DNA from: a virus
DNA: 24,201 nt
IMG/VR virus record: IMGVR_UViG_3300024520_000487
Location: 1-24,201 of that record
Reading direction: 5' to 3' (one strand)
Within the stretch, counting starts at the first letter, position 1, and each line of letters begins with the position of its first letter. The position numbers were made by a program, and so were the translations under genes. The notes beneath the pieces were generated by a model. That model was not told the DNA's origin and ran no database searches. It worked only from the letters and a program-made list of their open reading frames with translations. Of the stretch, positions 1-24,201 are shown piece by piece.

Positions 1-3000
1 CAACAGGTTCTTTAGAACCGGAAGCTGATACGGTCGAGGTGCCTGACGGGCATACGCCTCACCATCCGAATCGTAATCGTACAACCTGTTCTTGAACGGA
101 ACATCGGTAAACAACTTTTTGTTTGTCGCCAACTCCACCGGCACCTTGATCGCAGGTGACGTATCCGAAAGCATACGCAGCGGATCAAACCCGTCCGGAC
201 CAGTACCGGTAATCGCAGCCAAATCCTGCCGGAACCGCAGAGACGGCAAGTCAGGTGTGAAATAGACGGTGCCGCCATCACGCTCACCCCAAGGTGTCTT
301 AATGGCACCCATTTCCTCAAAGTAGCCAGGTGTTACCTGGTCATCTTCGGAACCCAACTCCAAGTTTCGTTTGATGTTGAAATATGATCGGTTCAACTTG
401 CCAGGTGAATGCGACCAAACAGACGCCTGTAGAGCCATGTTCCGAGAGTAAAACATCCAGAACGGGCTAACCCTCTTAGCTCCACGATCAAACCCCGAGA
501 TGTCTCGATAGTTGAAGTGGAACCTTTCGATATGCTCCAAAGCTGTAACCTTGTCGCCGCCCTTAACCATAACGTCATAGGCGTGCCCACCACGCATCCT
601 GGCCTCAGCGTTACCGGATCGTTCACGAATCCACTTCGTAGGCAAAAAGTCTGTTGAGAACGGGTTGGCGTTAAACTTACCACCAGCCAAGTTTTGTGTA
701 ACTTCCTGAGCTTGCAAACCCCAACCAGAACCAGCCGCAGCCTCCAACGCCCCCTGGAGGTTCGGAATGTCATCCTCAAACCCGTGCTTCTTCGCCCACT
801 TGTTAGCGGCCTGCACACCACCCAGATGCCCCCTGGACTCTGATGTCAGCCAACCCTCATACTCTTTCAGATATCGTTGGAACTTTGAGAAGTTCCGAAC
901 CGTAACATTATCAAGATACATACCGAACATACCGGAATAAAGGTTACGAGCCACAAACCCCGGACTGGCCGTAGCATACGACTTCCACAAGTTCAACGCT
1001 TGATCGTACCCTCGGATAACCTTAGCCAACTCCTTAGCCTGCGCTGGGTCAGTCAAATCAATCTGACGTTTCAAAGCGTCAGCATACCAGTCAGGTGCCT
1101 GCAAAGTGTCGTCAATCATCCGGTAACCGTCATCGGTCACACGCATCATATGTTCGGCAAACTTCGGATCAGTCAACGAACGAACAATACCGTCACCAAC
1201 CTCTTGGGCCGAAACTTTCATGTTGAAAGTAGCGGCATCATACGACAAAGCCTGAGCCTCCATATTACGGATCAGATCAAAACTTTTATCCTCACCCAAA
1301 TCCTTATAGGCTTTCAACATGACATCCATCTGTTCGGACAACAAATCGTTAGCCTCCTGCTTACCAGCCAGGTCGCCTTTCTTGCCAACCTTCGCTCCGT
1401 CAGCGAACTTAGCGCCCTTGCGGTACAGGTCGTTGGCGTTCATCAGCCGTGTTCGGGCTGTCTCGGTGTCCATCATCAACCAGACATGGGCGTTAGCGGC
1501 ATCGGTATGGGCCTCGAACTTGCTTAGGAACTGTGCCCTGGTTTCACGAACACCCTTCTCCGCTTGAGCCAGAGTAGAAACAGTCTCTTTCGTACCAGGG
1601 ACCGGAAACATCTCGTCCATAGCGTCACGAGCCTTCTGAGCCTCATCCAGATTTTGCTGAAAGATCGTGTGAGCCTTCTCAGCTTCCTCACGAGCCGCCG
1701 CCCAATCAGCCTTCGACTCAACCTTACGTGCCCGCTCCAACTTCCCGTTGGTGAAACTGATCTTCTCCTGGGCTGCAACAATGTCAGCCTCAAGTTGCTT
1801 GATCTTGATAGAAGCCGTACGCTTAGCACCCTTACCCTTAGAGGACTTCATAGCCCTAAACAGAGATAGCGCACTCTCATAAGCCCCCAACTGGCCCTGG
1901 AGAACATTCACAGAAGATTCCAGTTGAGCAATCTTCTCAGCCGACTCCTTGATAGTAACATCAATCTCACGCAACATCGTCCTGGCAGCATCACGGCCAC
2001 CCCGAGCGTCCTTAGCAGCCTTCTTCAACGCCTTCTTCCGAAGGTTGGCAGACGCAACCAGGTTCGCTAGCTCAGCAGCCTCCAACGAAGCCTTGTCCAC
2101 CTTGAACGGGGCCGAACCAAGAACATTGTCAGCAATGTTCTTGTTCGCAATACCGTCCTTCAACAACTGTAGCTGACCGGCCTTCATGTACGATCCGAGC
2201 AAACCGGGAAGGTCATCTTCCAACACTTTGATGTTGACGGCCTCCATCGAAATCTCATTCAGCCGTTTGATCGTCAAATCTGATTCTGTTAGAATGGTCC
2301 CAAAAAAATCGTCACCCGCCTCCAATGTTCGTGCCTTCACGAACGCCTGATCGGGTGCGTTCACCAACTTGACGATACCGGACAAACGTTCCTCACCAGC
2401 CTGGAACAACTCTAGCGCAGCCTTCGTCGGAACATGATTGATATATCCGGACCTAAGATTAAAATCAATACCAGCATCCTTGAGAGATGCACCCGCTGAA
2501 TCAAACCAGGCGTTCACCTGGGCTGCACGACGACCAGCCACACTACCATCTAGCACCGAAGGGTCCAGCCTTGATCGCTCAACGAGGTCAATGATCTCAC
2601 CGCTGTCATATTTTCGGTTCTTTTTTCCCAGCCAACGCATCGAAGTAGTTGATCGCTTGGCCGCATTATCGGCCCAAAAGTGTGAACCCATCTTAGCCAA
2701 ATGCACGTTAGACAAAGCTACCGCTGCCTCAGGGGCCGTACTCGAACCCAAGATGATAGCTTCCTTGGCAGCAGCTTCCAACGCCCCGAACGTAGCATCG
2801 TCAGCGGCCATCCGTGCCCTAAACTTACCGGCCCTATCCGTCTTAGACAACCAATGCTTGAAAGCCCCCTTGCCTGACTCGGATAGTTCCGCCAACCGGC
2901 GGCTACCAGCAATAGCGACCCTGTATGTTTTGCCACCGAACGAATACCCTAGACGTGACTGGACACCCAACTCGCCCAACAGGTTATCTGTCACACCCAT

Positions 3001-3849
3001 CTCGGCAAGTGATTTGCGAGTGAAAGCGGAACGTCCATGCGTTCCGGCTTTGCCGATTAGCGCCCTGGTAGCCAACTGGTCGGCAGCAGCCTGAGCAGGC
3101 AACTTCACCGCCTGATTCTGTGTTGCCTCTCGACCGATAGCCTTAGCCAACCCAAGTCGTTCCCCAGACTTCAACGCAGCATCAACAGTACCCAGCTTAG
3201 CGCCACCCTTAGCTACCGTACCAAACCTGGTATACAGCAACGGGTCAACAGCGAGGTCCCCAGCGATACCGGCAACCTGACGCATCCACAACGGCCGATC
3301 CGTACCGTCAGCCTCTGTAGCGGCCTGGACAATCTCACCAAACCCCTTATGCTCATCAACATTCTTTTTGATGTCAGCCCAACTGAAATCTCCGTCGTAC
3401 GGGTTCTTGTAGTCGGGGTCATCGAAATCTGTTCGGGAAGCCAAACCGACCGGGGCCAACACATCCTCGATACCTTTAGCGAGAGGCTCGCCAACAACAT
3501 CCAACGTCTCTTTCAGTAGCGCAGCCGGATATCGCCTAGTAAGGTCCACGGTGTCGATCAGCTTAGAGAACGCTCGACCAGCCAACGAACCATCCCCACC
3601 ATCCCCACCATCGAGAGTACCGGCGTTCTCACGGCTAGCCCGAATCTCAGCCATCGTCTCAGCCAAAACATCCGAACCACCCGGACGGGCCGTAGGTGTA
3701 GGGGGACGCAAAACGCCGCCAGACCCAGAGGGTCGTGACGGCAGTTCAACTTGTGACCCAAAAGTAGGCAGACGGGTAGCGCCCACCAAATCAGGGTTAA
3801 ACGTATCTTTCTGGGCGGCGATCGCCCGAATCTCATCAATCAGAGACAT
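1..3849 (-). CDS. Giant internal virion / large polyvalent-type protein (partial, C-terminus outside window)
   Basis: This frame is open from an ATG at 3849 to the window edge, giving at least 1283 residues with no stop. The first residues read MSLIDEIRAIAAQKDTF. Residues about 600-770 are rich in Ala, Lys and Glu and look like long coiled coil. Near residue 1115 is a stretch reading FDRGAKRVSPFWMFYSRN, followed by an aromatic- and proline-rich segment. This resembles the 'FER-x-KR-x-x-PFY-x-W-x-RKN' signature I associate with large internal proteins of short-tailed phages (large polyvalent protein-associated domains). In such phages these proteins are packed in the capsid and ejected with the DNA; that role is inferred here. 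It is the last gene visible in the late operon and follows three small internal-virion-type genes. A palindrome (3860-3874) ends 10 bases before the ATG. A lytic or other enzymatic domain could lie in the part I cannot see. Confidence 0.75.
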   Translation of the reverse strand, partial: MSLIDEIRAIAAQKDTFNPDLVGATRLPTFGSQVELPSRPSGSGGVLRPPTPTARPGGSDVLAETMAEIRASRENAGTLDGGDGGDGSLAGRAFSKLIDTVDLTRRYPAALLKETLDVVGEPLAKGIEDVLAPVGLASRTDFDDPDYKNPYDGDFSWADIKKNVDEHKGFGEIVQAATEADGTDRPLWMRQVAGIAGDLAVDPLLYTRFGTVAKGGAKLGTVDAALKSGERLGLAKAIGREATQNQAVKLPAQAAADQLATRALIGKAGTHGRSAFTRKSLAEMGVTDNLLGELGVQSRLGYSFGGKTYRVAIAGSRRLAELSESGKGAFKHWLSKTDRAGKFRARMAADDATFGALEAAAKEAIILGSSTAPEAAVALSNVHLAKMGSHFWADNAAKRSTTSMRWLGKKNRKYDSGEIIDLVERSRLDPSVLDGSVAGRRAAQVNAWFDSAGASLKDAGIDFNLRSGYINHVPTKAALELFQAGEERLSGIVKLVNAPDQAFVKARTLEAGDDFFGTILTESDLTIKRLNEISMEAVNIKVLEDDLPGLLGSYMKAGQLQLLKDGIANKNIADNVLGSAPFKVDKASLEAAELANLVASANLRKKALKKAAKDARGGRDAARTMLREIDVTIKESAEKIAQLESSVNVLQGQLGAYESALSLFRAMKSSKGKGAKRTASIKIKQLEADIVAAQEKISFTNGKLERARKVESKADWAAAREEAEKAHTIFQQNLDEAQKARDAMDEMFPVPGTKETVSTLAQAEKGVRETRAQFLSKFEAHTDAANAHVWLMMDTETARTRLMNANDLYRKGAKFADGAKVGKKGDLAGKQEANDLLSEQMDVMLKAYKDLGEDKSFDLIRNMEAQALSYDAATFNMKVSAQEVGDGIVRSLTDPKFAEHMMRVTDDGYRMIDDTLQAPDWYADALKRQIDLTDPAQAKELAKVIRGYDQALNLWKSYATASPGFVARNLYSGMFGMYLDNVTVRNFSKFQRYLKEYEGWLTSESRGHLGGVQAANKWAKKHGFEDDIPNLQGALEAAAGSGWGLQAQEVTQNLAGGKFNANPFSTDFLPTKWIRERSGNAEARMRGGHAYDVMVKGGDKVTALEHIERFHFNYRDISGFDRGAKRVSPFWMFYSRNMALQASVWSHSPGKLNRSYFNIKRNLELGSEDDQVTPGYFEEMGAIKTPWGERDGGTVYFTPDLPSLRFRQDLAAITGTGPDGFDPLRMLSDTSPAIKVPVELATNKKLFTDVPFKNRLYDYDSDGEAYARQAPRPYQLPVLKNLL
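2283..2295. promoter_or_regulatory. Palindromic ATTCT-N3-AGAAT element, intragenic
   Basis: ATTCTGTTAGAAT lies inside the giant virion protein gene. It has the same two half-sites and 3-base spacer as the copies at gene boundaries, with G for A at the first spacer base. It may be a functional binding site or chance codon use. Confidence 0.4.
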
Positions 3850-3859
3850 CTACTTCAAC

Positions 3860-3874
3860 CATTCTATTAGAATG
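3860..3874. promoter_or_regulatory. Palindromic element CATTCTATTAGAATG upstream of the giant gene
   Basis: This 15-bp palindrome (single-base centre) fills the 26-bp gap between the stop of the 364-aa gene (3876) and the ATG of the giant gene (3849). It is identical to the copy in the tRNA array at 18844-18858, and to the reverse complement of the copy at 14005-14019. The position suggests an operator, promoter element or RNA processing site. Confidence 0.6.
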
Positions 3875-3875
3875 C

Positions 3876-4970
3876 TCAACTGGTCGGTGGAGCTTGACCA
3901 AAAATGACGGCGAACTCGGCCATGAACCTGGCTCGCTGATCCTCCTGCTCCTGAGAAGAAGTCGCAGTCGCCTTCCGTTTCTTAACCAACTCCGAAGCCA
4001 AACCCTGTAGACGCTGCTCATACCCCTCCCGCTCAGCCCGGAAACGCCCCTGATCAGGTTCAAACTCACCAACCCCAGCCACACCCGGCCGAGGCTGATT
4101 GTATTCCGGATTCTCCGACCGCCGCCGAGAAGGCCCATTAGGATCAAACCGTCCAACAAGGAAATCTGTGACGTTCGAGTTACCCCGCTGACGATCCAAC
4201 GATTCCTGAGTCAAACGACTAACACCATCATTATCCGTATAACGTGTCGAAGGCGTAGCGAAATCGGGTTGCGACCCAAGGAACCGGTTGGGTGCCCGCT
4301 CAGGCAACCGCTCCGGACCTGCCGCCCTGGTCGGGAAATCCAAGCCTTCGAAGCGTCCCAAAATGTCATCTACAGATCGTGAGCCGCCAGCCTCAAACTC
4401 GTTACCTGGCGTACCGTAACTGTTGAACTCTTGAACCTTCTGCTCGTACGTGTCCAACTCCTGTTGGTACGCCGTGTTATCCCTGGCGATCTGCACGTTC
4501 TTGGTAGCGTAATCAGACAGAAGGGCGGCAACACTTGAAGTATCGTATGCGCCCTGACCGCCCAACCCCTTGAACACTCCTTCCGACCCATCGCTTTCGG
4601 GTAGAAACTCGGCTTGTTCCGGGAACTCTTCAACCTGCGACTTGATCCAATCGGCAGCCATAATCGGCCCCAAACCCCGATCAATCTTGTCCATCGCCGC
4701 AGACAACAACGGGTTACCAGCATAAACCGACCGCAGATCGTTCGTACCAAAAGACCCCACAGGCGCATCCCCCGGATGTGCCGGTGCAACGATCCCTAGC
4801 AAATCGTCAATAGTCAACCCAGATGTCTTGAGAAGGTCGTTGAAGAAGTTGAATCGTTGATCCGCCCGCTGAAACGTGTTGTTGTCAGCGGCAAGAAAGT
4901 CGTCACCTGAGCCGAACTCGTTACCGGCCATAATAAGATTGATAAGTTCTGCACTAAGTTCTTCGGACAT
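3876..4970 (-). CDS. Putative internal virion protein, 364 aa
   Basis: I do not recognise a family. The protein is acidic and hydrophilic, without signal peptide or membrane segment. The N-terminal third is helical, residues about 190-300 are rich in Gly, Pro, Arg and Asn and probably disordered, and the C-terminus is a charged Glu/Gln/Arg/Lys helix ending in a short hydrophobic tail. The start at 4970 is well supported: TAAGGAG sits 5 bases before the ATG and overlaps the TAA stop of the preceding gene. It lies between two other low-complexity virion-type proteins and the giant protein, the place where short-tailed phages often keep internal core or ejection proteins. That role is inferred from position and composition only. 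Confidence 0.75.
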   Translation of the reverse strand: MSEELSAELINLIMAGNEFGSGDDFLAADNNTFQRADQRFNFFNDLLKTSGLTIDDLLGIVAPAHPGDAPVGSFGTNDLRSVYAGNPLLSAAMDKIDRGLGPIMAADWIKSQVEEFPEQAEFLPESDGSEGVFKGLGGQGAYDTSSVAALLSDYATKNVQIARDNTAYQQELDTYEQKVQEFNSYGTPGNEFEAGGSRSVDDILGRFEGLDFPTRAAGPERLPERAPNRFLGSQPDFATPSTRYTDNDGVSRLTQESLDRQRGNSNVTDFLVGRFDPNGPSRRRSENPEYNQPRPGVAGVGEFEPDQGRFRAEREGYEQRLQGLASELVKKRKATATSSQEQEDQRARFMAEFAVIFGQAPPTS

Positions 4971-4979
4971 TACAACTCC

Positions 4980-6020
4980 TTAAACGCCGATGCCAAGCTG
5001 GGCCATCTGCAACCTGATCTGATTCTCCTGATCCAACCTCGCCTGCTCCGCTTGCTGCTGCTGCATAAACAACTCGGCATCCAACTGTGCCCGAGAAGCA
5101 TCATTCTGCTGCAAACCAGCATCCCGCTGAGCCGCAATCCGGGCCATCAAAGCCTGCTCACCCTGAGAAATACCAGTCTGTACATCGCCAACCAACGCAC
5201 CAGACAAAGCCTCACGATCCGCACCCGCCGCATCAAAACTGGTAGCGGCACCCAACTGTGCCGCCCTGGCAGCCGCAAACAGATTGTTGATAGGTGCCTG
5301 CTGAGCCTGGACCGAACCAGCATCAAAACTGTTCAAAATGTTGTTCAAACCGGCTGCGTTCCCCTGGGAACCGGCCGAAAACTGTTGCTGGAGAGCCCGC
5401 AGCCGACTGTCCCCATCAGAAAACGCCTCAGAGGTCGCTGTACGGCCCTGTGCGGCCCGGGCGGCCGACTCTGCACCGATACCGGCCACACGCTCACTAC
5501 CGGCCGCAGAAGCGTCCTGGATAGAACCCGAGAAACGGTCGTAACGGGCGTTCACCGGATCATCAGAAAACTGTGACCCCAACCGGCCACGCAACTCATC
5601 AAACCGCCCACCGATATCCTGCCCCTGGACAGAAGCCAAATACGCCCGGTACGCCGCACTAGTGTCAGCGCTAGGACCCAGAGAACCGCCGCCACCTCGT
5701 GAGCCACCACCCGAGGGACCGCTCACCGGCTGCCTACCGGCAGCCGTCAAAGTAGCTTGCAACATATCCCACGGAGAAAGTGGCTGATCCGTACCGGCAG
5801 CCAACTCCCTCTCCAACTCGGCAATCGCAGCCAAATAATCTTGATCCCACCCATCAAACTGACGATCAGCAAGATTACTCGTACGAGACGCATACGGAGT
5901 CGTTGTTGCAGGCACATACGGACCCACCGACGGTGCTGGCTGGCCCGGCTGCCGGTCGGGAATAGTGTTAGCACGCTTCGGTGGTACCGGTGTACGATCC
6001 GGCGTATTAAAAACACTCAT
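4980..6020 (-). CDS. Putative internal virion protein, Ala/Gln-rich, 346 aa
   Basis: No family is recognised with certainty. Residues 1-60 are Pro/Thr-rich, residues about 95-115 are a Gly/Ser linker, and from about residue 140 to the end the protein is Ala/Gln/Arg-rich and probably forms long helices; the C-terminus has runs of Gln and Glu typical of coiled coil. There is no membrane segment. The ATG at 6020 overlaps the stop of the upstream gene as ATGA (4 bp), so translation is likely coupled. Composition and place in the operon fit internal core or ejection proteins of podoviruses, but this is inference. Confidence 0.75.
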   Translation of the reverse strand: MSVFNTPDRTPVPPKRANTIPDRQPGQPAPSVGPYVPATTTPYASRTSNLADRQFDGWDQDYLAAIAELERELAAGTDQPLSPWDMLQATLTAAGRQPVSGPSGGGSRGGGGSLGPSADTSAAYRAYLASVQGQDIGGRFDELRGRLGSQFSDDPVNARYDRFSGSIQDASAAGSERVAGIGAESAARAAQGRTATSEAFSDGDSRLRALQQQFSAGSQGNAAGLNNILNSFDAGSVQAQQAPINNLFAAARAAQLGAATSFDAAGADREALSGALVGDVQTGISQGEQALMARIAAQRDAGLQQNDASRAQLDAELFMQQQQAEQARLDQENQIRLQMAQLGIGV

Positions 6021-6442
6021 CGAATAACCCCATTCAAACTAGCAAACGGGTCCTGACCCGCTCGTGCCCTCTGCATCTGATCAAACAAATCCAACAACGC
6101 CTGCTGATACTGTGCATCCCGAAACGTTTGAGCCTGCTCGGCAGCCGCCTCACCAACACCGAACTCAAAGTTCTGCTGCCCAACACCACGCTGAAACGAC
6201 TCAGCTTCCTTACGTTGCCCCTCACGACGCAACCCAGAATGATACAGTCCACGATTTTGGAAACCCTGCCCAACCCTCGGGAAACGATCCTGGAACGTCC
6301 TGTTAGTGTCCGCCAGTCCACGGCGATGCCTCTCTTGGGAGAGGAAACGCCCAAACGTTTGAGCCTGATCAGCCAACCCCTTGTTAGTGGACAGTTTGTT
6401 GGTTGCCAAACCGTAATCGTATGTTGGTGTGTTAAAAGCCAT
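6017..6442 (-). CDS. Putative small internal virion protein, 141 aa
   Basis: This is a small hydrophilic protein rich in Gln, Arg, Phe and Gly, with no membrane segment or recognised domain. It has recurrent spaced Phe residues within QxF/FxxG-like segments (for example QAQTFGRFL near residue 27 and QAQTFRDAQ near residue 103), suggesting an internal repeat or helical heptads. Its ATG overlaps the upstream fibre gene stop as TGATG, and its own stop overlaps the next start as ATGA, so it is locked into the tail/virion operon. It is the first of three consecutive low-complexity genes before the giant protein. A structural role is inferred from context. Confidence 0.7.
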   Translation of the reverse strand: MAFNTPTYDYGLATNKLSTNKGLADQAQTFGRFLSQERHRRGLADTNRTFQDRFPRVGQGFQNRGLYHSGLRREGQRKEAESFQRGVGQQNFEFGVGEAAAEQAQTFRDAQYQQALLDLFDQMQRARAGQDPFASLNGVIR

Positions 6443-7059
6443 CAGCCCGCCCCCAGTTTCGTGATTCCCAAAATAACTTCATCAACGGTGGCTGATGGCA
6501 ACGTTGTGATCTTCGAAACCCTCACCTTGAAAGAATCTCCGGTCTTGAAATAAAATACTTCGCCGCCGGTAACGGAACCCACAGCGGTACCCATGACGAG
6601 TGAGACAGTCGAACCAGAAATACTGATGAGGCTCGCAGAGGCAGTCCCTGAAGATACTGTGAGATGGAGACTGACCGCATACTGCCCCGAAGTCAAACAA
6701 GTGAACGTAAACCCGCTACCAGGCCACCAAGTGTCGGTATCACCCGACTCGGTTTCAAAAGTCACATCCGACGTATCAGAGGCACTCAAAGCGATGTCCG
6801 TAGATCGAGTAAAAAATGCTGAGTTGGTAGCAGCATCCACATATGCTTTGTTAGCAGCATCCGACGCAGCAGTCGGAGCCGAAACGTTCGTGACACGGTT
6901 AGCGCCAACATCCAAACTGCCCGTCATCGACTTAGAACCATCAACATGAACAGTAGATGCGTTGATAAACGCAACCAGCGCATCAAAGTCACCTTGTACC
7001 TCAACAGCCGAAGCTGTTGTACCGTTAGCCAACGTATTGGGAACAGAAACAGTAGCCAT
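6442..7059 (-). CDS. Tail fibre protein with jelly-roll-like C-terminus, 205 aa
   Basis: Residues about 40-75 contain SMTGSLDVGANRVTNVSAPT followed by DAANKAYVD. This is the classic phage tail-fibre segment (T/G-G-x-LDM-GG-x-x-I-x-N...DAVNKAYVD) that forms a trimeric shaft. The C-terminal ~120 residues alternate short Ser/Thr/Gly-rich beta strands (SGQYAVSLHLTVSSG, FYFKTGDSFKVRVSK) and look like a C1q/TNF-type jelly-roll head, a fold common at fibre tips. The likely role is host binding. It directly follows the nozzle gene in transcription order, and its stop overlaps the next gene. The start at 7059 gives an intact fibre N-terminus (MATVSVPNTLANGTTA). Confidence 0.8.
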   Translation of the reverse strand: MATVSVPNTLANGTTASAVEVQGDFDALVAFINASTVHVDGSKSMTGSLDVGANRVTNVSAPTAASDAANKAYVDAATNSAFFTRSTDIALSASDTSDVTFETESGDTDTWWPGSGFTFTCLTSGQYAVSLHLTVSSGTASASLISISGSTVSLVMGTAVGSVTGGEVFYFKTGDSFKVRVSKITTLPSATVDEVILGITKLGAG

Positions 7060-7065
7060 TATACC

Positions 7066-8703
7066 TCACTTAACACGCTTACGCCGGAACGGCAAAGCGA
7101 TAGAGTCAACCCACCAACGACCAGCGTTATCGGCAGAAGAAAACTTGAACTGGACAGCATGCCCCGTACCGGCAGACGGAAGCTTTGCGAACTCGTATGT
7201 GTCGGTCTGACCGTCACCCCACCGGCCAGTACCCCACACCATTGTACCCCACAACTCGTCGTCCTTGGCGTCAACAAAAACATCCGAAGAACGCTTCGCA
7301 CCGGCCTCATTAAAATCGAAGAACACATCAACAGTGATATTGACATCGCCCTCAGCGGCCGCAGTAACACGAGGTCGCTTAAACCGCTTCCGAGAAGAAG
7401 TCTCACCAGCCGTAATCCACGCAGTACGATAATAGCCGTCAATCCGAACATTCGAAGTCTCATCAGCACCAGCAGCCGACGTGATCGAGGCAGCATCCTC
7501 ACCAGTCAACGCAACATCATCAACACCATCAACAGTACCGCTAGCAACAATCCGATCAGTAGAATACGATCGGTCAAACCTGTACAGGTTCGTATCGGAC
7601 TCAAACAGGAACAGCGGATCAGCATCTTGATCGACTCGAACCCAGTTAAACATTTCTGTCACAACCGGATCATACCTGGTCAAAGCCCCAACCGCAGGGT
7701 CCCAAACAAACAAGAAATAGTTGACGCTCTCGCCCGAACCAGCCTCCAACGACATCCACAGACGGCCATCAGCCCACATGAGACGATGATCGCCACCATG
7801 CTTGATCTTACCCAGGTCAGACCACCACCGCAGCTTGTCCATCACCGGAGCAGTCTGACGCCCATTGAACGCCATCAGCATCCCGTCAGTAGCAAACCAG
7901 TAGCAAACCCCAGCATTAAACGCAACACCATCCGACGAATCAACACCAGACCCATTAGACAACGGCTCCAAATAAAACGAATCCTTGTCGGTACCGTAAA
8001 CAATGTACGCACCGGAACGCTTGAAAACCAACAAAGTCTCCCTAAAAGGAACCAGCGCCGTAATCGGATCACCATCATCCGATGGTGCAATATCAAAATA
8101 GTCGGCCGTAGCCCAATCCTCAGGGTTCTGCAAATGGGAGAACCTGACACGGTGGGGGTAACGCACCGCCGACTCCACCGTATCAGCAACCCACATATGC
8201 CCGGCATGCCGAGCAACATGCCGGGCCAACGGCATGTCACCGGCATCAGGTGCAGTATAGGTGTCGTTAAACGTGTTCGCCAAAGTCGTCAAAGTGGTGC
8301 CATCCCACTTTTGCATGATGATCGCACCAGCCAACCGACCGTTCGCCACATACGCATCCGAATCAAACGAAGCCATACGCATCCGATTTGTCGCAGCATC
8401 CGACAAATCCTTTGCAGTCGAAGTCAACGTCGAACCATCCCACGAGTGCATCAGCCCAGTCGTATCATACAACAAAACAGCATCAGCAGCAAAATAGATG
8501 GCACCCAAAAACTTGGCACCAGAAGCAACCGCAGCCGCAACCTGGGTATGGAACCCGCCACGCAACACAAACCCGCCACGCTGCCCAAAATCGACGTTCA
8601 AAGCATCAGGGGACTCGTTAAGTTTCAGAGTTTGTAGCTGGGTCGTCAAGTTCAACCCGCCACGAAAATCCCCCAAATAGATTACCTCACGAGACAACGC
8701 CAT
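7066..8703 (-). CDS. Tail nozzle / tail tubular protein B-like beta-propeller protein, 545 aa
   Basis: The N-terminus has FRGGLNLTTQLQTLKLNESPDALN, written here in part as GGLN...L...ESPDALNVDF, which is typical of podovirus nozzle or stabilisation proteins. The body has repeated WDG, YDT and FAADAVLLYD beta-strand elements consistent with a propeller, and the C-terminal third is a beta-sandwich-like region ending in a basic tail (FRRKRVK). In podoviruses this protein forms the hexameric tip beneath the adaptor. I place the start at ATG 8703, which overlaps the adaptor stop as TGATG; a TTG one codon upstream is less likely. The adjacent adaptor gene upstream supports the call. Confidence 0.78.
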   Translation of the reverse strand: MALSREVIYLGDFRGGLNLTTQLQTLKLNESPDALNVDFGQRGGFVLRGGFHTQVAAAVASGAKFLGAIYFAADAVLLYDTTGLMHSWDGSTLTSTAKDLSDAATNRMRMASFDSDAYVANGRLAGAIIMQKWDGTTLTTLANTFNDTYTAPDAGDMPLARHVARHAGHMWVADTVESAVRYPHRVRFSHLQNPEDWATADYFDIAPSDDGDPITALVPFRETLLVFKRSGAYIVYGTDKDSFYLEPLSNGSGVDSSDGVAFNAGVCYWFATDGMLMAFNGRQTAPVMDKLRWWSDLGKIKHGGDHRLMWADGRLWMSLEAGSGESVNYFLFVWDPAVGALTRYDPVVTEMFNWVRVDQDADPLFLFESDTNLYRFDRSYSTDRIVASGTVDGVDDVALTGEDAASITSAAGADETSNVRIDGYYRTAWITAGETSSRKRFKRPRVTAAAEGDVNITVDVFFDFNEAGAKRSSDVFVDAKDDELWGTMVWGTGRWGDGQTDTYEFAKLPSAGTGHAVQFKFSSADNAGRWWVDSIALPFRRKRVK

Positions 8704-9392
8704 CAAGAACCCTCAGTATTCCTACGCACCCAAGCACCATAACTCAACGAACGCCGCCGCCCACCACCCAAAACCCTGGTCGGCTTACCGGTTCGCATCG
8801 CAGACAAAATATAGCGTCCAACCGAAATCTCATACGTGTTCTCAAAAAGTTGGGCCAACTCCAAATCCTCTTGAGCAGTATAGTATTTAGCCAACATGTA
8901 CCAGCAGATCGCCTCGTCAAACTCACGAGGCAAATCCGGGTCCCCACCAGCCGTAGGCCAATCCGTAAACGTCGTATAACCATACACCGTATATGTCACC
9001 GCTGTAGTTGTGGGGGCGGGGAACAAATAGATTACACCGTTCTTCAAACTAAACGAATCAGCTTCCTGAGTCGAATAATCTGTTGTGTTGCCATCCAACG
9101 ACAACACATACTGCTCGAATGGGATATATACCAACGTGCTGGTCGGACCAGAAACACCAGTCACATACTCGATATTCTTCGACGCAAACGAGGCACCGTT
9201 CAAAGCGTACTGGTCGGTACCAGCCACCACCGTCAAAGTATCGGAACCGTGACGTTCCCGCCACTCCGGTACCCGCCTCCGAATATCGTTATAGGCTGCC
9301 CGAGCATACACAGTCAAACTGGCGTCAGGAGCGTCCTGTTCGTCAGTGTCAGCGTGAAGCCGAACAAAGGTAATCATTTCTTGCAAATCCAT
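8703..9392 (-). CDS. Head-tail adaptor (tail tubular protein A / gp4-like), 229 aa
   Basis: The N-terminal helices (MDLQEMITFVRLHADTDEQD...VYARAAYNDIRRRVPEW) are followed by a beta segment (TLTVVAGTDQYAL) and a later helical region (DEAICWYMLAKYYTAQEDLELAQLFENTYE). This order is typical of podovirus adaptors that form a dodecamer under the portal and dock the nozzle. Length about 230 aa matches the family. The ATG follows the stop of the 49-aa gene with no gap (TAA then ATG), and its stop overlaps the nozzle start. Immediate neighbourhood with a nozzle-type protein makes this one of the firmer tail calls. Confidence 0.78.
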   Translation of the reverse strand: MDLQEMITFVRLHADTDEQDAPDASLTVYARAAYNDIRRRVPEWRERHGSDTLTVVAGTDQYALNGASFASKNIEYVTGVSGPTSTLVYIPFEQYVLSLDGNTTDYSTQEADSFSLKNGVIYLFPAPTTTAVTYTVYGYTTFTDWPTAGGDPDLPREFDEAICWYMLAKYYTAQEDLELAQLFENTYEISVGRYILSAMRTGKPTRVLGGGRRRSLSYGAWVRRNTEGS

Positions 9393-9542
9393 TTACGGCT
9401 CCAAAGCTACTAGCCGAGCTAGCAAATCTTCATATTCTGTTTGAAACGACAAGAACGCCCGTCGAATGTCCCTGACATCGACGTTCGACCAACCAACCGT
9501 CAAAGCCATCAGTTCCCTCTCGGTAGGCACATAACCTTCCAT
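9393..9542 (-). CDS. Small protein of 49 aa between fibre and adaptor genes
   Basis: A short frame begins MEGYVPTERELMALTVGW and ends EDLLARLVALEP. It fills the gap between the 729-aa fibre gene and the adaptor. Its ATG overlaps the fibre stop as TGATG and its TAA abuts the adaptor ATG, so the fit to the operon is exact. The C-terminal half is probably a helix or coiled coil. Its last residues (ALEP) match the end of the 729-aa protein (IEALEP), and 14 bp (ACGGCTCCAAAGCT) are shared between the two gene ends (9395-9408 and 9544-9557). Function is unknown; a small tail or chaperone-like protein is possible. Confidence 0.7.
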   Translation of the reverse strand: MEGYVPTERELMALTVGWSNVDVRDIRRAFLSFQTEYEDLLARLVALEP

Positions 9543-11731
9543 CACGGCTCCAAAGCTTCAATGCGTGAACGCATATCATCCAACTGTGTCTTAACACTAA
9601 ACAGGGCACGCCTGACAGGTGGGGGACCCACAATCAACAAACGAACCCCGCCCGGCTGAGTCTTTAGCTGCCTGGCAAACGCTACGCCAACCCAGCTTCC
9701 CCAGTCGGTGAGAATAACACCGGGCAGCGAAACCGACCCAACAGCGGTCCCAACCCAGCCACCCCATTCTGTTAGAATGGTGGCTGGGTGATCAACACTT
9801 GCCGTACCGGTAGCTGTCCAACCAGACCAGTCGGTGCTGATCGTGGCAACAATGCTAACTGTACCGCTAGCAGCAGCTACCCAACCCCCCCAAACCGTAC
9901 TGATTGTAGCCAGATGATCAACCAGCCCAGTTGAACTCGCAGACCACCCACCCCAACTGCTGCTGATAGTCGCTGGGACCTCATGCAACCCGGTTGAGGT
10001 AGCTGTCCAACCAGACCAACCAGAGTTGACCGTAGCCAGATGATCAACTAGACCGCTAGCTGTAGCTGTCCAACCAGACCAACCAGAGTTGACCGTAGCC
10101 GGATGATCAACTAGACCGCTAGCTGTAGCCGTCAATCCACCCCACACCGTGTTGACGGTAGCAGGAATCTCGTGATCGCCGACCGCTGTCGCAGTCCAAC
10201 CGCCCCAAGCCGTATTAACGGTAGCGGGTACTTCATGCAGCCCGCTAGAGGTGGCAGACCAGCCACCCCAAGCAGAGTTGATCGTACCAGTAACCTCTGC
10301 TGACGACGGTAGAACGCCAACCTCAATCGCCAGGTTATATGCTGACGCCGACCCACCAGTATTGTTCGTGATCGCCAACGTCGGCTCAAAAGCACCCGAC
10401 ACGTCAGTCCACGAAACAACAGCATACCCGGTCGGCGAAGTAGACCACCCCAGGATTGTTCCCGACGATGACCCGCAACCGGCTTTCCCGACGCTCGCCA
10501 CGGTGTGCTGCGATGCCGGGTCAGCCACAGCGATAGTCGAGGCCCGGTTAGCATTACCAGCGTGAACACCGATCAGCCTGGAACCAGGATCAGCCATCCC
10601 GATGATACCCGCATGAAACGTAGGCCCATACGGAAGGTCCGTAGTAGTGCCAAGAGTACCAGTACCATCCGACATCGCAACGATGTCGGCACCGTTCGGA
10701 ATACGAATCACCTGAACACTCACATGACTAGGTTGCGTCGTATACGCAACCGTCAACGCACCCGAACCCGAACCAACACACTGGCCCTGAATCTCAAACA
10801 CCTGCACACGACGATCAGTCGCCGTACTCCACAAGCTCTGAGTCATACCGAGCGTATCCGACACATCAGTCCACGTATTCGACCAACCTGTCAACGTAGT
10901 CGCAACAGACCCCGACGACAAATAACTGGTAACAACCGCAACATAGGCTTCACCAGCCACATATGTACCCGAGCCAGTTGCCTGCGATGAAGCCCCCGGC
11001 GTCTCATCCAAAAACGAGATAACTTCGGTCGGATCACCATGAACAGGATCAGTAAACTCCGTGTCCGGAGCAAACATCAACTGAATACCGATACGGCCAT
11101 CCGTACCAGACCCCGACATATCGAGAACAATATCGGCCGACACACCGGCCGTTGAGTGGTCCTTCTCACCGAAGTCCAGACCGATCCCGTTGCTATCGTT
11201 CGTCGGGTTCTCAAGACCGCCGGTACGGGACCATCCAGTTCCCGACGTGACCGAAAACGGTGAAACATCAGAACCGTCAGTAGCGCCGACCCAAACCCCG
11301 AGACAGTCATTAACCGCCGTGGTCACCTCAGGAATCGTCAAACCTGTACCGGTCGAACCAACACCGACCCACGAACCGACACGGTGTGGGGCGGTCGTGC
11401 AGGCTCCCGTGATACGGATACAGACCGCAACGTTCGTGTAGAAATCGAGGTTGCTGCACTCAAATACCAGCGGCCATGTCTCGGTTCCGGTCGCCTCACG
11501 CAAATAGATGCCAAGTTGAACATCTTGACGGTTATTCGGACTGTCGATCCGCTGATACACATCCGGAGACGTAATCTCCGCCATATAGTTGTTGTTCGAC
11601 TGCTCACTAGCAGCGATGACTAGAATCGTATCGCCCGCAACCAAACCGGTCGGCTTACCGAGCGAAACGGTAGCATCGTCGCTGACGCTGCTGTGTGTCG
11701 TCCAACCTGTTTCTAGTACAGGAACAGCCAT
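9542..11731 (-). CDS. Large tail fibre/appendage protein with ten 21-aa repeats, 729 aa
   Basis: Residues 1-480 are Gly/Ser/Thr-rich beta structure in what look like two related halves: each begins with segments like GDTILVIAASEQ and EAYVAVVTSYL and later contains GRIGIQLMF or VSVQVIRI. Residues about 482-685 are ten tandem units of 21 residues with consensus ATVNSxWGGWTATASGLVDH. The C-terminus (QLDDMRSRIEALEP) looks like a short trimerising coil. Such Trp/Gly repeats occur in phage fibres and adhesins. A receptor-binding or shaft role is inferred. The start at 11731 is preceded by GAGGTAG. It sits among tail genes and overlaps the following gene by one base. Confidence 0.75.
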   Translation of the reverse strand: MAVPVLETGWTTHSSVSDDATVSLGKPTGLVAGDTILVIAASEQSNNNYMAEITSPDVYQRIDSPNNRQDVQLGIYLREATGTETWPLVFECSNLDFYTNVAVCIRITGACTTAPHRVGSWVGVGSTGTGLTIPEVTTAVNDCLGVWVGATDGSDVSPFSVTSGTGWSRTGGLENPTNDSNGIGLDFGEKDHSTAGVSADIVLDMSGSGTDGRIGIQLMFAPDTEFTDPVHGDPTEVISFLDETPGASSQATGSGTYVAGEAYVAVVTSYLSSGSVATTLTGWSNTWTDVSDTLGMTQSLWSTATDRRVQVFEIQGQCVGSGSGALTVAYTTQPSHVSVQVIRIPNGADIVAMSDGTGTLGTTTDLPYGPTFHAGIIGMADPGSRLIGVHAGNANRASTIAVADPASQHTVASVGKAGCGSSSGTILGWSTSPTGYAVVSWTDVSGAFEPTLAITNNTGGSASAYNLAIEVGVLPSSAEVTGTINSAWGGWSATSSGLHEVPATVNTAWGGWTATAVGDHEIPATVNTVWGGLTATASGLVDHPATVNSGWSGWTATASGLVDHLATVNSGWSGWTATSTGLHEVPATISSSWGGWSASSTGLVDHLATISTVWGGWVAAASGTVSIVATISTDWSGWTATGTASVDHPATILTEWGGWVGTAVGSVSLPGVILTDWGSWVGVAFARQLKTQPGGVRLLIVGPPPVRRALFSVKTQLDDMRSRIEALEP
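9675..10287 (-). repeat. Ten tandem 63-bp coding repeats in the fibre gene
   Basis: The units encode 21-aa repeats with conserved W-G/S-G-W and A-T positions. The copies at 9999-10061 and 10062-10124 differ at a single base (62 of 63 identical), while the outer copies are well diverged. This indicates a recent duplication inside an older array, so repeat number may vary between relatives. Confidence 0.85.
9766..9778. promoter_or_regulatory. Palindromic ATTCT-N3-AGAAT element inside the fibre repeats
   Basis: ATTCTGTTAGAAT lies in the ninth 63-bp unit, where it encodes ILTE in the repeat. The sister units do not carry it, so this copy arose by divergence of that unit. It could be coincidence or a real site. 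Confidence 0.35.
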
Positions 11732-11742
11732 AACAGGCTACC

Positions 11743-12126
11743 TCAGCTAGCAATAGTTAGACTGATATCAATATCACCAATAGCGAAAGTCAACGTATCG
11801 CCAGCCGTATAGGCTGACGCTGTGATAGAACCGGAACCCAAAAAGTTTCCGGCCGTAGACGCATCCCACAAAGTATAATCCGTGGCATCCTGAGAACCAG
11901 AAATACTTGTCCACTGGACCTGAGCATCATTACTGATTGCACCAGCCGCCGCAGCACCCATCGACACCGTCTTACGGGTCGTTTCGGTAGCGATCGAAGT
12001 TGTCCCAGCAGCACCCGGCGCAGCAGTATGCAACTGCATATACACGGTTGTCACGGAGAACGCCGTAGCGTTCCCGAAAGCATCCAACCAGGCTGTCGCC
12101 ATGTATGACGAAATACCGTTAGCCAT
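11743..12126 (-). CDS. Tail fibre-associated beta-sandwich protein, 127 aa
   Basis: The pattern VYMQLHTAAPGAAGTTSIATE, then TRKTVSMGAA, then DYTLWDASTAGNFLGSG is one I recognise from small tail or fibre proteins of actinobacterial and other phages: a beta-sandwich with LHT-x-x-PG, ISND and LWDA motifs. No signal peptide or membrane segment is present. The start at 12126 has AGGGGA upstream at suitable spacing. It lies between the beta-helix spike and the large fibre, so it is likely a minor tail protein that joins or decorates these appendages. The exact role is unknown. Confidence 0.7.
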   Translation of the reverse strand: MANGISSYMATAWLDAFGNATAFSVTTVYMQLHTAAPGAAGTTSIATETTRKTVSMGAAAAGAISNDAQVQWTSISGSQDATDYTLWDASTAGNFLGSGSITASAYTAGDTLTFAIGDIDISLTIAS

Positions 12127-12144
12127 TATCTGTCCCCTATCGTA

Positions 12145-13569
12145 TCAGTAACTCAGATTGAAATCTGTGTTAGTTGTAGCACCGTTGATAACACTGGTAC
12201 CGATTGAACCAGAAGGACCCGAGTTACCAACGATCACAGAGTTCACGTTTGACCGGTCAACAAAATAGTTGACCGTGTTCGACAATCCACCCCAAGTGTT
12301 GCCGACAACGGAACCAGACGAACCGTTGAGATCAATAAACGGATACGTGTTGTTTGTTCCCTTGTTGTTCGCAATCATAAAACATCCGGTGATCGTAAAG
12401 TTGTTGTTACCAACATAGATGTTGGCCCCCAAGGGGACAACATCAACGTATAGACCGGCAACATGCAGAAACCCGGCGTCCATATATAGACCCCAATCAC
12501 GGTTCCCGCCAGTAGCGTTCATAGTCAAGTGACCGCCACGCAAACCCCAGCCGCCCTCACCAATATAAACGCCACCATCATTGCAGCCATTCATCTGCAC
12601 ATCCTCGATCCGCCCATCGGTGCAAGACGAACCAGAATCCATGTCTAAAATGATCAGCCCAATCCCACCAGAAGAACCGATAAAATCACAGTTAATGACA
12701 CGCTGCTGCACATATCGGTCGGACGAAGCGTCCGATCCGTTTGTGACCAACAGTCCAGCCCCCACGGTAACGGCGGCAGAAGGTGTGCCGATCGCCACAA
12801 ACCCGGCTTGTAGGGGGTGACGGAACTGGCAGCGGGTCCAAACAACCCGGCGACCCGCCGACACCGCACATTTCGGAGCGACCGTGCCACCATCAATCGC
12901 CATATCGTCAATCATCCAGCCGTGACAATCATCAGACAAATCCAAAACAGCCTGATAGGTACCGGTCGGTACCGAACCGCTATTCCAACGAATGATAGTT
13001 CCCCCGATTTCACCAGAAATCGCAGAAGGTCGAGGTAGAACGCCGTTGCCGGTCAAATGCAGCGGCCAAACAGTCGTAGAACTAGTTGTACCACCCACAT
13101 CAACAGCACGTCCCACAACAGGGGCAGTAACCAAAACCTCATCCACACCCAAATGGATACGCCCACCACGATGACCCGTACCACCAACATAGTTGGAGCA
13201 ATGATCAATCAACGCCTGCAATACTACACCACCATCAGCACCAGAACTAATGGTACCATGAACAGAACAAAACCCTGAGAAAGTGCCAGCATCCTCAGAC
13301 ATAAAGCCCAGAGACTCCTGGATACCGCCACCTCCACCCGCACTCGGGGTAGTCCAAGTCACATTGTAGTTAGTTCCATCAACCTTGGACAAGACTTGAC
13401 TGGTCGTACCACCAGTAGGTACCTTGTTCACACCAGCCTGGAAATGGGTTGTCAAACTGTCAACAGTTGACTTGGCGTCAACCGGTGTACCGGCTGGATC
13501 ATCAACCAAATAGACTAGTTCGTCACCACCAAAAGTGGTGATCGCACCAAACGTGGATACTTTAGCCAT
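12145..13569 (-). CDS. Tail spike with right-handed beta-helix (pectate-lyase-like), 474 aa
   Basis: The N-terminal ~85 residues form an attachment segment ending in a fibre linker (TTSQVLSKVDGTNYNVTW) and a Gly5 hinge. From about residue 110 the sequence becomes a series of short strands with Asn/Gly turns: NCDFIGSSGGIGLIIL, DVQMNGCNDGGVYIG, ANIYVGNNNFTITGCFMI, GSVVGNTWGG. This is typical of a single-stranded right-handed beta-helix of the pectate lyase superfamily. Such spikes bind and often cut capsule or cell-wall polysaccharide. I cannot assign catalytic residues. The ATG overlaps the stop of the upstream 92-aa gene by 8 bp. It follows the capsid module and precedes other appendage genes. 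Confidence 0.8.
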   Translation of the reverse strand: MAKVSTFGAITTFGGDELVYLVDDPAGTPVDAKSTVDSLTTHFQAGVNKVPTGGTTSQVLSKVDGTNYNVTWTTPSAGGGGGIQESLGFMSEDAGTFSGFCSVHGTISSGADGGVVLQALIDHCSNYVGGTGHRGGRIHLGVDEVLVTAPVVGRAVDVGGTTSSTTVWPLHLTGNGVLPRPSAISGEIGGTIIRWNSGSVPTGTYQAVLDLSDDCHGWMIDDMAIDGGTVAPKCAVSAGRRVVWTRCQFRHPLQAGFVAIGTPSAAVTVGAGLLVTNGSDASSDRYVQQRVINCDFIGSSGGIGLIILDMDSGSSCTDGRIEDVQMNGCNDGGVYIGEGGWGLRGGHLTMNATGGNRDWGLYMDAGFLHVAGLYVDVVPLGANIYVGNNNFTITGCFMIANNKGTNNTYPFIDLNGSSGSVVGNTWGGLSNTVNYFVDRSNVNSVIVGNSGPSGSIGTSVINGATTNTDFNLSY

Positions 13570-13840
13570 CAGATGTCACCTTCACCTTGTTTTTTGATCC
13601 CGCCGGACGACCACGCTTTTTGGGTTCCGCAGCCACAACGACAGCATCACTCTCATCAAGTCCACGCCAATCAACAGCCCGAACAGCATCAGGTTGTAGC
13701 GATTCAATACTATACCCATCAGCAGCCTCCGCACCCACTACATCAGGAAAGATAGAACCGTAAGGCACCTTCCCAGCGTCCTGATTATGGTAGACAGCTG
13801 CCGAAACAATCTCAATGTCACTAGACAGATTATCAGGCAT
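13562..13840 (-). CDS. Small acidic protein with AT-hook-like C-terminus, 92 aa
   Basis: The start is ATG at 13840 (MPDNLSSDIEIV), preceded by GGAAGG 7 bases upstream; a GTG 18 bases further up lacks such support. Most of the protein is acidic with no membrane segment. The last ~20 residues are basic and contain KKRGRPAGSKNK, whose RGRP core matches an AT-hook, a minor-groove DNA-binding motif. Basic tails of this kind also occur on small phage structural proteins, so DNA binding is only a suggestion. It overlaps the upstream holin-like gene and the downstream spike gene by 8 bp each. No family is recognised. Confidence 0.7.
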   Translation of the reverse strand: MPDNLSSDIEIVSAAVYHNQDAGKVPYGSIFPDVVGAEAADGYSIESLQPDAVRAVDWRGLDESDAVVVAAEPKKRGRPAGSKNKVKVTSDG

Positions 13841-13994
13841 TGCTAGCCTTCCTAACACCTAGAGCGCCCAGCCCAGCCAAAACCACAGCAACAGCTTCCG
13901 CAGCAGTCAAACGACCGTCCACCAGAAGGGACCCGGCCACACCCAAAGCGGCAATCGAAGCCACCACAAACTTAGCGTAAATCTTATACCACAC
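13833..13994 (-). CDS. Small two-helix membrane protein (holin-like), 53 aa, GTG start
   Basis: A GTG start at 13994 gives MWYKIYAKFVVASIAALGVAG, then LLVDGRLTAAEAVAVVLAGLGALGV and a basic end (RKASNA). It has two hydrophobic helices joined by a short Asp-Gly turn. GAGAG lies 7 bases upstream of the GTG; the only nearby ATG hits a stop after seven codons. Small two-helix proteins of this kind occur in many phages between capsid and tail genes and are often listed as holin-like or as unknown membrane proteins; no lysin gene lies beside it here. It is the first gene after the capsid terminator. The palindrome at 14005-14019 ends 10 bases before its start. Its stop lies inside the next gene. Confidence 0.75.
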   Translation of the reverse strand: MWYKIYAKFVVASIAALGVAGSLLVDGRLTAAEAVAVVLAGLGALGVRKASNA

Positions 13995-14004
13995 AGAAAA
14001 CTCT

Positions 14005-14029
14005 CATTCTAATAGAATGCCAATAGAAT
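14005..14029 (-). promoter_or_regulatory. Palindromic element with extra half-site upstream of the 53-aa gene
   Basis: CATTCTAATAGAATG (14005-14019) is followed by a further AGAAT at 14025-14029, exactly 11 bp from the AGAAT at 14014-14018. The same arrangement recurs at 21114-21138. It sits between the capsid terminator and the GTG start at 13994. A three-half-site array with one-helical-turn spacing is what a dimer plus additional monomer, or cooperative binding protein, would recognise. Confidence 0.6.
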
Positions 14030-14043
14030 CCTGTAAAGACGAA

Positions 14044-14072
14044 TGGCCGGGCACCCTTACGGTGCCCGGCCA
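14044..14072 (-). terminator. Strong hairpin terminator after the major capsid gene
   Basis: TGGCCGGGCACC and its exact complement form a 12-bp stem with a 5-base loop, 27 bp beyond the capsid stop. On the minus strand it is followed by TTCGTCTTTAC, a weak T-rich tract. It would stop most capsid transcripts, setting a high capsid-to-tail ratio. Confidence 0.8.
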
Positions 14073-14098
14073 CTAATCAAATCCAGGAAAAGCTGGGA

Positions 14099-15055
14099 TC
14101 AGCCAGTTTGCCCCGTCAACTTACCAAGGTAACGACGGCCATCCGTAGTGAACGTACCGTAGTTCAAAATCATACCGTACTTGGCATCCTTGTCGTAAGG
14201 CTGAATGAAGCCGTTGAACTTCATCCACTTACCATCAAGAACAGTCAAGTTGATATGACGGCTGTTCAAGAAGAACCAGTGGAGAGCCGGGCAGAAATCT
14301 GACCAAGCCACAACACCGCTCTTGTGCATCAGGTTGTCGAACCCAGCTTTAGCTGTGTTCGCATCCGTGAACCGCTGATTCGCCTGCAACAACGACTCAT
14401 ACTTCTCATACAAAGTCTGTGTTGTCACCTCAAAATCGCACTTGTCGGAACCATACGAAACCGTATTGTACCCTTGAGACAAAGTAGCCAAAGTCAACGC
14501 CTCGGAAGTAGTATCAACGTGCGACTGCCACCAGTCGTCAGTTGTACCGGAGATACCACCAACAGTGTTGGTTGTGCCAACCAAACTAGCCAACCCGGCC
14601 CACTCCTTAGCGTTGGCAGTATAGCCAGTCGGAGCAGTACCAGTACCGGCACCATCAGCGAGGAACAACATTTCCTCGTACACATCGGCTGTAGTCATCT
14701 CGGCGTTGGAAGTCTTGGCCTTCAACAGGTTGACAACCTGCTTGTCGCCGCTGTTCTTGGCTTCCTCCAGGCCGCTGATAGGAACATAAATCGCTGACTG
14801 CTTCCACTCGTAAACAGCGGTGTCAATGATGTCATCGACAGAAGGCTGCAAAGTGTCGTAGCCAGAGTAGTTCTGGAAAGTCGTGTTCTTCGCACCCATC
14901 ACAGGAATGTTGGCGTTACGCCCACCCTGAGACTGAATCGTCGCACGACGCTTGATGAAGTCCAAAACCGCAGTCCTGGAGAAAATGTTGTCTGTGGCCT
15001 TACCGGAACTGAAATACCGTTCCAAAGTAGTACCCACAATGTTGTCAAAACTCAT
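14099..15055 (-). CDS. Major capsid protein, 318 aa
   Basis: The sequence contains features I associate with one HK97-fold major capsid family: RATIQSQGGRNANIPVM, then NYSGYDTLQPS and DWKQ/EWKQ-type segment (YEWKQSAIYVPISGLEEAKNSG), then NAEMTTADVYEEMLFLADG. These blocks are typical of 310-340-aa capsid proteins of podoviruses and some siphoviruses. The aromatic C-terminal half (LHWFFLNSRHINLTV) fits the A-domain. There is no fused protease or scaffold; the scaffold is the gene just upstream in transcription. The start at 15055 has AAAGGA upstream. A 12-bp-stem terminator follows the gene, consistent with very high expression. Confidence 0.88.
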   Translation of the reverse strand: MSFDNIVGTTLERYFSSGKATDNIFSRTAVLDFIKRRATIQSQGGRNANIPVMGAKNTTFQNYSGYDTLQPSVDDIIDTAVYEWKQSAIYVPISGLEEAKNSGDKQVVNLLKAKTSNAEMTTADVYEEMLFLADGAGTGTAPTGYTANAKEWAGLASLVGTTNTVGGISGTTDDWWQSHVDTTSEALTLATLSQGYNTVSYGSDKCDFEVTTQTLYEKYESLLQANQRFTDANTAKAGFDNLMHKSGVVAWSDFCPALHWFFLNSRHINLTVLDGKWMKFNGFIQPYDKDAKYGMILNYGTFTTDGRRYLGKLTGQTG

Positions 15056-15073
15056 ATCAAATCCTTTAAAAGT

Positions 15074-16027
15074 TTAGGAACCCATTTCAGCCATCACAAT
15101 GGCTGCGAGTTCACCGATGTCAGTGAAGTTATCGGCAGGAATCTCAGAAGCCTTAAACGATCGGGTTTGAGTAGACGAAGCCTTAGCTTTCGCCGCCTTC
15201 ACATCAGCAGCCGTAGCAGCATCCTGCTCGGCGACCACCTCCGCAACCTGGGTATCAACCTTACCAGAAGTCTCATCTTTCTGAGACAACCTTTGAGCCG
15301 ACAAAAACCAGTGGGCATCCTCCAACGAAATGTTCTTCCTGGCAGCCATCCTCAAAGTGTTTTCGGGTTCAAAGTCGTCCCCAAAACGCTCCTGCAGACC
15401 ACGCACCTCCTGGCGAATATCCTCCAAAATCCCTCGATTTTGAATCTCCTGCAACTGCCGTTGAGCTACTTCTAGCTCTCGACGGGTCTGTACAGTTTGT
15501 TCCGCCCAAGGACGAACATCATCATCCAAATCATTCAACGCATCAGTCTGATCAGAAACCTTCGCAGCCGGATCAACATTGTACGCCTTAGCAAACGCCG
15601 CCAACGTACCCTGTGGGTCCAGCTTGAAAGCCTCTTGAACTTCCTGCGCCCATTGCGCCTCAGACTTTAGACCCGCAACCTCTTGGGTTTTACGAGTGTA
15701 ATCATCTTGACGCATGAAACCGTTACGTGCTTCCTCAAGGGTAACCATACGGTCAACCCCATCTTGACGTACCGGAATCAACTGGTCAGCATACTGCTTC
15801 CAGTCAAACGGCTCGGCCGATCCTTCTTGGGTGTCGGCTTCCTCGGTGCCTTCTGTAACATCGGCAGGTTCCACAACGGGAGTGTCTGCCTGGTCAGCCT
15901 CAACGATATCAGCATTATCAGCAACATCGTCAATAACCGGTTCGGTTGTTTCTACAACCGGATCGCTCACATCAGACATTTCTTCAACGACTGTATCGAA
16001 TAGCTCTCCTAGAGCATCTTCGGGCAT
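15074..16027 (-). CDS. Capsid assembly scaffolding protein, 317 aa
   Basis: The first ~75 residues are strongly acidic, rich in Glu, Asp, Val and Thr. Around residue 97 is VTLEEARNGFMRQDDYTRKT, close to the 'EA-x-x-G-(Y/F)-x-RQxDYTRKTQE' segment common in podovirus-type scaffolds. The central part (about 160-215) is Gln/Arg/Glu-rich coiled coil, and a basic/Ala-rich region follows near residue 270. Scaffolds of this kind guide procapsid assembly and then leave. GGAG lies 7 bases upstream of ATG 16027. A 27-bp conserved promoter-like element lies 35-61 bases upstream, so scaffold and capsid probably share one strong transcript ended by the hairpin at 14044-14072. Confidence 0.85.
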   Translation of the reverse strand: MPEDALGELFDTVVEEMSDVSDPVVETTEPVIDDVADNADIVEADQADTPVVEPADVTEGTEEADTQEGSAEPFDWKQYADQLIPVRQDGVDRMVTLEEARNGFMRQDDYTRKTQEVAGLKSEAQWAQEVQEAFKLDPQGTLAAFAKAYNVDPAAKVSDQTDALNDLDDDVRPWAEQTVQTRRELEVAQRQLQEIQNRGILEDIRQEVRGLQERFGDDFEPENTLRMAARKNISLEDAHWFLSAQRLSQKDETSGKVDTQVAEVVAEQDAATAADVKAAKAKASSTQTRSFKASEIPADNFTDIGELAAIVMAEMGS

Positions 16028-16061
16028 TTCTATCTCCGTAAAGGGATTTCTCGTGGATTAT

Positions 16062-16088
16062 TCCCTAAGTAAAGCAAAGATCGTCCCA
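16062..16088 (-). promoter_or_regulatory. 27-bp promoter-like element upstream of scaffold/capsid
   Basis: On the minus strand it begins TGGGACGATCTTTGCTTT and ends ACTTAGGGA. It matches 25 of 27 positions with the element at 21086-21112 and 19 of 27 with the one at 23435-23461. It lies between the terminator ending the tRNA array and the scaffold start. It lacks a sigma-70 -35/-10 arrangement; the TAGGGA end recalls T7-like promoters (...CACTATAGGGAGA). Promoter function is inferred. Confidence 0.6.
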
Positions 16089-16095
16089 AGAACGC

Positions 16096-16123
16096 AAAAT
16101 GCAGCCCCGAAAGGCCGCATTTT
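16096..16123 (-). terminator. UUCG hairpin terminator downstream of the tRNA array
   Basis: On the minus strand AAAATGCGGCCT pairs with GGGCTGCATTTT around a TTCG tetraloop (12 pairs, including G-T wobbles). A-rich and T-rich flanks make it able to act in either direction. It separates tRNA-Thr from the scaffold promoter-like element. Confidence 0.7.
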
Positions 16124-16136
16124 GACTGATTGCAGA

Positions 16137-16212
16137 TGGAGCCAGTGACAGGATTCGAACCCGCTGCAACTTGCTTACAAGGCAAGCACCCGACCATCCG
16201 GGTCCCGCTGGC
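16137..16212 (-). tRNA. tRNA-Thr(TGT)
   Basis: Cloverleaf of 76 nt: acceptor GCCAGCG/CACTGGC with one mismatch, D-stem ACCC/GGGT, anticodon loop CTTGTAA, T-loop TTCGAAT. CCA is encoded. It is the last tRNA of the array in transcription order. Confidence 0.9.
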
Positions 16213-16213
16213 A

Positions 16214-16289
16214 TGGCTCCGACCCAGGGTTTCGAACCCCGCTCTCCTGATTAACAGTCAGGTTCTATCGCCAAGATTGATAGATCGGA
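16214..16289 (-). tRNA. tRNA-Asn(GTT)
   Basis: Acceptor TCCGATC/GGTCGGA, anticodon stem CCTGA/TCAGG with loop CTGTTAA, T-loop TTCGAAA, discriminator G, CCA encoded. One base separates it from the next tRNA on each side. Confidence 0.9.
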
Positions 16290-16290
16290 A

Positions 16291-16365
16291 TGGTTCTTCA
16301 CCAGGGATTCGAACCCTGACCGGTACGATTAAGAGTCGCCCATGCTACCTTAACACCTGTGAAGA
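16291..16365 (-). tRNA. tRNA-Lys(CTT)
   Basis: Acceptor TCTTCAC/GTGAAGA, D-stem GTGT/GCAT, anticodon loop CTCTTAA, T-stem CAGGG/CCCTG, discriminator A, CCA encoded. The outer pair of the anticodon stem is mismatched. Confidence 0.85.
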
Positions 16366-16398
16366 AGGTTTATGAAAAAACCGCAGGATCGTTGACAG

Positions 16399-16466
16399 CA
16401 CCGACACAAGGTAACGATCCCTGTTTCGCAGGTTTGGAAGCTGCTTACCGTCCTACGGCTGCCGGT
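16399..16466 (-). tRNA. tRNA-Trp(CCA)-like, with collapsed D-arm
   Basis: Acceptor ACCGGCA/TGTCGGT, anticodon loop TTCCAAA, discriminator G as in bacterial tRNA-Trp, CCA not encoded. At 68 nt it is short: the D-arm is only about CGT-AGG-ACG with no GG, and the T-loop is ATCGTTA rather than TTCGANN, so the usual D-loop/T-loop contacts cannot form. It may be a divergent functional tRNA or a decaying one. Confidence 0.6.
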
Positions 16467-16478
16467 TTGTTTATTCGA

Positions 16479-16556
16479 TGGGGTGAACGACGAGACTCGA
16501 ACTCGCTAACTACTTGGGTCACAACCAAGCGCCTGGGCCACTTCGGCTTCGTCCAC
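16479..16556 (-). tRNA. tRNA-His(GTG)
   Basis: Acceptor GTGGACG/CGTTCAC, anticodon stem CTTGG/CCAAG with loop TTGTGAC, T-loop TTCGAGT, discriminator C and CCA encoded, as expected for His. The base at position -1 is T, so the G-1 usually encoded by bacterial tRNA-His genes is missing. Confidence 0.88.
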
Positions 16557-16580
16557 AACATTTGGAACAACTGCTCCTAG

Positions 16581-16652
16581 TGCCCCCCGGAGGATTCGAA
16601 CCCCCATCTCACGGCTTAAAAGGCCAGTCGCTTACCGTTAGCTGAGAGAGGC
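16581..16652 (-). tRNA. tRNA-Lys(TTT)
   Basis: Acceptor GCCTCTC/GGGGGGC with wobble pairs, anticodon loop CTTTTAA, T-stem GGGGG/CCTCC with loop TTCGAAT, discriminator A, CCA not encoded. Together with tRNA-Lys(CTT) both Lys codons have a matching tRNA. Confidence 0.85.
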
Positions 16653-16657
16653 ATGTT

Positions 16658-16731
16658 TGGTAGTCCCACAGAGATTCGAACTCTGTCCTGCAGCTTGAGA
16701 AGCTGCGATACTACCCATATACGATGGGACC
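16658..16731 (-). tRNA. tRNA-Glu(CTC)
   Basis: Acceptor GGTCCCA/TGGGACT, anticodon stem GCAGC/GCTGC with loop TTCTCAA, T-stem CAGAG/CTCTG, CCA encoded. The acceptor closely resembles that of the adjacent tRNA-Glu(TTC), suggesting duplication. Confidence 0.9.
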
Positions 16732-16740
16732 AAAATGCGA

Positions 16741-16815
16741 TGGAAGTCCTACAGAGAGTTGAACTCTGTTCCCCAGGGTGAAAACCTGGTATCTTAACCG
16801 ATGGACGATAGGACC
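16741..16815 (-). tRNA. tRNA-Glu(TTC)
   Basis: Acceptor GGTCCTA/TAGGACT, anticodon stem CCAGG/CCTGG with loop TTTTCAC, T-loop TTCAACT, CCA encoded. Confidence 0.9.
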
Positions 16816-16820
16816 ATGAG

Positions 16821-16893
16821 CGCCATGTACGGGAATCGAACCCGTCACTCCAGCGTGACAAGCTGGCATGTTAACCGATAACACTAACACGGC
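16821..16893 (-). tRNA. tRNA-Asp(GTC)
   Basis: Acceptor GCCGTGT/ACATGGC, anticodon stem CCAGC/GCTGG with loop TTGTCAC, T-stem ACGGG/CCCGT, discriminator G (Asp identity), CCA not encoded. Its 5' end directly abuts the 3' CCA of tRNA-Cys. Confidence 0.9.
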
Positions 16894-16967
16894 TGGATGG
16901 AAACTCGGGAGTCAAACCCGATTCAGAAGGGTTGCAGCCAACTGCATAGTCGTCATGCTCGTTTCCA
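16894..16967 (-). tRNA. tRNA-Cys(GCA)
   Basis: Perfect acceptor TGGAAAC/GTTTCCA with discriminator T (Cys identity) and encoded CCA; D-stem GCAT/ATGC; anticodon loop CTGCAAC. The anticodon stem GTTGG/CCTTC has two T-T mismatches, so it is weak. Confidence 0.8.
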
Positions 16968-16968
16968 G

Positions 16969-17041
16969 TGGTTCCCCCAGGGTTCGAACCCGGTCCAACA
17001 GCTTTTCAGACTGCTGTGCCTCCAGAATACACCAGAGAACC
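16969..17041 (-). tRNA. tRNA-Phe(GAA)
   Basis: Acceptor GGTTCTC/GGGAACC, anticodon stem GCAGT/GCTGT with loop CTGAAAA, T-stem CCGGG/CCTGG, discriminator A, CCA not encoded. Confidence 0.88.
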
Positions 17042-17046
17042 ATGAA

Positions 17047-17070
17047 GGTTGGGGACCGAAGTCCCCAACC
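17047..17070 (-). terminator. UUCG hairpin after the 110-aa gene
   Basis: GGTTGGGGAC pairs perfectly with GTCCCCAACC around C(UUCG)G on the minus strand, a very stable tetraloop. It lies between the stop of the 110-aa gene and tRNA-Phe, with TTCATGG after it. It may attenuate transcription into the last eleven tRNAs or protect the mRNA 3' end after tRNA processing. Confidence 0.75.
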
Positions 17071-17074
17071 GAAC

Positions 17075-17407
17075 TCAGGTAGCCAAGGCTGCGTGCCAAC
17101 CAGTAGCAGTAGTCTTGGTCAAAATCACCATGTCGCCAGCAGCGACAGTAGCGACCGTACCAACAATCGTATCCGAACCAGTCTTAGCGGAAGTGACCGC
17201 ACCAGCACCGATCTGGATAACGAAAAAGACTGTACCCAAGGGCCAATCAACAGTAGTTGACTCGGGAAGCGTCAACGTTGTAGCAGAGCCATGAGACACT
17301 GTTACAGCAGAGAACGGGCCTGTCCGAGACGACAGAGTGTTAGCAGCCCCTGTAAGGGCTGTGAGCCGGGTCCGTCCGACCGGCGCAGTTGAAGCAGTTG
17401 TTGCCAT
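17075..17407 (-). CDS. Small fibre-type structural protein inside the tRNA array, 110 aa
   Basis: The segment SHGSATTLTLPESTTVDWPLG, then TVFFVIQIGAGAVTSAKTGS and DTIVGT resembles a beta-rich module seen in phage fibre and head-appendage proteins (LTVP-x-N-x-x-V-x-FP-x-GT-x-I-x-V-x-Q-x-GAGQVTF). Here it forms almost the whole protein, so it is probably a small virion decoration or fibre-tip protein. AAAGGA lies 10 bases before ATG 17407. The gene splits the tRNA array into 15 upstream and 11 downstream tRNAs and is followed by a UUCG hairpin. Upstream there is a short inverted repeat GTTTG-ACG-CAAAC and TATACT (17427-17443) but no clear promoter pair. No signal peptide is seen. Confidence 0.7.
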   Translation of the reverse strand: MATTASTAPVGRTRLTALTGAANTLSSRTGPFSAVTVSHGSATTLTLPESTTVDWPLGTVFFVIQIGAGAVTSAKTGSDTIVGTVATVAAGDMVILTKTTATGWHAALAT

Positions 17408-17514
17408 TTCTGTGTATCCTTTTTTAGTATACTAGTTTGCGTCAAACCCTAAAAGGTGTTTGGCGACTTCAAGCTGGAAGCCTGCGTTTCACAACATGGG
17501 TTGCGATTGTTTTG

Positions 17515-17595
17515 TGGTGGGCCGAGATGGAATCGAACCACCCATGCCGAAGCGGCTGGTTTACAGCCAGCGTGAACACCTTGTTCTTTCGACCC
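17515..17595 (-). tRNA. tRNA-Tyr(GTA)
   Basis: Acceptor GGGTCGA/TCGGCCC, anticodon stem GCTGG/CCAGC with loop CTGTAAA, class II variable arm of about 12 nt, T-stem GGTGG/CCATC, discriminator A and CCA encoded. The D-loop is short. Confidence 0.88.
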
Positions 17596-17677
17596 TCAAA
17601 CCACGGTCTCCCACATCATTCTACTTCCCCTACCGCAGTCAGCCTAGGGAACCTTGCGTTAGATATGGTGGCTAGCG

Positions 17678-17752
17678 TCTGGATGGAAGGATTCGAACCT
17701 CCGATGCTCCTGATTCCAAATCAGGCGGGCTGGCCTACTGCCCCACATCCAG
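17678..17752 (-). tRNA. tRNA-Pro(TGG)
   Basis: Perfect acceptor CTGGATG/CATCCAG, anticodon stem CCTGA/TCAGG with loop TTTGGAA, T-stem GGAGG/CCTTC, discriminator A, CCA not encoded. An 82-bp stretch without recognisable feature separates it from tRNA-Tyr. Confidence 0.9.
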
Positions 17753-17763
17753 TTGTATTGCGA

Positions 17764-17841
17764 TGGAGTACCTACACGGATTCGAACCGTGACCTGCTGG
17801 GTGGAAGCCAGTTATGCTTGACCGTTAAACACCATAGGTAC
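17764..17841 (-). tRNA. tRNA-Gly(TCC)
   Basis: Perfect acceptor GTACCTA/TAGGTAC, anticodon stem ACTGG/CCAGC with loop CTTCCAC, T-loop TTCGAAT, discriminator T as usual for Gly, CCA encoded. Confidence 0.9.
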
Positions 17842-17842
17842 C

Positions 17843-17918
17843 TGGTGGAGAAGGCCGGATTCGAACCGGCAGCCGTCTACTTGCAAAGCAGTTGCTCTAC
17901 CATTGGAGCTACATCCCC
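17843..17918 (-). tRNA. tRNA-Ala(TGC)
   Basis: Acceptor GGGGATG/CTTCTCC includes the G3-U70 pair that defines alanine identity; anticodon loop TTTGCAA; T-stem GCCGG/CCGGC; discriminator A; CCA encoded. One acceptor pair (6-67) is T-T. Confidence 0.9.
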
Positions 17919-17919
17919 G

Positions 17920-17994
17920 TGGTCCACGAGGCACGGATCGAACATGCCAGTGACAGGATGTAAACCTGCTAGGGACACCAGTCCCGACTCGTGG
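17920..17994 (-). tRNA. tRNA-Val(TAC)
   Basis: Perfect acceptor CCACGAG/CTCGTGG, anticodon stem GCAGG/CCTGT with loop TTTACAT, T-stem GCATG/CGTGC, discriminator A, CCA encoded. Confidence 0.9.
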
Positions 17995-18008
17995 TTTATA
18001 AAACCTAG

Positions 18009-18082
18009 TACCGCTTACAGGGATCGAACCTATCTGAAACACCTTATCAGGGTGTCGCCTACAACCAGTTGGCTTAAACGGC
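18009..18082 (-). tRNA. tRNA-Ile(GAT)
   Basis: Acceptor GCCGTTT/AAGCGGT, anticodon stem ACACC/GGTGT with loop CTGATAA, T-stem ATAGG/CCTGT, discriminator A, CCA not encoded. It reads AUC and AUU but not AUA. Confidence 0.9.
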
Positions 18083-18083
18083 A

Positions 18084-18159
18084 TGGTACCCAAGGTGGGA
18101 GTCGAACCCACAGATTACAGTTTCTAAGACTGCTGCCTATCCCGTTCGGCTACTCGGGC
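18084..18159 (-). tRNA. tRNA-Leu(TAG) with class I (short) variable loop
   Basis: A complete 76-nt cloverleaf: acceptor GCCCGAG/CTTGGGT, D-stem GCC/GGC, anticodon stem GCAGT/ACTGT with loop CTTAGAA, T-stem GTGGG/CCCAC, discriminator A, CCA encoded. The variable loop is only AATCT (5 nt), whereas bacterial leucine tRNAs normally have a long class II arm. Confidence 0.85.
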
Positions 18160-18164
18160 ATGAG

Positions 18165-18251
18165 CGGAAAACTGAGGGCACGATCCCCAAGACGTTTAAC
18201 CGTCCCATACAGTTTAGCAAACTGCTCCCGAACCTATCGGGTTAGCTTTCC
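18165..18251 (-). tRNA. tRNA-Ser(GCT)
   Basis: Acceptor GGAAAGC/GTTTTCC, anticodon stem GCAGT/ACTGT with loop TTGCTAA, long class II variable arm with stem GACG/CGTC, discriminator G, CCA not encoded. The T-loop is ATCGTGC, which departs from TTCGANN. Confidence 0.82.
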
Positions 18252-18257
18252 ATGCGA

Positions 18258-18343
18258 TGGAAGAAGGTAGAGGAATCGAACCCCCAGGTGTTACCCCGCC
18301 CCAGGGTTCAAACCTGGTCGCCAACCATTTAGCGGTACCTTCC
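18258..18343 (-). tRNA. tRNA-Ser(TGA)
   Basis: Acceptor GGAAGGT/ACCTTCT, anticodon stem CCAGG/CCTGG with loop TTTGAAC, 15-nt class II variable arm, T-loop TTCGATT, discriminator T, CCA encoded. A 90-bp spacer separates it from tRNA-Met. Confidence 0.88.
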
Positions 18344-18433
18344 ACGAAAATCACCCCAGGTGCTTCACCGATATCGTAATCAACCGGGAGAGGACGAGGA
18401 AACTGATCAGGTTTCCCTACCCCTGGGATACGT

Positions 18434-18505
18434 TGGTGGCGGGCCAGAGGATTGAACTCTGCACACTCAGGGTATGAGCCTAGTGGACTAACCATAGCGC
18501 CCGCA
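18434..18505 (-). tRNA. tRNA-Met(CAT), elongator or initiator not resolved
   Basis: Acceptor TGCGGGC/GCCCGCC has a T1-C72 mismatch, a feature shared with initiators, but the anticodon stem CTAGG/CCTGA lacks the three G-C pairs of initiators. Loop CTCATAC, T-stem CAGAG/CTCTG, discriminator A, CCA encoded. The D-arm is short (TGG-TTAGT-CCA). A tRNA-Ile2 with modified C34 cannot be excluded. Confidence 0.75.
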
Positions 18506-18517
18506 ACGAACTGTTAT

Positions 18518-18591
18518 TGGTAACTCCCCCAAGAATCGAACTTGGACACACCGGGTCAGAGCCGAGCGCACTACCATTATGCTAGGGAGTA
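18518..18591 (-). tRNA. tRNA-Gln(CTG)
   Basis: Acceptor TACTCCC/GGGAGTT with an open 1-72 pair (T-T), fitting the weak first pair favoured by GlnRS; anticodon loop CTCTGAC; T-stem CCAAG/CTTGG; discriminator A; CCA encoded. Confidence 0.85.
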
Positions 18592-18595
18592 TCGT

Positions 18596-18675
18596 TGGAA
18601 AGGGAAACCGGAATCGAACCGCAAGACACCACAGGGTCAAAGCCTGTTGGCAGCCCAGCCGCCGGTATCTCCCTA
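18596..18675 (-). tRNA. tRNA-Gln(TTG)
   Basis: Acceptor TAGGGAG/TTCCCTT with T1-T72 open, anticodon stem ACAGG/CCTGT with loop CTTTGAC, T-loop TTCGATT, CCA encoded. The T-stem keeps only three good pairs, so folding is weaker than in its neighbours. Confidence 0.78.
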
Positions 18676-18676
18676 G

Positions 18677-18750
18677 TAGCCCCCCTGGGACTCGAACCCA
18701 GACTGTACACTTTTTGAGGGTGTCGCCTCCTGCCATTGGGCTAGAGGGCC
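18677..18750 (-). tRNA. tRNA-Leu(CAA) with class I (short) variable loop
   Basis: Acceptor GGCCCTC/GGGGGCT, D-stem GCC/GGC, anticodon loop CTCAAAA, T-stem CTGGG/CCCAG, discriminator A, CCA not encoded. The variable loop is ACAGT (5 nt), the same unusual class I form as tRNA-Leu(TAG). The innermost anticodon-stem pair is C-A. Confidence 0.82.
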
Positions 18751-18778
18751 ATGTGTGACCTGACCTAGAGGGCCATCG

Positions 18779-18844
18779 TGTTTCACCAAGGATTCGAACC
18801 CTGAACACTTAGTTTAGGAAACTTGTGCTGTTCCTACGTGAAAC
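18779..18844 (-). tRNA. tRNA-Arg(CCT)-like, without a D-stem
   Basis: Perfect acceptor GTTTCAC/GTGAAAC, T-stem CAGGG/CCTTG with loop TTCGAAT, anticodon loop TTCCTAA, discriminator A, CCA not encoded. It is only 66 nt: about ten bases lie where the D-arm should be and no D-stem forms. The anticodon stem has an internal mismatch. Its first base overlaps the palindrome at 18844-18858. Confidence 0.6.
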
Positions 18845-18858
18845 ATTCTATTAGAATG
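18844..18858. promoter_or_regulatory. Palindromic element CATTCTATTAGAATG between two Arg tRNAs
   Basis: An exact copy of the element at 3860-3874. It occupies the 16-bp gap between tRNA-Arg(TCG) and tRNA-Arg(CCT), so any transcript start or cleavage here would generate the tRNA-Arg(CCT) 5' end. Confidence 0.6.
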
Positions 18859-18860
18859 CT

Positions 18861-18933
18861 TGGTACCCCTCCCAGGAGTCGAACCTGGCCTAAAAGCTTC
18901 GAAGGCTTCTGTCTGCGTTCCGTCAGCAGGGGT
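18861..18933 (-). tRNA. tRNA-Arg(TCG)
   Basis: Acceptor ACCCCTG/GAGGGGT (last pair G-G), anticodon stem GAAGC/GCTTT with loop CTTCGAA, T-stem CCAGG/CCTGG, discriminator A, CCA encoded. It is the first tRNA of the array in transcription order, 10 bases beyond the portal stop. Confidence 0.88.
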
Positions 18934-18943
18934 AAAACCCATA

Positions 18944-20779
18944 CTACACCAAGGGCGGGCCACCTGTCAACGCTTGACCGGGCGGCGCACCCAAATCTTC
19001 CCCACCAGGCGCTGCTGGCAGGACATTCAAGAAATCTTCCGCATTTTTGATACCGAACCCGTTACGCAACAGATGCTCAACCAGCTTCTGATCGTTGATC
19101 ATCCCGGAACCGATAAACGGGGCCATCGTATCCATCAACTGTAGAGCAGACTGCCGTCGGAACGTCTCGTTCTGCGGCTGTGTAGAACCAGCCTCAACAT
19201 CGAAAACAAACTCGCCCTGTAGCTGTGCGGCACTATACGGAACCCAAGATACCACCTGGTCGTCAGAAACAACTCGGGCAACATCCTCAGTTTCCATAAA
19301 CACCTGAGACAAACGGATCATCCGACCAGCAACCCGAGACATCCCCTGCTCAACCTTATACAACTTATCGGCCGAACGGGCGTTCGCAGCATCCTGGATC
19401 AAACCAGCTTCGGTAGCTGTACGTCGAATCTCTGTCGGTGTACCACGAGCATACTCCGAAATACCGGTAATCGTGTTGATGTCACCGATAATCATTTCGG
19501 ACTGGTTGTACCAGTTCGCATCCAACCCGATCGGTTTGATAGTCTGGAAGATGTCCGCAAACGGACGATCTTCCAAAACTTCCAAAAGAACCTGATCATC
19601 ACCAGATTCCAAAGCATCCATACCATCTTCACCGATAGCAGCCGGACGCACCAGATTGATCCGCCGACCAATCTTACGATCGTTGATCATCTGTGTTCGT
19701 GTCAAAGCCAACTCTAGCTGCAACCCGTAAACCGTTTCGATATCACCGATCGGATAGAAACGTTCCGGAACCTCATAGTTCGGGATGAACACGAAAGGAT
19801 GAATCTCCGGGAACGGCGACCGTTCCGGATCAGACAAATAATCTTCCGCACCGTCAGCCAAAGTACAAACATCCTTGCTTACGAGATCATAAAACTCGTA
19901 AACAACAACAAATCCGGCTTCCTTCGACTTCTGATCGGCCCCGCCACCAGACATAACATCGACACCCTCACGAGCATCAGAAAGAACAGTAGCCTTCAAC
20001 TTGCGCCGAACACCAGCATCCCAATCCTCGTTATCACGAGCTACATCAATAGGAACAAACGAACGTTGTGCAATCCACCTGGCATCTTCCAACCTGGAAG
20101 CATCCGGATCAACAAACATATCGAATGGTGAAATACGGGACGCCTTCGGGGCGTCCCGAACCGTTGCCTCCGCTTCCTTCGGAACAGAGCGGACAACTTC
20201 CTCGACGGAAGGGAACTCGCTCTCAGACAACGTAGAACCATCAATGCCCTGCTGCCTTTGCATCAGCGCATCACGAACCTGATTCTGCCATTCCTCGGGG
20301 CTAAGCTTTTGGGTTTCCGTTTCGAAATCCCAAACAACCTTCATCCAGCCGTGACCCAAAATCACAAAATCTTTGATCGCCTCACGAATCTGATCTTGAA
20401 CATCAAACTCTTTCCACTGGTGATTTACAACAGCCTCAGCAACAGCAGCAGTCTCCTGATCCTGGGCACGCCTCGCTGTCACCGTAATCTTAGGAGAAGT
20501 CACAGACACCGAAGGAACAATAACGTTCACAGTGGAGAACGCCATGTTCGGTACAACAACATCCGTATAGTCGTTCAACTCGGGCCAAGGATACTGGTTA
20601 GAGTAAATCTGTAGGAAGTCCGACCATTTCTTATCCCACTTGTTATCGCTCCGCAACTTCTTCGTTGCCTCGATCGTAGCGATCTTCGCCTTAAACTTGT
20701 CGTTCTTCGTTTTCCTACCCTTCCGGGTAGTATCATCAAAAAGCCCGCCAGCAACCTGAGAATCGTAGTTGCTTGGCAT
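18944..20779 (-). CDS. Portal protein, 611 aa
   Basis: The N-terminal region has WPELNDYTDVVVPNMAFSTV followed by NVIVPSVSVTSPKI and later VNHQWKEFDVQDQIREAIKDF, VILGHGWMKVVWD. This is the conserved stem/wing order of phage portals. A later segment (EIRRTATEAGLIQDAANARS, then a helical stretch ending RMIRLSQVFME) is also typical of the portal core. Twelve copies form the DNA channel at one capsid vertex and dock the adaptor. The ATG at 20779 shares one base with the stop of the Cys4 gene (TGATG). It ends in a TAG stop just before the tRNA array, so tRNAs are probably cut from the same transcript. Length about 610 aa fits large podovirus-type portals. Confidence 0.85.
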   Translation of the reverse strand: MPSNYDSQVAGGLFDDTTRKGRKTKNDKFKAKIATIEATKKLRSDNKWDKKWSDFLQIYSNQYPWPELNDYTDVVVPNMAFSTVNVIVPSVSVTSPKITVTARRAQDQETAAVAEAVVNHQWKEFDVQDQIREAIKDFVILGHGWMKVVWDFETETQKLSPEEWQNQVRDALMQRQQGIDGSTLSESEFPSVEEVVRSVPKEAEATVRDAPKASRISPFDMFVDPDASRLEDARWIAQRSFVPIDVARDNEDWDAGVRRKLKATVLSDAREGVDVMSGGGADQKSKEAGFVVVYEFYDLVSKDVCTLADGAEDYLSDPERSPFPEIHPFVFIPNYEVPERFYPIGDIETVYGLQLELALTRTQMINDRKIGRRINLVRPAAIGEDGMDALESGDDQVLLEVLEDRPFADIFQTIKPIGLDANWYNQSEMIIGDINTITGISEYARGTPTEIRRTATEAGLIQDAANARSADKLYKVEQGMSRVAGRMIRLSQVFMETEDVARVVSDDQVVSWVPYSAAQLQGEFVFDVEAGSTQPQNETFRRQSALQLMDTMAPFIGSGMINDQKLVEHLLRNGFGIKNAEDFLNVLPAAPGGEDLGAPPGQALTGGPPLV

Positions 20780-21075
20780 CAGATCGCTTTCTTAGTAGGT
20801 CGATTTTTATGGTGTTCTTCAAGTTTGGTCATCTGGGACCCGACAAGACCGGCACCATGATTCGTTTTAAGTTGCGGGTCAAGACCGTTCGCCCGACCAT
20901 CAGCGATCTGCTTTGTTTGAAAAGCTTTAATCGTGTCGTCGTGAAAAAAGTCTTGATAGCCGTTGAACCCCAGATTCACTGAGGAAACCCGACATTTGAA
21001 ACATACAGTCGGCGCATTGCACCCGCTATTGAAAGCGTCCGGTGCCTTGTCTAGACCACATTCCGTGCAGTTCAT
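20779..21075 (-). CDS. Small Cys4 zinc-ribbon-like protein, 98 aa
   Basis: The N-terminus carries two CxxC pairs, C3/C6 and C25/C28 (plus C19), a pattern that normally binds one zinc ion. The rest is polar with a basic His/Lys-rich end (EEHHKNRPTKKAI). Small zinc-ribbon or HNH-like proteins often lie next to phage terminase and portal genes and can help packaging, but no HNH catalytic motif is visible here. GGGAGA lies about 9 bases upstream of ATG 21075. It is the first gene after the promoter-like element at 21086-21112 and is translationally coupled to the portal. Confidence 0.75.
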   Translation of the reverse strand: MNCTECGLDKAPDAFNSGCNAPTVCFKCRVSSVNLGFNGYQDFFHDDTIKAFQTKQIADGRANGLDPQLKTNHGAGLVGSQMTKLEEHHKNRPTKKAI

Positions 21076-21085
21076 ATAGCAAGTC

Positions 21086-21112
21086 TCCCTAAAGAAAGCA
21101 AAGATCGTCCCA
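21086..21112 (-). promoter_or_regulatory. 27-bp promoter-like element upstream of the Cys4/portal genes
   Basis: On the minus strand it starts TGGGACGATCTTTGCTTT and ends CTTTAGGGA, with GA following. It differs at two positions from the copy at 16062-16088. A start at the GGG would give a 15-16-base leader whose first bases serve as ribosome binding site. It lies one base from the palindrome at 21114-21138. Confidence 0.6.
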
Positions 21113-21113
21113 C

Positions 21114-21138
21114 CATTCTAATAGAATCCCATCAGAAT
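21114..21138 (-). promoter_or_regulatory. Palindromic element with extra half-site between terminase and Cys4 genes
   Basis: CATTCTAATAGAAT (21114-21127) is followed by a second AGAAT at 21134-21138, 11 bp from the first, as at 14005-14029. On the minus strand it lies immediately upstream of the 27-bp element, so a bound protein could control that promoter. Confidence 0.6.
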
Positions 21139-21142
21139 GGCA

Positions 21143-22795
21143 TCAAAAAACCGGGGTGGCACGACGGCGAACGCTTTTGCGTTTCTTGTCCAACTCGGCA
21201 GCCCACCAAGCGATCGACCCAGGAACCGTATCCTCACTAACACGACCAACCTGGTTTTCGATCGCATACCGGCGGGCCTCAACCGTAATGGCTAAAGCCA
21301 TTACGCAGTCATCATGCGGTGAACCATGCAACCTGATACGATCACCACGCTGCTCACGAACAAACGTTTTCAACTCCGCAATAGTCGGAGCATGAGGAAC
21401 ATTATGGGTCCGAGTCCAAATCGACAACTCCTGGAGAATATCAGCCTTGTTGCCGTGAGTCGTCAACCAGCCGATCGTCTCCGTTGGAGAAATCTGCCGC
21501 TTCATCTGAGTTCGCCGACGATAAATGCGGCTGTAACCCCTACGCCGCAAATGATCTACAGTGGTACGGCCATGATTGTTCACCTCGGGTGCAACCAAAG
21601 CATAGTTATACTTATAGCCGATACCGGCAATGATGGTTGCGAAATAGTCCGGCTCACACTTCCCCCGATACACCCCACAAATCTTGCCAGTCTCAGCATC
21701 CATCACAAACGCCACCGACCAGTCACCATGATCCAACCCCTGAGCAATATCCGCTCCGACAACATACGAGGCGAAACGCTCAGGCTCAGAATACACTTCG
21801 AAATCGCCGCCAGGGTCAACCTTGAACCGGTTACCTGTAGCTGTAGCCTCAATCATCCACGAGCCAAGAGATTCCTTGGCTCGCATATCCCGGATCGTTT
21901 CCAGATTGAAAAACGGGTTACCTGACCCGATAAACGCTTCCTCCGGGGTCGAAGGATACTCCTGGAACAGCATCCACGGCTCCATATTCTGTTTCTTATT
22001 CTCATACCAGGCTTCATCACGCTCAGGGACAGCCCACCAAGGATGAAAAATGCTTTTAAACGAGTTCGAACTCGTCTCAGCCCCAACAAACAAACGATGA
22101 AAGAAATCCCCCTCACCCTTCGCCGTGCTAAGGCCAACAATCCGACCACCGATGTCAGTAGCAGGCTCAACCGAAGCCCAAGCCTCCTCCTGGGAAGGAA
22201 AAGACGCCCACTCATCACAAATCACCAAAAAAGCCGTTTCACCACGAATAGGGTCCGACGCAGTAGGACCCGAAACAATGAACGAATCATTCTCAAACGT
22301 CATCTTCAACAACGTTTTGTCAATCACACTCGGGGCACGCTCACGAACCCACGCAGGCATCGACTTCCAAGCAAACTTCGTTTTATTCAACAACGCAACA
22401 GACGTATCTTCCTTCTTCGACAACATATAAATCTGCCGATCAGGCGCACCAATCGCCGTCCACAAACAAAAAGCCGCAGAAAGGGTAGAAAACCCCACCT
22501 GACGGGCCTTTAAAGTGACCGTGTAACGATACTTGAACCAAGAACGCACAGTATCCAACTGTGCTTCCCGAAGAATAAACGGAATCCGTTTCCCAGGAAC
22601 CTTGATAACGATCGCCTCAGCACAAAACTTGGTGAACGCCACCATCAAAGCATCCACCTCATCATCCGGGATCACATCCCGGGCATCAAACTGTAGAGAC
22701 TCAGGAAACCAAGACCTCCACAACAGTTCCTGATCCAGTTTCTCATCTGTCAAACCCCTAGATGCTGACTTCACCCTTTTGATCGCAGTCACCAT
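21143..22795 (-). CDS. terL: Terminase large subunit, 550 aa
   Basis: This is the packaging motor: an N-terminal ATPase and a C-terminal nuclease. The Walker A-like motif is LKARQVGFST (residues 95-104); Walker B is FLVICDEW with D194 and E195; the coupling motif is GLSTAKGEG (221-229). The RNase-H-type nuclease acids are D349 in GADIAQG, E404 in APEVNNHG and D495/D496 in PHDDC. The length is normal for the family. I place the start at ATG 22795, which shares one base with the small terminase stop (TGATG); a TTG one codon earlier is unnecessary. It pumps DNA through the portal encoded two genes downstream. Confidence 0.95.
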   Translation of the reverse strand: MVTAIKRVKSASRGLTDEKLDQELLWRSWFPESLQFDARDVIPDDEVDALMVAFTKFCAEAIVIKVPGKRIPFILREAQLDTVRSWFKYRYTVTLKARQVGFSTLSAAFCLWTAIGAPDRQIYMLSKKEDTSVALLNKTKFAWKSMPAWVRERAPSVIDKTLLKMTFENDSFIVSGPTASDPIRGETAFLVICDEWASFPSQEEAWASVEPATDIGGRIVGLSTAKGEGDFFHRLFVGAETSSNSFKSIFHPWWAVPERDEAWYENKKQNMEPWMLFQEYPSTPEEAFIGSGNPFFNLETIRDMRAKESLGSWMIEATATGNRFKVDPGGDFEVYSEPERFASYVVGADIAQGLDHGDWSVAFVMDAETGKICGVYRGKCEPDYFATIIAGIGYKYNYALVAPEVNNHGRTTVDHLRRRGYSRIYRRRTQMKRQISPTETIGWLTTHGNKADILQELSIWTRTHNVPHAPTIAELKTFVREQRGDRIRLHGSPHDDCVMALAITVEARRYAIENQVGRVSEDTVPGSIAWWAAELDKKRKSVRRRATPVF

Positions 22796-23427
22796 CAAGC
22801 ATCCCCGTCGGCCACGATGTCGTCAGAGGCCCCCACGTCGTCCCCAGAGGCATCAGAAACATCCCCAGAGGGTCCGATGGCCCTAGAATCGACTGACGCC
22901 GCTGTAGAAGCTTGAATACCCAGACCATTATTGCCAGCCCGCTCATTATACAGATTCCAAATCTCATCATCCGACAACTCATCCAACGCAATCTCCGAAA
23001 CATCCTTAGTGGTCAACAAATCGGGCTTACCGGTAAACGCATGATACACACCAACAGCCTTTAGGAACTCTCGGGCCGCTTCCAAACGCAGACGAGCAGT
23101 ACCCTGCTCGTCCTGGACCGTCTCGTAAATATAGTTGATCACATTTGAAATGCGGGCAGGATCGCCCGCATGATGCAAAACCATCCAACGAACAGCCTGC
23201 TGAACCTTCGGGTCCTTCGCCCACCGCCAGCCGGTAACCTCACTGACACCCAACTGGACACAAAGCTCGGCACGAGTCTGCGGATTCCGATACTTCTCAG
23301 GCGTAGCCTCCCACGCAACAAACATCACCTGACGCTCATTCAAAGACTGCTGTGCCTTCTGCAAAGACACGAGAGAAGGACGACCACCACTGGTTTGCCT
23401 AGGAACACCCACGTATGTAACCTCCAT
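22795..23427 (-). CDS. terS: Terminase small subunit, 210 aa
   Basis: Residues about 45-80 form a helix-turn-helix: NPQTRAELCVQLGVSEVTGW, then RWAKDPKVQQAV. This is the DNA-recognition domain of small terminases of the phBC6A51 type. A central helical region (residues about 90-130) would mediate oligomer formation, and the C-terminus is acidic and Ser/Asp/Ala-rich. I choose ATG 23427 (MEVTYVGVPRQ) with AGAAAG upstream. A longer frame would place the conserved 27-bp element at 23435-23461 inside the gene, which argues for the shorter start. It is translationally coupled to terL. It is the first gene of the late operon and is preceded by a large non-coding region where its DNA target may lie. 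Confidence 0.85.
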   Translation of the reverse strand: MEVTYVGVPRQTSGGRPSLVSLQKAQQSLNERQVMFVAWEATPEKYRNPQTRAELCVQLGVSEVTGWRWAKDPKVQQAVRWMVLHHAGDPARISNVINYIYETVQDEQGTARLRLEAAREFLKAVGVYHAFTGKPDLLTTKDVSEIALDELSDDEIWNLYNERAGNNGLGIQASTAASVDSRAIGPSGDVSDASGDDVGASDDIVADGDA

Positions 23428-23434
23428 TACTTTC

Positions 23435-23461
23435 TGTCTATATACAGCAAACAATGTCCCA
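23435..23461 (-). promoter_or_regulatory. 27-bp promoter-like element upstream of the small terminase
   Basis: The minus strand begins TGGGACATTGTTTGCTGT and ends ATATAGACA. It matches 19 of 27 positions of the scaffold copy, keeping TGGGAC, TTTGCT and TAG. It ends 7 bases before the terS ATG, so a transcript from it would have an extremely short leader. Confidence 0.5.
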
Positions 23462-23548
23462 GACACAGACACGGCGAGCGACAGCGAGCCGGGCCAAACC
23501 ACAAAACCAAGTTAACAAAAAACCAACAACCTACCAACAACCCACAAC

Positions 23549-23668
23549 GTTAACTAGTTAACGTTTAACTTCTTCGTAAGAAGAAGTTAAACACCTACCA
23601 AGTTAACTAGTTAACGTTTAACTTCTTCTCACGAAGAAGTTAAACACCTACTAAGTTAACTAGTTAAC
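23549..23668. repeat. 53-bp tandem repeat with palindrome and hairpin
   Basis: The palindrome GTTAACTAGTTAAC occurs at 23549, 23602 and 23655, exactly 53 bp apart. After each of the first two comes a perfect 13-bp hairpin, GTTTAACTTCTTC with its complement, at 23563-23592 and 23616-23645. The stems are identical but the 4-base loops differ (GTAA and TCAC). The third unit stops after the palindrome. Confidence 0.9.
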
Positions 23669-23670
23669 CA

Positions 23671-23697
23671 ATACACGTAAAGACAAAAACCGTCCCA
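23671..23697 (-). promoter_or_regulatory. Possible fourth, diverged 27-bp promoter-like element
   Basis: The minus strand begins TGGGACGGTTTTTGTCTTTAC and lies next to the 53-bp repeats, oriented toward them and terS. Fifteen of 27 positions match the scaffold copy without gaps, strongest at TGGGACG-N-T-N-TTTG. It may be real or a by-product of local A/C richness. Confidence 0.3.
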
Positions 23698-23759
23698 ACC
23701 ACAAAACCCCAGCAACAACCCACAAAACCACCCAAAACACACACACAACACCAAAAACT

Positions 23760-23797
23760 TAACACAAACATGACAAAGAAATAACACAAACATGACA
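23760..23797. repeat. Two direct repeats of 16 bp in the A/C-rich tract
   Basis: TAACACAAACATGACA occurs at 23760-23775 and 23782-23797, a 22-bp period (two helical turns). It could be a protein-binding pair. Confidence 0.6.
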
Positions 23798-23935
23798 CAC
23801 CACACACCAAACACACAACCAACCGCAACCACACAACACACAAACCAACCCCCAAAACACACCAAAAACAACCCAAAAACACACAAACCCAACCAACCCG
23901 CCTAAGTCCCAAACCAAAGAATCATATAGGGTTAA

Positions 23936-23961
23936 GGGGGGTAGGCCCCCCGTATACCCCC
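23936..23961. repeat. G-run/C-run inverted repeat at the composition switch
   Basis: Six G, TAGG, six C, then GTATA and five C. GGGGGTA (23937-23943) can pair with TACCCCC (23955-23961), or the G6 and C6 runs with each other. It could be a terminator for a rightward or leftward unit, or part of a cohesive-end site. Confidence 0.55.
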
Positions 23962-24038
23962 TGTTGGTAGGTGCGTCAGTTCACCGGTCAACCTCGCCCC
24001 ACCGACCGGCAAGTAAGCTGCGAACCAGCCAACCCAAC

Positions 24039-24124
24039 GGTCAGACGGTAGGTAACCGTTGGGGTCAGACGGTAGGTGACCGTTGGGGTCTGTTGGGTCT
24101 GTCGGGGTCTGTTGGGTCTGTTGG
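24039..24124. repeat. Tandem 24-bp and 9-bp G/T-rich repeats
   Basis: Two 24-bp units (24039-24062 and 24063-24086) differ at one base (GGTAACC versus GGTGACC) and are followed by four copies of about 9 bp, GGTCTGTTG. CCCAACGGT (24033-24041) and ACCGTTGGG (24055-24063) form a 9-bp inverted repeat across the first unit. Confidence 0.75.
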
Positions 24125-24146
24125 GCTGGGTTCGTGGTGGTGGGCT

Positions 24147-24162
24147 GACCGAACGTTCGGTC
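24147..24162. promoter_or_regulatory. Perfect 16-bp palindrome
   Basis: GACCGAACGTTCGGTC is a perfect inverted repeat near the right edge, of the size of an operator for a dimeric repressor. No second copy is seen in the window. Confidence 0.5.
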
Positions 24163-24201
24163 GGTTTGTCTCTGGTCTGTCCTGAGGTTTGTATCTGTTT
24201 T

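Follow-up and report, generated by a model that had tools for sequence, protein, structure and literature searches.

A near-complete set of 26 tRNA genes between the portal and scaffold genes of a probably small and short-tailed phage

Why phages carry tRNA genes is an old open question. In the survey by Morgado and Vicente (2019; PMC6409571), phage clusters of at least 15 tRNAs, with 2-10 tRNAs per kb, were confined to genomes of 72-617 kb, and eight of the clusters hold all 20 isotypes. The Xanthomonas jumbo phage XacN1 (PMC5852040), a 385-kb myovirus, carries in each terminal repeat 26 canonical tRNAs, which together serve 20 amino acids, and has seven other translation-related genes. The Ounavirinae (Felix O1-like phages and Shigella phage Sf14; PMC12482277, PMC13015707) are myoviruses of 86-90 kb with 26 tRNAs in one genome; those of Sf14 serve 19 amino acids, with no Met tRNA among them assigned to fMet. 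Mycobacteriophages of cluster C1 have large tRNA clusters that were proposed to counter host tRNA depletion (PMC10264068). Evasion of retrons by phage tRNAs has been reported as well (PMC11555353).

The DNA analyzed here (the window) is a virus record of 24,201 bases, probably a fragment. Its minus-strand genes form a terminase-portal-scaffold-capsid-virion series, which is interrupted by the tRNA array: the portal protein gene (18944..20779, minus strand) is the upstream flank of the array slot and the scaffold protein gene (15074..16027, minus strand) is the downstream flank. By inference from relatives, the carrier is probably a small, short-tailed phage (podovirus) with a genome of about 40-46 kb. 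The window fragment itself is 24.2 kb long, the longest array-bearing contig (G001) 37.8 kb (37,759 bases), and the complete relative L021 (MW202803.1) 42 kb.

The array comprises 26 tRNAs in 2.8 kb (9.3 per kb), with 20 of 20 amino acids represented by anticodon. It is thus well within the definition of a phage tRNA gene cluster (at least 15 tRNAs and at least 2 per kb; PMC6409571). In number and density it is like the surveyed clusters, but those belong to genomes of at least 72 kb, as against about 42 kb for the complete member of this family. It matches XacN1 in having 26 tRNAs for 20 amino acids, and the Ounavirinae in having 26 tRNAs; unlike these myoviruses, its phage is probably small. 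No other translation-related genes, of which XacN1 has seven, were recognized in the parts of it that were examined. The C1 phages are also large (the Mycobacterium phage records matched are mostly of 154-165 kb), and in them anticodon-loop changes could be tested against known VapC toxins (PMC10264068). A search of 50,697 phage records, from which near-identical ones may be missing, found the cluster in none of them, only single similar tRNAs, and a host search by capsid and portal in genome_contigs found no relative. Such clusters are already known as a class; what is new is the probable small genome, the fixed slot with 26, 2, 1 or 0 tRNAs, and the initiator-like Met tRNA.

The first-pass annotation of the window had placed 26 tRNAs at 16137-18933, with an anticodon for each of the 20 amino acids, and both claims were borne out, coordinates included. 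ARAGORN with default settings called 21 tRNAs, which serve 17 amino acids and all lie on the minus strand within 16137-18935, and 18 of the 21 were at or above the Rfam tRNA cut-off in a per-genome search. The five others, Arg(CCT), Gln(TTG), Met(CAT), Cys(GCA) and Trp(CCA), were read from the sequence. Gln(TTG) appears as the 22nd tRNA at 95% of the default ARAGORN thresholds, a setting that gave 22 calls in the array and none elsewhere in the 24-kb window. Chance folding was ruled out by this contrast as the source of the array. Met and Cys were called only at lower thresholds (80%), and Trp and Arg(CCT) at no ARAGORN setting tried. At 80% there were 39 spurious calls elsewhere in the window, so that settings below 90% were not relied on alone and these four tRNAs require independent support. 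It comes from a second array, described below, in which each of the four has a counterpart that agrees in anticodon and in position. In the window each of the four retains 15-16 of 17 stem pairs, with 6-9 pairs changed on both sides relative to the counterpart. We conclude that the array of 26 tRNAs is real, and that all 20 isotypes are present, 17 by default calls and Met, Cys and Trp by comparative evidence.

All members lie on the minus strand and, except for the five named above, are default ARAGORN calls. From the portal side they run Arg(TCG) (18861..18933), Arg(CCT) (18779..18844), Leu(CAA) (18676..18750), Gln(TTG) (18600..18674), Gln(CTG) (18518..18591), Met(CAT) (18434..18505), Ser(TGA) (18258..18343), Ser(GCT) (18164..18251), Leu(TAG) (18084..18159), Ile(GAT) (18008..18082), Val(TAC) (17920..17994), Ala(TGC) (17843..17918), Gly(TCC) (17764..17841), Pro(TGG) (17677..17752) and Tyr(GTA) (17515..17595). 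A gene for a 110-aa protein (17075..17407, minus strand), followed by a strong hairpin, separates these from Phe(GAA) (16968..17041), Cys(GCA) (16894..16967), Asp(GTC) (16820..16893), Glu(TTC) (16741..16815), Glu(CTC) (16658..16731), Lys(TTT) (16580..16652), His(GTG) (16479..16556), Trp(CCA) (16399..16466), Lys(CTT) (16291..16365), Asn(GTT) (16214..16289) and Thr(TGT) (16137..16212). Both Leu tRNAs have a short variable loop. Cys has U73, and His has C73 with the G at -1 not encoded. Trp has G73, no encoded CCA and an unusual T loop, ATCGTTA, which is also found in L010; the L023 version is ATCGTAA. The weakest member is Arg(CCT): its D region is reduced to 12 nt, its anticodon stem is poor, and its Rfam match is a weak one of 18 bits, below the cut-off. 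It may be decaying in the window; its counterpart in the second array is strong (48.8 bits).

That second array was found through capsid searches of IMG/VR in L023, a part of the 37,759-base contig. The two phages are considerably diverged: capsid, portal and TerL are 69%, 57% and 53% identical, respectively. L023 has 19 tRNAs by default calls in the same portal-scaffold slot, and 25 of the 26 window tRNAs have a recognizable counterpart there, Gln(TTG) being unclear. The Arg tRNA reading CGN codons has the anticodon TCG in the window and ACG in L023. The longest common subsequence of tRNA order is 22 of 25, while 5000 shuffles gave a mean of 7.6 and a maximum of 13.

Structural integrity is preserved in both arrays, with 408 and 407 of 425 acceptor, anticodon and T stem pairs of the 25 tRNAs intact. 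Between the window and L023, 144 of the 425 pairs differ on both sides and 29 on one side, 226 are unchanged, and 26 are broken in at least one phage; in hybrid stems that mix strands of the two, only 286 and 282 pair. The two-sided changes do not prove compensation in place, since 15 of the 25 tRNAs find their best stem match in the other phage in a tRNA with a different anticodon. Some of the 25 shared tRNAs may accordingly be replacements rather than products of evolution in place, and it is the shared order that speaks for common descent of the array. In Cys, the core is almost identical in the two phages while the acceptor stem is changed on both sides; an exact search for this core matched only two contigs of the G001 type. 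Whether the tRNAs were replaced or evolved in place, their set and order are kept.

The array is probably a dedicated operon. Directly upstream of it, overlapping the 3' end of the portal gene, is a sigma-70-like promoter sequence (TTGACA-18-TAGTAT, 10/12 consensus positions; 18941..18970, minus strand), and L023 has TTGACA-17-TATAAT (12/12) in the same place. Both sites are consensus matches, which do not in themselves prove transcription; 17 of 2400 random 110-nt stretches score at least 10/12, and relatives with one or two tRNAs reach only 7-8/12. After the last tRNA there is a strong terminator-like hairpin without a clean U run (16095..16124, minus strand). The fold around it has -19.8 kcal/mol (z -4.0), and the L023 equivalent in the same place has -27.6 kcal/mol. 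Both arrays contain the 110-aa gene and the hairpin that belongs to it, the L023 copy of the gene being 72% identical, and the gene is also found in the portal-scaffold slot of many array-less relatives. The presence of a protein gene within the array, and the location of the array in the virion gene cluster on the same strand, would suit tRNAs that serve less as decoders than as processing signals by which virion mRNAs are cut apart. We find this explanation scarcely credible, as one or two tRNAs would be enough for such a role, anticodon identity need not be conserved, and the arrays have what look like their own promoter and end hairpin.

The slot is occupied very differently in syntenic relatives, with 26, 2, 1 or 0 tRNAs. 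Trp and Met are present in L009-L012 and L019, and Met alone in L013, L014, L016-L018, L044-L048, L050 and others, while L021 has Trp and Met tRNAs outside the slot, beside an RNA ligase gene. In the closest relatives by TerL, G011 (65% identity, 38.8-kb contig) and L079 (59%, 7.6-kb contig), a model search found no tRNAs. A midpoint-rooted TerL-portal-capsid tree places the window in one group with G011 and L079; the branch of G001 is an earlier one. Thus the array either was ancestral to the clade, with at least two losses or reductions, or has moved between phages. Since relatives with an identical gene layout persist on 0-2 tRNAs, the full set is not essential.

Such a patchy distribution, with both nearest relatives lacking the array, could also mean that the array is a transient and largely neutral cassette, which was acquired through recombination and is already in decay; the weakened Arg(CCT) of the window and the unclear Gln(TTG) of L023 point the same way. 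This is very improbable in our view. A neutral array would not remain near-complete at such divergence, and the structures are intact, with many two-sided changes, a conserved order and promoter-like sites.

The array has a single Met tRNA. Absence of a Watson-Crick pair at 1-72 is a hallmark of bacterial initiator tRNAs. The window tRNA has U1-C72, and in 23 of 24 Met loci of the family position 1-72 (A-C or U-C) is the only broken acceptor pair. The GGG:CCC element of the anticodon stem is present in 9 of the 24 loci and absent from the window and L023, so we call the window tRNA initiator-like only.

Together with Trp(CCA), this tRNA could form the core of a counter-defence directed at a small number of particular anticodon nucleases, with the remaining tRNAs carried along. 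Trp with Met, or Met alone, are the usual slot tRNAs of the relatives, an RNA ligase gene adjoins the Trp and Met tRNAs of L021, and VapC is known to target initiator tRNA (PMC7180214). On the other hand, van den Berg et al. (PMC10264068) reported that fMet is for the most part not encoded by phages where it is targeted, and the anticodon loops of the array look canonical. A 20-amino-acid set kept in order in two diverged phages would also be left unexplained. We therefore regard counter-defence of this narrow kind as unlikely.

The decoding capacity of the array would be close to complete. If U34 tRNAs read whole four-codon boxes, 58 of 61 codons are covered, and only five of 6782 window codons are left unread (AUA 0, UUA 4, AGA 1; 6777 read), in agreement with the near-minimal decoding set and the three gaps, AUA, UUA and AGA, proposed in the first-pass annotation. 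Codons were counted on homology-supported genes; automatic ORFs were left out, since spurious ones inflated the counts of these three codons. If U34 reads A and G only, 2135 of the 6782 codons (31%) are unread. The earlier suggestion of near independence from the host tRNA pool consequently stands in part: the set is near-minimal, but it depends on U34 reading, internal AUG may still require the host because the sole Met tRNA is initiator-like, and the array tRNAs still depend on the RNases, CCA addition, synthetases and modification of the host.

Another explanation would be codon compensation, in which the phage tRNAs supplement those of the host for codons that are more frequent in the phage than in the host. 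The A-ending codons of four-codon boxes read by U34 make up 11.1% and 12.5% in the array phages as against 3.7-9.2% in most array-less relatives, and the use of CGA and CGG follows the Arg tRNA (45% in the window with TCG, 19% in L023 with ACG; p=6e-8). However, some relatives with one or two tRNAs also reach 9.5-11.5% of A-ending codons, and the Arg contrast concerns one phage pair, the share of CGA and CGG varying as widely (13-30%) among tRNA-free relatives. Codon use of the tRNA-free G011 is nearly the same as in the window (r=0.93), so the array is not needed for such genes in an intact cell. Besides, tRNAs are present for the commonest and the rare codons alike, about one per kind, rather than for a selected few. 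In particular, Cys codons are rare (33 of 5482), and the Cys tRNA is kept nonetheless; codon-frequency matching would not favor keeping all 20 amino acids, rare ones included. Codon compensation thus appears unlikely.

In our opinion, the best explanation is that the array replaces a host tRNA pool depleted during infection, a reading that we hold with about even confidence. Retention of a near-full set over long divergence, with codon use like that of G011, fits pool replacement better than codon compensation. The host RNA polymerase would probably transcribe the array from its own sigma-70-type promoter; the tRNAs would be released from the transcript by host RNases and then finished and charged by other enzymes of the host. 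The near-minimal set, with 58 of 61 codons if U34 reads four-codon boxes and an initiator-like Met, could then keep phage translation going after the host pool has been cut down by defense nucleases of the host or by host shut-off. The same set in a phage with 53-69% identical virion proteins argues for pool replacement, as do the shared order, the intact stems, the promoter-like sites and end hairpins of both arrays and the near absence of codons that the array leaves unread, and the relatives with 0-2 tRNAs, the single initiator-like Met, the shared codon avoidance discussed below and the weakened Arg(CCT) count against it. A stronger version, which we consider distinctly doubtful, is that a phage of about 45 kb has a switchable, near-complete translation cassette: the phage or the host removes the host tRNAs, and translation, including initiation, would then run almost wholly on phage tRNAs. 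If so, sister phages without the cassette do without that strategy.

This phage group offers a natural test of the reasons for which tRNAs are carried by phages. A phage with 26 tRNAs and one with none have 65% identical TerL and almost the same codon use, and this contrast in one slot distinguishes codon compensation from pool replacement more clearly than do large phages, the usual subjects of study. Finding a near-full set in a small genome would in addition put its cost at only about 3 kb.

A comparison of the use of the three gap codons with that of other codons, which the first-pass annotation had recommended, gave a small number (5 of 6782), but most array-less relatives, with the exception of the L013-L017 group, also avoid AUA, UUA and AGA. 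The avoidance was therefore dropped as proof of adaptation to the array, and these comparisons indicate that it is older than the array or independent of it. The ratio of unread to readable A-ending codons, 9:599, is below that of ten array-less relatives, 69:1158 (p=1e-5, not corrected for kinship), and this lower ratio lends weak support to co-adaptation with the array.

Across the phage family, TTG is the top Leu codon, at 50-78% in most of the members examined (the window, the 37,759-base contig G001 of the second array phage, the nearest relative found, G011, the locus L037 and others), and this dominance is seen despite a GC content of about 50%. Several members have an early-region Leu(CAA) tRNA, a reader of TTG. 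Bacterial Leu tRNAs are usually long-armed. The early-region Leu(CAA) of the L070 locus has such a long arm, whereas those of L069, L072 and L073 have a short one. The variable loop is also short (5-6 nt) in both Leu tRNAs of each array phage, located at 18676-18750 and 18084-18159 in the window and at 6056-6130 and 6605-6682 in L023, the part of G001 with the counterpart array.

The usual pair in His tRNAs is G-1:C73. The tRNA-His genes of the window (16479-16556) and L023 (8259-8332) both have C73 with T instead of G at position -1, and thus do not encode this pair.

Two other loci carry tRNAs with U1-C72 that are identical over the 72 nt compared except for one anticodon base: CCT (Arg by anticodon) in L030 (609-680) and CAT (Met) in L031 (281-352). 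The difference is either a single-base switch of the anticodon or a sequencing error.

At 20569-22366 in the complete 42-kb relative L021 (MW202803.1), an RNA ligase gene (PF09414) adjoins the Trp and Met tRNA genes; neither the window nor G001, which are incomplete sequences, yielded a homologue. The window array itself contains a gene for a 110-aa protein (17075-17407), which weakly matches a minor tail protein in PHROG. Much of the family conserves this gene in the slot between the portal and scaffold genes, whether or not tRNAs are present.

Follow-up and report, generated by a model that had tools for sequence, protein, structure and literature searches.

A palindrome and hairpin array upstream of terS in an uncultured virus lies in a candidate late-operon leader whose layout recurs in related phages

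Late gene control of the lambda type relies on the promoter pR', a Q-loading site and the leader terminator tR', and in phage HK022 the Put RNA acts in cis as an antitermination RNA. Lambda cosB and the pac sites of phages adjoin terS. Structured late leaders carrying terminators are known from lambdoid phages, according to the excerpt of PMC7171158. A TIGR array, as defined in the excerpt of PMC12045711, comprises 5-15 units with unrelated spacers of ~9 nt and an adjacent Tas gene with a Nop domain. Here we describe a virus record of 24,201 bases, called the window in its entirety, that contains an array in which palindromes alternate with hairpins; the array occupies 23549-23668 and lies ahead of terS, which is encoded on the minus strand (Table 1).

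Table 1. Features of the late control region in the window, listed in the direction of late transcription.
Feature	Coordinates	Strand	Remarks
Late-promoter-like element, GTATAC-N26-ATGATT, C/G boxes, -10-like TATATG	23920..23957	-	conserved among relatives
Untranslated segment of the leader, G/U-rich; A 4%, C 4%, G 40%, T 53%	23666..23918	-	base composition
Palindrome copy 1, GTTAACTAGTTAAC	23655..23668	.	exact repeat; stops in all six frames
Hairpin 1, 13-bp stem, sense loop GTGA (plus-strand loop TCAC)	23616..23645	-	
Palindrome copy 2, GTTAACTAGTTAAC	23602..23615	.	exact repeat
Hairpin 2, 13-bp stem, sense loop TTAC (plus-strand loop GTAA)	23563..23592	-	
Palindrome copy 3, GTTAACTAGTTAAC	23549..23562	.	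20-bp extended form AACGTTAACTAGTTAACGTT at 23546-23565
CRE stem-loop, CGGC-TCGCTGTCGCTC-GCCG then TGTCT	23467..23491	-	conserved, covarying arms
terS, first late gene	22795..23427	-	start ATG at 23427; GTG at 23412, after GGAGG, is the likelier start
terL	21143..22798	-	phrog_2, 2.6e-34

The earlier note on this DNA had described three 14-bp palindromes 53 bp apart that alternate with two hairpins of 13-bp stem, and this arrangement was recovered at exact coordinates and far beyond chance. The start-to-start distances of GTTAACTAGTTAAC were 53 and 53 bp. A search of the window allowing up to 3 mismatches returned the three exact copies only; shuffled sequences gave a mean of 0.47 and none of 100 shuffles reached three. 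Both hairpins have the form GTTTAACTTCTTC-loop-GAAGAAGTTAAAC with perfect 13-bp stems, for which 0 are expected, and they are the longest perfect stems of the 12 present in the window (stem of at least 9 bp, loop of 3-10 nt). Further copies of the palindrome or the hairpin were not found within the window. The bare hairpins are A/T-rich and have energies of -15.9 and -15.0 kcal/mol, as stable as the hairpin of an intrinsic terminator should be. No U-tract follows their stems; GTTAACTAGT follows both, and the terminator score was zero on both strands. Elsewhere in the window, a strong 12-bp hairpin without U-tract is located directly past the capsid gene (14044-14072).

The two 53-bp units differ from each other at six places. 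All six belong to the 13 positions made up by the 9-nt spacer and the 4-nt loop, and the 40 positions of palindrome and stem are invariant (Fisher p = 7.5e-5). The earlier note took the pairing rather than the loop to be kept. Besides the pairing, the stem sequence is identical between the two hairpins, and the loops look inverted rather than unrelated, since the 30-mer of the second hairpin is the reverse complement of the first save for one base (97%). As the second hairpin repeats the first in inverted orientation, apart from that one base, the whole 120-bp array is one large near-palindrome. It can fold into one continuous stem of some 50 pairs, interrupted by a 9-nt bulge, at -63.9 kcal/mol (z -8.5, equalled by 0 of 200 shuffles), and it is strand-symmetric except in spacers and loops. 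As read from the sequence, GTTAACTAGTTAAC closes all six frames by stop codons; the leader of the window before it contains 0, 1 and 1 stop codons in the three frames.

The exact array was not found in the viral contigs, searched with the palindrome pair and with the hairpin, and no blastn match to it was obtained in phage or plasmid records. Among 94 loci it was present only in the window's own L001-L003 and L094. The complete relative MW202803.1 does not carry the palindrome, its best match having 3 mismatches, which is the chance level. Within the searched collections the array sequence is unique to this contig. The only Rfam matches above gathering score in the window and nine loci were tRNAs, and neither the layout described below nor the leader, the palindrome-hairpin alternation or the CRE stem-loop has an entry. 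The view that the array corresponds to no named element stands.

Relatives were gathered by terL and capsid searches, and about 20 related uncultured phages were compared, near-identical loci being collapsed by eye to one per lineage. The terL identity to the window was 65% for L016, the closest relative with the region present, 54% for L026, 51% for MW202803.1 and about 50% for the L017 group; L017, L021, L024, L099 and L196 are mutually related, and a further group of relatives lies around L104-L109 and L193-L200. MW202803.1 is a complete, circular genome of 42 kb with late genes on the minus strand and early genes on the plus strand. Loci L005, L098, L103, L105 and L110-L114 were excluded as too short or duplicate, and L115 and the ~42%-MCP group were excluded on account of a differing gene order upstream of terL or because the elements were not detected in them. 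The host was not assigned, since the search for a prophage or host link gave, as best genome_contigs relative, one of only 34% terL identity.

The relatives share a common layout upstream of terS, consisting of a promoter-like element, a G/U-rich leader, one to four hairpins, the CRE stem-loop and terS. The promoter-like element contains GTATAC, C/G boxes and TATATGATT or TATAAT, often followed by GGTTCGGTAC. The gap from GTATAC to ATG[AG]TT is exactly 26 nt in 15 of 19 lineages, L016 being a TATAAT variant, and the pattern was not found in L006, L021 and L104. For L021 and L107 the scanned stretch contains no promoter, so that the start of the leader is arbitrary. A strict form of the pattern matched 9 times in 17 records, once per matching record, and every match had 26 nt although 20-28 were permitted. 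When a fuller pattern was run across all viral contigs, 12 stretches were returned, 11 with terS downstream and one (L205) that runs off its contig; the 11 comprise ten with terS and terL matches, among them L200 with portal too, plus L206. The conserved element has no -35 and was for that reason missed by a sigma70 promoter scan (TTGACA/TATAAT). The G/U-rich segment of the window has 253 nt and is 92% G+T on the sense strand.

Several other sequence features were observed around this region. TTAGG-n-CCTAA inverted repeats, which resemble DtxR/IdeR iron-regulator boxes, occur 63-182 nt upstream of the promoter-like element in L004, L026, L104, L106, L108, L197 and L200 (7 of 14 lineages). The closest relative, L016, carries twelve dispersed TTTCAGATTGAAA palindromes of a different repeat family in and near its control region (137-3051). 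Small ORFs that by eye resemble HNH endonucleases are located in the leader around conserved elements in L107 (902-1360) and L021 (about 108-453), and just after CRE in L196.

The CRE stem-loop of the relatives has a loop near TTCGCTTTCGCTTC, then TGTCT, and its arms covary: CGGC/GCCG in the window and CGCCC/GGGCG, CCCCC/GGGGG, GCACACC/GGTGTGT and GGCC/GGCC in others. The arms were matched by script, since MAFFT alignments put the stem-loop out of register; for L024 and L099 the stem that the script chose is not homologous, and for L016, L017, L021 and L196 it is shifted. A scan of viral contigs for one CRE form returned 11 stretches, ten before a terS relative and one by chance in a coding region. 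Tandem double CRE elements precede terS in L004, L009 and L193, and CCCCCTGTTGCGCTCGCCCCCCTC or a near variant, absent from the window, lies between CRE and terS in L104, L106, L107, L108, L109, L194, L197 and L200. The position of the array just upstream of terS was confirmed, terL being assigned by PHROG profile and terS by the match of 10 of 13 family members to phrog_2538, with the window's own copy giving no profile match. The gene order on the minus strand of the window is terS, terL, portal, 21 tRNAs, scaffold, capsid and tail genes. The 21 tRNA genes lie within the late operon, between the portal and scaffold genes, at 16137-18935; a similar block occupies the same place in L026, and MW202803.1 has only two tRNAs, located elsewhere.

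In 10 of 15 lineages, the window included, no more than 1 of 40 shuffles equalled the energy of the best leader hairpin; by the same test an exceptional single hairpin was not seen in L004, L009, L107, L108 and L109. Successive hairpins are separated by 53 nt in the window, 60 and 44 in L016, 54 and 44 in L017, 53 in L024, 55, 55 and 49 in L026, 54 and 51 in L099 and 54 and 52 in L196, a list that omits weak far-upstream structures in L016, L017, L099, L108 and L197. The other group of relatives is less regular (47, 54, 62, 75, 78, 82 and 82 nt), and L004, L009 and L106 have a single leader hairpin. Only in the window and L016 was the number of hairpins per leader above that of shuffles (at most 1 of 50), so the claim of a hairpin module draws on how strong the hairpins are, where they lie and how they are spaced, and not on how many there are. 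Among interior stem pairs that are not Watson-Crick (WC), we counted four G-T, one C-A and one other; the excess of G-T over C-A, 4 to 1, leans weakly towards the sense RNA and is too small to matter.

Over the roughly 218 nt that precede CRE, 9 of 20 lineages together carry 20 copies of ACTAGT; 200 shuffles gave 2.2 copies on average and never more than 6. L099 carries a 14-bp ACTAGT palindrome, TCTTACTAGTAAGA, between two hairpins, and GTTAACTAGTTAAC of the window looks like an extreme form of this shared ACTAGT part. The palindrome beyond ACTAGT varies among relatives, and ACTAGT is absent in 11 of 20 lineages. The absence of the array from close relatives, named in the earlier note as a refutation, came out divided: the exact sequence is absent from all collections searched, but hairpins of other sequence occupy the same place, spaced about 50 nt apart (~44-60 nt) in four lineages or groups, namely the window, L016, L026 and the L017 group, and in nine of the 20 lineages ACTAGT-centred palindromes lie near the hairpins.

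Sense terminators, defined as a leader hairpin with a stem of 7 or more WC pairs and, immediately behind it, 8 or more T in 10 positions, were present in 5 of 19 leaders (L016, L104, L109, L194 and L197), where shuffles expect 0.05; antisense terminators by the same definition were present in 0 of 19. The sense terminators argue for a role of the hairpins in the nascent late transcript of the relatives. For the window, the case for an RNA role is one of position only, as its own array lacks a U-tract and is strand-symmetric.

At the level of sequence, the comparison showed that the hairpin module of the window lies between the conserved promoter-like element and CRE, and that other hairpins of the relatives occupy the same slot. 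We consider it slightly less than an even chance that the array is the hairpin module of an untranslated late-operon leader of ~500 nt, acting in the RNA as a tandem terminator or attenuator that would be relieved when the late genes are needed. Transcription would start at the promoter-like element on the minus strand, and RNA polymerase would cross the G/U-only stretch before it reaches the hairpins in the nascent RNA, which may stop or slow it. A phage factor or RNA signal would then let the polymerase continue through terS, terL and portal to the 21 tRNAs and the capsid genes. As short inverted repeats, the palindromes also supply stops in all frames between the hairpins, so that ribosomes would not melt them. 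That differing hairpins are found at one place in the relatives suggests an RNA switch that may time the production of virus particles. The lambda-Q families PF06530 and PF03589 were found in 0 of 9 records, the window being a fragment without its early genes. No transcription regulator was detected among the early genes of MW202803.1 (19 proteins compared with Pfam, 10 with PHROGs). Of the three functions proposed in the earlier note (packaging site, iteron origin and bidirectional terminator), the terminator comes nearest, although the terminators of the relatives are on the sense strand only and the window has no U-tract.

Other explanations were weighed against the attenuator. A stem of about 50 pairs suffices in length for RNase III, and the leader RNA might form one long double-stranded stem, with palindrome 1 paired to 3 and hairpin 1 to 2, that is cut by RNase III or another nuclease or shields the 5' end and so sets the stability of the late mRNA. 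The energy and z score of the long fold speak for such a stem; however, it is peculiar to the window, whereas in the relatives the hairpins of the leader read as separate short stems, and local hairpins would form first during transcription. We regard this explanation as unlikely. Somewhat less likely again is that the palindromes are DNA operators, on which a dimeric phage regulator or TerS would occupy three sites five helical turns apart, the hairpins serving as spacers or cruciforms of a cosB-like packaging or regulatory array. The three identical, perfect palindromes at 53 bp (5.05 turns), the enrichment of ACTAGT cores near the hairpins, the strand symmetry of the array, as expected of a DNA site, and its position next to terS, as in lambda cosB, are consistent with operators. 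Against them, the palindrome changes past ACTAGT and is missing in 11 lineages although TerS is conserved. Several contigs, for example L016, L026, L200 and MW202803.1, cross the region, and the ends of the others are scattered: the contig of L029/L193 ends inside terS-terL, L114 about 0.5 kb and L108 1.7 kb upstream of terS, and L205 inside the leader. The contigs of the relatives give no sign of a fixed genome end here. For the array itself the packaging proposal finds no support, array sequences being wholly different among relatives where the stem-loop by terS is conserved; the array is, judged by its lack of conservation, not a packaging site common to the lineages, and CRE, which is kept across them, is the better packaging candidate.

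We give a small probability to a replication origin, in which the G/U-only transcript would prime synthesis through an R-loop or an initiator would bind the repeats as iterons. GC and TA skew changed from low or negative to strongly positive after the promoter-like element in all 14 lineages measured, the leader segment of the window is rich in G+T, and DnaA-like boxes lie near the promoter in 6 of 14 lineages. Transcription and codon use also produce skew, however, and no repeats are common to different lineages. The iteron proposal finds its repeats in the array, but in 5 of the 6 lineages the boxes precede the promoter by 247-489 nt, across it from the array, and only in L104 do they fall inside the leader. 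Just as improbable is a functionless repeat, either a decaying or selfish palindromic unit of REP/BIME type or a quasi-palindrome made by template switching. The exact sequence is indeed unique to this contig, and an inverted second copy could be produced by template switching, yet the differences between the units are all confined to spacer and loop, other lineages retain hairpins in the same slot, and the window contains no additional copies.

The comparison turned an isolated curiosity into a comparative system, in which promoter, leader and stem-loop can be recognised by pattern in about 20 uncultured phage lineages. If the array is an attenuator, it would show how late genes are timed in phages without a recognised Q or sigma factor, and how a block of 21 tRNAs, untranslated and embedded in the late operon, comes to be transcribed. 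A packaging or translation signal may reside in the covarying stem-loop at terS. A bolder reading, which we hold to be doubtful, is that the whole clade uses a new cis-acting leader RNA to control the late operon, composed of a fixed promoter, a G/U transcript nearly without A and C, hairpins ~50 nt apart that alternate with ACTAGT palindromes and turn over fast in sequence but not in layout, and the covarying stem-loop at terS; it could be an RNA for packaging or for processive antitermination without a protein, or else an R-loop origin.

Structured late leaders with terminators are of a known kind, and the layout, the G/U-only leader, the palindrome-hairpin alternation and CRE were not found in Rfam or in the literature searched, where listings and abstract openings held nothing on this leader. 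The array shares with TIGR arrays, as the excerpt of PMC12045711 presents them, repeats with 9-nt intervals in a phage, but it has two to three units instead of 5-15 and its gap is on one side only. A TIGR array was rejected against the definition in that excerpt, since the three 9-nt spacers of the window share 6 of 9 bases (3 of 9 differ) and are not unrelated guides. With lambda cosB and pac sites it has in common several similar short sites directly upstream of terS, whereas it is not conserved alongside TerS and the relatives show no genome end here. Like the Put RNA of HK022 and other cis-acting antitermination RNAs, this would be a structured leader RNA that opens a long phage operon; unlike Put RNA, it has no sequence or Rfam match and its array sequence is not conserved. 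Late control of the lambda type differs in that the window has no U-tract terminator, no Q of PF06530 or PF03589 was found, and this leader is G/U-only with several hairpins and palindromes. The two nevertheless share what would be a single late promoter, a long untranslated leader before the late genes, bases conserved around and just past the -10, and a sense terminator within that leader, which 5 of 19 relatives have.
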